DNA of 61,282 nucleotides from Verrucomicrobiota bacterium. GTDB taxonomy: Bacteria > Verrucomicrobiota > Verrucomicrobiia > Limisphaerales > JACQFS01. The notes below the pieces were generated by a model. The model made no database searches, was not told the origin of the DNA, and saw nothing but the letters and a program-made list of their open reading frames with translations. The position numbers and the translations under genes are program-made. Shown one piece after another: positions 1 through 61,282 of this stretch; within the stretch, counting starts at the first letter, position 1; the number at the start of each line of letters is the position of its first letter. Location: assembly GCA_016199935.1 (NCBI GenBank), contig JACQFS010000044.1:1-61282 (forward strand), in the 5' to 3' direction.

Positions 1-375
1 GCGCAATTCGCCGCGCCCGCCGCGCTGGCGAAAGCCGGCGTGCTCACGGCCGTCATGCAGGGCGGCGCGCGGATGCAGGGCGCGGCGTGGAGCGTGCGCA
101 ACCTCCCTTACACCGCGGCGCAGGCGATGGCCTTCGGCCTGCCGGAAGCCGACGCGCTCAAGTCCATCACGCTGAACCCGGCGCAAATGCTCGGCGTCGG
201 CGACCGCCTCGGCTCGCTGGAGAAGGGCAAGGAGGCGACATTCATCGCGGTGGACGGAAACATTTTGGACATCCGCGCGAACGTGAAGCGGATGTGGATC
301 GCGGGAAAAGAAGTGAGCCTCGACAGCCGGCACACCCGGCTCTACGAAAAGTTCAAGGCGCGGCCGAAGCCGTGA
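1..375 (+). CDS. Amidohydrolase family protein, C-terminal part (partial)
   Basis: The gene is open from the first base of the window and ends at a TGA, so only the last 124 residues are visible. The stretch ending 'LGVGDRLGSLEKGKEATF' is the typical C-terminal return of metal-dependent amidohydrolases (imidazolonepropionase-like, composite domain). There the last helix of the TIM barrel leads into the small beta-sandwich, with NPA and then G-x-L-x-x-G-K. The metal ligands lie upstream, outside the window, so the substrate cannot be told. The last 23 bp overlap the end of the convergent sugar dehydrogenase gene. Confidence 0.8.
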   Translation, partial: AQFAAPAALAKAGVLTAVMQGGARMQGAAWSVRNLPYTAAQAMAFGLPEADALKSITLNPAQMLGVGDRLGSLEKGKEATFIAVDGNILDIRANVKRMWIAGKEVSLDSRHTRLYEKFKARPKP

Positions 376-1807
376 GGCGGATGGTAGGGACGGATTTCAC
401 TCCGTCCCGCGAAACCGGCGAAGCCGGTGCGAGCGCAGCGAGTGTCTCGGGAGAAAATGGGGACGCGGTGAAACGCGTCCCGACCGCTAACTTCGCCGGC
501 ACGAGCTTCCACACTTTCCCCGTCGTCCCGGTGACAATGTTGCGCCCGCTCGTGAGCACGTAGAGTTCACCGTGTTCGTCCTCGCCCATCGCGGGGATGA
601 AGCCCTGCACCTCGCCGCGTTGCGAGCCTTGCACGTCGAGCCGCTCCAGCGTCCACGCGCCGTCGCCGGACTTCGGCCGCGTGGCGACGAGCATCATGCC
701 CACGGGCACGCCCCAGCTTTTCGACCAGTCGGCGAAGACGTAGCGGCCCTTGAGTTCCGGCAGCGCTTTGCCGCGATATATGTAGCCGCCGGTGATGCTC
801 GTGCCCTTGATGCCCTCGACGCCGGGAAAACCCTTCGCGTTCATGTAGGTGATGATCGGCTCGACGAACGGCGTGCCGTCGGGCGCGTGCCGCGGCGTGA
901 CCTCCGGCGGGCGCAGCGGATTCGCGGGATCGAACCCGACCGGCCCTTCGCGCAGCCGCCAGCCGTGATTGCCGCCTCGCTTCACGAGGTTCACTTCCTC
1001 CCACATATTCTCGCCCACCTCGGCCTCGATCAGTTCGTGCTTGCCGCCGCGGTCAAACGACAGGCCCCACGGATTGCGATGACCGTAGGAAAAAATTTCC
1101 GCCCGCCCACCGCCGTGCGCGAACGGGTTGTCCTTCGGAATCGCGTATTCGCGTCCGCTGTGCCGGCGGTCCACGTCGAGGCGCAGAATTTTTCCGAGCA
1201 GCACGTCCTTGTTCTGGCCGTTGCCGATGGGGCCGTGGTTCGGGTCGCTGTCGCGCTGGCCGCCGCCGTCGCCGACGGAGATGTAGAGGAAACCATCCGG
1301 CCCGAAGGCGAGCCGGCCGCTGTTGTGGTTGAACTGCGGCTCGTCAATCTGGAGCAGCACGCGCTCGCTCGCCGGGTCCGCCGCGCGCGCGCCGGGCGGC
1401 ACGCGATACTCGGCGATGTGGCTCGTGTGATCCCAATCCTTCGGTCCGCCCGCGCACAGCGGCGCGCTGTAATACACGTAGAGCTTCCCGTTCGCCTTGA
1501 ACTTCGGGTGCAGCGCGAGGCCGAGCAACCCGCGCTCGTCGAAGTTGCTGCGCAACGTCGTGAGCCGCGCCTTGAGGTCGAGGAACGGCTCCGCGCGACG
1601 CTCGCCTGCCTTGGTCACGACGTGGATCACGCCCACCTGATCGCCGACGAGGAAATCGCCGGAGCCTCCGGGCAGCGACGCAAAGTTCAGCGGCGAGACA
1701 AAACCTTCCGCCAGCGGCTGGAGCGCGACGGCGGCGCGCGCGTGCGGCTCGGCGAGCCACGCGGTGAATGCAATGAGGGCGAAACGAAGGACGGTCGCGG
1801 GTTTCAT
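353..1807 (-). CDS. Secreted PQQ-type sugar (glucose/sorbosone) dehydrogenase
   Basis: The protein has 484 residues and begins with a signal peptide (MKPATVLRFALIAFTAWLAE, then A-R-A). The body has soluble aldose/sorbosone dehydrogenase (GSDH) blades: FDERGLLGLALHPKF, HNSGRLAFGPDGFLYISVGD, GHRNPWGLSFD and GENMWEEVNLVKRGGNHGW. The likely role is periplasmic oxidation of sugars with PQQ as cofactor. I chose the ATG at 1807 because it opens the signal peptide; the frame stays open to 2002 but with no plausible protein. The last 45 or so codons are read from a dispersed palindromic repeat (387-481), so the C-terminal tail is probably not part of the ancestral fold. The gene overlaps the convergent amidohydrolase by 23 bp. 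Confidence 0.87.
   Translation of the reverse strand: MKPATVLRFALIAFTAWLAEPHARAAVALQPLAEGFVSPLNFASLPGGSGDFLVGDQVGVIHVVTKAGERRAEPFLDLKARLTTLRSNFDERGLLGLALHPKFKANGKLYVYYSAPLCAGGPKDWDHTSHIAEYRVPPGARAADPASERVLLQIDEPQFNHNSGRLAFGPDGFLYISVGDGGGQRDSDPNHGPIGNGQNKDVLLGKILRLDVDRRHSGREYAIPKDNPFAHGGGRAEIFSYGHRNPWGLSFDRGGKHELIEAEVGENMWEEVNLVKRGGNHGWRLREGPVGFDPANPLRPPEVTPRHAPDGTPFVEPIITYMNAKGFPGVEGIKGTSITGGYIYRGKALPELKGRYVFADWSKSWGVPVGMMLVATRPKSGDGAWTLERLDVQGSQRGEVQGFIPAMGEDEHGELYVLTSGRNIVTGTTGKVWKLVPAKLAVGTRFTASPFSPETLAALAPASPVSRDGVKSVPTIRLTASAAP
387..481. repeat. Double-palindrome intergenic element inside a gene end
   Basis: Two 22-bp hairpins bound this element: GGGACGGA-6-TCCGTCCC at 387-408 and GGGACGCG-6-CGCGTCCC at 460-481. 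Between them lie smaller repeats such as ACCGGCGAAGCCGGT. The layout looks like a REP/BIME-type dispersed element. It lies wholly inside the 3' end of the minus-strand sugar dehydrogenase gene, just after the convergent amidohydrolase stop, and could also act as a bidirectional terminator. Confidence 0.7.
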
Positions 1808-2013
1808 GGTGCGGCGAGTATGAGCCGGCCCGATGGGAAAGCCAAGCAAACCCAACGGAAACAGAATGGACCCGGGATGGATTTGCGCCGCGCGTGGAAC
1901 GTGGCGGGGAGCGCATTCTGTTTGTGGTGGGTTTGCGTGAAGGCTGGACGCGTTGCCCGTCGCGGCGCTTTTCGGCTTCCGCGGGGCGGCGTTCCTACCC
2001 ACACTCCGCGCGC

Positions 2014-2820
2014 ATGTCGGGCATTCTGAAACATCCGCTGCGGTTCGTCGGGCGCTTCGCGCAGTTCCTCTGGCTGCTCGTCGGCGCCGGGGGCAGTTTC
2101 TTTTTCTGCTACTGGCTCACGGGGCGCGCGAAAACTTTCCGCGGCCGGTGCGAGTGGCTGCAACGCTGGTCACGTTTCGCCGTGCGCATTTTTGGAACGA
2201 CCGTCGAGTTGCGCGGCGTGCCCCCGCCGGCCGGGCTCATCGTGGGCAATCACCTCGGCTACCACGATGTCCTGGTGCTCGCGACGCTGCAGCCGACGGT
2301 CTTCGTCGCGCGGGCGGACGTGGCCGGCTGGCCGGTCTTCGGCTGGTTCGTAAAAAGTTCCGGGGCGCTGTTCCTCGATCGCGACCGGCGCGGCGACGTG
2401 GCCCGCTTCAGCGAACAGTTCCAAGCCCCGCTGGCCGAGCAGCTCGCGGTGGTGATGTTCCTCGAAGGCACGAGCACGGGCGGCGACCGCGTGCTGCCGT
2501 TCCGGCCGTCGCTGCTCGAGCCGGCCACGGTCAATGACTGGCCCGTGACGCCGGTCTGGATCGGCTACTCGATGCGCGAAGGTTCCGTGGCCGACGAGGT
2601 CGCCTACTGGCGCGACATGACGATCCTCCCGCACATGATGAATCTGCTGACGAAGACGGACATCACGGCGCACGTGGCGTTCGGCGAGCCGATCAAGGCC
2701 GGCGACCGCAAGGAACTCGCGCGCCGGCTGCACGCGCGCACGTGCGAGCTGGCGGGATTGTTCGGGAGAAAAATTTCGAGTGAGGCACCGGCGGAATCAT
2801 CATCCACGCCCACGGACTGA
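2014..2820 (+). CDS. Lysophospholipid acyltransferase (PlsC family)
   Basis: This 268-residue protein has a hydrophobic N-terminal segment (about residues 10-30) and the acyltransferase motifs. These are NHLGYHD (the catalytic HX4D) and, about 80 residues on, FLEGTSTGG (the EGT substrate-binding motif). It should transfer an acyl chain to 1-acylglycerol-3-phosphate or a related lysolipid at the inner membrane. The ATG at 2014 precedes the hydrophobic segment; the frame is open upstream to 1894 but that part has no family similarity. It ends five bases from the convergent rex gene. Confidence 0.85.
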   Translation: MSGILKHPLRFVGRFAQFLWLLVGAGGSFFFCYWLTGRAKTFRGRCEWLQRWSRFAVRIFGTTVELRGVPPPAGLIVGNHLGYHDVLVLATLQPTVFVARADVAGWPVFGWFVKSSGALFLDRDRRGDVARFSEQFQAPLAEQLAVVMFLEGTSTGGDRVLPFRPSLLEPATVNDWPVTPVWIGYSMREGSVADEVAYWRDMTILPHMMNLLTKTDITAHVAFGEPIKAGDRKELARRLHARTCELAGLFGRKISSEAPAESSSTPTD

Positions 2821-2825
2821 CGCGC

Positions 2826-3458
2826 TCACGTCTGGATGAAGTAACTCAAATTCTCCAGCTCGATGGCGAGGTTCACGCTGTTCACGGTCACGTCCTCGGG
2901 CACGTGCAGGACGATGGGCGCGAAGTTGAGGATGCCGGTGACGCCCGCGGCGACGAGTTGGTTGGCGACCGCCTGTGCCGCGGCGGCGGGCACGGTGATG
3001 ATCGCCATTTTCACGCGCGCCGCGCGGATGATCTCGAAGAGTTTTTCCATGCCGTGGAGCGGCGGGCCACCGCGGCCGCGTTTCACCTTGGCCGGCTCGA
3101 GGTCGAACGCGCCGATAATGCCAAAACCCTCCTGCTCGAAGCCGCGATAGGAGAGCAGTGCGGAGCCGAGATTGCCGACGCCGACGAGGATCACGGGTTG
3201 GAGGCTGTTGGTGCCGAGCGTGTCGGTGATCATCTGCGCGAGTTGCTCGACGTCGTAGCCGAGGCCGCGCGTGCCGAACTGCCCGAAGTAGGTGAGGTCC
3301 TTGCGAAGCTGGGTGGACTTGACGCCGGCCGCGCGCGCAAGCGCCTCGCTCGACACGGTGCGCAGGCCGTTCTGCTTCAGCCGTTGCAGGCAGCGAAGAT
3401 AAACGGAGAGCCGATAGACGGCCTTGCGCGGGATTTCGGAACGTGGCGACTTCTTCAA
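2826..3458 (-). CDS. rex: Redox-sensing transcriptional repressor Rex
   Basis: This 210-residue protein matches Rex from end to end. An N-terminal winged helix (about residues 10-80) includes VSSEALARAAGVKSTQLRKD and FGTRGLGYDVEQL. It is followed by a Rossmann domain (VILVGVGNLGSALLSY) that senses the NADH/NAD+ ratio. The start codon is TTG, since an in-frame stop lies just upstream and no ATG or GTG fits. It is the last gene of a minus-strand run, 43 bp after lpxB. No convincing Rex operator (TTGTGAA-N4-TTCACAA) was found in the window. Confidence 0.93.
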   Translation of the reverse strand: MKKSPRSEIPRKAVYRLSVYLRCLQRLKQNGLRTVSSEALARAAGVKSTQLRKDLTYFGQFGTRGLGYDVEQLAQMITDTLGTNSLQPVILVGVGNLGSALLSYRGFEQEGFGIIGAFDLEPAKVKRGRGGPPLHGMEKLFEIIRAARVKMAIITVPAAAAQAVANQLVAAGVTGILNFAPIVLHVPEDVTVNSVNLAIELENLSYFIQT

Positions 3459-3501
3459 GCGCGCTCAGGATACGCGGCCGGGCAGGGCGGGGCAAGGGGC
3501 G

Positions 3502-4668
3502 TCACTGCGCGTCACTCGGCGGAAGCAAACTGCGGATGGCTTGCGCCGCGCGGGCGCTCGCGCCGGGACCGCCGAGCGTCGCCACGATCTGCGCGAGTTT
3601 TGTTTTCACCGCGGTGCGGCGGGCGGGATCGTCCAGCAGTTCCAACGCGGCGCTCGCGAGATTCTCCGCCGAAGCGTCGCCTTGCACGAACTCGGGAAAC
3701 AGCCGCTCGTCGGCCAGCAGGTTCGGCATTGCGAGATATTTCACCTGCACGATGCGCTTGCCGATCTGGTAGGTGAGCCACGAAGTCTTGTAGAGCGCGA
3801 CCGTGGGCACGCCGAAGAACGCGCACTCCAGCGTGACCGTGCCGGTCGAGGCAATGGCAATGGTGCTGCGCTGAAGCGCCTCGGTGAGGCCGCCGATCTG
3901 GATTTCGATTCCGGCCGTGTCGCCGATCAGGCCCAGCGCGAGTTGCTTCAAATCTTCATTCGGCAAAACCATCCGCGCCGTGGCGTCCGTCCGCGCGGCG
4001 GAAATTTTTTCCCACGCCGGCAGCATCACAGGCAGGTGTCGCTTCAACTCACCCACGCGGCTGCCCGGCAGCAGCAGCACCAGCGGCTTCGCTGATTCCG
4101 CGCTTCGCACTCCGCTCTCCACACGCCCGTGCCGCTCGACGATCGGATGCCCGACGAACTCCACGCGCAGCTCCGGCGCGTGCTTGGCATACCACGCCTG
4201 CTCGAACGGCAGGATCGCGAGCAGCAGATCGTAGTCGTGTGCCATCGCGTTCGCGCGGCCGGGGCGCGAGGCCCAGACTTGCGGCGAGACGTATTGCACG
4301 ATCTTCGGCCGCCACGCGTCGCCGGTCCGGCGGATACGCGCGCGCACGGCGTGGGCGAAGCGGCGGTTGAAGCCGGAAAAATCCACGCACACGATGCAGT
4401 CGGGCTTCCGCTCGAAGGCGAGGTCGAGCAGTTGAAAGAACAGCCGGCGGAACTTGAAATAATTCTTCAGCACCTCCCACAGCCCGATGACCGAGTGTTG
4501 CGTGAGGTCGAATGCCAACTCCACACCCGCCTCCGCCATCTTCGGCCCGCCGGCACCGATGAAACGCGGGGCGGCCGGTGACGCCGCGGCGAGCGCCTTC
4601 ACCAACTCGGCCGCGAGCATGTCGCCGCTGGTCTCGCCCGCGATCAGCATGAAAGTGGTCGGATTCAT
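3502..4668 (-). CDS. lpxB: Lipid-A-disaccharide synthase LpxB
   Basis: The 388-residue length is normal for LpxB. It shows IAGETSGD at the N-terminus, FIGAGGPKM, CVDFSGFN, YVSPQVWAS and LPGSRVGE, all characteristic of the GT19 family. It joins UDP-diacylglucosamine and lipid X to form the lipid A disaccharide, so the organism makes lipid A. Its ATG overlaps the stop of the upstream flavoprotein gene by 4 bp, which implies co-translation. The other lpx genes are not in the window. Confidence 0.95.
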   Translation of the reverse strand: MNPTTFMLIAGETSGDMLAAELVKALAAASPAAPRFIGAGGPKMAEAGVELAFDLTQHSVIGLWEVLKNYFKFRRLFFQLLDLAFERKPDCIVCVDFSGFNRRFAHAVRARIRRTGDAWRPKIVQYVSPQVWASRPGRANAMAHDYDLLLAILPFEQAWYAKHAPELRVEFVGHPIVERHGRVESGVRSAESAKPLVLLLPGSRVGELKRHLPVMLPAWEKISAARTDATARMVLPNEDLKQLALGLIGDTAGIEIQIGGLTEALQRSTIAIASTGTVTLECAFFGVPTVALYKTSWLTYQIGKRIVQVKYLAMPNLLADERLFPEFVQGDASAENLASAALELLDDPARRTAVKTKLAQIVATLGGPGASARAAQAIRSLLPPSDAQ

Positions 4669-5927
4669 TTCGCCACCCCGACGCGGTCGAGCGATTCCGC
4701 CATTGCGTTACCCGCGAGCCAGCCGGTGGTCCATGCGGCTTGGAAGTTGAAGCCGCCGGTGATGCCGTCCACGTCAAGCAGTTCGCCCGCAAAAAAAACG
4801 CCAGGGCACACGCGGCTCTCCATCGTCGTGAAATCCACCTCGGGCAGGCGCACGCCGCCGCACGTCACGAACTCATCCTTGTTCAGGCTCTTGCCCGTGA
4901 CGGTGAACTCGCACTCGATGAGCTGCCGCGCCAGCGCGTGATGCTGCTCGCGCGAGACGTTGGACCATTGGGTGATTTGCGCGATGCCCGCGGCGGCGAC
5001 GAGCCGTTCCCAGAAACGGTTCGGAATCGGAAACGGGTTCGCGTTCACCACGCGCTTCGCGCCGTCCGTGTCGCGCTTGGCGCGGAGCAGGGGGCCGACG
5101 CTCTCGAAATTTTTTCCCGGCAGCCAGTTCACGCGCAGGCGGAATTCGTAATTCAATCCGTGCAACTCTCTCGCGCCCCACGCCGAGAGCCGCAGGATGC
5201 CCGGCCCGCTCAGGCCCCAGTGCGTCACGAGCACCGGGCCATTCTCGCGCAGCTTCGCGTCCGGCACGCTCACCTCCGCGTGCTCCACGGCGAGGCCGGC
5301 GAGTCCCTCGATGCGTGGATCCTTGACGTGAAAGGTGAAAAGCGACGGAACCGGCTCCGCGAGCGTGTGGCCGAGCGTGACGGCAAGTTCGCCCGCCGCC
5401 GCCGCGCGGCAACCGCCGGTGGCGAGGAGCACGCGCTCGCATTCGATGGCCTCGCCTTTCGTTGTGGTGACGCGGAAACCGCCGTCCGCGCGTCGATCGA
5501 TGCGCTCGACGCCGCAGTTAAGGCGCAACTCCACGCCCGCGTCGCGCGCGGAGCGCACGAGGCAATCAATCACCGTCTGCGAATTGTCCGTGATCGGGAA
5601 CATGCGGCCGTCCGACTCGGTCTTGAGCGTCACGCCGCGCGACTCGAACCACTTCACCGTGTCGGCCGGCTGAAATTTGTGGAACGCGCCGATGAGCGCC
5701 CGCGCGCCGCGCGGATACCGCTGAGAGAGCGGGCGCGGCTCGAAGCAGGAGTGCGTGACGTTACAGCGTCCGCCGCCGGAGATTTTGACCTTTTGCAGAA
5801 AGTTTGGCCCGCGTTCCAGGAGCGTCACGCGGCCAGGCCCGAGGCGCTCGGCGCAGGTGATCGCACCGAAAAAACCGGCCGCGCCGCCACCGATGGCGAC
5901 CACCTTACAGTAAAGGTGAGACGCCAT
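4665..5927 (-). CDS. HI0933/BaiN-family FAD-dependent oxidoreductase
   Basis: The 420-residue flavoprotein has the N-terminal dinucleotide fold VVAIGGGAAGFFGAI, then GGGRCNVTHS and the C-terminal signature GGFNFQAAWTTGWLAG. These define the HI0933 (BaiN/YhiN) family. Members reduce or oxidise poorly known substrates; BaiN acts on bile acids in gut clostridia, which is unlikely to be the role here. It overlaps lpxB by 4 bp and lies 35 bp after the HNH nuclease gene. Confidence 0.88.
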   Translation of the reverse strand: MASHLYCKVVAIGGGAAGFFGAITCAERLGPGRVTLLERGPNFLQKVKISGGGRCNVTHSCFEPRPLSQRYPRGARALIGAFHKFQPADTVKWFESRGVTLKTESDGRMFPITDNSQTVIDCLVRSARDAGVELRLNCGVERIDRRADGGFRVTTTKGEAIECERVLLATGGCRAAAAGELAVTLGHTLAEPVPSLFTFHVKDPRIEGLAGLAVEHAEVSVPDAKLRENGPVLVTHWGLSGPGILRLSAWGARELHGLNYEFRLRVNWLPGKNFESVGPLLRAKRDTDGAKRVVNANPFPIPNRFWERLVAAAGIAQITQWSNVSREQHHALARQLIECEFTVTGKSLNKDEFVTCGGVRLPEVDFTTMESRVCPGVFFAGELLDVDGITGGFNFQAAWTTGWLAGNAMAESLDRVGVAK

Positions 5928-5962
5928 GTGTTACTGAATTGTGAAGACGCGCGGGATCGGAG

Positions 5963-6784
5963 TCATCTTGCTTGAATCAATCCGTTCAGCGGGCGGCACT
6001 TTCCGCCACGATGAATCATGGCGTGGCAATTTGCGCAAACGACTGCGAGGTCGTCGAGCTTGGTCTGACTTGGAGCCGTTCTGTCACCGAGTGGTTTGAG
6101 GTGATGCACCTGTGTGTAATCTTGTCCAACTTCTCCGTAGACCGCCTCAAAATCAAAACCGCAGCCGGGGACTTCGCACTTGAGTCGGTAGTTTCCCCGG
6201 CGCTTTGTTTCAGTAATTTTGGCCTCTCGAAGCGAAGCCTCGCGTTGCCGGTGAACTCGCAAGGCCGTTGTCTCCGCGCCTTCGAGGGCGGAGGATTCAT
6301 CATCAATACTCTTAGCGTGACTCGTAGCAATTCCCGCCAAGTGCTTTGACCATAGCTGTTCGAGTCTCTCCGCTACTTTAACCGGAATCTCGATGCCCGA
6401 ACATTGGGGTGTCCAATTGAATTCGCTCAAGCCGACTTCGTGGAGCGTCTCGACCAATAGCGGAGAGTAAACTTCAGGACTGACGATTTTGTCGAATTCG
6501 CATTGGACTTTTAGGCCCATTTCGCCAGCAATCCTTTTGCTGTGATCGAAGTGCGGAGCAGAGGAAGGAATCGAAACGGTTCGACCAGCAGCGACGATCC
6601 CTTTCGGTGCTTTGGCCAATCTCACAAGAAAAACTCTTGAACCCTTTTCCATTTTCTTTCGGTTTCCGGCGCTCCACGATTGTTGATATCTCCCACCAGC
6701 CAGCGTGTTTGACGTTTGCTCGAAAGAAGTTTGGGTGAATCGCTCGTCTTTGTTTGGATTCCAAACCAGCAAATAGGTTTTCAT
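5963..6784 (-). CDS. EVE-like (PUA-fold) domain fused to HNH endonuclease
   Basis: There are two parts in 273 residues. Residues 1-146 carry WNPNK (8-12), WSAGNRKKMEKGSRVFLVRL (37-56) and WTPQCSGIEIP (124-134), the pattern of EVE-like domains that bind modified bases. Residues 200-260 form an HNH/McrA nuclease with zinc ligands C203, C208, C250 and C253 and the catalytic VHHLKPL (226-232). EVE-HNH fusions are known as modification-dependent restriction enzymes, so this may be a stand-alone type IV defence gene. Base composition is clearly lower in GC than its neighbours. Its ATG overlaps the upstream oxidoreductase stop by 4 bp, yet it separates genes otherwise linked to lipid A synthesis. 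Confidence 0.82.
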   Translation of the reverse strand: MKTYLLVWNPNKDERFTQTSFEQTSNTLAGGRYQQSWSAGNRKKMEKGSRVFLVRLAKAPKGIVAAGRTVSIPSSAPHFDHSKRIAGEMGLKVQCEFDKIVSPEVYSPLLVETLHEVGLSEFNWTPQCSGIEIPVKVAERLEQLWSKHLAGIATSHAKSIDDESSALEGAETTALRVHRQREASLREAKITETKRRGNYRLKCEVPGCGFDFEAVYGEVGQDYTQVHHLKPLGDRTAPSQTKLDDLAVVCANCHAMIHRGGKCRPLNGLIQAR

Positions 6785-7833
6785 ATCCGTGTCTCCGTGT
6801 CTCCCCGGTTCACCTGCCGCGTGATTTCAAACGCCACGTCCAGCGCGAGCTTCGCGGACTCGCCGCTCACGAGCGGCGTCTGCTGCGCCTGCACGCACTC
6901 GACGAAATGCTCGAGCTCGAGTTTGAGCGGTTCGTCCTTCGTGATCGGCACGGGCTCGCGCGTGATGCGTTTGCCGGCGAACTCGCTCACGATGTTCGAG
7001 TCCTTGCCGACGCCGAGTTTCGCGGCCATGACTTTTTTCAAAAGCGAACTCTCCGGCTCGTCCGCGCGCGCGAGGCGGTAGAGGAAACCCTCCTGCGCGC
7101 GGTAGTCGAGCGACACATAGACGGGCGGCGACTTGCCGCCGCTGAACACGCGAATCTTCCTCATGCGCTCGGGGCTGATGCGGCTGGCGGTGAGGTTGGC
7201 GATGCAGCCGTTGGCAAATTTCAGCCGCGCATTCGCGATGTCCTCGGACTTGCTCAAGACGGGAATGCCGACGGCGCTCACGTCCACGATGGGCGAATTT
7301 ACGAAGGCCATCACCACGTCGAGATCGTGGATCATCAGGTCGAGCACCACGCCAATGTCCGTGCTGCGCGCGGGGAACGGCGAGAGGCGATGCACCTCGA
7401 TGAAGCGCGGGTCGGGCGCGGCCTGCTGGAGAAATTTGAAGACGGGATTGAACCGCTCGACGTGCCCGACTTGCAGCACGCACCGGTGCCGCTTCGCGAG
7501 TTCGCAAAGCTCCGCGGCCTGCGCGGCGTTCTCGGTCATCGGCTTTTCGACGAGCAGGTGCTTGCCGAGCGCGAGCAGTTCTTTCGCGATGGCGAAATGC
7601 GTCGTGGTCGGCGTGACGATGCTGAGTGCGTCGGCGTTCGCGGCGGCCTCGGCGATGGTGGTGAAGGCGCGCGTGTGATGCTTCGTCGCGATGGCGCGGG
7701 CGGTCTCGGCGTTCGCGTCGAACACGCCGACGAATTTCGCGAGGCCCGCGGCGGCCAGTTGCGCGTAAAGGCGTGCGTGTTCCTTGCCGAGCGAACCGGT
7801 GCCGATGACGGCGACTTTGAGGTTGGAAGCCAC
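6781..7833 (-). CDS. Gfo/Idh/MocA-family oxidoreductase, lipid A operon type
   Basis: A 350-residue cytoplasmic NAD(P)-dependent oxidoreductase with the Rossmann motif VAVIGTGSLGKEHAR, the EKP motif (LLVEKPMTENA) and GHVERFNP. In Verrucomicrobiota and relatives, a protein of this type is often coded beside lpx genes, and the GnnA branch makes 3-keto UDP-GlcNAc for amide-linked lipid A. That role is inferred from position (upstream of lpxB, one gene inserted). I chose the GTG at 7833 because it directly precedes the Rossmann strand; a TTG at 7860 lies within a heptamer repeat and is less likely. Confidence 0.82.
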   Translation of the reverse strand: MASNLKVAVIGTGSLGKEHARLYAQLAAAGLAKFVGVFDANAETARAIATKHHTRAFTTIAEAAANADALSIVTPTTTHFAIAKELLALGKHLLVEKPMTENAAQAAELCELAKRHRCVLQVGHVERFNPVFKFLQQAAPDPRFIEVHRLSPFPARSTDIGVVLDLMIHDLDVVMAFVNSPIVDVSAVGIPVLSKSEDIANARLKFANGCIANLTASRISPERMRKIRVFSGGKSPPVYVSLDYRAQEGFLYRLARADEPESSLLKKVMAAKLGVGKDSNIVSEFAGKRITREPVPITKDEPLKLELEHFVECVQAQQTPLVSGESAKLALDVAFEITRQVNRGDTETRI

Positions 7834-7853
7834 GGAGCGTGTATAGGGTTCGG

Positions 7854-7881
7854 GGTTCAAGGTTCAAAGTTCAAAGTTCAA
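7854..7881. repeat. Heptamer tandem repeat (RGTTCAA)
   Basis: Four head-to-tail copies of a 7-bp unit (GGTTCAA or AGTTCAA) lie between the two divergent MocA-like genes. A shorter related run occurs at 42350-42370. Slippage here would change the spacing of the divergent promoters. Confidence 0.7.
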
Positions 7882-7934
7882 GGTTGGCAATCCGGGCGTG
7901 CTTCTGTTTTCCTCGCCCCGAACCTCCAGCTTGT

Positions 7935-8972
7935 ATGACTCGCCGCACTTTTCTCCAAGCCGCCAGCGCGACTGCGCTCGTTGCGGCGTCCGCGCACGCC
8001 GCCGAACCAAAACGCAAAATCAAAATCGGATTCCTCGGCGTCGCCCACTCGCACGCGGGCGGGAAGATCAAGGCGGTGCGTGACTCGGACGACTGGGAAC
8101 TGGTCGGCGTCGCGGAGGAGAGCGCGAAGCTGCGGGAGAGCATTCGGCAGAGCGGCGTGCGCGTCCTGGCGACGGAGGAGCTTCTGCGCGAGTGCGAGGT
8201 GATCGCCGTCGAGTCGGCGGTGCGTGACCATTTCCGTCAGGCGAAGCTCGCGCTTGCTGCCGGTCGGCACGTCCACGTGGAGAAGCCGCCCACGACGAAG
8301 CTCGCGGAGTTTCACGAGTTGCTCGACCTCGCGCGCGAGCGGAAGCGGCTGCTCCAGATGGGCTATATGTGGCGCTACAACCCGGGCTTCGCGAAAATCT
8401 TCGAGGCGGTGCGCAACGGCTGGCTCGGCGAAATCTCGCTCGTGCGCGCGACGATGAACTCGCTCTACGACGCCTCGAAGCCGGACGGCCGGCGCGAGCT
8501 CGCCGAGTTTCGCGGTGGCGGAATGCTGGAGCTGGGCTGCCACGTCATTGACCAGCTCGTCCGTCTGCTCGGCGCGCCGCAGAAAGTTTCCACCACGCTC
8601 CGCACGCACGGCGGCGCGGACACGCTGGCCGACAACTCGGTGGCGGTGTTCGATTTTCCGAAGGCGCTCGGCCTCGTCCACATCAACCTGCTTCAGCCCG
8701 TCGCGCACCCGCACCGTTGCTTCGAGGTGCTCGGCTCGAACGGCTCGGCACGACTCCAGCCGATCGAGGCACCGGCGCTGACGATTGAACTCGCGAAGGC
8801 CGCCGGGCCTTACCACAAAGGTTCGCAGGACGTCGCGCTGCCGAAGTATCAACGCTACGTGCCGGAACTCGCGGACCTCGCGGACGCGGTGCGCACGGGC
8901 CGCGCGCTCGCGGTGACGCCGGCGGAGGATCTGCTCGTGCAGGAGTGGGTGCTCAAGGCGTGCGAGATGTGA
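7935..8972 (+). CDS. Exported Gfo/Idh/MocA-family oxidoreductase
   Basis: The 345-residue protein begins MTRRTFLQAASATALVAASA, a Tat-like signal (RRTFLQ) ending AHA. It is followed by a Rossmann domain (IKIGFLGVAHSHAGGKIKAV) and the catalytic EKP (HVEKPPTTK), with GGGMLELGCHVID in the second domain. Such exported sugar oxidoreductases are abundant in Verrucomicrobiota and Planctomycetes and act on carbohydrates, but the substrate is unknown. The ATG at 7935 opens the signal peptide; the frame upstream runs through the heptamer repeat. Confidence 0.85.
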   Translation: MTRRTFLQAASATALVAASAHAAEPKRKIKIGFLGVAHSHAGGKIKAVRDSDDWELVGVAEESAKLRESIRQSGVRVLATEELLRECEVIAVESAVRDHFRQAKLALAAGRHVHVEKPPTTKLAEFHELLDLARERKRLLQMGYMWRYNPGFAKIFEAVRNGWLGEISLVRATMNSLYDASKPDGRRELAEFRGGGMLELGCHVIDQLVRLLGAPQKVSTTLRTHGGADTLADNSVAVFDFPKALGLVHINLLQPVAHPHRCFEVLGSNGSARLQPIEAPALTIELAKAAGPYHKGSQDVALPKYQRYVPELADLADAVRTGRALAVTPAEDLLVQEWVLKACEM

Positions 8973-9042
8973 GCGAGGAACGCCTCGCGCATTCTGCGTT
9001 TTGTCTCTTGCTCCGCCCGCGTGCGCTTGCCTAAATCGCCGC

Positions 9043-9693
9043 GTGGAAATTCTGGCTTACGTTTGCACCGCGCTCGGCGCGTATCTGCTCGGCTCGATTC
9101 CCACCGGCTTCCTCGTGGCGAAGGCGCGCGGGGTGGACATCACCAAGGCGGGCAGCGGGAACATCGGCGCGACGAACGCCTTCCGCGTGCTCGGCAAGAC
9201 GGCGGGCACGCTCGTGCTGCTGGTGGATGCTCTCAAGGGTTTCCTCGCCGTGTTCCTCGCCGAGCGGTTCGGACATGAGCTGTCGAATTTGCCGACGGAT
9301 CAGGCGGTGCTCTTCGCCATCGCCGGCGGCTTCGGTGCGATCCTCGGCCACAACTACCCGTGCTGGCTCAAGTTCAAAGGCGGCAAGGGCGTCGCGACCA
9401 CGGCCGTCGTGCTCCTCGCGCTCATGCCTTGGACGCTCGCGGTGGCGCTGGGCGTTTGGCTGGTGCTGCTCGCGCTGACCCGCTACGTCTCGGTCGCGTC
9501 CATCGCGGGGGCGGCGGCTTTGCCCGTGGCGGCTTTCATTTTTCCATATCCAATCGAGAAGCGGATCGTGGCGTGCCTGATGGCCGCGCTCGCCATTTAC
9601 AAACACAAGACAAACATTCAGCGGCTGCTCAGCGGCACCGAGAACCGTTTCGGCGCGAAGAAGACGGACGACACGAAAGGAGGTTCGGCGTGA
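9043..9693 (+). CDS. plsY: Glycerol-3-phosphate acyltransferase PlsY
   Basis: This 216-residue multi-pass membrane protein has the three PlsY motifs: GSIPTGFLVA near the N-terminus, GSGNIGATNAFRVLG, and GHNYPCWLKFKGGKGVATT. It transfers acyl groups from acyl-phosphate to glycerol-3-phosphate, the first step of phospholipid synthesis. The GTG at 9043 begins right before the first membrane helix. Its stop overlaps the gpsA start, so the supplier and the user of glycerol-3-phosphate are translationally coupled. Confidence 0.94.
   Translation: MEILAYVCTALGAYLLGSIPTGFLVAKARGVDITKAGSGNIGATNAFRVLGKTAGTLVLLVDALKGFLAVFLAERFGHELSNLPTDQAVLFAIAGGFGAILGHNYPCWLKFKGGKGVATTAVVLLALMPWTLAVALGVWLVLLALTRYVSVASIAGAAALPVAAFIFPYPIEKRIVACLMAALAIYKHKTNIQRLLSGTENRFGAKKTDDTKGGSA
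9676..9683 (+). promoter_or_regulatory. Ribosome binding site of gpsA
   Basis: AAAGGAGG lies 6 bases before the GTG at 9690, inside the plsY coding region. It fixes the gpsA start, although the frame is open some 330 bases further upstream. Confidence 0.85.
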
Positions 9694-10670
9694 AGGTCAC
9701 CGTCATCGGCGCGGGCGCGTGGGGGACGGCGCTGGCGAAATTGCTCGCCGGCAACGGTCACGCCATCACGCTTTGGGGGCACACCGCGGAGCACCTCGCC
9801 GAAATGCAGGGCACGGCGCGCAACGAAAAATATCTGCCGGGCGTCGAGCTGCCGCCCGATTGGCACTACGAGGCCGACGCCGCGAAGGCGGCCAGCGGCG
9901 CCGAGTTCGTGGTCATGGCCGTGCCGTCGAAGGCGTTTCGCGAAGTGGGCGGCGCGCTCGAAAATTTTTCCGGCCCGGTGGTGAGCGTGACCAAGGGCAT
10001 CGAGTTTGAAACCGGCCTGACCATGAGCGGCGTGCTCGCGCAGGTCGCGCCGCGGGCGAAGATCGCCGCGCTCTCCGGGCCTACGCTCGCCGCAGAGGTT
10101 GCGCGCGGCGCGCCGACGGCCTGCGTGGTGGCGAGCCGCGACGAGGCGGTGGCCCGGCTCGCGCAATCGCTCTTCCACGGAATCACCTGCCGCGTTTACA
10201 CGAGCACGGACCTCATCGGCGTGGAGTTGGGTGGCGCGCTGAAGAACGTGATCGCGCTGGCCGCGGGCGTGAGCGACGGGCTGCGTTTCGGCGACAGCTC
10301 GAAGGCGAGCCTGGTGACGCGCGGCATCGTGGAAATGCGCCGGCTGGGCGTGGCGTGCGGCGCGGAGCCGGAGACGTTCGCGGGCCTGAGCGGACTCGGC
10401 GACCTGACCGTGACTTGTTTTTCCAAACACAGCCGCAACCGCGGGCTGGGCGAGCGTTTCGGTCGCGGGGAAAAACTCGCGGACATCCTCGCGAGCATGG
10501 TGGCCGTGGCCGAGGGTGTGCCCACCGCGCGCTCCGCATTTCAGCTCGCGCAACGGCTCAAGGTGCAGACACCGATCATCGCCGAGGTCCACGCGGCGCT
10601 CTACGAGGGCAAGTCGCCGAAGCAGGCGGTGATGGATTTGATGGGGCGGGAGTCGAGGGCGGAGGCGTGA
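9690..10670 (+). CDS. gpsA: NAD(P)-dependent glycerol-3-phosphate dehydrogenase GpsA
   Basis: 326 residues, the usual GpsA length. It has the N-terminal VTVIGAGAWGTALAKLLA nucleotide fold, SVTKGIE, ALSGPTLAAEVARG, the catalytic lysine region LGGALKNVIALAAG, and GLSGLGDLTVTC. It makes sn-glycerol-3-phosphate from dihydroxyacetone phosphate for phospholipid synthesis. The GTG start overlaps the plsY stop (GTGA) and is preceded by a strong ribosome binding site. Confidence 0.95.
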   Translation: MKVTVIGAGAWGTALAKLLAGNGHAITLWGHTAEHLAEMQGTARNEKYLPGVELPPDWHYEADAAKAASGAEFVVMAVPSKAFREVGGALENFSGPVVSVTKGIEFETGLTMSGVLAQVAPRAKIAALSGPTLAAEVARGAPTACVVASRDEAVARLAQSLFHGITCRVYTSTDLIGVELGGALKNVIALAAGVSDGLRFGDSSKASLVTRGIVEMRRLGVACGAEPETFAGLSGLGDLTVTCFSKHSRNRGLGERFGRGEKLADILASMVAVAEGVPTARSAFQLAQRLKVQTPIIAEVHAALYEGKSPKQAVMDLMGRESRAEA

Positions 10671-10792
10671 GGACGGATGCAAACGAAGATGATTTCCGGC
10701 TTACGGCGGTGAGCAGATGACGGAGGAATCCGCACGCCGGCCGCGACTTCCGCCTCACGGACATCAATTCCCACTTCGCCGGTTCGGCCCGT

Positions 10793-11599
10793 TCAAGGCT
10801 CCTTTGGTTTCGGCTTTGAATTGGCGTCGTCTCGTTTGTCCTGTTTGGGGCTAAACCAAAAATAATCCCAGTTTTTCCCGGAGAATAAGGGGGCGCCTTT
10901 GTTCGGACCGGGGTTAATCAATTGTTTACCAGAGAGAAGACACAGAGTGTTGGTGGTGACCGCCGCCACCAGTCCGTTTCTCCAATCCATGTCCATTATT
11001 CTAGGCTCCTCCTTCATCTTGGCAGTGAAAAAGAAAGAGCTGGCCTTTTGCTCGGACCATACCATTTCTTGCCCGGCAAAATCCGGCAAATACTTCGCCG
11101 CGGCGGCCGTGACGATGGATGCAAGCTCCTTGGCGCTCCTCTCGTGGATACCGGGCCGGGCAAGCATCAAAAGCCAACGTCCACCGGTTTGCCGAATCAC
11201 GATTTCCTCGTCTTTCAGCCGATACCGAAATTCTAACCCGTCACAGTCATTCGTCGGGTTCTGGCTGTTGTGAATCGCGACCTCGCCACCGAACAGGTTG
11301 GTTAGCAGAACGGGTTTCGACCAGGCATGCGTTGCCCCGCCGAGAAACCGGTGATTCCACTCGGTGGCGCTGTCAATGGCTCGCCGAATTTCGTCATCGT
11401 TCTGCAGCGTTACCGTGTCTAGCCGGTTGGTGAACGAAGCCGAGAGCAGGAAGGTGCCCTCAAACCCCAAAGGGCGGAGGGACCATTCGCGCACGAGTTG
11501 AGGGGGAGGGGTAAAAGTGATCGGCTCAATGCCACGAACCGAGGCGCTTGTCAAAAGCACGATGCTAAACGCAATGGAGTTATGAATTAGAGTTTTCAC
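10793..11599 (-). CDS. Secreted protein of unknown function
   Basis: A 268-residue protein with an N-terminal signal peptide (about residues 1-23, ending SVRG) and no family I recognise. It is moderately rich in aromatic residues and ends in a charged tail (DKRDDANSKPKPKEP). GC is visibly lower than in most of the window. It is the last gene of a five-gene minus-strand run of exported proteins, 6 bp after the 635-residue secreted protein gene, so it is probably co-transcribed with it. Confidence 0.72.
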   Translation of the reverse strand: MKTLIHNSIAFSIVLLTSASVRGIEPITFTPPPQLVREWSLRPLGFEGTFLLSASFTNRLDTVTLQNDDEIRRAIDSATEWNHRFLGGATHAWSKPVLLTNLFGGEVAIHNSQNPTNDCDGLEFRYRLKDEEIVIRQTGGRWLLMLARPGIHERSAKELASIVTAAAAKYLPDFAGQEMVWSEQKASSFFFTAKMKEEPRIMDMDWRNGLVAAVTTNTLCLLSGKQLINPGPNKGAPLFSGKNWDYFWFSPKQDKRDDANSKPKPKEP

Positions 11600-11605
11600 G
11601 TCATT

Positions 11606-13513
11606 TCAAGGCCCTAGAGGCCAGATTTCAATGTCTCCTACAGGGAGAGTTGCGTTGGTTCCGTTATACAATACTTCTACACCCCAAAATGTTTTTTTAC
11701 ATATGCTTGTCATGCAATTGAGCGGACTGGTGAATATGCGCGATCCGCCAGCGTAATACCTGCTGATGCCGTCTGCAGTTAGTTTGAAACAGCCTTCAAA
11801 ATTATTGCCTATTCCATTTGTGTCTAAAAACATCATGTAAGCTGTAACGACGTTGGTTGACGGAGGAGAAGGAATAGTTAGTAAGAAGTTAGTCGTCAGT
11901 TGGCTACCGTTCGGAAAATTCGTAGCTGCTTCATTCCACGCCGCTTCGATTGCGTTTGTTTGGAAACGGGGGAACACGCCAATGACATCGCCTCCGGGCC
12001 ATCCCAAGAGAGTGTGCTGCACTTTTTGCAGACGAGCGTAATCAATGCACTGCCAGCTAGGGTTCGCGCAAACCATCTCCCAAATGTTGTTTGGGTGAGG
12101 TCTGCTCGCATCATAGCCAATTTGCTGCGCGTGGAGGTTTGTGGCGCAGGATTGCGCGTTACTATTTCCATCGCAAACGGTGGTTACCTTATTGATACGG
12201 AATTCCGTCGGAGTGCCGTTCACGTCAACAGGGGTTCCCGCAGTCACGTAAATTTTGTGTGGCCCGGTGGCGGTTGAGAATGTGCTCGGCCAGCCCGAGG
12301 GCACGAAACTGGGGTCCAAGGCGAGGTTCCACGAGATCGAGCCGCCCGCGTTGGCCTTCACCATGTTCGGCAACGGAGTGGGGGCCGTCATGGTGATGGA
12401 CTTGCCGCCAGAACTGATCGTGCCGCTGTTCGAGAACGAAAGGTGGGCCGCCGGTCCCGTGCCGGTCAGCACATACGGTGCGTTCACCACCCCCGGGCCG
12501 ATGACCAAGTCTAGCTTGACGGTGACCGGGGTGTTCTTGGTCTGGCTGATGGGCGCATTGGGGTGCGGAGTGCGGCCCGGCAGCCACTCCGGCTTTAGGT
12601 AACGGTTTCCATTTGCGGAGCAGTCGTTGGTGTTGTCGAGCAGCAGCTTGTGATCGGTGGTGAACTCCAGGCCCGCGATATTCGCCCCGCCCACGAAAAT
12701 CCGGGCGATGTTGGTCGAGATGCCGGCGGTCGCCGTGACCGTGTAAACGCCGGCGGTGGAAGCGTTGATGATGAGGTTGGTCGGATTGACGTTGGTGACC
12801 AGTGAATCTCCGACGACGGACCAGCAGGCCGGCAGCCACTCGGCGTTAAGCGGCGGATCCGGGGTGACGATCACCGTGAGATTGGTGGGGCCCGGCTCCG
12901 GGAAGAAGAAATCGTGGATGTTGGGATTGGTGTCGCCCGTGCTGAACGGCGTGGCGCCGACGGGCACCACCGACCCCACCGCAACGAAGGCGAAATCGCG
13001 GGAGACGGAGTTGGTAGGGGGGGTCGCGGCGACGCATGGGGTGTTGGTGGGGCTGAGGTAAGGATCTCCGAGATAGAAGGTGAACGTGCCGGCGGTTCCG
13101 TTGGTGGAGGTGAACGTGGCGTTCGCTCCGACATCCCCGGCCAGCAAGTCGGCTCCAATCTTCGCACTCCAGGAAAAATCATTGCTCACGACCGAGACGA
13201 CGTTGGTTTGGCCGGTGGGGATGAGCAGGCCGCCGAGAATGACGTAAAACTCACATCCGACGCCTTCGCGCAGGACGACGGCGCCCGCGCCGCTGGCGGT
13301 GATCGGATTGCCCACGCAGGTGATTGCGGCATACCCCGAATTGGTGGCCGTTGGGGCGGGGCTGAGGGTCATGCCGGTGCCGATCGTGACCAGCGGCTGC
13401 ACGCAACATTCCCACACCGTGGGAGGCGTGTTCTCCGCGCCCCGCGTGCCGAGGCCGGAAAGGAACATGAGGCTCACAGTCACGGCGAACAATATGGAGC
13501 GTTTTGCGTTCAT
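11606..13513 (-). CDS. Large secreted protein with chimeric base composition
   Basis: A 635-residue protein with a signal peptide (MNAKRSILFAVTVSLMFLSG). The first 420 or so residues are rich in Thr, Asn, Gly and Pro and look like beta-sandwich (Ig-like) repeats, e.g. GVYTVTATAG. The last 215 residues differ: they hold several Cys, including NPSWQCIDYARLQ, which faintly recalls a transglutaminase/NlpC-type Cys active site. That resemblance is weak. The DNA of this C-terminal part (about 11606-12240) is much more AT-rich than the rest of the gene. It lies 9 bp after the HEAT-like gene. Confidence 0.7.
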   Translation of the reverse strand: MNAKRSILFAVTVSLMFLSGLGTRGAENTPPTVWECCVQPLVTIGTGMTLSPAPTATNSGYAAITCVGNPITASGAGAVVLREGVGCEFYVILGGLLIPTGQTNVVSVVSNDFSWSAKIGADLLAGDVGANATFTSTNGTAGTFTFYLGDPYLSPTNTPCVAATPPTNSVSRDFAFVAVGSVVPVGATPFSTGDTNPNIHDFFFPEPGPTNLTVIVTPDPPLNAEWLPACWSVVGDSLVTNVNPTNLIINASTAGVYTVTATAGISTNIARIFVGGANIAGLEFTTDHKLLLDNTNDCSANGNRYLKPEWLPGRTPHPNAPISQTKNTPVTVKLDLVIGPGVVNAPYVLTGTGPAAHLSFSNSGTISSGGKSITMTAPTPLPNMVKANAGGSISWNLALDPSFVPSGWPSTFSTATGPHKIYVTAGTPVDVNGTPTEFRINKVTTVCDGNSNAQSCATNLHAQQIGYDASRPHPNNIWEMVCANPSWQCIDYARLQKVQHTLLGWPGGDVIGVFPRFQTNAIEAAWNEAATNFPNGSQLTTNFLLTIPSPPSTNVVTAYMMFLDTNGIGNNFEGCFKLTADGISRYYAGGSRIFTSPLNCMTSICKKTFWGVEVLYNGTNATLPVGDIEIWPLGP

Positions 13514-13522
13514 GCCAAGGGT

Positions 13523-14536
13523 TCAGTTGCGCGAGGGAGCCGGGGCGTCCGGACTGGCGAGGCGTTGGCGCAAAGTGGCGAGGGCCGTTCGGGCGGCGGG
13601 TTGCAGCCGCGCGTTGGTCCCGCCGGCCAGTTCGGTGAGCGCGGGCAGATCACGGGCGGAGCCGAGGCGGCCCAGCGCCGCGATGGCGGAGATTTGCAGC
13701 GGCACCGTGGGCGCACCGCCGGCCAGCGCGGTGGCCGAGGGCAGCGCCTCCGCCAGCCCGCGACCGGCGCAGACCTGCAAGGCGGTGATCCGCGCCAACT
13801 CGCCCGCGCTCTCGTCCCGCGCCAGCGCCACGGCGTCCTCGCCGAGCCGGGTAGTGTCGAGTTGCGCGCCACCCAAGGCGAGGTTGTGCAAACCGAGCAG
13901 CGCCGTCCCGGCGATGCTCGAATCCTTCTCGGCGAGCGCCTCCCACAACACGAGCTCGATCTTTTCCCGCTCCGCGCTATTGGCGGCGGGCAGGCGCTCG
14001 TGGAGCACGATCAAATGCTGGATGGCGTAATCGCGCATCACCGCGTCCTGCTCACGGTCGTGGTGGAGGGCGATCAGCACGTCCGTCAGGCCGTCCAGGG
14101 GGCGGACGCCGAGCACGAGCCGGTTGAGCACCTCGTTCTTGACCGCCGCCTCGACCATCAACTCGCCGGGCGTGCCGGGCGCCTTGTTCAGGAGAAATCC
14201 GAGCAGCGCCTTGACCTCGGCCGGCGACAACTCGCGCCCGCTGATTTTCTTGACGGCGGCAAGACGCTCGATGAAGTGCAACTGGTCCGCAACGATGGGC
14301 CGGATGGCGGCGGGGACGGGAGCGGGCCGCATCGGCGGCTGGGCGGCGACTGCGGGATTCGTCGCGGCAGGCTTCAACACCGCTGGCGGCGCGACCGTGG
14401 ACGGAACGCCGTTGGAAACCGCGACGACCGCTCCCCCCGCCGGGCGCGGCTCGCGGTGGTCAGCGGCCCGCCAGACCAGGACGCCCGCCAGCAGGAGGGC
14501 GACGAGCAAAGTCGAAATGACAACCTTTGCCCTCAT
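13523..14536 (-). CDS. Membrane-anchored helical-repeat (HEAT-like) protein
   Basis: The protein has 337 residues. A single N-terminal membrane segment ([18 protein letters not shown]) is followed by a Pro/Ala-rich linker. Then come alpha-helical repeats resembling HEAT repeats: repeated Leu/Ala helices such as [20 protein letters not shown] and [20 protein letters not shown]. It is probably a periplasmic scaffold. Its ATG overlaps the stop of the 1305-residue gene by 4 bp, so the two are translationally coupled. Confidence 0.72.
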
Positions 14537-17500
14537 AGACCGTCCTCGTCGGTGGACCAGAATTCGCCGAGGAACATATCGCCCTGCCACGCGGTGATGC
14601 GATGGCAGACGCTGGTCTTGGCGCTCTTGGGCTTGAGCAAACGCACCGACGCCTGCCCGAGTTCGTCAAAATCCGGCGCGCGCAAATCCTTCGTCACCGT
14701 GCCGTCGTCGAACGTCACGCCGCCGACGTGAACGCCCACCCGCACAACCACGTTGGGAAGGATCGGGTGAACCACGAGGCCCATCTCGATCAGCTCGCTG
14801 CCGTCGGGATACGTTTTCATGAGGCGGAGATAAACCCGCGAGCTGGCGTGGATCTGGAAGCCGTCGGCAGACGTGGCGGTGGCGATGGGGCCGTTGGTGC
14901 CCGCGCGCGCCACGAGGCCGCGCGGTTCCGGCGCGTCCACGGTGAGTCTCCATTGCGCCGCGTCCGCAGTCGCGTCCGCCATCGGCTCCAAGGTCGCGCG
15001 CGGGTCCGCTTCAATGACCGCGCTGGAGGGAACATCCGGCGTGCCCCACAACCGCGATTTGCCCGCCCATGCCGCCGGGGCCGCGCCGAAGGACGCCTCG
15101 ATCACTTTCACGGTGATGCTCCGGCTGGTCGTAGAGCCGTCTGAAGAAAAGAAGGACGCACTCACCGCGAAGTCGCCCGTTTGATCGAACTGATGCGGAA
15201 CCGGCTCGCCGCCCGCGACCTCCTGAGAGCCGGACCCCGCGATTTCGATGCGCGCTTTGCCTTTCGCCTCGGTTTGCGGCGCGGCGGTGAAGAGCAGCGC
15301 GTCGCCTTTGCGAATCACGAGATCGCCCGCGTTGAGCAGGTTGACCGGACGCCAGACGACGCGGTTGGTCAGAATCAATCCTCCATTCTGGAACGAGCAG
15401 ACTACGGTGCTTTCCTGTCCGGCTTTTAAGGGCGCGGCGGCGAACCAGCGCGAGCCTGCTCCCGCCTGCGGAACGAGGCCGTCTGAAATCCCCATCATGC
15501 TCAGGTAGCCGCCGCGCCCTTCGAGGCACGCGGGCGAAACCAGACTGGCGACGGTTCCCTTTTCATTCGCGTCCACGGAGCAGAGGTATCGCAGCCGCTT
15601 CTCGACCCACTCGCTCACGCCGCTGGCGTTCACGCGAATGCCCTTGATGGATTGCAGGCGAATGGCCGCGAGTTCGAGCGAGCGATAGGAGGCGACGTTG
15701 TTCCAATAGATGCGGACGCGATGCTCGCCGGCCCGCAGCCACGGGGTGTAAGTGTTCACCTCGCCGACGCCCTCCGGCGGCGCGGTCAAAATCGAGCGGG
15801 CCAAATATTCGCCATCCACGGAAACCAAAAGCTGGAAGTCGCGGTTGGCATCGCGCCGAATGAAAGAGCCGCCCGTGATTTGCAGCCGGAACATGTCCGC
15901 CTCCGGCACATTGAGCAGATACTCCACCGCGCCGCGCCGGTCCTCGGCGTGAATGGTTTCGCCCTCCGCCTTCCACCGGCCCAGCGTCGAAATGGTTTTT
16001 GCGCCGCTGACTTCCGCCACCGTCTTGACGCCCAGCGTGTCGCGCGTCAACGGGTCGCTGCCCATTTCGCGAACCTCAAGGTAATCGGAAAGCCCGTCCC
16101 CATCGGAGTCGGGATTGCGCGGATCGGTGCCGGCGAGATATTCCTCCAAGTTGGTCAGGCCGTCGTGGTCGAAGTCTTTCCGGGCATCCGTCGGGTCGAG
16201 CGGATTCAAGCCGTGCTTGACCTCCCAGCCATCCGGCAACCCGTCGCCATCGGTGTCCGGGTTATGCGGGTCGGTGCCGGCGAGATACTCCTCAAGATTC
16301 GTCAAGCCGTCACCGTCCGGATCGGCCTTGGCGTCGCTGGCGTCGAAGGGATTCAGTCCGTGCGCCACCTCCCACGCGTCGGGGATGCCGTCGTGGTCCT
16401 TGTCTTCGAGGTCGGTGAAGTTTTTATGGCTCGGTGAGTAAAGCTGCGATTGCGGGATGGGCTGCAACGGCGTGTGCGGCCCGCTCCACAGCAGGCGCAG
16501 TTGGGCGGCGGCACCCGCGTGGTATTCGACTTGCAGCGCGTAGCGATGACCCTCCAACAGGTTGACGCGCGCCTTCTTCTCCCGCAGCGAGTGCGCCTTC
16601 CACTCGTCAATCACCAACTTCCCATCGAACCACACGCGCGCCCCGCCCGCGCTGAGGAGGTGGAAATCGTATTCCTCGCTGTGCTGCGCTTCTACCCAGA
16701 CGACGACGCCGACGAGCACCTCCGGCGGGATCGGCACGCTCAACTTCCCGCGCCAGTTCCAGTTCGTCCCGTCGGGCGAGGAATACGCGGTGAAGTTCGG
16801 CCCGCGCCGGAGCAGGCGCACCCACGGGTCGCTCGTGGAAATTTTTTGCCCGATGTCCACCGGCGACGAGGCCGTGCGGCGATGCTCAAAGCGCACGCCG
16901 CCGCTGATGCTCACCGTGAGCGAGACGAAGGGCGCGTCCGCCGCGAGGCCTTCCCGGATCATCACGCCCGCGCGGCCCAGCGGGCTGTCCACGGCGTCCT
17001 GCTCGACGTGGGTGATGAGTTCCGCGTCGCCACTCCACGGCTGCCAGACGTAGCTGGCCGAGTCGGCGTTGCCGCCGACATCGAAGCCGGCGCTCTCGAT
17101 CCGCAGACTGCCGCTGACACTCGCCACCGAACGCGGCGCGGCGGTTCGTCCGAGATCCGCGTGCTGCCACGGCGAGGGAAGCTTGATCGCGTCGGCTTGT
17201 TCCTTCAGCGCGGCGAGGGCGGGGTTCGGCGTCTCCGGCCGCGGCGGATAAAGTTGCGACTGCCGGACGACCTGTTTGGGAATGGAGGGGCTGCTCCACG
17301 ACAACTTCACGCGCGAACCTTTGCCCTCGTCGGCGTATTCGAGCTTGATGGGATACTTTTTTCCCGCCTCGAAGTTGAACGTGGCGCGCAGTTCGCCCTC
17401 CGGCGCGGCGTCCCATTGCTCGATCACTTTGCGGTTGCCGATCCAGAGGCGGACCTTGCCGCGCGCTTCGAGATAAAGGGAATGCGTCTCCGTGAATTGC

Positions 17501-18450
17501 GGTTCGAGGAAGCCCGCCCAGCGCACGGAGTAGGCACCCTTGGTCAACTCCGCCAGCGGCGGCTTGGCGGACCAGTTGACATCCACGGCCGGGCTGAGGC
17601 GTTCGATCATCGTGTTTTTTGGCAGGTCGAAGTAAAACGCGCGGAGTCCCGTGCCGGTTCCCGGCGTGGCCGCCACCGTGGCTTCCGCGGGCAGGGAACT
17701 CACCTTGAGGCCGGTGAACTTGGCGGAAGTTTGCTGGTTGAAAAAATGACTGCTCGCCGCGACGCCCACGAACGCGCGGCGGGGCATTTCAATTTGCTGC
17801 GAGGTGAGCCATTTCCAATCCTTTCCGTCCGCCGAACACCACGCGCTGATGACGCCGCCTTTGCGGACGAGTTTGAGCCAATACCCCCGGCCCGCCAGAT
17901 TCACCGCGGGGCTGAGGGTGGTTTCCTTCGCGCCCGCGCCCGTCCACATTCCCGACGGCTTGAGTTTCCAGACGCGGTTGGTCGAATCCATGCCGTGCGG
18001 CACGCGGAAAATTTCCGTCACGGCCGGCTCGGCGGCGCGCGCGCGCCACTGGAACGCGATCCCGTTGGTGGGTGTGACGGAGAGCGCGGCGCACGCCGAG
18101 TCGGGCTCCAGGCTCGTGCGAATCATCACCCCGGCCTTGGCGAGACCCACGGCGTCCTTGGCGAGCGTCACGCGGGCGACGACCTCTCCGTCGCCATGGA
18201 GTTGCCGGTGACTGAATGGCAGCGAGTCCTCAGTGCCAAACACACCGACGCCGGCTCCTTGGATGTCGCGCTTTGCCTTGTCGGTGGTGATGCCGGTCGC
18301 AAGCTTGACGCGGCTGACATTGGCGTTGGTCCAGAGCGATGGCGGCTTGGCCGGGTCGGTGGGCGGCAAAACCTGGGAACGGAGGGACACCGCCACCAAG
18401 CCGGCGACCACTGTGCCAACCGCCGCCGCCAATTGTATCCGCCGGTGCAT
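14533..18450 (-). CDS. Large secreted PA14/TSP3 multidomain protein
   Basis: A 1305-residue protein with an N-terminal signal or anchor. The order of parts is: a DUF1349/concanavalin-like domain (about 40-255); a PA14 domain (about 265-405, with QSQLYPP at its end); a second DUF1349-like domain (about 430-580) that runs straight into the second half of another PA14 domain (to about 680); calcium-binding thrombospondin type-3 repeats (about 685-795, e.g. [19 protein letters not shown]); a carbohydrate-binding-like sandwich (about 815-940); and Ig-like segments to the end. Such proteins bind glycans or other cells at the surface. It is coupled to the HEAT-like gene. No protease or glycosidase motif is visible. 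Confidence 0.8.
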
Positions 18451-18471
18451 GGTTCCGTGGGTGCGCCCGCC

Positions 18472-19215
18472 TTACATGCTCATGTGGCTCACGGCGTCGC
18501 TCCAATCGCTGTAGCCGGTGGTGCCGCCGACGGCGCGGAACTCGAAGCGATACATCGTGCCCGGCGTCAGGCCGTTGACGGGCATCGCGCGCGAGTTGGT
18601 GAAGAGGCCCGCGTTTTGCAGCGGCCCGGCCGCCCCGCCCGCGCCGAGGGCCGCGTAGCGTCCCTCGTAGCACTTCGCGTTGGGCACGGGCTTGACCTTG
18701 ACGAGCAACTGGCCGGAGTTGCCGTTGTTGATTTCCGCAATCTGCGGCTTGGGCAGCGGCTGTTTCGCGCGGCTGGTGCTCACCGCCTCGAAGCCGCTGC
18801 CGAGCAGCGTGGCCAGATCGCCGCCGGACTTGTCCTGCACGTAGGCGGCGAGTTGGCGCAGCAGGGCCACGAGCGCGTCGCGTTTGTTGTTTTTATCGGC
18901 CGTCGCCGCGGTGCCGCCCTGTGCCTGCCCGGCGATGGCGTCGGTGAAGGCGGTCAGGCCCGCTTGCAAGGCGACCTTCGTCACGGGCGGGGTGGGGAAG
19001 GCGGGCTTGCCGTAGAGGTTGTCAATGACGGCGCCGGCCGTTTCCTCAAGGAAATGGTCGGGCGCGTTGACGAAGCCAAGGAGGACTCGGAGGGTGCTCA
19101 TTTTTTTGTGGGGTTGAGGTTCAGGAACATTACCGCCCCAGACGAGGCCAGGATCCCCCCAGCGAAGAGGGGTGCCGTCCGGGTGGGTGCCGTTCCAAGT
19201 GAGGGGAGTGGGCAT
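18472..19215 (-). CDS. Fibronectin-III-like protein, first gene of the secreted cluster
   Basis: A 247-residue protein with a long helical middle (about 40-150). It ends in a fibronectin type III-like domain (about 155-245: PVPNAKCYEGRYAALG, GLTPGTMYRFEFRAVGG, SDWSDAVSH). No signal peptide is seen. A second possible start is the Met at residue 39 (MSTLRVLLGFVNAPDHF). The first 38 residues, rich in Trp, Gly and Pro, may be a real short domain or a separate small gene. It sits 21 bp before the PA14/TSP3 gene. Confidence 0.68.
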   Translation of the reverse strand: MPTPLTWNGTHPDGTPLRWGDPGLVWGGNVPEPQPHKKMSTLRVLLGFVNAPDHFLEETAGAVIDNLYGKPAFPTPPVTKVALQAGLTAFTDAIAGQAQGGTAATADKNNKRDALVALLRQLAAYVQDKSGGDLATLLGSGFEAVSTSRAKQPLPKPQIAEINNGNSGQLLVKVKPVPNAKCYEGRYAALGAGGAAGPLQNAGLFTNSRAMPVNGLTPGTMYRFEFRAVGGTTGYSDWSDAVSHMSM

Positions 19216-19390
19216 CGGTCAAGGTGGAGGGTGGAGGGTTGAAGGTTGAGCGCGGGGACCCGGGTGCGGCTGCCAGTCCCGGCCTTTCCGGGTGGGAAAA
19301 AGGCGTCCGGCCGCCGGTTGACGGGCGTTTCGCGGTGGAAAAGTTCCTTTTCCGGCCTTTTCGCGCGTTTTTGGGCCGTGGAGATAACTT

Positions 19391-19622
19391 TGTCCGCCTC
19401 GGACAAGGCTTTCTCCGTCTCGGAAAAGGTTTTGTCCGGGGCGAAATAACCTTGTCCGAAGCGGACAAGGTTTTGTCCGCCATGGGAAAGGTCATCTCCG
19501 GCGTGGAGAAGGTTAAGTCCGGGCTGGAGATGAGAAGGTCCGTGGCGGACCGGCTTATGTCCGTGCCGGACACGCGAATGTCCGCCGCGGATAAAACCAT
19601 GTCCGTGGCGGAGAGAATTGCC
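19391..19622. repeat. Array of 21-bp palindromic units
   Basis: Eleven TCCG cores start at 19393, 19414, 19435, 19455, 19476, 19497, 19518, 19539, 19560, 19581 and 19602, every 21 bases with one 20-base step. Most units form a small palindrome, TTGTCCG-N3-4-CGGACAAGG. Because units are palindromic and 21 bp long, both strands read as heptapeptides (like SADKVLSA on plus and LSASDKV on minus). The 20-base step breaks every frame, so no single gene covers the array. It may be a decayed heptad-repeat gene, a DNA-protein binding array or a structured RNA. Confidence 0.75.
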
Positions 19623-19719
19623 CGCGAGCCGGACAAGGTCGTGGCCGGGCCGGCAAAAAGTGCGGGCCGAAGGGCGAAAACCTTCGGCGGTTGAAAGGGC
19701 CTTTTGCCGGCCGTCGCCC

Positions 19720-19750
19720 GGAAACAAAAAGGCTGCCGGGAAGGGCAGCC
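19720..19750 (-). terminator. Rho-independent terminator (minus strand)
   Basis: GGCTGCC-6-GGCAGCC (19731-19750) is followed, reading on the minus strand, by TTTTTGTTT. It would stop transcripts coming from thrH before they enter the 21-bp array and the secreted-protein cluster. Confidence 0.7.
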
Positions 19751-19806
19751 TGGGGTCGTTGCGGAAATCGATCGAGAGACTTGCGGCCATCGCCGCGCCG
19801 GCACTA

Positions 19807-19870
19807 TTGCGCGGTTGCGCGGTTGCGCGGTTGCGCGGTTGCGCGGTTGCGCGGTTGCGCGGTTGCGCGG
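19807..19870. repeat. Octamer microsatellite (TTGCGCGG)x8
   Basis: Eight perfect head-to-tail copies of an 8-bp unit. Perfect identity suggests a young, slippage-prone tract. Since 8 is not a multiple of 3, copy changes would shift any frame through it, but no convincing gene crosses it. Confidence 0.93.
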
Positions 19871-20023
19871 TTTTGAAACGCAGACAACACCTCAGTTGTC
19901 GAGAATCCTTTCATGGCTTGCGGAGGCGTTTTTGGACCTTCGCCAAAATAAGTCAAGACGGATTTTCGCCGGTGCGGGATTTTCCGGGCCGCGAGTCGCG
20001 GGCGGAGGCGTGACGGAAGGGGA

Positions 20024-20089
20024 AAGTATTCAGTGTTCAGTCGTCCGGGTTGGGAGGTGCGCTTTCTGAATACTGAACACTGAATACTT
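20024..20089. repeat. 18-bp perfect inverted repeat after thrH
   Basis: AAGTATTCAGTGTTCAGT at 20024-20041 is exactly complementary to 20072-20089, with a 30-bp loop. It starts 12 bp beyond the thrH stop and may be the thrH 3' hairpin, though it lacks a T-tract. Confidence 0.85.
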
Positions 20090-20100
20090 CGGGAAAAACT

Positions 20101-20709
20101 TCACCCCTTCGCCGCCGCGCGGATTTCGGCCAGCAGGTCCGGATAATTCTCCAGCGCCTTGAGTTGCGGGAAGTCGCGCTTCACGTTGTCGGGCGCGTGG
20201 AGGAGGAAGCCGACGTTCGCTTCGAGCAGCATCGAGGTGTCGTTGTAGGAATCGCCGGCGGAGATGACGAAGTAGTTCAGCGCCTTGAGCGCGGCGACGG
20301 ATTTCTTTTTCTGGTCGGGCTGGCGGAGCTGGTAGTTCGTGATGCGGTCGTGCTCGACGATGAGCCGGTGGCAGAAGAGCGTGGGCCATTCGAGCTGGCG
20401 CATGAGCGGCTGGGCGAACTGCTCGAAGGTGTCGGAGAGGATGATGACCTGCCAGTTCGCGCGCAGCTCGCGCAGAAACTCCAGCGCACCCGGCAGCGGC
20501 CGCAGCGTGCCGATCACGTCTTGGATGTCGGAGAGCTTCAGCCCGTGCTGGTCGAGGATCATGAGCCGCGCCTTCATCAGCTTGTCGTAATCCGGCTCGT
20601 CGCGCGTGGTGCGGCGGAGTTCGGGAATTTTCGTCTTCTCGGCGACGGCGATCCAGATTTCGGGGACGAGCACGCCTTCCAAATCCAAGGTGACGATGGT
20701 TTGTTTCAT
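20101..20709 (-). CDS. thrH: Phosphoserine phosphatase / homoserine phosphotransferase ThrH
   Basis: A 202-residue HAD-superfamily enzyme. It opens with MKQTIVTLDLEGVLVPEIW, the ThrH form of HAD motif I (nucleophile Asp in LDLEG). It continues with VIILSDTFEQFAQPLM (motif II) and ISAGDSYNDTSML (motif III/IV). ThrH removes phosphate from phosphoserine and can pass it to homoserine, linking serine and threonine synthesis. The ATG at 20709 is chosen because it starts the conserved domain; an upstream in-frame start adds only a low-complexity tail. Confidence 0.9.
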   Translation of the reverse strand: MKQTIVTLDLEGVLVPEIWIAVAEKTKIPELRRTTRDEPDYDKLMKARLMILDQHGLKLSDIQDVIGTLRPLPGALEFLRELRANWQVIILSDTFEQFAQPLMRQLEWPTLFCHRLIVEHDRITNYQLRQPDQKKKSVAALKALNYFVISAGDSYNDTSMLLEANVGFLLHAPDNVKRDFPQLKALENYPDLLAEIRAAAKG

Positions 20710-20805
20710 CCGGCGGAGTGTGGGGGAAACGCAGGGCGCGGGGCAAGCCGGGAGCGCGCACACGGCTTGGCCGTAACGCCGCAGTTGGGGTGGAATTTTT
20801 TTTTA

Positions 20806-20949
20806 ACGCAAAGGCGCAAAGACGCAAAGTCGCAATGGGGAACGGAACTCACGCTGCCTGCGTGCGGATCTCCCCTTTGATTGAGCGAGCGTTGGCGAAG
20901 CGATCCGGCCTTTCTGCACTGGCGTCTTTGCGCCTTTGCGTCTTTGCGT
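20806..20949. repeat. 144-bp inverted-repeat element (ACGCAAAG arms)
   Basis: The 24-bp arms are built of tandem ACGCAAAGRCGC-type units at 20806-20829 and 20926-20949, inverted with two mismatches. They flank about 96 bp with no open frame of note. The shape is MITE-like; no transposase is present and no target-site duplication could be confirmed. Confidence 0.75.
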
Positions 20950-20981
20950 AAAATTTCATCACCTGATGGCGGGTGAGTCTG

Positions 20982-21016
20982 AAAAAAAATCCGGCGCGGA
21001 CCTGTGTCCGCGCCGG
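20982..21016 (-). terminator. glnA terminator
   Basis: A perfect 11-bp stem, CCGGCGCGGAC-4-GTCCGCGCCGG (20991-21016), is followed on the minus strand by eight T residues. It lies 48 bp beyond the glnA stop. Confidence 0.92.
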
Positions 21017-21064
21017 TTCGTTTTCGATTCCCCTGGCTTCTGTCCTCGGCGAAGTGAGCCGTGA

Positions 21065-22114
21065 TTATTTCTTGCCAGCCTTCTTGCCGCCGGTGAGCGG
21101 CACGGTGGCGATGGTCTGGAGGATGCGGCTGGCGATCTTGTAGGGGTCGCCCTGCGAATTGGGACGGCGGTCTTCAAGATAGCCGCGGTAGTTGTTGTTG
21201 ACGTAGCTGTGGGGCACGCGGACGGAGGCACCGCGATTGCCCACGCCGTAGTTGAACTTGTCAATGGACTGCGTCTCGTGCAGGCCGGTCAGGCGCAGGT
21301 GATTGTCCGGGCCATACACGGCGATGTGCTCGTTCTTGTATTTGTCGAACGCCGCCATGAGCGCCTCGAAGTATTCCTTGCCGCCGACTTCGCGCATGTG
21401 GGTGGTCGAAAAGTTGGAGTGCATACCGGAGCCGTTCCAATCCACGTCCTTGCCCAGCGGCTTGCAATGCCAGTTGATGTCCACGCCGTATTTCTCGCAG
21501 AGGCGCATCATGAGGTAGCGCGCCACCCACATCTGGTCGGCCGCGTTCTTGGAACCTTTGCCGAAGATCTGGAACTCCCACTGGCCCTTGGCCACTTCGG
21601 AATTGATGCCTTCGTGGTTGATGCCCGCGTCGAGGCAAAGGTCGAGGTGCGTGTCCACGATTTCGCGCGCGATGCAGCCGACGTTCTTGTAGCCGACGCC
21701 GGTGTAGTATTCACCCTGCGGCGGGGGAAAGCCGCCGCCCGGCGGGAAGCCCAGCGGTGCTCCGTCCTTGTAAAGAAAGTATTCCTGCTCGTAGCCGAAC
21801 CAGGCACCCGGATCATCCAGGATGCCCGCGCGGGCATTGCTCGGGTGCGGCGTCTTGCAGTCCGGCATCATGACTTCGCACATGACCAGCGCGCCGTTCT
21901 TCTTGGTCGTGTCGGGATAAACCGCGACGGGTTTGAGCATGCAATCCGAGGTGCGGCCCTCAGCCTGACGGGTCGAGCTGCCGTCGAAGCCCCACATCGG
22001 GAGTTCTTCGAGTTTGGGGAAGCTCGCAAATTCCTTCACTTGGGTTTTGCCGCGGATGTTCGCGACGGGTTCATAGCCGTCGAGCCAGAGGTATTCGAGT
22101 TTGTATTTCGCCAT
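21065..22114 (-). CDS. glnII: Glutamine synthetase, type II (eukaryotic-like)
   Basis: With 349 residues, this is a short GSII enzyme rather than the 470-residue GSI. Motifs include [28 protein letters not shown] (catalytic Glu), the long NEH-type region [19 protein letters not shown], and [13 protein letters not shown]. It makes glutamine from glutamate, ammonia and ATP. GSII lacks the adenylylation Tyr loop of GSI, so control must be transcriptional or allosteric. The ATG at 22114 is preferred over the one 9 codons upstream. A strong terminator follows. The glnK-amtB operon lies 2-4 kb away. Confidence 0.93.
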
Positions 22115-22450
22115 GTGCGTTGTGAGTTTTTGGATTAACAATTTTCACGGCGAAACTGCATCGATGAATGCAGCTCCGACCGTGTCCGCGAAGTTCAGCA
22201 GGGCCGGTGCCACCGTGCAAGAATTTTGCTCGGCCGTCGGCTCCAACGCTCACGAAAGCCGCCGCTGACAGGGCGATGATGAGTTGGGGAAAATTCCCGG
22301 CGCACCTCCGGCACCGACAATGGCTGCGCCGTTTTTTTCGCCGTGGGCAGAATTGCTCACCGCGGCCAGCGATCCGCCGCGCAAAGCCATTTTGTGTTTG
22401 AAGATTCCCGCCACCGGCGCGTCCATCGCCGCGGTGCGCGCTGCGATTTT
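22115..22450. other. Divergent intergenic region, glnII / kinase-like gene
   Basis: This 336-bp region must hold the promoters of glnII (minus) and of the kinase-PP2C pair (plus). I looked for a sigma-54 site (TGGCAC-N5-TTGC, either strand) because of the nitrogen genes and found none convincing. No gene, repeat or clear hairpin is seen. Confidence 0.6.
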
Positions 22451-22834
22451 ATGCTCAAAGTGAAGGACACGCTCCGGGCGACGGTGAACCTCACCTTCGA
22501 CGGGAAGGTGATCAAGGCCTACCACGGGCCCGATGCGGCGGCGCGCTTCGCCAAAGAGGTGCAGGTTCTGCGTTTCCTCGCCGCGCGCGGCTGCCCCTTC
22601 GTGCCGAAACTGATCGAGGCCAACGCGCACAAACTGCGGATCATCACGACCAACTGCGGCTCCCGCGTCCAGCACCTCGACGACGAACGCCGGCGCGCCC
22701 TCTTCGCCGAACTGGAGACCCACGGCGTGCGCCACGACGATCCCGACATCCGCAACGTCACCTACCGGCAGAGCGACGGACGCTTTTGCGTGATTGATTT
22801 CGAGTTTGCCACCATCCTCCCGGGGTTCGAGTAA
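22451..22834 (+). CDS. Minimal kinase-like protein
   Basis: Only 127 residues, yet it shows the core catalytic motifs of a protein/small-molecule kinase in order: GKVIKAYHG (VAIK-type Lys22), FAKEVQVL (helix C Glu36), a hinge-like IITTNCG (64-70), HDDPDIRN (HxDxxxxN with H95, D97, N102) and DFE (116-118, in place of DFG). It resembles RIO/aminoglycoside-kinase-type folds with most of the C-lobe missing. The ATG at 22451 fits the start of the fold. It ends 12 bp before a PP2C phosphatase gene, so the two probably act on the same target. The substrate is unknown. Confidence 0.7.
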   Translation: MLKVKDTLRATVNLTFDGKVIKAYHGPDAAARFAKEVQVLRFLAARGCPFVPKLIEANAHKLRIITTNCGSRVQHLDDERRRALFAELETHGVRHDDPDIRNVTYRQSDGRFCVIDFEFATILPGFE

Positions 22835-22846
22835 CCGCACGACATC

Positions 22847-23683
22847 ATGGACAAGTCCCGCAGCGCCGCCGCGCAACGCCTGAAGTGGTCCGGTCACACC
22901 GACCGCGGCAAGGTCCGGCCCAACAACGAGGACGCCTTCCTCGGCCTGCAGTTCGACGCGCGCGAGGTGCATCACCTCGGCAAAGCCGGCGAGGCCTCGA
23001 TCAGTCGCTCGGATTTCGCGTTCGCCGTCAGCGACGGCATGGGCGGCGCGAAGGCCGGCGAATACGCCAGCCGGATCGCCGTGGAAAAAATCACCACGCT
23101 CCTCCCGCGCTCCTACCGGCAAAGCGCCGCCGGACTGGAGGCCGGCTTCGCCGACGTGCTCTCCGAACTTTTCCTCCAGATCCACCGCGCGCTGGTGTTC
23201 GTGGGCGACAGCTACGAGGAAACCGCCGGGATGCAGACCACGTTGAGCCTTTGCTGGTTCACGCCGGGGTGGATGTATTTCGGCCACGTCGGCGACAGCC
23301 GCATCTACTATCTGCCCGCGCGCGGCGGCATCCGCCAACTCAGCGAGGACGACACGCACGTCGGCTGGCTCTTCCGCAACGGCCAGCTCAACGAACGCGA
23401 GGCCCGCACCCATCCCCGGCGCAATGCGCTCCAGAAGGCGCTGGGCAGCGGCAACCAGTTCGTGGACCCGCAGGTTGGCGCGGTGGGTTGCGAGCCGGGC
23501 GACCGCTTCCTCCTCTGCACGGACGGCGTGATCGAAGGGCTCTACGACCGCCAGCTTGAGGAAATGCTGCGCGCTGATCCGGCGGCGGACGCTCCGGACA
23601 ATCCGGCGAGGCAACTTGTGACCGTGGCGGTGGCGAACAGCGGGCGCGACAACACCACGGCGCTGGTCATCGAGGTGAGTTGA
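22847..23683 (+). CDS. PP2C-family serine/threonine phosphatase
   Basis: A 278-residue soluble phosphatase with the metal-binding PPM motifs GKVRPNNEDAFL, FAVSDGMGGAKAGEYAS, GHVGDSRIYYL, CTDGVIEGLYD and GRDNTTALVIEV. All the Asp residues that hold the two Mn/Mg ions are present. It has no membrane or sensor domain. It lies just downstream of the kinase-like gene, which suggests a reversible phosphorylation pair. Confidence 0.92.
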   Translation: MDKSRSAAAQRLKWSGHTDRGKVRPNNEDAFLGLQFDAREVHHLGKAGEASISRSDFAFAVSDGMGGAKAGEYASRIAVEKITTLLPRSYRQSAAGLEAGFADVLSELFLQIHRALVFVGDSYEETAGMQTTLSLCWFTPGWMYFGHVGDSRIYYLPARGGIRQLSEDDTHVGWLFRNGQLNEREARTHPRRNALQKALGSGNQFVDPQVGAVGCEPGDRFLLCTDGVIEGLYDRQLEEMLRADPAADAPDNPARQLVTVAVANSGRDNTTALVIEVS

Positions 23684-23710
23684 ATCCGAACTCCGAAGTG
23701 GGAATTGGAG

Positions 23711-23834
23711 AACCACGGATGGACACGGATAAAATCAAGACCGGGCCGGGCCGATTCTCTTTCTTCCTCACCGAAACGCGGACGGCCCGGCGCGTTGCCT
23801 TTCAACTCGCAGTCATCCGTGTCTATCCGTGGTT
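23711..23834. repeat. ACGGAT inverted-repeat element, copy 1
   Basis: 20-bp arms (AACCACGGATGGACACGGAT at 23711-23730, inverted at 23815-23834 with one mismatch) enclose 84 bp. Related copies lie at 41015-41097 and 57217-57293. It sits between the converging PP2C and amtB genes. Confidence 0.8.
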
Positions 23835-23865
23835 CAACTTCGGTATTCTTGTTGGAAGAACAAAA

Positions 23866-23914
23866 TTCGCCGTGCCAACCGCCGCTCACTGGCGGCGCTT
23901 ATTGGCACGGCGAA
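23866..23914 (-). terminator. amtB terminator hairpin
   Basis: Perfect 13-bp arms (TTCGCCGTGCCAA / TTGGCACGGCGAA) enclose a second short stem (CCGCC/GGCGG), and on the minus strand TTTTG follows. It begins 27 bp after the amtB stop. Confidence 0.78.
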
Positions 23915-23940
23915 CTGAATCGCGCGAGCGCGGGGCTCGC

Positions 23941-25482
23941 TCAGCTGTGGTAGCCCTCTTCGCCGTGTTCGCCGAGGTCCAGACCGAGGGATTCGACTTC
24001 CTCAGTCGGGCGCAGACCGATGACGGCCTTCACGACGTAGGCGATGATCACCGTTCCCACGACCGCGAGGACGAGCGTGACGCCGATGGCCTTGACCTGT
24101 TCGACCCAGAGGCCGCCGTTGGCGACGAGCTTGGCCAGACCGTTCTTGGTCGCCGGGTTGGCGAGTTCGAGCTTGCCGCCCACGTCCGCGAGGTTGCTGA
24201 CGATGTTCGAGTTGCTGCTGTTGGCCGTGGCGAGGAAGCCGGTGAGCAGCGCGCCCATGGTTCCGCCGATGGCGTGCACGCCGAACGTGTCGAGCGCGTC
24301 GTCATAGCCGAGCCAGGACTTGAGCTTCCAGCAGGCGAAGAACGGCACGAGTCCGGCGCAGATGCCGATGATCACCGAGCCGCTCACGTCCACAAACCCG
24401 CACGCGGGCGTGATGACCACCAGACCGGCGACGGCACCGGAGCAGAAACCGAGGATGCTCGGCTTGCCGCGGAACAGCCACTCGGCCATCGGCCACACGA
24501 ACGACGCGACCGCGGTGGCGATGGTCGTGGTGGTGAAGGCGTTGGCGGCCACATTGTCGGCGGCGACGGCGCTGCCGGCGTTGAAACCATACCAGCCGAC
24601 CCAGAGCATGCCCGTGCCGATCATGCACATCGTCATGCTGTGCGGTGACATCGATTCCTTGCCGAAGCCCATGCGCTTGCCGAGGATCAAACAGAGGATG
24701 AGCGCCGACCAGCCCGACGACATGTGCACCACGGTGCCGCCGGCGAAATCAATCGCCTTGATCTTCGCGTCCGCGTTCCACACGCCGTTCATGTAGCCGT
24801 CCACGCCCCACACCATGTGCGCGAGCGGGAAGTAAACCACGAACATCCACAGCGCGACGAACAGCAGGATCGCCGAGAACTTCATGCGCTCCGCAATCGC
24901 GCCGACGATCAGCGCCGGGGTGATGATGGCGAACATGAGCTGATACATGGAGTAAACGTTGTGGGAAACCCACGCGCCGTAGTCCGTGTTCGGATTGGAG
25001 TCCACGCCGCGCAGGAACTTCCAGTCGAAGTTGCCGAAGAACGGCGAACCGCTGTGGAAGGCCATGCTGTAGCCGCACAGCCACCACAGAATGGTGACCA
25101 GGCCGGCGATGCCAAGGCATTGCGCCATGACGGACAGCACGTTCTTCTTGCGGACGAGACCGCCGTAGAAGAGCGCGAGGCCCGGCAGGGTCATGAACAG
25201 CACCAGCGCGGCCGAGACCATCTGGAACGCGTTGTGACCGGGGCCGGGGCCGCCGATTTTGGTGGCGAGGTTGGTGTTCGCGACGTTGCCGCGCGCACCG
25301 TTGCCGACGTAGGCCTCGAGATCGGCGAGGCGTTCCTCGACGCTGGGGTCTTTCAGTTTCGGCGCGGCCGGGGCGGCCGGCGCCGCGGGGGCGGCGGGGG
25401 CGGCCGGCGGATCGGCGGCGAAGAGCGGAGTGGCGAAGCCCACCAGCGCGGTGAGCATCGAAAGGAGGAGCAGTTTTTTCAT
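23941..25482 (-). CDS. amtB: Ammonium transporter AmtB
   Basis: A 513-residue protein of the Amt/Rh family. A cleavable signal peptide (MKKLLLLSMLTALVGFATPL...FAA) is followed by a Pro-Ala repeat tract and a short predicted helix. About 11 membrane helices follow, including LALFYGGLVRKKNVLSVMAQ, FAGGTVVHMSSG, GWYGFNAGSA and the late helix with TFGVHAIGGTMGAL (the second pore His). It moves ammonium across the inner membrane and is gated by GlnK. It is longer at the N-terminus than E. coli AmtB. It follows glnK by 36 bp. Confidence 0.95.
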   Translation of the reverse strand: MKKLLLLSMLTALVGFATPLFAADPPAAPAAPAAPAAPAAPKLKDPSVEERLADLEAYVGNGARGNVANTNLATKIGGPGPGHNAFQMVSAALVLFMTLPGLALFYGGLVRKKNVLSVMAQCLGIAGLVTILWWLCGYSMAFHSGSPFFGNFDWKFLRGVDSNPNTDYGAWVSHNVYSMYQLMFAIITPALIVGAIAERMKFSAILLFVALWMFVVYFPLAHMVWGVDGYMNGVWNADAKIKAIDFAGGTVVHMSSGWSALILCLILGKRMGFGKESMSPHSMTMCMIGTGMLWVGWYGFNAGSAVAADNVAANAFTTTTIATAVASFVWPMAEWLFRGKPSILGFCSGAVAGLVVITPACGFVDVSGSVIIGICAGLVPFFACWKLKSWLGYDDALDTFGVHAIGGTMGALLTGFLATANSSNSNIVSNLADVGGKLELANPATKNGLAKLVANGGLWVEQVKAIGVTLVLAVVGTVIIAYVVKAVIGLRPTEEVESLGLDLGEHGEEGYHS

Positions 25483-25518
25483 CGTGATAAGGGAGTGTGT
25501 GTTCGCGTCGAGGGTGGG

Positions 25519-26805
<1,287 letters not shown>

Positions 26806-26995
26806 GCGCAAAACCGGCGGGCGGGCGGGTTCATGGTCGTGCCCGCAATCATCGTCATAATCTCCGGCGGCGGATAAAGATCGAGATCAAGATTACGATT
26901 ACGAGACGGCACCGCTCCGCGAGCGGACCTGCGTCTGTTACGGCAAGCCTTGCGCCTGCGTCGAGGGGCGCGCGGTGACCTTTAACCCTGGCCGG

Positions 26996-28891
26996 TCATT
27001 GGGCGACGGCGCGGTAGAAACGTTTCGGGTAGGATGGGAAATCGTTGAGGAAAAACTCGACGATGCCGGTGGGTGCGTTCGTGGTGAACAGCGTGCTCCA
27101 GTTGGTCGGGGAGAAACTGGTGGTCGCCTCGACCCGGTAGGCGAGGCCGGGCGGTCCTTGGATTAGCACACTCCAAGTGCCGGTGGGGGTTACCAGCGGC
27201 CGCAACAGCGGCGGCAACACGAGGTTTGCCGTATCCGTCACGAAGGTGAAGGTGTCCAGGCTCTTGAAGTAATCCAGCACGTAGCCATTGCCTGCGATGC
27301 GACTGATGGTTGGCGGCAGCGAACCCAACCCGGCGGTGATCACCTTGTAGCGCGTTTCCGGCGGCGGGTTGAAGCCGTTGGCCACCTGCGCGGACAGGCG
27401 GCCGTTGAGCGGGGTCGCGGTGGCAAAGCGGACTTGCCCAAAGCCGGTGCCCACACCGACACCGCTGAGTGTAAAGCGAAGTTCGCTACTCACGGCGGAA
27501 GTGAAGCCGCCGCTGAAAATGATCAACCCCATTGCTCCATCCACCGTCCCGGTGTTGTTGAAGGCCACGGCGAGGGTGGTGGTGCCGGCCCCGGCCGACT
27601 TGCGGAAGGTGCCGCTGTTGGTGAAGACCTCGCCGTAGGCATTGTTGAGCAACTGATCGGACTGCACGTCGAACAGCGCCCCGGCCTGGTTGTCAATCAC
27701 GCCCCGGTAGGTGCCGCCGTCGTTCCACACGCGCAGGGTCACGTTGGTCCAGTTGACCGTGCCGCGGTTGGTCAGCGCGTTATACAGGTTGCGCGTGCCG
27801 GCCCCGCCGATGTTCACCACCCCGTTGCTCGCCACCGTCACCGGCCCGTAAAAGTTCGTGCTGTAAAGCGACGCCCCGCCGAGGGTCAGGTTGGTGATGC
27901 TGCCGCCCTGAAAACTCGGCGCCACGTAAAGACTCCCGCCCGCCAGCGTCAGCCCGCTGATCGTGTCGGTGGTCAGCGTCAGCGAACCGCCCGTCAACTG
28001 GCACAGCCCCGGGCCGGTGAAGGTGGGCGTGCCGCTCTCCACAAAACTGCCGCCGTTCAGCAACAGGCTGGTGCCGTTCGCCGCGCTGTAGCTGCCGCCC
28101 ACCGAGCCGCCGCCATTCAGGTTCAGCGTGCCGCTCTGCACCTGCACCGTCCCGGTGTTGTCGAAAGCCACGGCGATGGTGGTGGCACCGGCGCCGGCCG
28201 ACTTGCGGAAGGTGCCGCTGTTGGTGAAAACCTCGGAGCCGTAAGCATTGTTGATCAGTTGATCCGATTTCACGTCGAACAGCGCGCCTACCTGGTTGTC
28301 GATCACGCCGTAGTAAGTAAGGGGATAGTTCCACACGCGCAGGGTCACGTTGGTCCAGTTGACCGTGCCGCGGTTGGTCAGCGCGTTATACAGGTTGCGC
28401 GTGCCGGCCCCGCCGATGTTCACCACCCCGTTGCTCGCCACCGTCACCGGCCCGTTAATATCCCCGCCAATCCAGTTCAGGACCGCGCCGGCATTGTTCT
28501 GGAATATGCCAGGCCCATTGAGAGTGCCGCCGGCCAGATCCAGCACGCCGTTGGCGTTGTTCGTGGAGGCACCGTTGATCGTGAGGCTGCTGGCGGAGTT
28601 GGTCAACCGCTGCTGTCCGCTGGCACCGCCGAGCGTCAGGCTGTTGACCGTGGCGGCCACGTCCAGCGTCACGGTGTAGGTGCCGCTCTGGGTGATGAGC
28701 GCGGTGTCGGAAATTCCGGGCACCTGGTTCGGATTCCAGTTGGTGGCCTGGCTCCACAGCCCGCCGTTAAGGTTCGTCCAGGTGATCGCGGTCGCGTGCG
28801 CGTCCCGGGCGCAAGCCGCGAACAGGAGCGCACCGGAGCACAGCTGTAGAAAACGGTTGAACGTGGCTTGGCTGACCTTGTGTAGATTCAT
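26996..28891 (-). CDS. Secreted beta-strand-repeat (autotransporter-like) protein
   Basis: A 631-residue protein with a signal peptide ending HATA. It then has the opening AITWTNLNGGLWSQATNWNP that is typical of autotransporter-like beta-helix repeats in Verrucomicrobiota/Planctomycetes. A roughly 200-residue block occurs twice (VNIGGAGTRNLYNALTNRGT..., SGTFRKSAGAG...), and 127 bp of DNA is identical between copies. The last 50 residues (LAYRVEATTSFSPTNWSTLF...RFYRAVAQ) form the C-terminal module common to exported proteins of this phylum. No beta-barrel translocator is present, so it is probably released or held by another anchor. Confidence 0.8.
   Translation of the reverse strand: MNLHKVSQATFNRFLQLCSGALLFAACARDAHATAITWTNLNGGLWSQATNWNPNQVPGISDTALITQSGTYTVTLDVAATVNSLTLGGASGQQRLTNSASSLTINGASTNNANGVLDLAGGTLNGPGIFQNNAGAVLNWIGGDINGPVTVASNGVVNIGGAGTRNLYNALTNRGTVNWTNVTLRVWNYPLTYYGVIDNQVGALFDVKSDQLINNAYGSEVFTNSGTFRKSAGAGATTIAVAFDNTGTVQVQSGTLNLNGGGSVGGSYSAANGTSLLLNGGSFVESGTPTFTGPGLCQLTGGSLTLTTDTISGLTLAGGSLYVAPSFQGGSITNLTLGGASLYSTNFYGPVTVASNGVVNIGGAGTRNLYNALTNRGTVNWTNVTLRVWNDGGTYRGVIDNQAGALFDVQSDQLLNNAYGEVFTNSGTFRKSAGAGTTTLAVAFNNTGTVDGAMGLIIFSGGFTSAVSSELRFTLSGVGVGTGFGQVRFATATPLNGRLSAQVANGFNPPPETRYKVITAGLGSLPPTISRIAGNGYVLDYFKSLDTFTFVTDTANLVLPPLLRPLVTPTGTWSVLIQGPPGLAYRVEATTSFSPTNWSTLFTTNAPTGIVEFFLNDFPSYPKRFYRAVAQ
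27723..27849. repeat. 127-bp direct repeat, copy A
   Basis: Identical, as far as I can read, to 28329-28455, 606 bp away in the same gene. Flanking parts of the two blocks are similar but not identical, which suggests recent gene conversion of an older duplication. Confidence 0.88.
28329..28455. repeat. 127-bp direct repeat, copy B
   Basis: The second copy of the repeat at 27723-27849, coding for VASNGVVNIGGAGTRNLYNA and the following residues. Recombination between the copies would remove exactly 202 codons in frame. Confidence 0.88.
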
Positions 28892-29094
28892 AATTCGGCT
28901 TTCGCTTGGCCCGAAGAATTTCAGACAGTGTCACACTGAACCGACCCCGCAAAAATACAAGGGACGATTTTGCCAAACGGCGGTGCCGGGGCGCAGCGGA
29001 CGCGAGTCATCCCCGGTTCGCTTAAGAGCAGATTGCGATTGCGAGGTCGCGCGCTTCATTGACCGCCGCCCTTCGGAAACCTACGCTCGCCCCC

Positions 29095-29952
29095 GTGGCT
29101 GCCGAACCGAACAAACGGTCGTTCGCGATGCGCGTCCCGCTCTGGGCGCAACCGCTCCCGCGCGCGTATCTGGATTTCGTCGGCCGCGTCCTCCTGCGCA
29201 CGCTGGAGACCATCCACGGCATCGGCGCCTTTTCCCTCATCACGCTCGGCGTGGCGGTGACGAAGTTCAACCGCGCGCCGCGCGTGCTGCGCCCGATGAT
29301 CCGCGAGCAGGTGTATGTCGCGGGGCTGCGGTTGCTGCCGTTCGTCACGTTCCTCGGCTTCGCGCTCGGCTTCGTCGTCATCGGCCAGACGGTCGCGCTG
29401 CTCAACCGTGTGAGCGTCGGCAACCTCGCCGGCACGGTGATGGTGACGGTGGTCGTGCGCGAACTCGGCCCGCTCTTCACCGCGCTGCTCGTGCTCGCGC
29501 GCGTGGGCACGGCGAACGTCATCGAGCTCGGCAACAGCCGCGCGCGCGGCGAGGTCGAGGCGCTCGAGGCGCTCAACATTGACCCGGTGCATTATCTCGT
29601 CGTGCCGCGCGTGTTCGGCATGGCCATCGCGATCACGTCGCTCACGGTTTATCTCATCATCACGGCGCTGCTCAGCGGCTACCTCTTCGTTTTCCTCCAG
29701 GACGTGCCGCTCTCGCCCGGCGATTATTTCGCGCAACTCGCCACTGCGCTTGTGTGGGAGGACTTCGCGCTGCTCGCCGGCAAGACGGCGATCTTCGGTT
29801 CGATCATCGCGCTCGTCACCTGCTACGAGGGGCTCTCTCGCCCGTTGCGGCTGGAGGATGTCGCGGGTGCCTCGACGCGCGCGGTGTTGTTGAGCGTCGT
29901 CGGCTGTGTGTTCGTGGACACGCTGTTCATCATCGTCTATCTGGTGATGTGA
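29095..29952 (+). CDS. mlaE: MlaE-type ABC transporter permease
   Basis: A membrane protein of about 285 residues in the MlaE/DUF140 family. It has five or six hydrophobic segments and the family core VVVRELGPLFTALLVLARVG, then E-L-G-N and VEALEALNIDPVHYLVVPRV. It forms the inner-membrane channel that moves phospholipids between the inner and outer membranes. The start is uncertain: GTG at 29095 (used here), ATG at 29128 or TTG at 29059. It is the first gene of an mlaEFD-like operon. Confidence 0.9.
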   Translation: MAAEPNKRSFAMRVPLWAQPLPRAYLDFVGRVLLRTLETIHGIGAFSLITLGVAVTKFNRAPRVLRPMIREQVYVAGLRLLPFVTFLGFALGFVVIGQTVALLNRVSVGNLAGTVMVTVVVRELGPLFTALLVLARVGTANVIELGNSRARGEVEALEALNIDPVHYLVVPRVFGMAIAITSLTVYLIITALLSGYLFVFLQDVPLSPGDYFAQLATALVWEDFALLAGKTAIFGSIIALVTCYEGLSRPLRLEDVAGASTRAVLLSVVGCVFVDTLFIIVYLVM

Positions 29953-29958
29953 AATGAA

Positions 29959-30747
29959 ATGAGCGCGAGCGACAGCCCATCCCTCATCGAACTGCGCGAC
30001 GCGGCGATTGCCCCGCCGTCGGCGCCGGGCGTCCTCGTGCTCGAACACCTCAACTGGCGCATCGCCGCCGGCGACTTCTGGGTGATCGGCGGCCTGCAAA
30101 GCTCCGGCAAGAGCCTGCTGCTCCATTGCGCCGCGGGCCTCCTGCCGCCCGCGCAGGGCAGCCTGCGCCTCTTCGATCAGGAGATCGCGGAGCTGTCGCG
30201 CGAGGACGCCTTCCCGCTGCTGCTGCGCGTCGGGCTGGTGTTTGAAAACGATGCGCGCCTCTTCACGCGACTGACCCTCGCCGAAAATGTCGCGCTCCCG
30301 CTGCGCTATCATTTCAACGCGAACGACGCGGACGCCACCAGCCGCGTGCAGCCCGTGCTCGAGGCGACCGGTCTGCTCGACTTCGCCGGTCTGTCCGCCG
30401 GCGACGTTCCGCGCACGCTCCGCCAGCGCGTCGGGCTCGCGCGCGCGCTCGTGCTCCAGCCGGACGTGCTGCTGATTGACAACCCGCTCGCGCGCCTCGG
30501 CCGCAGCGACGCGTGGTGGTGGCGCGATTTCCTCAAGCGCCTCAACACCGGCCACGCGCTCACCGCCGGCAAGCCGGTGGCCATCGTGGTCACGACGGAC
30601 GACTTGCGCGCGTGGAGTCCGACGGGCCGGCAGTTCGCGCTGCTCGACGGCCGCGGGCTGGTGTGCTTCGCTTCGCGCGACGAACTGGAAACGTCCGCGC
30701 ACGCGCTGCTGCCCGAACTGTTCGCCGACGCGCGCGTGGCGGTCTGA
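29959..30747 (+). CDS. MlaF-like ABC ATPase with degenerate catalytic motifs
   Basis: A 262-residue protein that aligns along its length with MlaF and sits in the mlaF position, 6 bp after mlaE. Walker A keeps its Lys but reads GLQSSGKS (45-52). The Q-loop Gln is Glu96 (VFEND). The LSGG signature is replaced by VPRT (150-153). The catalytic Glu of Walker B is Asn (LLIDNP, D174-N175), and the H-loop His is Thr (VVTTDD, about 211-215). It may bind ATP but is unlikely to hydrolyse it in the usual way. Confidence 0.8.
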   Translation: MSASDSPSLIELRDAAIAPPSAPGVLVLEHLNWRIAAGDFWVIGGLQSSGKSLLLHCAAGLLPPAQGSLRLFDQEIAELSREDAFPLLLRVGLVFENDARLFTRLTLAENVALPLRYHFNANDADATSRVQPVLEATGLLDFAGLSAGDVPRTLRQRVGLARALVLQPDVLLIDNPLARLGRSDAWWWRDFLKRLNTGHALTAGKPVAIVVTTDDLRAWSPTGRQFALLDGRGLVCFASRDELETSAHALLPELFADARVAV

Positions 30748-30752
30748 AATTT

Positions 30753-31877
30753 ATGGCGTTCAACGATCTCACTCCCCAACTCCGCACCCGCCTCAGCCGC
30801 GTGGAGCGCTTCGTCGGCCTCTTCGTGCTGCTCGCCACGCTGCTGATGCTCGGGGGCTTTTCCTATTACCTCTGGCACACCGCGCAGCGGAAGGGCTGGC
30901 TGCTGGAAAAATATCCCTATTACACCTACGTCAGCGCGGGCACCGGGCTGAAGGTCCACGATCCCGTGAAGCTCATGGGCTTCCCCTGCGGCGAGATCAC
31001 GGTGATCAAGCCGATGCGGCCGACCTATTACCTCAACATCTACGTCGAGTTCGTCGTGCACGAGCCGTATCACGATTACATCTGGAACGACTCCGCGGTG
31101 AAGATCAACGCCTCCGACTTCCTCGGCGGGCGCTTTTTGGAAATCACCAAGGGCGGCTCCACCGGCCGCACCAACGGCCTTTCCCCGACGTATGACACCG
31201 AGGTGGTCGGCAACCGGCCGGTCGTCACCGGCATCTGGTCGCAGAAGACCGATGCTTACGGCCATCCTGATTGGACCAACAGTGGCGCCTACAAACCCTG
31301 GAAGCGCACCGGCCCGGAAAAGTATTGGCTCCCGATGGACGAAACCCCCGCGCTCACCGAGCGGCTCGATGCCGTCGTGAAAAAAGTCGAGGAGGCGCTC
31401 CCCGGCATCCTCGCCCTCACCAACCAGATCCACACCGTGCTCACCAACGTCGCCGCCATCACCTCGAATCTCCATGACCCCAACGGCTCGCTCGGCCAAT
31501 GGCTCTTTCCGGTGGACACCAAGGCGAAGCTCGACGGCGTGCTCACCAACGCCAACGCCACCATCACCACCGCCCACACCACGCTCACCAACGTCACCAC
31601 CACGCTTGGCACCGCGCGCACGTTCATGCAAGACACCGACACCAACCTCAGCACCACCGTCTCCAACCTGAACCTCACGCTGCTGAACCTCGCCAACATC
31701 ACCAGCAACCTCCACTCGCAGATTGACCAGAACACCAACCTCGTCACCGGCATCAACAAGGCCATCCTCGACGCGGACGACCTGATGCAGGGATTGAAGA
31801 AGCACTGGCTCCTGCGCTCCGCCTTCAAGACGAACGCGGTGAAGACCAACACGCCGCCGGTGAAGGTGAAGAAGTAA
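30753..31877 (+). CDS. mlaD: MlaD-type MCE-domain lipid-binding protein
   Basis: A 374-residue protein with a single N-terminal membrane helix (VGLFVLLATLLMLGGFSYYL) and one MCE domain (about 60-155, including GLKVHDPVKLMGFPCGEIT). A long C-terminal part (220-345) is rich in Thr and Asn with regular hydrophobic spacing, probably a helical needle. It binds phospholipids in the periplasm for the MlaE channel. It starts 5 bp after the ATPase gene. The tail is longer than in E. coli MlaD (183 residues), closer to PqiB- or Mce-like proteins. Confidence 0.88.
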   Translation: MAFNDLTPQLRTRLSRVERFVGLFVLLATLLMLGGFSYYLWHTAQRKGWLLEKYPYYTYVSAGTGLKVHDPVKLMGFPCGEITVIKPMRPTYYLNIYVEFVVHEPYHDYIWNDSAVKINASDFLGGRFLEITKGGSTGRTNGLSPTYDTEVVGNRPVVTGIWSQKTDAYGHPDWTNSGAYKPWKRTGPEKYWLPMDETPALTERLDAVVKKVEEALPGILALTNQIHTVLTNVAAITSNLHDPNGSLGQWLFPVDTKAKLDGVLTNANATITTAHTTLTNVTTTLGTARTFMQDTDTNLSTTVSNLNLTLLNLANITSNLHSQIDQNTNLVTGINKAILDADDLMQGLKKHWLLRSAFKTNAVKTNTPPVKVKK

Positions 31878-32189
31878 ACGCTGGGGCGCGCTATCCCTGC
31901 CGGTAGCAGCCGACGTGAGGAGGCTCCATTCAAATTCGGAGTGCGGGAAGGCGGAATGAGATCAGAGCTACCTTTCCATTTTCGCCCCACCGCCGCGCAC
32001 CCCGACCCATCGGCTTTCCTGAACCGTCCGGGCGTGCGTCCGAACTCAGGAGGAAACGCATGAAACACGGGGAAAAGCACGCATTTCCTCCCAATTCTTC
32101 GGTCCCGCCGGGCGGCAGGAGCAACCGGGGCGTGCTGGCTGCGGCGCGTCACTGATCGGTGCGATACGGCAGGCGTTCTACCGAAGAAG
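31878..32189. other. Gene-free spacer between mla operon and R-M genes
   Basis: 312 bp between converging genes. It holds one copy of a dispersed 24-bp motif (31903-31926) and otherwise nothing I recognise. Open frames across it are antisense extensions without family similarity. Confidence 0.6.
31903..31926 (+). repeat. Dispersed motif AGCCGACGTGAGGAGGCTC, copy 1
   Basis: The 19-bp core (31908-31926), preceded by GGTAG, recurs in inverse orientation at 55064-55082. Both copies lie 3' of converging genes, which would suit a terminator-associated or recombination-borne element. Confidence 0.7.
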
Positions 32190-33545
32190 CTACGAAGGCA
32201 AGCGTTGTTCCACCAGCGGCCAATGGTGCTCCAAAGGCGAGAGGTCGAAACCGGCGGTCGCTTGCATGGCGAAGTCAGCTATCGGTTCATGCGGCACGGC
32301 ATCGGCAGCCGGTGCAGGAATGTTTGGGAGCAGGTCCAGCATGGGGAGCGTGGGGTCGGCGTTTTCCAAAATATCCTCCTGCTCGATGCGGCGGACAAAA
32401 TCGCCCATCGGCTCCGCGCCCTTGGCGAAACGCTGAAGGATGGTGCGGATGGCCTCGGGGCTGTTGTCCACGCCAATCCAGCGGCGGCCCAGGCGATGCG
32501 CGGCTTCGAGGGTGGTGCCGGAACCGGCGAAACAATCGAGCACGAGGTCGCCGGCATTCGACGAAGCGGCGATGATGCGCTGCATGAGCGCGGGGTTCTT
32601 TTCGGTGGGATAGCCGGTGACGCGGATGTTTTGATTGTGGGCATCCCTGAAATCCATCCAGATGTCTTGCACGGGGACGCCGTGGCTTTCATCGAGGTAG
32701 ATTTTGCGACGCGGGTTGCCGGTCGGCGACCAGTAGATTTCACCGCGCGCGTCCATTTCATCAAGGGTGCTGGGCAGGTATTGCCAGTGTTTGCCGGGCG
32801 GCGGGTTCATGCCCCGCCAAGGCTTTCCGGTTTCGCCGTTGCGCGTGCCGGGTGCATGGACGGGGACTTTTTTGTAGCGCCGTCCGGTGCCGGGTTCGAC
32901 GTAGCTATACTCGCGTGCGGCGCGTTCGTCCGTCCATGCCTCGACGGGACGATGCCACACGTAGTCTTCGGTCTTGGAATAAAATAGGATGAAGTCGGCA
33001 ACGTTGCCGTAGGTTTTGCGAGTGTAGTTTTTCGGATTGCACTTCTTGCGCGTGATCCAGTTGCGGAAGTTTGCGCGGCCGAAGATTTCGTCCATCAGCG
33101 CCTTCGCGTGGAAGGCCATGTTTTCATCGAGGTGGACATAGATGGAGCCGTCGTCTGCCAGCAACTCGCGTAGGAGAATCAGCCGCTCGCGCAGGAACTC
33201 CAAGTAGGCCGGGCCTTCGAGCAGGTCACTGTAAGCGTCTGCTTGTTTGCGCGACTGAAAGACGCTGCGCGTGGCGTAGGGCGGGTCTATGTAGATGAGA
33301 CGCACTTTCCCGCGCACCGCCGTGTCGCCGAGCAGTGCGGCGAGCACGGCTAAGTTTTCACCGTAGCACAGGCGGTTGGGCGCAGGGCCATCGGCCGGCG
33401 TCCAGACAGTTTCGAGCACGGCGGGTTCGGTCTGGAGGATTTCCGCGACGGGGCGCTTGCCAGCGTAGGTCAGGGAGATTTCCCCGCCCGTAGTCGCGCT
33501 GGGCGCGCCGGCCCGTCCATTGGGATTTGGAATGCCTGTCGCCAT
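32190..33545 (-). CDS. Site-specific DNA methyltransferase (beta class)
   Basis: A 451-residue N6-adenine or N4-cytosine methyltransferase. Catalytic motif IV is DPPY (LIYIDPPYATRSVF) and comes before the SAM-binding motif I (LVLDCFAGSGTTLEAAHRLG), which marks the beta group used by type II and type III systems. It is coded 2 bp after the presumed nuclease gene and should protect its sites. GC is slightly lower than in the flanking operons. Confidence 0.9.
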   Translation of the reverse strand: MATGIPNPNGRAGAPSATTGGEISLTYAGKRPVAEILQTEPAVLETVWTPADGPAPNRLCYGENLAVLAALLGDTAVRGKVRLIYIDPPYATRSVFQSRKQADAYSDLLEGPAYLEFLRERLILLRELLADDGSIYVHLDENMAFHAKALMDEIFGRANFRNWITRKKCNPKNYTRKTYGNVADFILFYSKTEDYVWHRPVEAWTDERAAREYSYVEPGTGRRYKKVPVHAPGTRNGETGKPWRGMNPPPGKHWQYLPSTLDEMDARGEIYWSPTGNPRRKIYLDESHGVPVQDIWMDFRDAHNQNIRVTGYPTEKNPALMQRIIAASSNAGDLVLDCFAGSGTTLEAAHRLGRRWIGVDNSPEAIRTILQRFAKGAEPMGDFVRRIEQEDILENADPTLPMLDLLPNIPAPAADAVPHEPIADFAMQATAGFDLSPLEHHWPLVEQRLPS

Positions 33546-33547
33546 AG

Positions 33548-34438
33548 TCAGGAAAGCAGCCAGATGCGTGTAAGACGATCGGGGACCATGCGGAGCGTAG
33601 CCACGAGGATGCGCCCTTTGTGGCTGCGTTCCAACGCAGCATAGTCATTCCACATCGAGCCGAGGAGCAGGCCGGGGCCGTCGTTGATGAAAACCACTTT
33701 GGTGCGTAATTTGCGCTTGCGCGCGTAGCCTAGAACTTCGTCGGCGCAATTGCGATAGCCGCCCGTGCGGTCGTCCTCCTGCGCACCACCACGGTCGGAA
33801 TCGTAGCGCGCAAGCCCGACGACCAGCACGTCTCCCGTTGACGGGTCGCGGATGACGAAATCCACGGGCCGGTCGGGCTTCGGGTAATCAGGAAAGATTT
33901 CACCGAGCAGGACGTCTTTGCCCGCGCGCTCCGGGCCGGTGATGGGCAGATCAGGGAAGTGCTCGCGGAACAGCGCGAACAAACGCTCAGTCAGGTCGTA
34001 GCCTTTCTTGCCACGATCCTTGTATTCCCACAGCACCGCACACAACGCCTCATCCGGCATCGGGCGCGTTGAGAAAGCGGCCTGCACTTCGTTGATTGGG
34101 CGGAAGCCTTTGCCGAACTCTTCGCAAATCTTCGCCGCCTTCGACTTTTGCTTGAGCATCTCGACTGGCGTCTCGGGGCTGGCGTATTTCCGAAACACGC
34201 GCGCGAGTTGGACCCGCATCCAGCCGTTAGTCTGCTCTGCAATTTGCAGAAAAAGCCGCGTCGAAGATTCGGAAGCGAGGAGCAATTGCCCGAAAAGCAC
34301 GAGCACTGGCTCGTAGAGTTTGCAGGCGTCCTTGAGGATGTCGGGGTAGTATTCTCCCGTCGCTAGCGTAATCCAGTTGCGCCCGTCGGGCTTGTAGTCG
34401 GCGAAACTTTTTCGCGGTGTTGGCATGGCAGCAGGCAC
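33548..34438 (-). CDS. Putative restriction endonuclease partner
   Basis: The 296-residue protein lies directly before the methyltransferase gene in the same direction, the usual place for the nuclease of an R-M pair. The middle is helical. The C-terminal third reads DRPVDFVIRD (about 190-200), VLVVGLARYDSDRGGAQEDD (about 205-225) and then KVVFINDGPG, a pattern of Asp and acidic residues on beta strands that could be a diverged PD-(D/E)XK core. I do not recognise a named family, so the nuclease role rests mainly on position. Confidence 0.65.
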   Translation of the reverse strand: MPAAMPTPRKSFADYKPDGRNWITLATGEYYPDILKDACKLYEPVLVLFGQLLLASESSTRLFLQIAEQTNGWMRVQLARVFRKYASPETPVEMLKQKSKAAKICEEFGKGFRPINEVQAAFSTRPMPDEALCAVLWEYKDRGKKGYDLTERLFALFREHFPDLPITGPERAGKDVLLGEIFPDYPKPDRPVDFVIRDPSTGDVLVVGLARYDSDRGGAQEDDRTGGYRNCADEVLGYARKRKLRTKVVFINDGPGLLLGSMWNDYAALERSHKGRILVATLRMVPDRLTRIWLLS

Positions 34439-34510
34439 GCAGGCTTTCTTAACGCAGCCGCTACGTGGTGACGAGGAAATGTTGGCGTGATCCTAACCGT
34501 CACCCTCGCT

Positions 34511-37267
34511 TCACAGCATCCCGCCCCGTTTCCTTAGCACCCACTCCACCGTCAGCAGCAGGACCACCGCGGCGAACCACCACCAGCTCTGCCACAGGAT
34601 CATCTCCGTCTCCACCACCTTGCTGCGGCTGAGCGGCGCGAGCTTGTCCACCAACTGCCCGAACTCCTCCTCGCGCAGATACTCGCCGCCCGATTGCTCC
34701 GCGAGGTCGCGCAGCAGCGGCTCGTTGCACGTCAGGTCGGCCAGCTCCGCGCTGCCCTGCGGCTCCACCACGAAGCTCGCGCGCGCCTTCAGTTCCGCCT
34801 CCGGCACGCCCTCGACCTGCACGCGCACCTCGTAGCTCCCCTCCGCCAGCGGCGCGGTGCGCGTGCGGAACACGCCGGAGTCGTTGTCGTCGGAATTGAG
34901 CGCGAGGCTCGCCACCTTTTTTCCGTCGCGGAAAAGTTGCGCCTCCGCCCTGGCGCGCGTGAGCAGCTTGCCCTCGGCGTCGCGGATTTGCGCGCGGAGG
35001 TCGGCCTGTTCGCCGGGCTGGTAGCTGGCGGGGCCGGCGTCGAGCGAAACGTGCTTGTCCGCGACGGGGTAGGGCGCGTCCATGATCCAGCGCGACATCT
35101 GATTCCAAAACTTCTGGTGATGCAGGTCGGCGACCTCGAAGCGCCAGCGCCACGATTCCTCGAACGCGCTGTAGAGCACGCGCCCCGCGCCGTAGCGGCG
35201 AAAGACGAGCGCCGGCACCGTGCGCGTCCCCTGCGTCGCCGTGAGCAAAACGTCGGTGGCCGGCAGCGGAATCGTCGGGGCCATCCAGTGCGGCGCGGCG
35301 AGGCGCGCCCAGAGCGCGGAGTTGTCGGCGGCGTTCGGGAGCAGCGTGAGCGGCGTGGTGGTGGCGCCGCGCGGCGTGAGCGCGAGCTTGAGGTCCGCGC
35401 CTTCGAGCGCGCCGCCCTGCCACGCGACGGGCAGCAGCGGCGCGAGCGGGCCGCTGGTGTAGTTCGCGAGCTGCTCCTGCCGCCCGTCCACGAAGATGAT
35501 GCCGCCGCCGCGTTTCTCGACGAACTCCTTGAGCCACGCGAGTTCCTCGTTCTTCAAGTAGCCCGGCGGCAGATCGCCGAACACGACGAGGTGATACGCG
35601 AAGAGCGACTGGCGGTCGGCGGGAAACTTCCCCGCGCCCGTGCCGCGCGGCCACGGCTTGGCCTCGCCGCCGCCCGCGCCCGCGAGCAGCGCGTTGACCT
35701 CCCACTGCTCGTCGCGCTCGAAGAGGTTGCGCAGGTAGCGGAACTCCCAGCGCGGCCGGCCGTCGAGCAGCAGCACCTTCGGGCGCTGCGTCACGGCGAG
35801 AAAGCGGAACGTGCCGGTGTTGTTGTTCGTCTGCCGCTCGCCGCCAAGCACCGTGAGGCTGACGTTCAACGTCACCGGCACCGCGCCGAACTTCACATCG
35901 CCGTCGGTGCTGGCAAATTTCGCGAGATCCTTCACGGGAAAATCGAACGGGATCGAACGGCGCGTGCGGCGCGTGGTCGCGAGCGTCTGCGCCCAGACGG
36001 ATTTGCCGTTCACCTCGATCTTCGCGACGAAGCTAGCGTTCGCCGGCAGCTCGTCCTTCACCACCAGCTCGCCCTTGAGCCGGTCCTCGATGAAGACGGA
36101 CTGCGGCGCGTTGACGCCGACGAACGCGAGGTCCTCCGGCGCGGTCTGCGGCCCGAGGCCGACGGTGTAAATGGGCAGCGTGCGCGCGCCGAAGATGCGC
36201 GCGAGCGTGAGCGGCGACTCGGGGCGGTTGTGCTGGCCGTCGGTGAGCAGCACGATGGCGCCGCGCTCGGTGGTCGGGAGCTGCTCGGCGGATTTTTTCA
36301 GCGGCGCGTTGAAGTCCGTCGTGAGTCCGGCGGGCGTGAGCGCGAGCTTCGCCGGTGGGTCGGGCCGCTCGCTGCCCTCGGCCGCGCTGCCGCGCCACAG
36401 CACGGCCTCGTCGCCGCCGAACGCGCGCAACTCGACGGAATGTTTCTCGGCGAGCCGCGCGAGCACGCGGTTGGTGAGCAGCATCACTTCGAGCCGCTGC
36501 ACGCGCGTCGCGGCATCGAACTGCTTCAACGCCTCCTTCACGCCCGCGTCGCCGCCGTCGGCGATCCGCGCGAAATAATCGTCGAACGCCCGCTGCATGG
36601 ACTGCTCGTAGCGGGCGATGTCGAGGTCGAGCTGCTTGAGTTGCGCGACGAGTTGTTTCGCGGCCGCCGGGGATTTCGCGGGCGAGTCGCTCACCCGCTG
36701 CGCGTGCGCAACCGGCCCGCTGCGGAAGCGGCGCTCGATGTTGTCACGCTTCGGCCACGTCGCGGACTGCACCGCATCGAGCCGGTCGGCGGCGGCGCTG
36801 AGATGCGACGCAATGGTCTTGAGCGAAGTCTTCAGCTCCTTCGCTTCCGGCGGCCGGCGGCTGGTGGCGACGATGGCGACGCGCGCCTTGCGGACGGACT
36901 CGAGCGCGAGTTCGAGCGTCGCATCGTAACTGGCGTCGTGCAGCCAGCCATTTTGCTGCGCGACGAGGAGCTTGCGGCGGATTTCCATGCCGGGGTCCGC
37001 GAGGCCCATGCTCGCCGAACTGTCCGCGATCAAAATAATCCGCGCCATTTCCCCGATGACGTCGGTGCGCCGCAGCACCGGGCCGGTGAGCGCGAGCAGC
37101 AAAAGAAAAATGGCGAGGCTGCGCAGCGTGGGCAGCAGCCAGCGCGCGGCGTCGGTGCGCGTGCGCGTCTCGCGCCAGTAAAGCCAGAACGCGAGCAGCG
37201 CCACCGCCAGCGCGATTCCCGCGCCGAGCCAGAGGGTGAAGTCGCCGATGAAACGCAGCGTGGTCAT
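34511..37267 (-). CDS. Membrane protein with VWA and glutamine-amidotransferase-like domains
   Basis: A 918-residue protein. Two membrane helices at the N-terminus (about 10-30 and 45-65) precede a von Willebrand A region whose MIDAS begins LIADSSASMG. Near residue 500 comes RPKVLLLDGRPRWEFRYLRN, the start of a class-I glutamine-amidotransferase-like fold common in these proteins (no catalytic Cys-His-Glu expected). Then come Ig-like parts (ADLRAQIRDAEGKLL) and a last membrane helix (WWWFAAVVLLLTVEWVL). It is the final gene of the MoxR cluster, separated from the BatA-type gene by a palindromic element. Confidence 0.82.
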   Translation of the reverse strand: MTTLRFIGDFTLWLGAGIALAVALLAFWLYWRETRTRTDAARWLLPTLRSLAIFLLLLALTGPVLRRTDVIGEMARIILIADSSASMGLADPGMEIRRKLLVAQQNGWLHDASYDATLELALESVRKARVAIVATSRRPPEAKELKTSLKTIASHLSAAADRLDAVQSATWPKRDNIERRFRSGPVAHAQRVSDSPAKSPAAAKQLVAQLKQLDLDIARYEQSMQRAFDDYFARIADGGDAGVKEALKQFDAATRVQRLEVMLLTNRVLARLAEKHSVELRAFGGDEAVLWRGSAAEGSERPDPPAKLALTPAGLTTDFNAPLKKSAEQLPTTERGAIVLLTDGQHNRPESPLTLARIFGARTLPIYTVGLGPQTAPEDLAFVGVNAPQSVFIEDRLKGELVVKDELPANASFVAKIEVNGKSVWAQTLATTRRTRRSIPFDFPVKDLAKFASTDGDVKFGAVPVTLNVSLTVLGGERQTNNNTGTFRFLAVTQRPKVLLLDGRPRWEFRYLRNLFERDEQWEVNALLAGAGGGEAKPWPRGTGAGKFPADRQSLFAYHLVVFGDLPPGYLKNEELAWLKEFVEKRGGGIIFVDGRQEQLANYTSGPLAPLLPVAWQGGALEGADLKLALTPRGATTTPLTLLPNAADNSALWARLAAPHWMAPTIPLPATDVLLTATQGTRTVPALVFRRYGAGRVLYSAFEESWRWRFEVADLHHQKFWNQMSRWIMDAPYPVADKHVSLDAGPASYQPGEQADLRAQIRDAEGKLLTRARAEAQLFRDGKKVASLALNSDDNDSGVFRTRTAPLAEGSYEVRVQVEGVPEAELKARASFVVEPQGSAELADLTCNEPLLRDLAEQSGGEYLREEEFGQLVDKLAPLSRSKVVETEMILWQSWWWFAAVVLLLTVEWVLRKRGGML

Positions 37268-37337
37268 GAGGCAATTGCGTGCCGGTTAGGCCGGTGGCGC
37301 AAACTTGAGATCATGGCGGATGCACGAGGCAGCAAAG

Positions 37338-37489
37338 CCTCACCCCTCACCCCAACCCTCTCCCCGTTGAGGGGAGAGGGAGCGGCGCCGGACAGTTCGC
37401 GAGGTGCGCGAAGATCCGTTGCCGACAATGCACCCTGTTGCGGACTCCCTCTCCCCTCAACGGGGAGAGGGTTGGGGTGAGGGGTGAGG
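37338..37489. repeat. 152-bp palindromic element with 45-bp perfect arms
   Basis: The arms at 37338-37382 and 37445-37489 are perfectly inverted. They begin CCTCACCCCTCACCCCAACC and contain a smaller hairpin (TCTCCCCGTTGAGGGGAGA). A 62-bp centre separates them. It lies between two genes of one operon, so the transcript would fold into a long hairpin that could attenuate or stabilise one side. MITE-like; no transposase in the window. Confidence 0.9.
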
Positions 37490-37508
37490 ACCAAACAATG
37501 CGTTCGTA

Positions 37509-39662
37509 TCATCCGCGCCTCCTTCCGAACCATTGCTGAAGCACCAACTCGCCGAGCAGCAGCGCGAGCAGTGACCACAGCAGCGGCTTCCACAGTTCGC
37601 GCCCGAAGCGGCGCGTCTGGTCCAGCTGTTTGTATTGCTCCCACGACGACACGGCGGCCGCGCCCATTTCCTTCGCCACACTTTTGAACTCATCGTCCGT
37701 GAGCAGCGCGAGGTCCGACTCGTCGCGCGGCGGGCTGGCGACGTAGTGCGTGATCGTGCCGTCCGGCGTGGTGAGCGTGTAGATGCCGGGCTGCGCCGTG
37801 TCGGCGAACTCCACCGCGCCGCGGTCGCCGCGCTTCGTGACGGTCAACTCGATGAGCTTGCCGGCGGGCGTCGTGAGCTTCGCGGTCTTGTCCGAGTCCG
37901 AGCGCGGTGTGAAGGCGAGGATCGGCTTGCCGACTTCGAGGTTGCGCGAGGGATAGACCGTCGAGGCCAGGTGCGCGACGAGGCTCTGCATCAGCGGCAC
38001 GTAGAACGGCCGCGTCGGCAGGTTGCTCCAGTCCGCGTCGCACGCGGTCGCGCACGCCATGGCGAGGCCGCGGCCATACTTTCGCTCGACGAGAAATGGA
38101 TCGCCGTTGTCGAGCTGCGCGGCGACGCCGACGGGATCGTTCGTGTTCACCGCCTCGCCGAACTTGAACCAGAAATGGATGTCCGCGTCGGAGAGCTTGC
38201 CGTTGCGCGGGTCGTTGAACAGTTCGAGCGCCGGGTGCGAAAAACTTTGCGCGACGATGTGCGCGGCGGGCGCGTCGTTGCTCGCCGAGCCGCCGAGGCT
38301 GCGCACCGGCAGCGGCAGCAGGCCGGCCTTGTGGAGCGCGCCGTTATACCAGTTGGTGTTCCAGCGGCTGCCGGGAAAAAAGAGCACGCCGCCGCCGTCG
38401 CGCGCGAAGGCGAGCAGGGAATTTTCCTGCCAGTCGTAGAGCTGCGCGACATTCGCGAGCACGCACACGCGGACGTTCGCGAGGTCGCCGGATTTGAATT
38501 CCTTCACATCCACCACGCGCGTGGTGATGAGGTCGGCCATGTCCACCTTGCCCGCGCCGAAAGGTTGGAGCGCGATCTCGAGAAAATCCGTCTCGCCGCG
38601 CAACGGCTCGGGGCTGGGCTCGCCGTTGATGAGCAGCACGGGAATGCGGTCCACGACGGGGATGCTGTAGGCGGCGGAGTTGTCGGCCTTGAGCGCGTCG
38701 GCGTCGGCGGAAACTTCGAGGACGTGCGAGCCGGCCTTGTCGAACGTGTGCGTGAAAAGCAACTGCCGCTGCTCGTGCGGCGCGAGCGTGATCTGCACCG
38801 CGCTGCGCTCGTGGCCGTCCACGCGGAAATAGACGCGGAGGTTTTCCCACTGGCGCTCGCCGAAATTTTTCAAGTTCGCGCGCACCTGCAACGGCTGGCC
38901 CACGCCGGCGAGCGGACGCGAGACCTGGAGCGACTCCACTGCGACGTTCTCGCGCTCCTCGGTGCCGACGCGGTAGAGGGTGAGTTGCGGCGGCAGCGGC
39001 GATTTCTGCAACGCCTCGACCGCGCGCGCGCGGGCCGCGGCCTCGGGCGCGGTCCAGTTGATGCGCTGAAAATCGCTGATGAGCACGACCTCGCGGAAAC
39101 CGTTCTTCATGTTCGCGAGCCGGCCGGCGGCGGCGTCGAGCGAATCGGGGATTGAAGCCTTGCCGAAGCCCGCGGTCGTCTCGCCCACGCGCTCCTTGAG
39201 CCAGTCGAGGTCGGTGGTGCCTGTGGTCAGGCCGCCGACGGTGCCGCCGGCCATGAGATGCACGGCCGCGTCCGAGCCGCGCGCGAGGGCGGAGATTTTT
39301 TTCGTGGCGGCCTCGCGCGCGAAATCAAAGTTCGGCGCGGCACCGGGGCGCGCGTCCATCGAGTAGGAGTTGTCGAGCAGCACGGCGAGCGAACTTTTCG
39401 CCGCGCCAAACATTCCGCCCGCGCCGGTGAGCACGGGCCGCGCGAGACAGAAGGCGAGCACCGCCGGGATGGCGCAGCGCAGGAGGAGCAGCAGCAACTC
39501 TTCGAGCCGGAAGCGGCGCTGATGTTTCTTCAGCACGTCTTCGAGCAGGTGCATCGCGCCCCATTTCACGATGCGCAGCCGCCGCCGGTGCAGCAGGTGA
39601 ATGATGAGCGGGATGCTCGCCGCGCCCAGGCCGCCGAGGAGGATGGCGTTGAGGAAGGTCAT
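37509..39662 (-). CDS. BatA-domain VWA membrane protein
   Basis: A 717-residue protein that opens with the BatA N-terminal domain (FLNAILLGGLGAASIPLIIH, then LLHRRR...W) and a second helix (LLLRCAIPAVLAFCLARP). A VWA domain follows (SLAVLLDNSYSMDARPG, the DxSxS MIDAS motif). After a long beta-rich part comes a C-terminal helix (LLWSLLALLLGELVLQQW). Such proteins work with MoxR ATPases as envelope chaperones or metal insertases. Start at 39662, 13 bp after the lipoprotein gene. Confidence 0.87.
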   Translation of the reverse strand: MTFLNAILLGGLGAASIPLIIHLLHRRRLRIVKWGAMHLLEDVLKKHQRRFRLEELLLLLLRCAIPAVLAFCLARPVLTGAGGMFGAAKSSLAVLLDNSYSMDARPGAAPNFDFAREAATKKISALARGSDAAVHLMAGGTVGGLTTGTTDLDWLKERVGETTAGFGKASIPDSLDAAAGRLANMKNGFREVVLISDFQRINWTAPEAAARARAVEALQKSPLPPQLTLYRVGTEERENVAVESLQVSRPLAGVGQPLQVRANLKNFGERQWENLRVYFRVDGHERSAVQITLAPHEQRQLLFTHTFDKAGSHVLEVSADADALKADNSAAYSIPVVDRIPVLLINGEPSPEPLRGETDFLEIALQPFGAGKVDMADLITTRVVDVKEFKSGDLANVRVCVLANVAQLYDWQENSLLAFARDGGGVLFFPGSRWNTNWYNGALHKAGLLPLPVRSLGGSASNDAPAAHIVAQSFSHPALELFNDPRNGKLSDADIHFWFKFGEAVNTNDPVGVAAQLDNGDPFLVERKYGRGLAMACATACDADWSNLPTRPFYVPLMQSLVAHLASTVYPSRNLEVGKPILAFTPRSDSDKTAKLTTPAGKLIELTVTKRGDRGAVEFADTAQPGIYTLTTPDGTITHYVASPPRDESDLALLTDDEFKSVAKEMGAAAVSSWEQYKQLDQTRRFGRELWKPLLWSLLALLLGELVLQQWFGRRRG

Positions 39663-39675
39663 GCGCGGTTTCTCC

Positions 39676-40104
39676 TCATCTCACCGGCTTGAAAACAAGT
39701 TCGAGTGGCTGACCTTCGCCATTCTGCTCACTCCAGACGGCAATGACTTCGCGGCCAGTGAAGCTGTTCTGGAACGTCAGTTTATCTCGCTGGGGTAATT
39801 CACGTCCCACGTTCACCGAGAACAAAACTGTTCGTCCTTCGTTTCGTATGTTGGTGATTGCGACGCTCTGACCAGCGGCAAAGTCGTGTGGCCTGTTGGG
39901 GTCCAGCAGCCAGAATCTGCCGGAGACAACGTGGTCGCCGATTACTTCGAGTCTGAAACCACAGCCTGGCTTGTCGCCGTTGTCCACTGAGGCTCGCCAG
40001 GCTTGCTGCCCGTGCTCGTTTCGATTGGAGGCGCATCCACTCGCAAGCATCGCCCAACAAATCGCGAGGGGAAGGGTTATCCGAAGTTTGAAACGTGACT
40101 TCAT
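39676..40104 (-). CDS. Small lipoprotein inside the MoxR cluster
   Basis: A 142-residue protein with a lipoprotein signal ([12 protein letters not shown]; lipobox LASGC with the acylated Cys at about residue 24). The mature part is beta-rich and of no family I recognise. GC is lower than in the flanking genes. Its ATG overlaps the DUF58 gene stop by 4 bp, so it is translated with the cluster although it is not a usual member. Confidence 0.75.
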
Positions 40105-41000
40105 GCCCGGTTCAGCCTCCGCGTGAGGTATTGCGCCAGCGCGTCGGCGAACGGCCGGTCAGTCGTCATCTGCACAAAGTCAATGCGGTGGCGCGCGCAG
40201 CCGTCGGCGAGTTGCTTCTGGAAGGTCGCGAGATTTTCCAGATACGCGGCGCGAATTTGCGCGGCGTCGAGTTGGCGGAACGCACCTTCGGTTTCGAGCG
40301 ACTCGAAGCGCGTGAATTGGCGGAAAGGAAATTCCAACTCGTCCTTGTCCACGACCTGGAAGATGAGCACCTCGTGTTTCGCGTAGCGGAAATGCGCGAG
40401 CGCGGAGACGAGTTCGGACACGTCGCCAAAGCAATCGGAGATGATGATGAGCAGTCCGCGGCGGTGGATGCGCGGGACGAGGTCGTGAAAAACTTTCGCC
40501 AGGCTGGTCTCGCCGCCGGGCTGCGCGCCCTGAAGTTCATCGAGCAGCAGGCGCAGGTGCGGCACGCCGGAGCGCGGCGGGATGATGCGGCGCAGCGCGC
40601 GGTCGAAGGTCACGAGGCCCACGCTGTCGCGCTGCTGCAGCATGAGGTAGGCGAGCGCGGCGGTGAGGCGAAGGGCGTAGTCGTGCTTGGAGGCGCGGCC
40701 TTCGCCGGCGTAACTCATCGAGCCGCTGAGATCGAGCAGGATCGTCGAGCGGAGATTGGTTTCCTCTTCGAACTCGCGGATGTAGTAGCGGTCGGTCTTG
40801 CCAAAAACTTTCCAGTCGAGCCGGCGGATTTCATCGCCGTGGACATACTGGCGGTGCTGCGCGAACTCGACGCTGAAACCTTTGTGCGGCGACTTGTGTA
40901 GTCCGGAGAAGTAGCCCTCGACGACCAAACGCGCGACGACCTGCAGGTTGGAAATCTTCTGCAGGTCGGCGGGCTTGAGGAAGTCGGCGACGTGGGCCAT
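40101..41000 (-). CDS. DUF58-domain protein
   Basis: 299 residues. The DUF58 signature [20 protein letters not shown] is followed by a VWA-like fold with [12 protein letters not shown]. It is the standard partner of MoxR ATPases. Here it sits between moxR (94 bp upstream, with a palindromic repeat in the gap) and the lipoprotein gene (4-bp overlap). Confidence 0.92.
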
Positions 41001-41014
41001 AGGCTAAAAGTTTT

Positions 41015-41094
41015 TAAGCCACGGATGAAACACAGATTGAACACGGAGCGGCGCGCAGGATTCCGTCAGCCCGGTGTCCGTGTTCAATCCGTGG

Positions 41095-41097
<3 letters not shown>
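41015..41097. repeat. ACGGAT inverted-repeat element, copy 2
   Basis: AGCCACGGATGAAACACAG and following bases (41015-41047) are inverted at 41077-41097 (TCCGTGTTCAATCCGTGGCT). It fills the moxR-DUF58 gap, ending next to the moxR stop. Confidence 0.8.
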
Positions 41098-42276
<1,179 letters not shown>

Positions 42277-42438
42277 AAAATTTCGCCCACCAACAGACGC
42301 GCCGGTGAGATGTTGCTTCAAGCAAAGCGGTAAACGGGCCGGGATGAAAGCTCAAAGGTCAAAGTTCAAGCCCAGGAGAAACTCCAGGGCCGCACCCTCA
42401 AATCGAAAGCCGCCGCGTCTGCCGCTCGGAGCTTGAAT

Positions 42439-42957
42439 TTATTTCCCCGGCTCGCGCCAGAAGCGCTGCATTTCCAGAAAGGTGAACGACGCCGACCAGC
42501 CGAGCAGCACCCAGCCGTTGAGCGCCTCGGTCGCGGCGATGAACCGGATTGGGCCGACCGGCACGATGTCGCCGTAGCCGACGGTCGTGTAAGTCACGAA
42601 GGAGTAATAGACGTAGTCGAGCCAGTTGCTCTGCGTCGTGGCCGATTGAAAGTGCGCGATGCGGCCGAAGTCCGCCACGCCATCGAGCAGGCCGAAGCCG
42701 AGCGCGTAAACCCAAATCTCGACCAGATGCGTGCCGAGCAGCCCGAGGATGAGCACGAGCACGCGCGTGCGATGGAGTTGCTTGAGCCGCGCGAGCCACG
42801 TGGAAAGTTTCCGCAACACCTCGTAATGCAGCAGCACGCAGACGATCACCAGCACGACGGACAGCAGCGCGACGAGATACTGGCCGCGCGGGATGCCGGA
42901 GTCCGCGGCGGAAATTGCCGCGGCGGCGGCCAGGTGCGGGGCAGGGTGGATGTTCAT
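42439..42957 (-). CDS. Two-helix-pore potassium channel family protein
   Basis: A 172-residue membrane protein with a first pair of helices (LVALLSVVLVIVCVLLHYEV, then VLVLILGLLGTHLVEIWVYA). A pore loop with the K+ selectivity filter TTVGYGD follows, then a last helix. There is no cytoplasmic RCK domain. It lies apart from, but in the same direction as, the moxR cluster (162 bp upstream). Confidence 0.87.
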   Translation of the reverse strand: MNIHPAPHLAAAAAISAADSGIPRGQYLVALLSVVLVIVCVLLHYEVLRKLSTWLARLKQLHRTRVLVLILGLLGTHLVEIWVYALGFGLLDGVADFGRIAHFQSATTQSNWLDYVYYSFVTYTTVGYGDIVPVGPIRFIAATEALNGWVLLGWSASFTFLEMQRFWREPGK

Positions 42958-43065
42958 GAGCGTCGTTGCCTGAATAAATTATTCGCCGTCGGAGCGTCCG
43001 ACGCGCCAGAGATTGTCGGGGTCGTCGCGTTTCTTGCAACCTCGGACCGTGCCGCACGTGCCATC

Positions 43066-43392
43066 TCACCTCGGCCGCATCTTCACCATCGTCGCGCCCA
43101 GCCCGCCGTAGAGCGCGTTCGCGTCGGCAAACGACGCGACCAGCGCCGAGCCTTTCAGAAAAGTCTGCACCGTGCGGCGCAGTTCGCCGATGCCCTTCCC
43201 GTGGATCACGCGGACTTCGAGGATGCCCCGCTCGCGGCACGCTTCGAGATAAACCGCCACGACCCGCGACACGTCCTGCGGCCGGAACGTGTGCAGGTCG
43301 AGCACGCCATCAATCGGCAGTTCGACCGGGGCTTCGCTCTCGGGCGCGGTGTCGCTCATGTCATCGGTTGGGCGAAATGGTTTGTAGCGCAT
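43066..43392 (-). CDS. Smr-domain protein
   Basis: A stand-alone Smr (MutS2 C-terminal-like) domain of 108 residues with LDLHTFRPQDV and VIHGKGIGELR (the HGxG motif). Small Smr proteins act as DNA or RNA endonucleases, including on stalled ribosomes. No MutS2 part is present. The next gene is divergent. Confidence 0.88.
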   Translation of the reverse strand: MRYKPFRPTDDMSDTAPESEAPVELPIDGVLDLHTFRPQDVSRVVAVYLEACRERGILEVRVIHGKGIGELRRTVQTFLKGSALVASFADANALYGGLGATMVKMRPR

Positions 43393-43512
43393 GGCCGGCG
43401 GTTGGGAAGCGAAGTTTTCGCCGAATCACTTTCTTGCCAACGCGCGGCGGCGGTGTTTGATTCACCGCGTTCACCGCGCCCAGTTGCCAAACGCACCAAC
43501 CAGAATCACGCC

Positions 43513-44349
43513 ATGAAAATCAAACTCATCCTCCTCGCCCTCGTCCTCGCCCTGCTGCCGGGCGGCGCATTCGCCGCTGGCGAGGCCAAGGCCGAGCTCG
43601 ACCGGCTCGTCGCACAGATCGGCTCCAAGCTCAAGGACCAGAAACGCAGCGCCGAGGATCTCGCGCCCGAGCTGAAGCAGTTCGACGCGCTGCTCGCCAA
43701 ATACAAGGACGACAAGAGCGACGACATCGCGCGCATCGCCTACATGAAGGCGACGCTCTATCTCCAGGTGCTCAAGGATGAACCCAAGGCCATCGTGCTC
43801 CTCGAAGCCCTCAAGCGCGATTTTCCCGAGACCGCCACCGGCAAGCGCATGGACGCCATGATCGCCTCCATCAAGGAAGCGCCCGCCCGCCGCGCGCGGC
43901 AGGAGGAGGCGCAGGCCAACCTCGCCGTCGGAAAAACTTTTCCCGCGTTCAGCGAGACCGATCTCGCCGGCAAGCCGCTCTCCATCGCCGGCTACAAAGG
44001 CAAGGTGCTCCTCGTGGATTTCTGGGCCACCTGGTGCGGCCCGTGCATCGGCGAACTGCCCAACGTGAAGGCGACCTACGAGAAACATCACCAGGCCGGC
44101 TTTGAAATCGTCGGCATCAGCCTCGACAGCGACAAGTCCAAGCTCACCAGCTTCATCGCGAAGAATGACATGCCGTGGAAACAATTCTTCGACGGCCAGG
44201 GCTGGCAGAACAAACTCGCGCAGCAATACGGCATCAACTCCATCCCCGCGACGTTCCTCCTCGACGGCGAAGGCAAGGTCATCGCCAAGAATCTCCGTGG
44301 CGAGGCGCTCGAGGAAGCCGTGGCCAAGGCGCTCGGAAAATCCAAGTGA
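43513..44349 (+). CDS. Exported TlpA-like thioredoxin
   Basis: A 278-residue protein: signal peptide (MKIKLILLALVLALLPGGAFA), a helical TPR-like middle (about 25-130), then a TlpA/ResA thioredoxin domain with the active site WATWCGPCIGELPN and the cis-Pro region GINSIPATFLLD. It likely reduces disulfides in the periplasm, for example in apocytochrome c, which fits the ResB/CcsA genes 4 kb downstream. The ATG at 43513 opens the signal peptide. Confidence 0.9.
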   Translation: MKIKLILLALVLALLPGGAFAAGEAKAELDRLVAQIGSKLKDQKRSAEDLAPELKQFDALLAKYKDDKSDDIARIAYMKATLYLQVLKDEPKAIVLLEALKRDFPETATGKRMDAMIASIKEAPARRARQEEAQANLAVGKTFPAFSETDLAGKPLSIAGYKGKVLLVDFWATWCGPCIGELPNVKATYEKHHQAGFEIVGISLDSDKSKLTSFIAKNDMPWKQFFDGQGWQNKLAQQYGINSIPATFLLDGEGKVIAKNLRGEALEEAVAKALGKSK

Positions 44350-44440
44350 GTCCATTCTGTTTGGGTTGGCTTCCGTTGGATTCGGTGGCGGCACAAACGG
44401 CTTGTGACCTGTCACGCGGCGCTTAAATTGCGCCGGACCA

Positions 44441-47167
44441 ATGCCCGTCGCGCCCGCAACCCTCACGCTGCACGACGCCGGACGCATCCCCGCGTCCGGC
44501 GACAACTGCGCCATCGCCATCCGCCGCCTCGACGCCGGCACGCGCGTGGAGCACAACGGCCGCAGCCTCACGCTCTCGCACACCTCGATGGAGGGCCATC
44601 GCTTCGTCGTCGCGCCGATCGCGCGCGGCGAAAACCTGACCTCGTGGGGCTTGCCGTTCGGCAAGGCGACGCGCGCGATGCAGCCGGGCGATTACGTCTG
44701 CAACGCCACGATGATCGAGGCGCTCGCTTCGCGCCACGTGGACTTCGCGCTGCCGGCGGAGCCGAACTTCGAGGATTATTTCCAGCCTTATCAGCTCGAC
44801 GAGCGGACCTTCGTGCCGGCTGAACAACTCGCGCTCTATCCGGCTCCGCGCACCTTCCTTGGCCATGCGCGCGGCGGCGGGCGCGGCGCGGGCACGCGCA
44901 ACCACGTCGTCGTGCTCGGAACCAGTTCGCTCACCGGCACCTTCGCGCGCGTGCTCGCGTCGAAGTTCCGCGAGGCGACGGAAAATTTTCCGAACGTGGA
45001 CGGCGTCGTCCCCATCGCCCACACCGAGGGCGGCGAAAGCGGCACGCCCAACAATCTCGAACTTACGCTGCGCACGCTCGCCGGCTTCGTCGTGAATCCG
45101 AACGTCGGCGCCGTGCTCGCGGTGGACTACGGCACCGAGCCGGTGAATAACGACGCGCTCCGTGACTGGCTCCGCACCCACGGCTATCCGCTCGACTCCG
45201 TGCCGCATCATTTCATCCGGCTCGGAAAAGATTTCGCCGCGAACGTGGGCGAGGGCGCACGCCTCGTCGAGGAACTGCTCGCACAGGCCAACGCCACGCC
45301 GCGCGCGCCGCAGCCGCTCCGCCATTTGAAGATCGGCCTCCAGTGCGGCGGCTCCGATGCCTTCAGCGGCGTCTCCGGCAATCCGCTCGCCGGCCTCATC
45401 ACGCGCGAACTCGTCCGCCACGGCGGCGCGGCGAACCTCGCCGAGACCGACGAGCTTCACGGCGCCGAGTCCTACGTGCTCGCGAAGGTGCGCGACCTCG
45501 ACACGGCGCGAAAATTTCTCCGCACACTTGATGAGTTCGAGGAACGCCTCGCGTGGCACGGCGTCACCGGGCAGACCAATCCGAGCGGCGGCAACATTTT
45601 CCGCGGCCTCTACAACATCGCCATCAAGTCCATCGGCGCCGCGCGCAAGAAGGACCCGGCGGTGCGGCTCGATTACGTCATCGGCTTCGGCGAACTCATG
45701 CGCGCGCCGGGTTTTTGTTTCATGGACAGCCCCGGCAACGACCTCGAAAGCATCGCCGGGCAGGTCGCCGCCGGCTGCAACCTGATTGTGTTCACCACCG
45801 GCAACGGCTCCGTCACGAATCATCCGTTCGTGCCGACGATCAAGCTGATGACGAACACGCCGCGCTTCAATCTCCTGAGCCGCGACATGGATTTCAACGC
45901 GGGCCGCTACCTCGACGGCGAGCCGTTGGAGCAACTCGGCGCGGAGGCCTTTGATTACACCGTGCGCGTCGCGTCGGGCATGAAGAGCGTGGGCGAAAAG
46001 GCGGGCCACTCGCAGGCCCAGCTCTGGCGCGAGTGGCGGCAGACCTCGGTGAAGTCGCTCGAGAAATTTTCCAACCGCCCGAAACCCAGCGGCGAGCCGG
46101 TGAAACTTCGGAGCGCGGAGCTCCAGCTCCGCGTGTTCACGGACTTGCTCGCGAAGCTCGACCACGCGGAGCAGGAGCTCCGCGCTCCGCACACCCGCCT
46201 CATCATCCCCACGAGCCTGTGCGCCGGGCAGGTGGGCAGGCTGATTGCGGACAAACTCAATGCCGAACGGCGCGATGAAACATTTCGCTACGTCGCGCTG
46301 CCGCACACCGAGGGCTGCGGCGTTTCCGGCGAAGCCATCGAGATTCTGGAGCAGACCATCGCGGGCTACGCCGTGCATCCGCTCGCCGAGCGCACGCTGC
46401 TGCTCGAACACGGCTGCGAGAAGACGCACAACGACGCCATCCGGAATTTTTTCACCGCGCACGATCTCGACTACTCGCGCCTGGGCTTCGCGAGCATCCA
46501 ACTCGACGGCGGCATCGAGCAGGTGAGCGACAAGGTGGCGAAGTGGTTTGAAGGCGGCGGAGCGCGGAGTTCCAGCTCCGCGAGATCATCCGATGAGCGG
46601 GTTGGCGGGACACGCGAAGCTGGAGCTTCGCGCTCCGTGCGCCTCGGTCTCACCGCGCGCGGTGAAATGCCGGAGCCGGTCGCCGCGGCGTTTGGCCTGC
46701 TGGCCGGTGCGCTCGCGCGCGGGGGCGGCACGGTCGTCCTGCCGCAGAACTCGCCGCTGCTCCAGTCGCGTGCCTTCACCGCCGACTTGTTCGACTCGTT
46801 GCCCGCGCCGACGCTCGCCTACGGCGGCATCGCGCGGAAGCCCGGCTTGCACATCATGGAGTCCGCGGGCGGACATCTGGTCGAGTCGCTCACCGGGCTC
46901 GGCGCAACCGGCGTCGAGCTTTTGCTCGTGTTCGTCGGCGATGCACCGGCGCAGGGCCACCCGTTCGTGCCCACAGTGCAAGTCACCACAAACAGAATCG
47001 GCTCGGGAGTGGATTTGCTGCTCGACCAACCGGACCCCGCGGCCACGGCGCAGGCGATTGTGGAGCTGTTCGCGAAAGTGTTGCGTGGCGAACACACGCC
47101 GTGCGCGCAGGCCGCGGGCAACGTGGATTTTCAAATGAGTCGCGGCTGGCTCGGAGTCTCGACGTGA
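44441..47167 (+). CDS. Double-length UxaA-family (altronate/galactarate dehydratase-like) protein
   Basis: 908 residues, nearly twice the usual 500. Residues 1-120 are the SAF domain and 140-535 match UxaA ([21 protein letters not shown] at 300-310, [23 protein letters not shown]). Residues 585-908 look like a second, diverged copy ([11 protein letters not shown] at 620-630, [10 protein letters not shown] at 656-664). The conserved Cys of HTxGCG and GCE are missing from the first half (HTEGGES, DYGTE) and kept in the second, whereas CGGSD is kept only in the first. Two dispersed palindromes are translated in frame (residues 557-583 and about 706-733). It probably dehydrates a sugar acid. Confidence 0.82.
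46109..46189. repeat. CGGAGCGCGGAG palindromic element, copy 1 (in frame in a gene)
   Basis: 27-bp arms starting CGGAGCGCGGAGCTCCAGCT (46109-46135), inverted at 46163-46189 with one mismatch. At 81 bp it is exactly 27 codons, begins on a codon boundary and codes for residues 557-583 in the linker between the two UxaA halves. Confidence 0.88.
46558..46637. repeat. CGGAGCGCGGAG palindromic element, copy 2 (in frame in a gene)
   Basis: 25-bp arms at 46558-46582 and 46613-46637, inverted with a few mismatches. It codes for a Ser/Arg/Gly-rich loop (about residues 706-733, [15 protein letters not shown]) in the second UxaA half. Confidence 0.85.
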
Positions 47168-47360
47168 GGCCCAGGCGTCCTGCGTCAAAGTGGTGGCGGG
47201 CATTTCAAATGAGGTTCTTCTCCTGAGCGTCCGACTCTGCGTGCTCAAACTTTCCGAATCCAGTCGTGCGTCACCGCCACCTCCGTTGGGCGGACGTATT
47301 CCTTCGGCCGATGGTTTGGCATTGAGGTCTGGAATTTTCGGGTTACAACATCGCGGTTCA

Positions 47361-48425
47361 ATGACCGCCGAAGTTTCACCCGCCCGTTGCGCGAATTTTT
47401 TCCGCCGCGCCGGCGTGCTGCTGTTGCCGTTGCTGCTCGCCGGCTGCGACGAGCCGAAGATCACCAGCTACCGCGCGCCCAAGGACGCACCGGCGCCGGT
47501 CGCAGCGTCCGCCGACGGTGCGCGCGATGCGGAGGCGATGCCCGCGCCGCCGCGCGCGCGTCCGCAACTTTCCTGGACACTGCCCGCGGGCTGGAAGGAA
47601 GCCGGGCCGGGCCGCATGAGCATCGCGAGCTTCACGATCACGGGCGAGGGCGGCAAACAGGCGCAGGTCACGATCACGCCGTTGCCGCCGCTCGGCGGAC
47701 GCGAGGCGGCCGTCGTCAACATGTGGCGCGAGCAGGCGGGCCAGCCGGAACTTTCCGAGGAGGAGGCCGCGAAGCAGCTCCAGCCCGTCGAGGTCGGCGG
47801 CGAGACCGGCAAATTGTTTGAGGTCTCGACCAAGGGCGAGGGCACGAACGCGCCGATGCGCATTGTGACCGCGATGGTGCATCGCGCGGACGCGAGCTGG
47901 TTCTACAAACTCTCCGGCGACGTGGCGGTGGTCGAGGCGCAACGGCCGGCGTTCGTCGAGTTTTTGAAATCCATCCGCATCAAGGAGGCCCCGGCGGAAA
48001 CGGCCGAGGCTCCGGCGGCGTCATCCAGCTTCAAGTGGAAGGTGCCCGACGGCTGGCAGTCGGTGACGCCGGGGCAGATGCAGGACGCGAAGTTTTCCGT
48101 GCCGGCGAACGGCGCGGCGAAGGCGGACGTGACGGTGAGCATTTTTCCATCGGACACCGGCGGGACGCTGGGCAACGTGACGCGCTGGCGTCGGCAGATC
48201 GGGCTCGGGGAAATTTCCGAGGCCGACCTCGCGAAGCTCGTCACGCCCCTTGACCCGGCGAACTCCGGGGCGATGCTCGTGGACATGACGAACGGCGGCA
48301 AACAACTCATCGGTGCCATCGTCCCGCGCGGTGGTCGCTGGTTTTTCTACAAGCTGCTCGGCGATGAGGCCGCCGTCGCGCCGCAGAAGGAGATGTTTGT
48401 GGCCTTCGTGAAATCGGAACCATGA
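47361..48425 (+). CDS. Lipoprotein with a duplicated domain, upstream of resB
   Basis: A 354-residue lipoprotein (lipobox LLAGC after VLLLPLLLAG). Two similar domains of about 145 residues follow. The first starts LSWTLPAGWKEAGPGRMS, the second FKWKVPDGWQSVTPGQMQ, and both continue with W-R-x-Q-x-G near the middle and end W-F-Y-K-L-x-G-D. The function is not known. It lies in front of the cytochrome c maturation genes, separated by a palindromic element. The ATG at 47361 opens the lipoprotein signal. Confidence 0.78.
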   Translation: MTAEVSPARCANFFRRAGVLLLPLLLAGCDEPKITSYRAPKDAPAPVAASADGARDAEAMPAPPRARPQLSWTLPAGWKEAGPGRMSIASFTITGEGGKQAQVTITPLPPLGGREAAVVNMWREQAGQPELSEEEAAKQLQPVEVGGETGKLFEVSTKGEGTNAPMRIVTAMVHRADASWFYKLSGDVAVVEAQRPAFVEFLKSIRIKEAPAETAEAPAASSSFKWKVPDGWQSVTPGQMQDAKFSVPANGAAKADVTVSIFPSDTGGTLGNVTRWRRQIGLGEISEADLAKLVTPLDPANSGAMLVDMTNGGKQLIGAIVPRGGRWFFYKLLGDEAAVAPQKEMFVAFVKSEP

Positions 48426-48434
48426 GGAAATTGC

Positions 48435-48633
48435 AAATGACGAATGACGAATGGCGCGCGCCGCGGCCGCACGGAGCCGGCGGACCGCGAGCCGTCCCGG
48501 CTCGCAGCAGCCTCATCAACAAATCGGTGCTTGGAAAGTCCGGACGCCCTCAAGCCTCCAACGCGCTGCGGGCCGGGACGGCCCGCGGTCCGCACGCACA
48601 ATGTCCGGTCGCGCCATTCGTCATTCGTCATTT
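48435..48633. repeat. 199-bp inverted-repeat element before resB
   Basis: Perfect 24-bp arms (AAATGACGAATGACGAATGG and 4 more bases at 48435-48458; inverted at 48610-48633) enclose 151 bp, itself partly palindromic. It fills the gap between the lipoprotein gene and resB and so carries or displaces the resB upstream region. Confidence 0.85.
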
Positions 48634-48651
48634 GTCATTCCCCTCCCGCGC

Positions 48652-49941
48652 ATGAACCGACTCTGGAAAATCTTCACCTCCCTCCGGCTCACCGTCGTGT
48701 TGCTGGGCTTGGGCATCGTGCTCGTGTGGGTCGGCACCGTGGCGCAGGCGGACGAAGGGCTGTATCAGGCGCAGTCACGCTATTTCAAACACTGGTATGT
48801 CTGGGGCCTCACGCTCTTCGGCCATAAGGTGCCACTGCCGCTGCCGGGCGGCTACACCATCGGCGTGCTGCTGCTGGTCAATCTTGTCTCCGCGCACATC
48901 AAGCGCTTCCAGTGGAGCGCGAAAAAATTCGGCATCCACCTCACGCACGCAGGCGTCATCCTGCTGCTCGTGGGGCAACTTTTCACCGATGTGTTTTCGC
49001 GCGAGACGCAACTGCGCTTTTTCGAGGGCCAGTCCAAGACGTGGTCCGAGAGTGCGACGGATTACGAACTCGCCTTCACCACCGACGCGGGCGGGGACGC
49101 CGAGGAGGTCGTGGTCATCCCGCAGAAATTGCTCATGCAGGCGGCGGAGAAGGGGGTGGAGTTGAAGGACGCGAAACTGCCCGTGGGCGTCCGCGTGAAG
49201 AGTTGGTGGAAAAATTCCCGCTCGGCCTTTCGCGCGCCGATGCAGGCGAACCAACCGCCGCTCACGACCAACGGCCTCGCGCGCCATTTTGATTTCCGGC
49301 AAACGGGCGAGACGAAATCCATGGATTCGAAGAACATCCCGACCGCGCTGCTCGAGCTTGCGAGTCCGGCGGGTCCGCTCGGCACGTGGATTGCGAGCGG
49401 TTGGGCGGGCGACGAGGTGATGGTGGATTGGACCGTGGAAGGCTATGAGGAAGAGATGGGGCCGCAACTGGCGAAAGCCGTCCGTGCCCGGCTGACGGAG
49501 CCGCAGGGCTTCGAGGCGGGCGGGAAGCGGTGGGCGCTCACGCTGCGACCGGCGCGCACTTACAATCCCTATTCGCTGACGCTGCTCAAACCGACGCACT
49601 CGGTCTATGTCGGCACCGTCACTTCGGCCACGCCGGAGGGGATCCCGAAGGATTTCCGCAGCCGCGTGCGCATCGAGAACCCGCAGACGCGCGAGAACCG
49701 CGAGGTGGAGATTTACATGAACAGCCCGCTGCGCTACGCCGGCCTCACCTTTTTTCAACTCCAGATGGACGCCAGCGAGCGGACACGGCAACGGGGCCGG
49801 ACTCCGTCGTCCACGTTGCAGGTCGTGCGCAACCCGGCGTGGCTCACGCCCTATGCCGGCTGCGGCATCGTCGGGGCGGGGTTGGTGATTCAGTTCATGA
49901 TTCACCTCGTCGGCTTCGTCTCAAGGAGGAAAACCAAATGA
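48652..49941 (+). CDS. resB: Cytochrome c biogenesis protein ResB-like
   Basis: A 429-residue membrane protein of the ResB/Ccs1 family: N-terminal helix (LTVVLLGLGIVLVWVGTVAQ), two more helices (GYTIGVLLLVNLVSAHI, GIHLTHAGVILLLVGQLF), a large periplasmic part with YMNSPLRYAGLTFFQLQM, and a last helix near the C-terminus. It is one half of the system II haem-transfer complex. The stop overlaps the ccsA start by 4 bp. Confidence 0.9.
   Translation: MNRLWKIFTSLRLTVVLLGLGIVLVWVGTVAQADEGLYQAQSRYFKHWYVWGLTLFGHKVPLPLPGGYTIGVLLLVNLVSAHIKRFQWSAKKFGIHLTHAGVILLLVGQLFTDVFSRETQLRFFEGQSKTWSESATDYELAFTTDAGGDAEEVVVIPQKLLMQAAEKGVELKDAKLPVGVRVKSWWKNSRSAFRAPMQANQPPLTTNGLARHFDFRQTGETKSMDSKNIPTALLELASPAGPLGTWIASGWAGDEVMVDWTVEGYEEEMGPQLAKAVRARLTEPQGFEAGGKRWALTLRPARTYNPYSLTLLKPTHSVYVGTVTSATPEGIPKDFRSRVRIENPQTRENREVEIYMNSPLRYAGLTFFQLQMDASERTRQRGRTPSSTLQVVRNPAWLTPYAGCGIVGAGLVIQFMIHLVGFVSRRKTK
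49923..49930 (+). promoter_or_regulatory. Ribosome binding site of ccsA
   Basis: AAGGAGGA, 7 bases before the ATG at 49938, lies inside the end of resB. It sets the ccsA start, although the frame is open well upstream. Confidence 0.85.
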
Positions 49942-51926
49942 AAAAATGGCTGCCCCTGATTTTGACCGGCGCGATGGCCGTGTGGTTCCTCGGCACGTTG
50001 CGCGCGCCGGCGGTGAAGGACTTTGACTACGGCGCGTTCGGCCGGCTGCCGGTCGTGTTCAACGGCCGGCATCAGCCGATGGATTCCATCGCGCGCAATT
50101 CCTTGCTCCAAATCCGCGAGAAGCAGTCCGCGAACCTCGAACCGTGGAAGGGCGACCTCGAAAAGCCGAGGATCATCCCCGCCATCGAATGGCTCGTCGC
50201 GGTGATGACGAAGCCGGCCGTCGCCGACGAATGGCCGGTGTTCCGCATTGATAATCCCGAACTCACCGCGCTGCTCAAGCTGCCGGAGAAGGACAAGGAG
50301 AAGGAGTGCGACGGAAAACACTATTCGTGGAAACAGATCGAGCCGTCGCTCGACGTGATGCAGGAGCAGAGCACGCGCATCGGAGGACGCGAGCAGCGCA
50401 AGGAGAGCGAGGCGGGCCAGCGCACGCCGTTCGAGCGCGCGGTGATGAAGCTGCACGACCGCCTCGTGCTTTACATGCGGCTCAAGAACACGCTCCAGCC
50501 GCAGGACGCGCGCGACTGGTCCAAGGAACTCGCCGAATACGAAAGCCTCCTCGGCCCCGGTGTCGCCGCCATCCAGGCGCAACAGGCCAAGGAGAAATAC
50601 GACGAGGCCGTTTTCAAAAAATTCGTCGGCTACGCGCAGAAGTTCGACGCGATGGCGCGACTGGAGCCGCCGCTGGTGGTTCCGCCGCACGCGCATGACG
50701 GCGCGGCGCACGGCGACTGGACGCGCGTGGGTGAGGCGTTGATCGAGGCCGCGCGCGGTGAGTCGCTGCCCGGGGCCGTTCGCCATTACGCGGCGATGGC
50801 GGGCGCGTTCCAGCGCGGCGACGCGGATGATTTCAACCAACAGGTCGCCGCCTATCGCGCCTCGCTCGCGCCGGGCTTCGCGACGGAACTCACGAAGTCC
50901 GGGCGCGAAGTGTTCTTCAATCGGATGCAGGCATTCTACAATGCGATGGTCATCTACGTCCTCGCGGGGTTGCTCGCGTGCGCGTCGTGGTTCAACCGCT
51001 CCGACTGGCTGCGCCGCTCCGCGGTGTGGCTCATCGGCCTTGCGCTGATCATCCACACCACCGGCCTCATCTTCCGCATGGTGCTCGAAGGCCGGCCGCC
51101 GGTCACGAACCTCTACTCCTCGGCCATCTTCATCGGCTGGGGCGCGTGCGTGCTCGGCCTCGTGCTCGAACGTTTTTACAAGGACGGCATCGGTGCGGTG
51201 GTCTCGTCATCGGTCGGCTTCCTCACGCTCATCGTCGCGCACCACCTCGCGCTCATCGCGGAGCACGGCGACACGATGGAAATGATGCGCGCCGTGCTCG
51301 ACACGAACTTCTGGCTCGCCACGCACGTCGTCGCGGTGACGACCGGCTACGCGAGCACGTTCGTCGCGGGGTTCCTCGCGATCGTTTACATCGTGCGCGG
51401 CATGTTCACCAAGACGCTCGACGAAGCGACCGGCAAGGGATTGTCGCGGATGGTTTACGGCATCGTTTGCTTCGCCACGCTGTTCAGTTTCGTTGGCACC
51501 GTGCTCGGCGGCATCTGGGCGGACCAATCGTGGGGTCGCTTCTGGGGCTGGGACCCGAAGGAAAACGGCGCGCTCATCATCGTGCTGTGGAACGCGCTCA
51601 TCCTGCACCTGCGCTGGGGCGGGATGATCCGCGAGCGCGGCCTCATCAATTGCGCCATCGTCGGCAACATCGTCACGAGTTGGTCGTGGTTCGGCGTGAA
51701 CATGCTCGGCATCGGCCTGCACAGCTACGGCTTCATGGACTCGGCGTTCAAGTGGCTCATGGGCTTTGTCGTGAGCCAGCTCGCGTTGATCGCACTTGGG
51801 CTTCTGCCGGACAAATGCTGGGCCAGCTTCCGCAATCGTCCGCCCATGCCACCCGCCGCGCCGTCGCGCAAGGAAATGAAGCCGGGCAAACGTGACAAGG
51901 GCCGGTCCAAGCTCGCGCCGGCGTGA
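49938..51926 (+). CDS. ccsA: Cytochrome c assembly protein CcsA/ResC with long N-terminal extension
   Basis: 662 residues. The first 340 or so form an N-terminal helix and a large charged periplasmic part that is absent from short CcsA proteins. Then come about eight membrane helices with the haem-handling WWD motif (WGRFWGWDPKENGALIIVLW) and conserved His (HTTGLIFRM, ATHVVAVTTGYAS, ILHLRWGG). With ResB it carries haem out of the cell and attaches it to CXXCH sites. The organism thus uses system II. The N-terminal extension resembles that of Bacteroidetes-type fused forms. Confidence 0.92.
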   Translation: MKKWLPLILTGAMAVWFLGTLRAPAVKDFDYGAFGRLPVVFNGRHQPMDSIARNSLLQIREKQSANLEPWKGDLEKPRIIPAIEWLVAVMTKPAVADEWPVFRIDNPELTALLKLPEKDKEKECDGKHYSWKQIEPSLDVMQEQSTRIGGREQRKESEAGQRTPFERAVMKLHDRLVLYMRLKNTLQPQDARDWSKELAEYESLLGPGVAAIQAQQAKEKYDEAVFKKFVGYAQKFDAMARLEPPLVVPPHAHDGAAHGDWTRVGEALIEAARGESLPGAVRHYAAMAGAFQRGDADDFNQQVAAYRASLAPGFATELTKSGREVFFNRMQAFYNAMVIYVLAGLLACASWFNRSDWLRRSAVWLIGLALIIHTTGLIFRMVLEGRPPVTNLYSSAIFIGWGACVLGLVLERFYKDGIGAVVSSSVGFLTLIVAHHLALIAEHGDTMEMMRAVLDTNFWLATHVVAVTTGYASTFVAGFLAIVYIVRGMFTKTLDEATGKGLSRMVYGIVCFATLFSFVGTVLGGIWADQSWGRFWGWDPKENGALIIVLWNALILHLRWGGMIRERGLINCAIVGNIVTSWSWFGVNMLGIGLHSYGFMDSAFKWLMGFVVSQLALIALGLLPDKCWASFRNRPPMPPAAPSRKEMKPGKRDKGRSKLAPA

Positions 51927-51937
51927 CCCGGTCCGGT

Positions 51938-52207
51938 TCAGCGCCCGTAAATTTCGTGCGTTCCGATGTCCACCGTGCGGACCACGTCCCCATCGAGATA
52001 GAAGACCACGTGCAAGTCGCCCTCAATTTCCACCGCATGGACCGTGCGCCCCAGGGCGGCCGAGAGCCGGTGGATTTTGTGGGTGCGCAGCCGAGAATCG
52101 AACGGGTTGTTTTTGAAAATCTTCCAGGCCGCGCGCGCGGATTCCTTCTGCGCCGGGCGTAAATCGTAGAAGTGCTTCCAGAATGTTTCCGAGGCGCGAA
52201 ATTTCAT
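51938..52207 (-). CDS. RelE/ParE-type toxin
   Basis: 89 residues with a RelE/ParE fold pattern: two helices, then VHAVEIEGDLHVVFYLDGDVV and a basic middle (RLRTHKIHRL). The start overlaps the antitoxin stop by 4 bp. It would be an mRNA interferase or gyrase poison, but active residues are too variable to say which. Confidence 0.78.
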   Translation of the reverse strand: MKFRASETFWKHFYDLRPAQKESARAAWKIFKNNPFDSRLRTHKIHRLSAALGRTVHAVEIEGDLHVVFYLDGDVVRTVDIGTHEIYGR

Positions 52208-52446
52208 TTGCGCCCGGGTGGACGGTCGTGAAGCGCCGTTTCCATTTCCACCGTCCGTTCGTCTTCGTGGTCCTCCACGCCCTCCCAGAACGCCTCGGGG
52301 ACGTCCGGATGTTGCAGGCGGCGCAGGAACCGCTCGATGGACTTGCGCTCCGCGGCGGTCAGTTCGCGGATGGTTTCCTCCACGACGCGCGCGCGCTCGC
52401 CGGCGGGGAGCGATTTCATTTCTTCGATGAGCCGGGCCGCTGTCAT
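52204..52446 (-). CDS. Antitoxin of a type II toxin-antitoxin pair
   Basis: 80 residues, helical and charged (MTAARLIEEMKSLPAGERAR), ending in an acidic and then basic tail (VEDHEDERTVEME) that would wrap the toxin. It precedes and overlaps the toxin gene, the usual order. The role is inferred from size, order and overlap. ATG at 52446. Confidence 0.72.
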   Translation of the reverse strand: MTAARLIEEMKSLPAGERARVVEETIRELTAAERKSIERFLRRLQHPDVPEAFWEGVEDHEDERTVEMETALHDRPPGRK

Positions 52447-52609
52447 GCTTCGAGTAAATCCCAACCCTTCGCGTGAGTCAACGGAGGCGTGACCAGGGCC
52501 GGCCCAGGCTCGCAGAAGTGGAGAACCGCGCCTTGACCGTCGTCGGCCGTTCGATAAGTCGTTTTCCTTGTTCTCAAACGCGTTTGCTTACGGCATCGTC
52601 CGCGGCCCG

Positions 52610-54574
52610 ATGTTCACGCTTTCAGAAGTCAGCAAATCCTACGGTGGTCGCGCGTTGTTTGAAGACGTCACGATTCAGATCAACCGCGACGACCGGCTCG
52701 GCCTCGTCGGCCCCAACGGCGCGGGCAAATCCACGCTCTTCAAGCTCATCCTCGGCCAGGAGGAATGCGACCACGGCATCATTACCTCGATGCGCGGCGC
52801 GACCGTCGGCTTCCTGCCGCAGGAGAGCGCGCCCGTGGGCGAGGAGACCGTGCTCGAACTCGCCACCGCCATCTCGCCCGAGTTCGTCGAGGTGCGGCGG
52901 AAACTGAAAGAGTGGGACGCCGCACATCCCGACGACGTTGATCCGCACGACAATCTTCACGCGCGCTACGACGAGATGGGCGGCTGGCAGCTCGACGCGA
53001 AGGCGAAGAAAATTCTCGCCGGCCTCGACTTTCGTGAGAGCGACTTCCACCGGCCGGCGCGCGAGTTGAGCGGCGGCTGGGTGATGCGCGCGCATCTCGC
53101 GCGGCTGCTCGTGCAGGAGCCGGACCTGTTGATGCTCGACGAGCCGACGAACCACCTCGATCTCGAGACGCTGCTGTGGTTTCAGGAATATCTCTTCGCG
53201 TATCCCGGCGGCATCGTGCTGATCTCGCACGACCGCGAGTTTCTCAACACGCTCGTCACGGGGATCATCGAGCTGCGGCAGCAGAAACTTTTTTCCTACA
53301 CCGGCAATTACGACAACTTCCTCGAACAGCGCGCCGCCGCCGAGGCGCAGCAGCTCGCCGCGCACAAGAACCAGCAGCGCGACATCGCGCGGCTCCAGGA
53401 ATTCGCCGATCGTTTCGGCGCCAAGGCCAGCAAGGCGTCGCAAGCCCAGAGCAAGCTCAAGCAGATCGAGCGCATGGTGAAGATCGAGGCGCCCGAGTCG
53501 TCCGGGCCGGTCGTCGGTTTTTCCTTTCCGCAGCCGGTCCGCAGCGGGCAGCGCGCCCTCAAGCTGGCCGGGTTGCACCACGCCTACGGCGATAACGTGG
53601 TGTATCGCGGCGTGGATTTCGAGGTCGAGCGCGGCCAGCGCGTCGTGCTCGTCGGGCCGAACGGCGCGGGGAAATCCACTTTGCTCAAGCTCGCGTCGGG
53701 CACGCTCCCGGTGCAGCGCGGCGAGCGCATCCTCGGCCACAACGTCAAGGAGGGCTACTACGCGCAGTATCGCTCCGAGATGTTCCAGATGAACCGCACC
53801 GTGCTGGCGGAGGCGCTCGACACCGTGGCGCGCGTGACCGAGCAATCCGTCCGCACGCTGCTCGGCGCGTTTCTGTTCCGCGGCGACGACGTTTTCAAAA
53901 AGGTCAGCGTGTTGAGCGGCGGCGAGAAGAGCCGGCTCGCGCTGGTGAAGATCCTCCTCGACCCGCCGAATCTTTTGCTGATGGACGAGCCGACGACGCA
54001 CCTCGACATGGCGAGCATTGATGCGCTGGTCGGCGCGCTGAAGAACTTTACGGGCACGCTCATTTTCATCAGCCACGACGTGTATTTCATCCGCGCCCTG
54101 GCGAACCGCGTGTTGCACGTGAACGCCGGGGCGCTGACGAATTATCCCGGCGACTACCAATACTACCTCGACAAAACCAAGGCCGCCTCGGCGCGGCTCG
54201 GGCTCACCGCCGGAGAAAAGGCGGTGGTGTCGTCCAGCCGCACGGTTGCACCCGAGCCACGCGAGCCGGGACTTTCGCGCAAGGAACAAAAGCGCCTCGA
54301 GGCACAACAGCGTCAGGCGCGTTCTGCGGGCGAGCGTGATGCGCGCCGGCGCGTGGCCGAATTGGAAAAGCGGATCGCCGATTGCGAGGCCAAGCAGTCG
54401 GAATACGCGCAGGAGCTGGAGAACCCCGCGACCTACGAGAAGGCCGGCGCCGCGATGCACCTCAACCGCGAGTTGAGCGTGGTGGTGGACGAACTCACCC
54501 GGCTCCAGGCCGAGTGGGAGGAGGCGGCGACGAAGCTGGCGGCGGAAGAAGCGGCGTCGAAAACGGCCGGCTGA
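52610..54574 (+). CDS. ABC-F family ATPase
   Basis: A 654-residue protein with two ATP-binding cassettes and no membrane part: Walker A LVGPNGAGKSTLFK and LVGPNGAGKSTLLK, signatures LSGGW and LSGGEKSR, Walker B MLDEPTNHLD and MDEPTTHLD. Between them is the P-site linker region (about 230-310, rich in Gln, Ala and Lys), and at the end a coiled coil (540-650, rich in Ala, Glu and Arg), as in Uup. ABC-F proteins act on the ribosome. The GreA/B-like gene follows 2 bp later. Confidence 0.93.
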   Translation: MFTLSEVSKSYGGRALFEDVTIQINRDDRLGLVGPNGAGKSTLFKLILGQEECDHGIITSMRGATVGFLPQESAPVGEETVLELATAISPEFVEVRRKLKEWDAAHPDDVDPHDNLHARYDEMGGWQLDAKAKKILAGLDFRESDFHRPARELSGGWVMRAHLARLLVQEPDLLMLDEPTNHLDLETLLWFQEYLFAYPGGIVLISHDREFLNTLVTGIIELRQQKLFSYTGNYDNFLEQRAAAEAQQLAAHKNQQRDIARLQEFADRFGAKASKASQAQSKLKQIERMVKIEAPESSGPVVGFSFPQPVRSGQRALKLAGLHHAYGDNVVYRGVDFEVERGQRVVLVGPNGAGKSTLLKLASGTLPVQRGERILGHNVKEGYYAQYRSEMFQMNRTVLAEALDTVARVTEQSVRTLLGAFLFRGDDVFKKVSVLSGGEKSRLALVKILLDPPNLLLMDEPTTHLDMASIDALVGALKNFTGTLIFISHDVYFIRALANRVLHVNAGALTNYPGDYQYYLDKTKAASARLGLTAGEKAVVSSSRTVAPEPREPGLSRKEQKRLEAQQRQARSAGERDARRRVAELEKRIADCEAKQSEYAQELENPATYEKAGAAMHLNRELSVVVDELTRLQAEWEEAATKLAAEEAASKTAG

Positions 54575-54576
54575 CG

Positions 54577-55056
54577 ATGAACAAACGCGCGCTCGTCAAA
54601 AAAATCCTCGCGCATCTCGCGGACGAGCTGGCGCTTTACCACAAGGCCGCGAACACCGCGCGCGCCGAGGCGACCGACGAGCAGAGCAAGGCGGAGAACA
54701 AATACGACACGCGCGGACTCGAGGCCTCGTATCTCGCGCGCGGCCAGTCGCGCCAGGCGGCGGAGACGGAGCGAACGATCCAGCAGTTTGACCGGCTTGA
54801 TTTGCGCGCGTTCGGCGCGGCGGAGGCGATTAACCTTGGCGCGCTGGTGGAGTTGGAGACGAAGGGCGCGCGGACTTTTTACTTTCTCGCCCCCGGCGCG
54901 GGCGGCACGGAGATTGCGCACGAAAATCAGGAGGTGCTCGTCATCACGCCGCACTCGCCACTGGGCCAGCAACTCGTCGGGCGAAAGGAGGGCGAGCGCT
55001 TGCGGCTCACGCTCGGCGGCGCGCAGCAGGATTACCGCGTGGTGTCGGTGAAGTGA
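54577..55056 (+). CDS. GreA/GreB-like transcription elongation factor family protein
   Basis: 159 residues. A helical N-terminal half (KKILAHLADELALYHKAANT, then ENKYDTRGLEASYLARGQSR) is followed by the GreA/B C-terminal FKBP-like domain with VLVITPHSPLGQQLVGRKEG. It lacks the full acidic coiled-coil tip of GreA, so it may bind RNA polymerase without stimulating cleavage. It is coupled to the ABC-F gene. Confidence 0.82.
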   Translation: MNKRALVKKILAHLADELALYHKAANTARAEATDEQSKAENKYDTRGLEASYLARGQSRQAAETERTIQQFDRLDLRAFGAAEAINLGALVELETKGARTFYFLAPGAGGTEIAHENQEVLVITPHSPLGQQLVGRKEGERLRLTLGGAQQDYRVVSVK

Positions 55057-55063
55057 GGAATAA

Positions 55064-55088
55064 GAGCCTCCTCACGTCGGCTTCTACC
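55064..55088 (-). repeat. Dispersed motif AGCCGACGTGAGGAGGCTC, copy 2
   Basis: The same 19-bp core as at 31908-31926, in the opposite orientation (55064-55082), with the adjoining GGTAG conserved. It lies between converging genes and includes the last codons of the broken amidohydrolase. Confidence 0.7.
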
Positions 55089-55792
55089 TGCGGTGGAGAT
55101 AAAACCGCGCGGCGTTGCCGCCGAGGATTTTTTTCTTCGCGGCGTCGGGCAGCGACGTGAGGTTGTCGCGCACGAGGCCGAAGACCTGGCCGTAGGTTCC
55201 GGCGAGCAGGCATACGGGCCAGTCGGAGCCGAACATCAGCCGGTCCACGCCAAACGCGGCGAAGGCCACGTCGAGATACGGACGGCTCGATGTGCGGCTT
55301 CGCGAGATGGTCGAGCACGAACGGCTGGTCGGAAAATTTCTCCACGAGCTTGATCGCGGCGGGGAGTTGCCTCGGAAAAACGAGCAGGTCGTAGGTCAGC
55401 CGGTGCCGAGCGAGCTGCCCGATGCCGCGCACGAATTCCGGCCGCAGCACGAACGCGTCATCCGGCTCGTCCTGCACCACATGGCGCACGCCGACGAACT
55501 TCGGATGCCGCGCGAACTTGGCGAGTTGCTCCCCGACGTGCGGCGAACGCAGGTCCACCCAGCCGACGACGCCCTTGATGAGCGGATGCGCGTCGGCGAG
55601 TTCGAGCAGCCAGCGCGTTTCCTCCACCGTCTGCCGCGCCTGCACGGCGATGGAGCCATCGAGGCCGGAGCGCTTGAGCAGCGGCGCGAGGTCCGGCGGG
55701 AGGAAGTCGCGGCGGATCGGCCAGCCGCGCTTCATCCACGGATATTCCTTGGGGCTGTAGCTCCAGAAATGTTGGTGGGCGTCGAGTTTCAT
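55084..55792 (-). pseudogene. Broken amidohydrolase (fuconolactonase-like)
   Basis: The first frame (55792 down to about 55285) starts MKLDAHQHFWSYSPKEYPWM, as in L-fuconolactonase-type amidohydrolases, and runs to FVLDHLAKPHIE. A second frame (55269-55084) gives the end of the same family: FAAFGVDRLMFGSDWPVCLL and AAKKKILGGNAARFYL. About 40-50 residues normally between them (the R-E-L-A...C-K-L-S-G strand) are missing and the frame shifts at the junction near 55280. So an out-of-frame deletion has inactivated the gene, unless the assembly is wrong there. It sits at the end of the sugar-catabolism run. Confidence 0.8.
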
Positions 55793-55794
55793 GA

Positions 55795-55861
55795 CGGAGC
55801 GCGGAGCTCCAGCTCCGCGCGGCAAAATCGTGAACACGCGGAGCTGGAGCTCCGCGCTCCG
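55795..55861. repeat. CGGAGCGCGGAG palindromic element, copy 3 (intergenic)
   Basis: Perfect 25-bp arms starting CGGAGCGCGGAGCTCCAGCT at 55795-55819, inverted at 55837-55861. It lies 2 bp upstream of the broken amidohydrolase start and 3 bp after the stop of the MocA-like gene, so it fills the whole gap and must replace the ribosome binding site region. Confidence 0.9.
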
Positions 55862-55864
55862 CCG

Positions 55865-57202
55865 TTAGCTCAACCCCTTCACTTCCCATCCCTTCCGGTA
55901 GATGCGGCGCACGAACTGATTCGCGTCCTTCAGGTTTTTGAACTTCAGCCCCGCCGCGTCCCATTCGAGCGTCGCCTTGGGGAAACGCGAAGCGATGCCG
56001 CCGAGCAGCACCGTTTCCGTGAGCGGACCAGCGTAGCTGAAGTTCGCGGAAGTCTTGCCGTTGCCGCGCACGCCCTCGACGAACGAGTGCCAGTGATTCA
56101 CCGGCTCCAGTTTCGGCATCGCGAAGTCCTTGAAATTTTCCTCCGGCAGCAGCACCGGCTTGCCGACGTGCGGCAGCAGCATCACGCCCTTGGCGCCGAT
56201 GAAGATGGAACCTTGCGCCGGCAGCTTCGCCGCGCCGAGCAGCACCTGCGCTTCCGCCGGCGGGCGCTCGTCGCCGTCATACCACGTAACGTTTACCGTT
56301 TTGCCCGCGGTGAATTTGGTTCCGGGGAACATGTAGTGGACGACCGCGTTCTCGCCCCAGTTGTGCGCGTTGGGTGTTGGGCCCTCGGAGCGGACGGTGA
56401 GCGGCGCGGTGAGCGCGAGCGCCTTGAAAACGGGGTCGTAAATGTGGCAGCCCATGTCGCCGAACGTGCCGGTGCCGAAGTCGAGGCGCTTGCGCCAGTT
56501 GCTCGGGTGATAATAGCCGCTGCCGATGAACGGCCGTTCCGCCGCGGTGCCCAGCCACGCGTCCCAGTTCATCGTCGCCGGCACCGGGTCCGCTTTGTCC
56601 GGGCGCGGCGTGGCGTCGCTCCACTTCTTGTTGCTCCACGTGTGGACCTCCTTGACCTTGCCGATCGCGCCCGTCTGCACGAGCTGGACGGCGGTGCGAT
56701 ACTCGATGCTCGAATGGACTTGGATGCCCATCTGCGTCACGAGATTTTTTTCGCGCGCGACCTCCGCGAGCCGGCGTGACTCGTAAATGTCGTGCGTCAG
56801 CGGCTTCTGCCCATAGACGTTCAGGCCGAGTTGCAACGCGCTCATGCCCATCGCCGCGTGCATGTGGTCGGGCGTCGAGACATTCACCGAGTCGAGGTTC
56901 TTGTGCTCCTTGTCGAGCATCTCGCGCCAGTCCTGATAAACCTTCACCTCGGGAAACTTTTTCTTAACGTCCTCTGCGCGCGCGAGGTCCACCTCGGCGA
57001 CGCACGTGAGCTTGAGCGATGCGTGGGTTGTGAGCGCGCTCCAGTCGGCCCGCGCCATCCCCAGCGCGCCGAAGCTCGCGTGCCGCACCGCGCCACTGGG
57101 CGGTGCGGAGATCAGGTGGCGGGTGAAAAACGGCGCGGCGATGCCGGCGGCGCCGAGTTGCTTCAGGAAAGAACGGCGGTTCGGATGAAACGTGGGATTC
57201 AT
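55865..57202 (-). CDS. Exported Gfo/Idh/MocA-family oxidoreductase
   Basis: A 445-residue protein with a Tat signal (NRRSFLKQLGAAGIAAPFF). The Rossmann part has VNVSTPDHMHAAMGMSALQ and the catalytic Lys in VYGQKPLTHDIYESR (QKP in place of EKP). A large second domain follows (GTGTFGDMGCHIYDPVF). This is the long, exported subgroup typical of Planctomycetes/Verrucomicrobiota. The sugar substrate is unknown; the neighbours (sulfatase, alcohol dehydrogenase) suggest polysaccharide use. Confidence 0.88.
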   Translation of the reverse strand: MNPTFHPNRRSFLKQLGAAGIAAPFFTRHLISAPPSGAVRHASFGALGMARADWSALTTHASLKLTCVAEVDLARAEDVKKKFPEVKVYQDWREMLDKEHKNLDSVNVSTPDHMHAAMGMSALQLGLNVYGQKPLTHDIYESRRLAEVAREKNLVTQMGIQVHSSIEYRTAVQLVQTGAIGKVKEVHTWSNKKWSDATPRPDKADPVPATMNWDAWLGTAAERPFIGSGYYHPSNWRKRLDFGTGTFGDMGCHIYDPVFKALALTAPLTVRSEGPTPNAHNWGENAVVHYMFPGTKFTAGKTVNVTWYDGDERPPAEAQVLLGAAKLPAQGSIFIGAKGVMLLPHVGKPVLLPEENFKDFAMPKLEPVNHWHSFVEGVRGNGKTSANFSYAGPLTETVLLGGIASRFPKATLEWDAAGLKFKNLKDANQFVRRIYRKGWEVKGLS

Positions 57203-57216
57203 GATGCGGCGATTTT

Positions 57217-57293
57217 AGCCACGGATTGAACCCGGAAGAAACACCGATTTTCCGAAGCGAAATCCGTGTTCGATCCGTGTTTCATCCGTGGCT
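57217..57293. repeat. ACGGAT inverted-repeat element, copy 3
   Basis: AGCCACGGATTGAACCCGGA (57217-57236) is inverted, with an extra ATCCGTG unit, at 57262-57293. It occupies the gap between the alcohol dehydrogenase and MocA-like genes. Confidence 0.78.
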
Positions 57294-58321
57294 CAAGCAA
57301 CGTGCACCACCGCCTTGATCACGCCCGTCTCCGGCTTGGTCCAGCTCGCAAACACGCCGATCATCTCATCGAACTCCGCGTGGTGCGTGATCCACGGGCG
57401 CGTGTCAATTTTCCCCTCCTCGATCAGCTTGATGATGCGCGTGAAGTCGCCGGGCAGCGCGTTGCGGCTGGCGAGGATGTCCAGTTCGCGCCGGTGCAGC
57501 GCGGGTGCGTGCGGGATGCTCACCTCGGACTGCGTGATGCCGACGTAAACGAGCCGGCCCTTGAACGCGCAGTAATTCAGCGCCTGCGCCATGGACTTGT
57601 TGCTCCCCGTCGCGTCCACGACCACGTCGGCGAGTTGGCCGTTCGTGAGATCCACGAGGCGCTTCAGCTCTTCGCCGTCTCCCTTGGCGAGGATCGTGTC
57701 AGGCACGCCCATCTTCTCGCGCACGAAGGCGAGGCGCTGCTCGTTCATGTCCATCACGATCGTTTTCTTCCCGGCCAGCTTGGCGAATTCAATCGCGCTC
57801 AAACCGATGGGGCCGGCGCCGATCACGAGCACATGCTCGTCGGATTTGGGATGGCCGCGATTCACCGCGTGGCAGCCGATGGTGAGCGTCTCGACGAGCG
57901 CGAGTTGCTCGAAGGAAAGTTTCGCCGAGGGGTGGAGCTTGCGCGCGGGCAGCACGATGCGCTCGGTCATGCCGCCATCGCACATCACGCCGAGCGTCTT
58001 GTTTGTTTCGCAGCAGTTCGTGTGACCGCGCCGGCACGTGTAGCAATGCCCGCAGTTGAGGTAAGGCTCCACGGAGCAGCGGTCGCCGGGCTTGATGTTC
58101 GTCACGCCCGCGCCGACCGCGAGCACCTCGACGCCAAGTTCGTGGCCCGGAATGCGCGGGTAGCTGAAGAACGGCATCTTGCCGAGGTAGCCGGAAATGT
58201 CCGTGCCGCAAATGCCGATGCGATGAACGCGGAGCAGTGCCTCGCCCGGCCCGGGCTTGGCGGGTTCGGCGATGTCGACGGCTTTCCAGGACTGGGGTTT
58301 CTCGAGTTGGAGTGCTTTCAT
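57293..58321 (-). CDS. Zinc-dependent medium-chain alcohol (polyol/sugar acid) dehydrogenase
   Basis: 342 residues of the MDR family: catalytic zinc site GICGTDISGY and PGHELGVEV, four-Cys structural zinc site (CGHCYTCRRGHTNCC), and NAD fold VLVIGAGPIGLSAIEFAK. It is closest in pattern to sorbitol, threonine or galactonate-type dehydrogenases. It probably oxidises a sugar alcohol or sugar acid. It is coded 34 bp after the sulfatase gene. ATG at 58321. Confidence 0.9.
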   Translation of the reverse strand: MKALQLEKPQSWKAVDIAEPAKPGPGEALLRVHRIGICGTDISGYLGKMPFFSYPRIPGHELGVEVLAVGAGVTNIKPGDRCSVEPYLNCGHCYTCRRGHTNCCETNKTLGVMCDGGMTERIVLPARKLHPSAKLSFEQLALVETLTIGCHAVNRGHPKSDEHVLVIGAGPIGLSAIEFAKLAGKKTIVMDMNEQRLAFVREKMGVPDTILAKGDGEELKRLVDLTNGQLADVVVDATGSNKSMAQALNYCAFKGRLVYVGITQSEVSIPHAPALHRRELDILASRNALPGDFTRIIKLIEEGKIDTRPWITHHAEFDEMIGVFASWTKPETGVIKAVVHVA

Positions 58322-58355
58322 GTTGATGGGTTGCGGAAATAGTCGTCGTGCGATT

Positions 58356-59708
58356 TCAGTTTCGTTTCGGAGCGCTCGCACCCCAGCGCGGCGGGACATT
58401 CTGGCGATCCCAGTTCGCGTAAGCGGTCTGGAGCCGGGCCAAAACCTCGGGCCGCTCGGCCGCGAGATCGTGCGTTTCCGAAATGTCCGCGTCCAGATCA
58501 TAGAGCTTGGCCGCGCTCTTTCCGCGCTGGACGAATTTCCACTGCCCGGCCCGCGCCGCGCGCTGCTCGCCGATGCGCCAGAACAGTGCCTCGTGCGGCA
58601 CGCCGGCCTTCGCGCCGCTGAGGAACGGCACGAGATCCGAGCCTTCGAGATTTTTTCCGCCACCATCCACGCCCGCGGCGGCGAGCGCGGTCGGCACGAG
58701 ATCGAGTGACGAAACCGGCGGAGTAAAAACTTTTCCCGCCGGAATCCGTCCCTTCCACTGCGCGAGGAACGGGATGCGGATGCCGCCCTCGAGCAGCGAG
58801 CCTTTGCCGCCGTTTAGCGGGAGGTTGCTGGAGGTTAGTTCCGCCGTCGGCCCGCCGTTGTCGCTGAGGAAAAAAATCAGCGTGTCGTCCTCGAGGCCGA
58901 GCGCGCGGAGCTTCGCGAGAATCGCGCCGACGCTTTCGTCCAGCGAGTGGAGCATCGCGGCGAAAACGGCGCGGTGGGCGTTGGTGATGGCGGAAAATTT
59001 CTCCACGTCCGCAAGCTTCGCCTGCATCGGGCTGTGGACGGCGTTGTAGGGGACGTAGAGAAACCACGGCTGCGCCCGGTGGCGCTCGATGAACCCGACA
59101 GCCTCGCGCGTGAACGCGTCGGTGAGGTAGTTGGTCTCTACGATCTCGCGCGTGCCGGCGATCAGCGAGTTGTCGGCGTCATACGGATTTTCGTTCGTGC
59201 GGAAGCGCGAGTAAACGCCGCGATACGGCGGCGGCACGTAGTAGTGGCCTTCGTGAAGAAAGCCGAAGAACTCGTCGAAGCCGCGGCGCAGCGGCTGGAA
59301 TTTTTCCGTCGCGCCCAGATGCCACTTGCCGACGATGCCGGTCGCGTAACCCGCGGCCTTGAGATGATCCGCAAGCGTGCGCTCGGTCAGCGGCAGGCCG
59401 ATTTCCGGATCGAGGTTCTGTTTGCCGATCGCATTCAGTTCATGGCCGAAGCGCGATTGAAACCGTCCCGTGATCAAACCCGCGCGCGACGGACTGCACA
59501 ACGGTGCCGTGACGTATCCCGCGGTGAACCGCACGCCATTGCGCGCGAGCGAATCAATGTGCGGCGTGGGAATCTCCGGATTGCCCTGGCACGACAACTC
59601 GCCGTAACCGAGGTCGTCGGCGACGAGGAGCAGGATGTTGGGCCGCGATGCCGCAAATCCGATAGTGATCGAGGAGAGTAGAAGAATGGCTTGGAGGAGA
59701 TTCTTCAC
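58356..59708 (-). CDS. Exported sulfatase
   Basis: A 450-residue sulfatase (S1 family) with the N-terminal signal VKNLLQAILLLSSITIGFA and the metal-binding RPNILLLVADDLGYGELSC. The formylglycine site is PLCSPSRAGLITGRF (CxPSR, matured by a separate enzyme not in this window), followed by GKWHLG and FFLSDNGGPTAE. It cleaves sulfate from a sulfated glycan or similar ester. The GTG at 59708 is chosen because it opens the signal peptide. Confidence 0.9.
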   Translation of the reverse strand: MKNLLQAILLLSSITIGFAASRPNILLLVADDLGYGELSCQGNPEIPTPHIDSLARNGVRFTAGYVTAPLCSPSRAGLITGRFQSRFGHELNAIGKQNLDPEIGLPLTERTLADHLKAAGYATGIVGKWHLGATEKFQPLRRGFDEFFGFLHEGHYYVPPPYRGVYSRFRTNENPYDADNSLIAGTREIVETNYLTDAFTREAVGFIERHRAQPWFLYVPYNAVHSPMQAKLADVEKFSAITNAHRAVFAAMLHSLDESVGAILAKLRALGLEDDTLIFFLSDNGGPTAELTSSNLPLNGGKGSLLEGGIRIPFLAQWKGRIPAGKVFTPPVSSLDLVPTALAAAGVDGGGKNLEGSDLVPFLSGAKAGVPHEALFWRIGEQRAARAGQWKFVQRGKSAAKLYDLDADISETHDLAAERPEVLARLQTAYANWDRQNVPPRWGASAPKRN

Positions 59709-59751
59709 CCGATCATCAAACGGAGACGCTGCAAAATTGTTCGTGTCGCAG

Positions 59752-59976
59752 TCACAGCGAAAATTCGGCCGTGATGCCATGCTGCCTCCGCTTTTCCGCG
59801 AAGCCAGGCCGGGCACGGAGCTTCGGCAGGTTCGAACGGCAAAAAGCCAGCCATTCGTCGTTGGACATCCACGAGTGATGCGACCGGTGCCCGCACCAGT
59901 CGGGAAGCTCCAGTGCGAAGCTGCCGACGTATGGCGGGGGTGTCTCTTTAAGAGAGTAGCTTGATGACTCGCTCAT
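59752..59976 (-). CDS. Small protein of unknown function
   Basis: 74 residues, starting MSESSSYSLKETPPPYVGSF and including WCGHRSHHSWMSNDEWLAFC, a Cys/His/Trp-rich middle. It overlaps the end of the nucleotidyltransferase gene by 29 bp, which suggests the two are translated together. No family recognised. Other starts at 59994 and 60036 are possible. Confidence 0.5.
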   Translation of the reverse strand: MSESSSYSLKETPPPYVGSFALELPDWCGHRSHHSWMSNDEWLAFCRSNLPKLRARPGFAEKRRQHGITAEFSL

Positions 59977-60478
59977 ATAATTCCGGCGTTCCATGTTTTT
60001 CGAACAAGGCGCGCAGCCAGGCCGCCTTCGGGTCAACGCGATTGACGGAGACCAACTGCGCCACGTCGGTCAGATCCTTCAAGGCTCGCAAGCTCGGGGC
60101 GTGCTTCAACGCGTGAACCTTGAGCGTCAGTAAGTGTTCGAGGCTCGGCACCACGACTGCCGCTCCCTCGAGATTCGCCGGCTTCGCTGCGGACACCAAA
60201 CGGTCAAACGTTTCGGCCGGCACGAGCATCAGGTCGAGGTTCCATTGCGCGCCGTCGGAAGGCTCGTATTGAACAAAGGTGCCGCCGTCGTGAAACAGTT
60301 TGTATCCGAGTTGCAGAACAACCTCCTGCCAGCGGTCGCGATCGTCCTTGCAAACAAGAATGTCCGCGTCCTCAGTGCCACGCTGGAAGCCGTGCTCGAT
60401 TACGGCGTGTCCGCCGATCACAAGGAAGCGCAGACCGTGCTGCGCCGCGGCTTCGTTCAATTGATTGAACAGCGACAT
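59948..60478 (-). CDS. Nucleotidyltransferase (AbiEii/DUF6036-like)
   Basis: 176 residues with FLVIGGHAVIEHGFQRGTED (the GG helix turn) and then DADIL, the nucleotidyltransferase metal site. Later come LDLMLVP and LKVHALKHAPSLRALKDLTD. The family includes the toxin half of AbiE-type abortive infection systems and also stand-alone enzymes. No AbiEi-like antitoxin is seen; the small overlapping downstream gene is the only candidate partner. GC is somewhat below the surrounding level. Confidence 0.78.
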   Translation of the reverse strand: MSLFNQLNEAAAQHGLRFLVIGGHAVIEHGFQRGTEDADILVCKDDRDRWQEVVLQLGYKLFHDGGTFVQYEPSDGAQWNLDLMLVPAETFDRLVSAAKPANLEGAAVVVPSLEHLLTLKVHALKHAPSLRALKDLTDVAQLVSVNRVDPKAAWLRALFEKHGTPELYERVIKLLS

Positions 60479-60496
60479 CGGACGGATAGTGTGCCG

Positions 60497-61282
60497 TCAG
60501 TTGTTCTCCGCCAAGCCTTCCTTGTGCCCTAGATTCTTCACGGGCCGGAAAATTTCCAGCACCTCGGCGAGCAACTGCTGGTCAATCGGCTCGGCGGCCC
60601 ACTTGGCCCAGTTGCGGATGTTGTTTGGGTTCGCGCTGCCACTGACGGTCGTGGTGATGTCGGGATGCGCGAGGCTGAACTGGAGCGCGAGCTTCGCGAT
60701 GTCCACGCCCTGCTTCGCGCAGTGCGCAGCGGCGGCGCGGGCGGCGGCTTTCACGGACTCCGGCTCCTTGAGCCAGGCGGGCAGGGGAGCGTTCGTGAGC
60801 AGCCGCGCGCTGAACGGGCCGGCGTTCATCACGCCCACGCCCTTGGCCTTGAGATACGGCACGGCCTCGTCGGCGAACCGCGTGTTCTGGAGCGTGTATT
60901 GGTTGTAGCTCAACACGCAGTCCACGCTGGTCTGGTCGAGGATGAATTTGAAAATCTTCATCGGATAACCGCTGAAGCCGATGAAGCGCACCTTGCCCGA
61001 CTGCTGGATCTTCCGCAGCGCGGGAATGGTTTCATCCACGATCTGCTGCATCGGCACGAACTCAATGTCGTGGCAGAGAATGATGTCGAGGTGATCCGTG
61101 CCGAGCCGGTGCAGACTCACGTCCACACTCTCGGCAACGCGTTTCACCGAAAAGTCGAAGTGTTGCAGATCGTAGCGACCGAGCTTGGTGCAGAGCGTGT
61201 AGCTCTCGCGCGGCACGCCCTTGAGCGCGATGCCGAGCAGCACCTCGCTCATGCCGCGCCCGTAGAACGGCGAGGTATCAAT
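60497..61282 (-). CDS. Aldo/keto reductase (partial, 5' end outside window)
   Basis: The frame is open to the edge of the window. Upstream of the Met at 61252 it reads IDTSPFYGRG, which holds the catalytic D-x-S-x-x-Y of the family, so the true start lies beyond 61282. The C-terminal part has HRLGTDHLDIILCHD, GFSGYP, LSYNQYTL and HPDITTTVSGSANP, matching AKR (beta/alpha)8 barrels. It probably oxidises or reduces a sugar (L-fucose/galactose dehydrogenase-like), in line with the neighbours. It is followed 18 bp later by the nucleotidyltransferase gene. Confidence 0.88.
   Translation of the reverse strand: MDTSPFYGRGMSEVLLGIALKGVPRESYTLCTKLGRYDLQHFDFSVKRVAESVDVSLHRLGTDHLDIILCHDIEFVPMQQIVDETIPALRKIQQSGKVRFIGFSGYPMKIFKFILDQTSVDCVLSYNQYTLQNTRFADEAVPYLKAKGVGVMNAGPFSARLLTNAPLPAWLKEPESVKAAARAAAAHCAKQGVDIAKLALQFSLAHPDITTTVSGSANPNNIRNWAKWAAEPIDQQLLAEVLEIFRPVKNLGHKEGLAENN

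Follow-up and report, generated by a model that had tools for sequence, protein, structure and literature searches.

Arrays of palindromic DNA units with a 21-bp period lie upstream of two families of small uncharacterised genes

The locus

We examined a 61,282-nucleotide contig of a Verrucomicrobiota bacterium (assembly GCA_016199935.1, contig JACQFS010000044.1), hereafter the window. Features are listed in Table 1. Other contigs of the same genome are given as C numbers, loci as L numbers and other genomes as G numbers. At the centre of the locus is a tandem array of short mirror-image units. On one side, and transcribed away from it, is a gene encoding 247 amino acids. On the other side is a terminator-like hairpin reading towards the array. 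This would separate array and gene from transcription coming from 19800 and above. However, the hairpin is weak evidence; one was found where 2.4 were expected in shuffled sequence. No promoter was called in the window itself.

Table 1. Coordinates of the array, its neighbours and related features.
Feature	Sequence	Position	Strand	Description
Repeat signal	window	about 19344-19696		Full extent of the periodic signal
Array	window	19384-19660		21-bp-period dyad-symmetric units, consensus near TCCGnnnCGGACAAGGnTTTG; edges degenerate
Core units	window	19393-19612		
TCCG cores	window	19393, 19414, 19435, 19455, 19476, 19497, 19518, 19539, 19560, 19581, 19602		Starts of the 11 cores
Outlying TCCG	window	19351		42 bp before the first core
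20-bp step	window	19435-19458		TCCG at 19435 to TCCG at 19455; shifts any heptad reading frame
Gene	window	18472-19215	-	W/D/P-rich N-terminal extension, predicted helical bundle, predicted C-terminal fibronectin type III (FN3) domain
Interval	window	19216-19383	-	Between array and gene
Terminator-like hairpin	window	19730-19751	-	Far side of the array, reading towards it
8-mer repeat	window	19807-19872		Eight perfect TTGCGCGG 8-mers followed by CAGACAACACCTCAGTTGTC
W/D/P-rich stretch	window	19100-19215		In the N-terminal region of the gene product
Array-linked proteins with W/D/P-rich stretch	L215; L260; L278; L224	399-1223; 6666-7628; 5542-6249; 3853-4497		Seemingly unrelated proteins
Small collagen-like genes	L278; L224; L215	6514-6936; 4772-5392; 1-296		MPFDPTKPAxxxPxxxAxxRAQFN...
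Array without family gene	L261 (C112)	15120-15477		Clean 21-bp units with the window's motif
Acido-Lenti-1 RNA matches	L002	2001-2047 and 2146-2189		RF01687, in opposite orientation
c-di-AMP riboswitch	L260	1458-1622		RF00379

A preliminary description, made from the sequence alone, reported eleven TCCG cores at 21-bp intervals with one 20-bp step, in palindromic units readable as heptapeptides on both strands. This observation was confirmed. We also identified a twelfth core in the same register. The longest such chain in the window is 12; in 30 first-order Markov simulations of the window the mean was 2.6 and the maximum 4. Tandem Repeats Finder reported the array as 21- and 62-bp units, and the repeat signal extends a little beyond the limits first given. 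The palindromes are real, with consensus TCCGnnnCGGA and a column-permutation p at the floor of 0.016. The array has open frames on both strands in places.

A DNA search of the same genome found a second full copy at C138 (79% identical over 279 bp) and a cleaner array at C112. The C138 copy includes the gene and the interval before the array, and keeps the 20-bp step. Between the two copies the loop of the palindrome is 58% identical while the arms are 80% and 89% identical, as expected when the arms are under constraint. The genes flanking the C138 copy differ. Hence, the location beside a secreted-protein cluster, remarked on in the preliminary description, looks incidental. Two Acido-Lenti-1 RNA matches lie just beyond the C138 copy. 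A c-di-AMP riboswitch lies about 6 kb from an array at C151, and is probably unrelated. The array at C112 has no family gene beside it and may be a relic or a target in trans.

Arrays recur upstream of a gene family in two phyla

To determine if such arrays recur, we first searched 293 genomes of the order using a 292-base array as a DNA query. Arrays were found in only four genomes including this one. All hits outside this genome lay close upstream of a homologue of the gene at 18472-19215. Recurrence beside such homologues, which the preliminary description had proposed as a check, proved abundant. We located family members with a profile and scored the DNA on either side for repeats at every lag from 12 to 40. 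Upstream, lag 21 was the best lag in 95 of 137 members and lag 22 in 8. A total of 91 upstream regions passed the strong threshold; 84 at lag 21, 5 at lag 22 and 2 at other lags. Downstream of the same genes, lag 21 was best in 9 of 143 and strong in one. Members in one genome are not independent, so these counts are not phylogenetically corrected. About a third of family members lack a detectable array. The loci include Chitinophagaceae (L108) and other genomes of its order. Hence, the pattern spans Verrucomicrobiota and Bacteroidota. The preliminary description expected the same TCCG motif elsewhere. Instead, the motif changes and the period is what recurs.

Arrays with a 22-bp period occur at L171, L146 (G850) and L170 (G888), and also at L118, L141 and L149. 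In G850 and G888 the paralogues share this period, which hints at a genome- or clade-set period.

A second gene family

A scan of contigs of the source genome, made without reference to genes, found 21-bp arrays beside other genes. Three of these lie upstream of one further family (MKRxxYYPxRxGDQxxWLxN...), which has no Pfam or NCBIfam match. We searched for that family in 245 genomes and repeated the lag test. Lag 21 was the best upstream lag in 20 of 27 members, 18 of them strong, and was not among the leading downstream lags. Comparison of the two family profiles showed only a weak match in the FN3-like part (probability 10%). Hence, the families are unrelated only in the sense that no relationship has been shown. 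Several arrays have no such gene beside them (C112, C5:8076 and C132). Small collagen-like genes, part of neither family, follow array-linked genes or arrays in three places.

As a background, we examined 674 unselected genes in 1.02 Mb of the same genome. There were 8 array-gene adjacencies (about 1%), all at lag 21 and none at lags 18-20 or 22-24. Three of the 8 are beside genes of the same class. Over 1.17 Mb the lag spectrum was 23 at lag 21 and 0 at lags 20 and 22, although a few of these regions were chosen because arrays were known there, and some lag-21 hits are coding repeats.

These data bear on whether the arrays are neutral minisatellites, that is tandem duplications that happen to fall upstream of these genes. 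Unit sequences are indeed arbitrary and concerted, and array edges are degenerate on both sides. However, there is one period (21 or 22 bp), one side of the gene, two gene families, two phyla for the first family and a background of about 1%. Conservation is also uneven between columns of the unit (see below). We consider this explanation very unlikely.

Period and symmetry persist while sequence varies

The unit sequence differs from member to member, and motif similarity tracks protein identity. Above 60% protein identity, 62-88% of pairs share a motif; below 40% few or none do. Conversely, close paralogues can carry unrelated arrays. L198 and L201 are 83-84% identical paralogues (84% in DNA from -179 through the gene), yet their arrays are unrelated.

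Of 844 steps, 835 were exactly one period, although array calling favours in-phase repeats, so the rarity of indels is partly built in. Palindromicity exceeded column permutations (p <= 0.05) in 50 of 85 arrays, where about 4 are expected; the remaining 35 showed no significant palindrome. Column conservation was uneven in 62 of 67 arrays and concentrated on dyad-complementary columns (0.784 against 0.704, t 5.4). Units two apart were more alike than neighbours (0.689 against 0.648, t 4.3), so many arrays have a 42-bp superperiod. Both ends were equally degenerate, with no polarity of growth. There was no intrinsic curvature or 10.5-bp composition signal.

An alternative is that array and gene form a mobile or freely copied cassette, with the array as recombination end or copying scar. 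Consistent with this, families are multi-copy (8 members in this genome, up to 9 matches elsewhere) and homology between copies often stops just after the stop codon. A dispersed 8-mer repeat element also lies beside several arrays. Near-identical copies (94-97%) of the element in the window occur at C37, C138 and C151, each with a 21-bp array nearby. However, no sharp common ends were seen on the array side and motif similarity decays with protein divergence, as in vertical descent. Single-protein searches found no viral, phage or plasmid relatives. The cassette reading is unlikely.

The arrays are not supported as coding sequence

The first reading in the preliminary description was a decayed heptad-repeat protein gene. 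In its favour, 21 bp is seven codons, some frames are open and there is a weak 7-bp composition harmonic. However, 24 of 90 arrays at homologous positions have no open frame at all, 22-bp arrays occur and the frame-breaking step is shared by a paralogue. The 9 indel steps found among the 844 are all -1 or -2, in a search that did not cover shifts of 3. A long open frame through the array, expected of such a gene, was not found. We conclude that the heptad reading is an effect of 21 being seven codons.

RNA structure is not favoured

A second reading was structured RNA. As RNA, the array in the window folds far better than shuffles on both strands (z -8.7 and -10.1), as any palindromic array must. 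Unit order lowers the energy for this array (z -2.3 sense, -3.1 antisense) but matters only marginally overall. We used three tests that separate RNA from DNA. First, same-unit pairing appeared in excess (39 of 50) when the pairing phase was chosen on the same statistic, but with the phase chosen on cross-unit pairing the excess vanished. Hence, there is no within-unit covariation. Second, G.U was not preferred over A.C on the gene strand. Third, sense and antisense folding energies were equal over 68 arrays (34 favour sense, t 0.02). Rfam has no match for the array. Terminators between array and gene, as occur in ToxIN, were seen at 14 of 89 loci in the sense direction and 9 in the antisense direction, against 3.8 in shuffles.

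The array could nevertheless be transcribed as a repeat RNA that works on the downstream protein, as in type III toxin-antitoxin loci, or form multi-hairpin RNA. The relative position is that of ToxI/CptI repeats (PMC4627078), and sequence changes fast while the protein is kept. Given the absence of RNA-strand signatures, and of any toxin match among the proteins (see below), this is unlikely.

Alternatively, the array could work as DNA secondary structure, either cruciform or single-strand hairpins, used by a recombinase, nuclease or replication factor and rebuilt locally by template switching. Self-complementarity without strand preference, palindromes in unrelated sequences, exchange of arrays while the adjoining gene stays alike and duplication of genes and arrays in the genome are consistent with this. 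However, hairpin selection would leave within-unit covariation, which was not seen, and not all arrays are significantly palindromic. No recombinase was seen beside the arrays inspected, and no plasmid or phage relatives were found. This reading is also unlikely.

Promoter-like matches and the encoded proteins

Promoter-like matches were not more frequent than in shuffles overall. However, they peak 100-149 bp before the start codon, between array and gene (22 against 10.5 expected), while arrays end at a median of -249. This places the array upstream of the likely promoter, though the evidence is modest and statistical over the family.

An AlphaFold2 model of the family protein, made with seven sequences, is a helical bundle plus an FN3 domain (mean pLDDT 78; 88 for the N-terminal domain alone). 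Of 37 members compared with Pfam, 28 matched fn3 (PF00041) at E 0.01 or better. For the protein in the window the match is weak (E 0.0036, below the gathering score). FN3 structures align at Z 6-7.7. In Foldseek/VIA searches the N-terminal bundle matched only four-helix bundles (best Z 8.6), within the range regarded as a common arrangement, and no DNA-binding fold was found. The proteins are not markedly basic, with a median pI of 7.8 (6.3 for the N-terminal domain). Among the 37 members there were only FN3-type and other immunoglobulin-like matches and no toxin family. The array-linked genes scanned matched no PADLOC model. Members of several array-linked families share, by eye, a W/D/P-rich N-terminal stretch (for example LTWNGTHPDGTPLRWGDPGLVW in the window, FFLDDPNNRWCDP and FWDDPTKTWDQPGLTW), possibly a common tag.

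Interpretation

The interpretation in the preliminary description is partly supported. Of its three readings, the phased binding array, with 21 bp being two helical turns, is the best supported. The best interpretation is that the array is a non-coding, DNA-level element of about 12 dyad-symmetric sites, placed every two turns of the double helix upstream of the promoter of a small-protein gene. We give this roughly an even chance of being correct. Our analysis demonstrates the fixed period, the position upstream of two seemingly unrelated gene families, palindromic units in most arrays, conserved arms with variable loops, and the absence of coding and of RNA-strand signatures. Protein binding, cooperative assembly and control of the gene are inferred. 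In this view, symmetric and probably dimeric DNA-binding proteins would occupy successive units on one face of the helix, forming a cooperative nucleoprotein stretch that controls the neighbouring promoter. Because the unit sequence differs from gene to gene and can be replaced wholesale, each array probably acts as a private address. This would be read either by co-evolving binders or by a factor that recognises spacing and symmetry more than sequence. We identified no binding protein, and the neighbouring FN3 protein is not obviously the binder. Unrelated arrays beside close paralogues are hard to reconcile with a simple cis-encoded specific binder. The arrays with no significant palindrome, the arrays with no such gene beside them, the family members that lack a detectable array and the lack of a 10.5-bp composition signal also count against this interpretation.

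A bolder possibility, held only tentatively, is a genome-wide class of cis-element whose conserved property is a format, two-turn period plus dyad symmetry, and not a sequence. Each gene of a diverse small-protein class would have its own private array, and an unidentified machinery would build or read arrays by geometry. Homology search cannot see such arrays; the DNA search found them in 4 of 293 genomes, whereas following the gene found them beside most family members. If confirmed, the finding gives a handle on a large unannotated class of FN3-type proteins and a direct test of whether DNA geometry can act as an address.

Comparison with known systems

Known repeat systems in bacteria are recognised by conserved sequence (CRISPR, iterons, REP) or by one protein family (type III toxin-antitoxin). 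Here, spacing and symmetry are conserved while sequence is free, across two phyla for the first gene family and across two gene families with no known function. We found no description of such arrays in literature searches, which covered open-licence papers only. We regard the arrays as a new kind of element because no known system fits. However, if a known type of operator-binding protein proves to read them, they would more fairly be seen as a variation on that type.

In plasmid Rep iterons, ParR/parC, SopB/sopC centromeres and other multi-operator arrays, tandem DNA sites lie near the gene, at spacings close to whole helical turns, and are often dyad-symmetric. The arrays described here share the whole-turn spacing. 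However, there one array goes with one known binder and a conserved sequence. Here, there are many chromosomal arrays per genome, each with another sequence, beside FN3-type proteins with no Rep, ParA or ParM-like role seen. Array-linked genes of the two families have no Pfam match to Rep, ParB, ParR or similar binders.

Type III toxin-antitoxin systems (ToxIN, CptIN, TenpIN) also have tandem repeats directly upstream of a small protein gene, and the repeats vary much more than the protein (PMC4627078). Their units are 36 or 45 nt (PMC4627078). Across such systems, units of about 34-48 nt form RNA pseudoknots and the toxin is a Kid-like RNase of the ToxN, CptN or TenpN families. Here, units are 21-22-bp dyads in about 5-18 copies with no strand preference, and the proteins are of FN3 type.

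CRISPR arrays likewise have short, partly palindromic repeats at fixed spacing. Here, however, the whole 21-bp unit is the repeat, with no conserved repeat family between loci, no unique spacers of about 30 nt and no array polarity. REP/BIME and other dispersed palindromes are also chromosomal and intergenic. Those share sequence across a genome, whereas the arrays described here share only period and symmetry.

Follow-up and report, generated by a model that had tools for sequence, protein, structure and literature searches.

How might an Mla-type transporter work when the protein in the position of its ATPase lacks almost every motif for ATP hydrolysis? The locus that raises this question is a tight three-gene operon on the plus strand of the window, by which we mean the whole 61,282-nucleotide stretch of Verrucomicrobiota DNA (order Limisphaerales) analysed here. 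The operon encodes a MlaE-like permease (29059-29952; PF02405 at 172.9 bits, its place in a tree and its conserved residues), a pseudo-MlaF of 262 amino acids with the fold of an ABC nucleotide-binding domain (29959-30747; motifs, an AF2 model and a PDB match), and a MlaD-like MCE protein of 374 amino acids (30753-31877; PF02470 at 38.1 bits, an AF2 model and Foldseek), with gaps of 6 nt between mlaE and pseudo-mlaF and 5 nt between pseudo-mlaF and mlaD. The adjacency of a MlaE permease and an MCE-domain MlaD identifies an MlaEFD-type MCE transporter, and the open reading frame between them is real: as had been read from the letters of the sequence, a full-length protein occupies the mlaF position. 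This protein passes as an ABC ATPase domain (PF00005, ABC_tran; 65.3 bits, cut-off 25) and fails the NCBIfam MlaF equivalog NF008809 (67.3 bits, cut-off 441). The gene order is stable across 80 related loci (E-F-D in 71, E-F in eight and F-D in one), and no fourth conserved operon partner was seen among them, the top flanking family occurring in at most 8 of the 80.

At the level of individual residues, the Walker A motif, GLQSSGKS (residues 45-52; 30091-30114, plus strand as for all features of this gene), fits the pattern GxxxxGK[ST] of a functional MlaF ATPase and keeps its Lys. The remaining motifs of such an ATPase are absent from the alignment: Glu96 stands at the Q-loop Gln position (30244-30246), VPRT (residues 150-153; 30406-30417) replaces the LSGG signature, and Asn175 replaces the catalytic Glu of Walker B beside a retained Asp174 (30478-30483), all as the sequence-only reading had stated. 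It had also described the H-loop His as changed to Thr; the His is indeed lost, but the column aligns with Asp214 (30598-30600), Thr213 being its neighbour. Two relatives (L016 and L017) read ACHD in this column, and the window protein has no His in either register. Judged by these residues, the protein is almost certainly a true pseudo-ATPase: a nucleotide-binding domain of the MlaF type that has lost its catalytic activity. In E. coli MlaF, the K47A and E170Q mutants are described as failing to complement (PMC7367683), and E170Q is reported to lose ~80% of ATPase activity, with some remaining (PMC7784689); since the loss in E170Q is not total, weak turnover is possible where the P-loop remains.

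To see how far the pattern extends within the order, 97 genomes of a Limisphaerales-order set were queried with the window pseudo-MlaF. A degenerate orthologue was found in 76 of them, the window's own genome included, the other 21 having a weaker best match. In the aligned columns of these 76 proteins LSGG never occurs, and the catalytic Glu and the Q-loop Gln are each found in four; the P-loop Lys is present in 70 and the Walker B Asp in all 76, and Arg occupies the position of the first signature Gly in 51. Set against the retention of Lys and Asp, the absence of LSGG and the rarity of Glu are far from chance. As the orthologues were picked by their similarity to a degenerate protein, this sample could be biased towards degenerate forms. 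A second sample was drawn from a scan of GTDB contigs (140 relatives found, 80 loci kept, with titles that include Verrucomicrobia subdivision 3, Pedosphaera and Limisphaerales); its alignment of 76 rows, made up of the window sequence and 75 of these 80 loci, has LSGG in none, Glu in four, Gln in two, Lys in 74 and Asp in all 76. The letters LSGG do occur in three of the 80 loci (L139, L150 and L154), near the C-terminus and away from the signature position. We also note that four loci (L099, L115, L117 and L120) carry the order's operon under the titles Klebsiella pneumoniae, Proteobacteria and Akkermansia muciniphila; these are probably mislabelled MAG records. The claim that an Mla ATPase has lost Gln, LSGG, Glu and His thus holds for the window protein and describes an order-wide pattern.

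The degenerate gene is under selection. Using 14 pairs of related genomes, with reading frames trimmed to their homologous part, dS was measurable in 10, and in all 10 the dN/dS of pseudo-MlaF lay between 0.124 and 0.382, indicating purifying selection. In nine of the 10 it was above that of MlaE, so the constraint on pseudo-MlaF is looser than that on its permease. Close homologues with intact motifs were looked for in the order and not found, and recent decay or sequencing error, a concern raised at the outset, is ruled out by the like losses in 76 of 97 order genomes and by dN/dS values well below 1.

Beyond the order, 288 genomes of the phylum were searched with the window MlaE; as the query was MlaE, this search is free of the selection bias noted above. 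It led to MlaE genes adjoining an even more degenerate ABC-fold protein that has no P-loop at all. A profile (A3) built from 19 such proteins and run on the same 288 genomes matched 37 at an E-value of 2.1e-40 or better, with a clear gap to the next match at 5.1e-28, and all 37 lie outside the window's class. The alignment of 35 sequences from this deep clade shows that here the P-loop is lost as well. By their coordinates, the pseudo-MlaF genes lie within 200 nt of a MlaE match in 34 of the 37 genomes; no MlaE match was seen within that distance for G186, G200 and G352. In G186 (contig C7, 17779-18348) and G200 (contig C242, 6613-7185) the listed MlaE genes (L188 and L192) are on different contigs from the pseudo-MlaF genes and have no recognisable ABC neighbour. 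A third degenerate protein in the MlaF position, again without a P-loop and lying between MlaE and MlaD, was found in L216 (3148-3924), in a genome of the window's class that belongs to a different order. The canonical comparison set is small (n = 16), and the alignment used for the motif counts placed L216 among the canonical proteins.

These findings bear on whether the altered site could still be a cryptic ATPase that hydrolyses by a non-canonical route, for example through the Arg at the first signature Gly. The frequency of that Arg and the retention of Lys and Walker B Asp across the order would fit such a site. The joint loss of Glu, Gln and His and the disappearance of the whole P-loop from the deep clade speak against it, and we regard it as very improbable.

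To understand how the degenerate forms are related, we placed 55 MlaE proteins in a carefully built maximum-likelihood tree, from which L207, E. coli itself, had been removed. The MlaEs linked to a pseudo-MlaF (18 from the order, 20 from the deep clade, and L216) form one clade with support of 100/99, within which the order and deep sets each receive 100/99; the MlaEs that lie next to an intact MlaF are not part of it. A quick tree of 127 rows, in which L207 was mislabelled as deep, agrees. The placement of L216 is unsure owing to its long branch. The simplest reading is that MlaF catalysis was lost once, in an ancestor of both the order and the deep clade, although sister lineages may instead have lost it in parallel.

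The permease itself has kept its conserved features. The window MlaE retains the equivalents of the E. coli R-E pair (R97/E98), K205 and D250, together with the coupling helix (EVEALEALNIDPVHYLVVPR), which is conserved alongside pseudo-MlaF. Across the canonical, order and deep groups, Glu98 is present in 124 of 124 sequences and Lys205 in 123 of 124; Arg97 is found in 11 of 15 canonical sequences, in 71 of the 73 from the order (the other two having Lys) and in all 36 deep ones, and most deep-clade sequences have Ser in place of D250. In the E. coli structure, Arg97 contacts the lipid phosphate, and single Ala mutants of these residues are reported to have no effect on growth in that species (PMC7790496).

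Two further explanations can be judged from this conservation. If the operon were no transporter at all, and pseudo-MlaF a regulatory or dominant-negative subunit of a lipid-binding sensor or brake, then catalytic death combined with a kept nucleotide-binding P-loop would be fitting; we consider this improbable, as the lipid-contact and charged residues of MlaE and a full-length MlaD are conserved alongside and the P-loop is gone in the deep clade. Alternatively, MlaE might draw on a different source of energy, for example the proton motive force, with pseudo-MlaF serving as a scaffold. There is precedent among MCE systems with a non-ABC partner in the inner membrane: PqiA is said to act by passive flow, through an ATPase yet to be named, or by proton motive force (PMC10897342). 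The conserved charged network of order and deep MlaEs is the canonical one, and no charged membrane residue was seen that both sets share and canonical MlaE lacks, a weak argument against such a drive, and we rate this explanation as unlikely as the sensor.

What, then, has been retained in pseudo-MlaF? The AF2 model is a complete ABC domain (pLDDT 95.4, pTM 0.92) whose best PDB match is MlaF (6xbd_I; E 3.1e-22, TM 0.84); comparison with MlaF 7ch8_J gave Z 29.5 and an rmsd of 2.6 over 245 residues, with several further ABC domains scoring within 1 of this match. Information content was calculated for the canonical, order and deep groups, in that sequence, with L216 left out of the canonical set. 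It fell sharply at the catalytic positions, being 3.91, 1.80 and 1.39 bits at the signature, 4.90, 1.67 and 1.48 bits at Gln92, and 5.39, 1.96 and 1.24 bits at His203, for whole-protein means of 2.57, 2.02 and 1.90 bits. In contrast, the stretch that follows the Q-loop, residues 93-113 in E. coli MlaF, is at least as well conserved as in canonical MlaF (2.75, 3.00 and 2.95 bits). From general ABC architecture, we take this stretch to border the groove that receives the coupling helix. We consider it probable that pseudo-MlaF docks structurally on MlaE. Hydrolytic motifs have thus been lost from a protein whose predicted fold is intact and which is under purifying selection, and its MlaE partners across the phylum share common ancestry. 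Separately, four Trp residues (W33, W41, W187 and W188) are nearly invariant and family-specific in the order's pseudo-MlaF; E. coli MlaF has none.

The genome was also checked for another mlaF, as the sequence-only reading had proposed, and it contains two further mlaEFD operons (contigs C213 and C142) with intact ATPases that read LSGGM, DEP and THD or SHD. The idea that the Mla systems of this cell have pseudo-MlaF as their sole ATPase is thereby ruled out. At least two MlaE genes are present in 72 of the 76 pseudo-MlaF carriers, so the dead version usually sits beside ATP-driven ones. Of the four carriers that depart from this, three have genomes that are 66-73% complete (G061, G073 and G078); in the fourth, G092, the MlaE of the pseudo-operon was missing from the short piece of contig.

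This coexistence raises the possibility of a shared or mixed motor, in which a canonical MlaF from another operon drives MlaE and forms a heterodimer with pseudo-MlaF as its regulatory partner; there are known ABC transporters built as heterodimers in which one site is degenerate (PMC12038006, PMC5216877). The two intact MlaF copies in the genome and the frequency of multiple MlaE genes among carriers are in its favour. However, a composite ABC site combines Walker A, Walker B, Q-loop and H-loop from one subunit with LSGG from the other, and a canonical subunit paired with a pseudo-MlaF would form one site lacking LSGG and another lacking Glu, Gln and His. No full site would arise in such a heterodimer, and a structural pseudo-ATPase is therefore favoured; the deep clade lacks the P-loop as well. 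We consider a mixed motor unlikely, if somewhat less so than the sensor or the proton-driven permease.

The explanation that we favour, with moderate confidence, is a lipid bridge with a long MlaD that works without ATP hydrolysis of its own, and in which a conserved pseudo-ATPase probably serves MlaE as a structural clamp. The coupling helices of MlaE would still be docking sites for two copies of pseudo-MlaF; the clamp may be stabilised by nucleotide in the window's order, where the P-loop survives, whereas in the deep clade nucleotide binding probably plays no part. Pseudo-MlaF would hold MlaE in a conduit-competent state, in which phospholipid could move between the permease and the tube formed by MlaD with no power stroke from ATP, flowing down a concentration or chemical gradient, and the cell's two intact MlaEFD systems would do the ATP-driven work. 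That lipid transport in pseudo-MlaF systems is independent of hydrolysis seems to us rather more probable than the opposite; that flow through the complex is passive, and the direction in which it would run, we infer. The options first put forward for such a transporter, another energy source, passive flow or a second ATPase, all still stand, with hydrolysis-independent flow now favoured and not proven. In evolutionary terms, we suggest tentatively, at slightly less than even chances, a de-energised ABC lineage, in which an ancestral Verrucomicrobiota MlaEFD lost hydrolysis and kept its fold as a clamp, so that a former pump became a conduit for lipid, passive or gated, beside ATP-driven copies.

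The MlaD of the window has an N-terminal transmembrane helix, a single MCE domain and a long helical C-terminal region (residues 201-350), in which AF2 places helices at 201-240, 254-293, 299-326 and 328-350 (mean pLDDT 72.5, low towards the C-terminus); the Foldseek matches of the model are Mce1 and MlaD chains. In its predicted combination of an MCE domain with a long helical region it resembles the MlaD of Veillonella parvula, whose MlaEFD bridge also has the three-gene mlaEFD layout (PMC10665443), although the MlaF of the window is predicted to be catalytically dead. The same source proposes the long MlaD as a transenvelope bridge, describes the MlaDs of the PVC group as having no beta-barrel, and omitted MlaF from its phylogeny because the annotation was uncertain. 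The single-chain AF2 model of the window MlaD shows no C-terminal beta-barrel, in a region where its confidence is low.

Compared with MlaFEDB of E. coli, Acinetobacter and Pseudomonas, the window system has homologous MlaE, MlaD and MlaF-fold subunits, and MlaF chains are the top structural matches; it differs in lacking the hydrolysis motifs of MlaF and in its long MlaD (374 amino acids), and neither mlaB nor mlaC was seen in the operon. LetAB and PqiABC share the MCE tunnel and have an inner-membrane partner with no known ATPase (PMC10897342). However, PqiA and LetA have a fold of their own, unlike MlaE, whereas the window system keeps an ABC permease and an ABC-fold subunit. In the degenerate site of heterodimeric ABC transporters the catalytic Glu and other motifs are likewise replaced and the fold is kept, but these have one impaired site of two (PMC12038006), whereas in the window system no combination of partners restores a full site. 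Our search of the open-access literature, by title and the start of the abstract, found no published family of degenerate MlaF.

For MCE systems in general, the route of phospholipid between the membranes, its direction and the need for ATP are open questions. If correct, a natural Mla family with dead ATPases in several classes would mean that the architecture can function without ATP hydrolysis of its own, and it would be an unusual ABC transporter in having lost both nucleotide sites and yet been long conserved. Dead and intact operons within one genome offer a ready-made comparison for testing the need for ATP. For annotation, it would be a caution against naming every protein in the MlaF position an ATPase.

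We also note several other genes in the window. Upstream of the operon, on the minus strand (26996-28891), lies a gene for a protein of 631 residues that matches no Pfam family and has internal repeats (e.g., VNIGGAGTRNLYNALTNRGTVNWTNVTLRVWN, present twice); it may be a repeat protein of the cell surface. On the other side, 32190-37267 (minus strand) encodes an N6/N4 DNA methylase (PF01555) and adjoining same-strand genes for proteins of 296 and 918 amino acids without a Pfam match, possibly a restriction or defence cassette. Farther away are a protein of 1305 residues containing PA14 domains and bacterial TSP3 repeats (14533-18450, minus strand) and an ABC-F type protein with two ABC domains, ABC_tran_Xtn and ABC_tran_CTD (52568-54574, plus strand).
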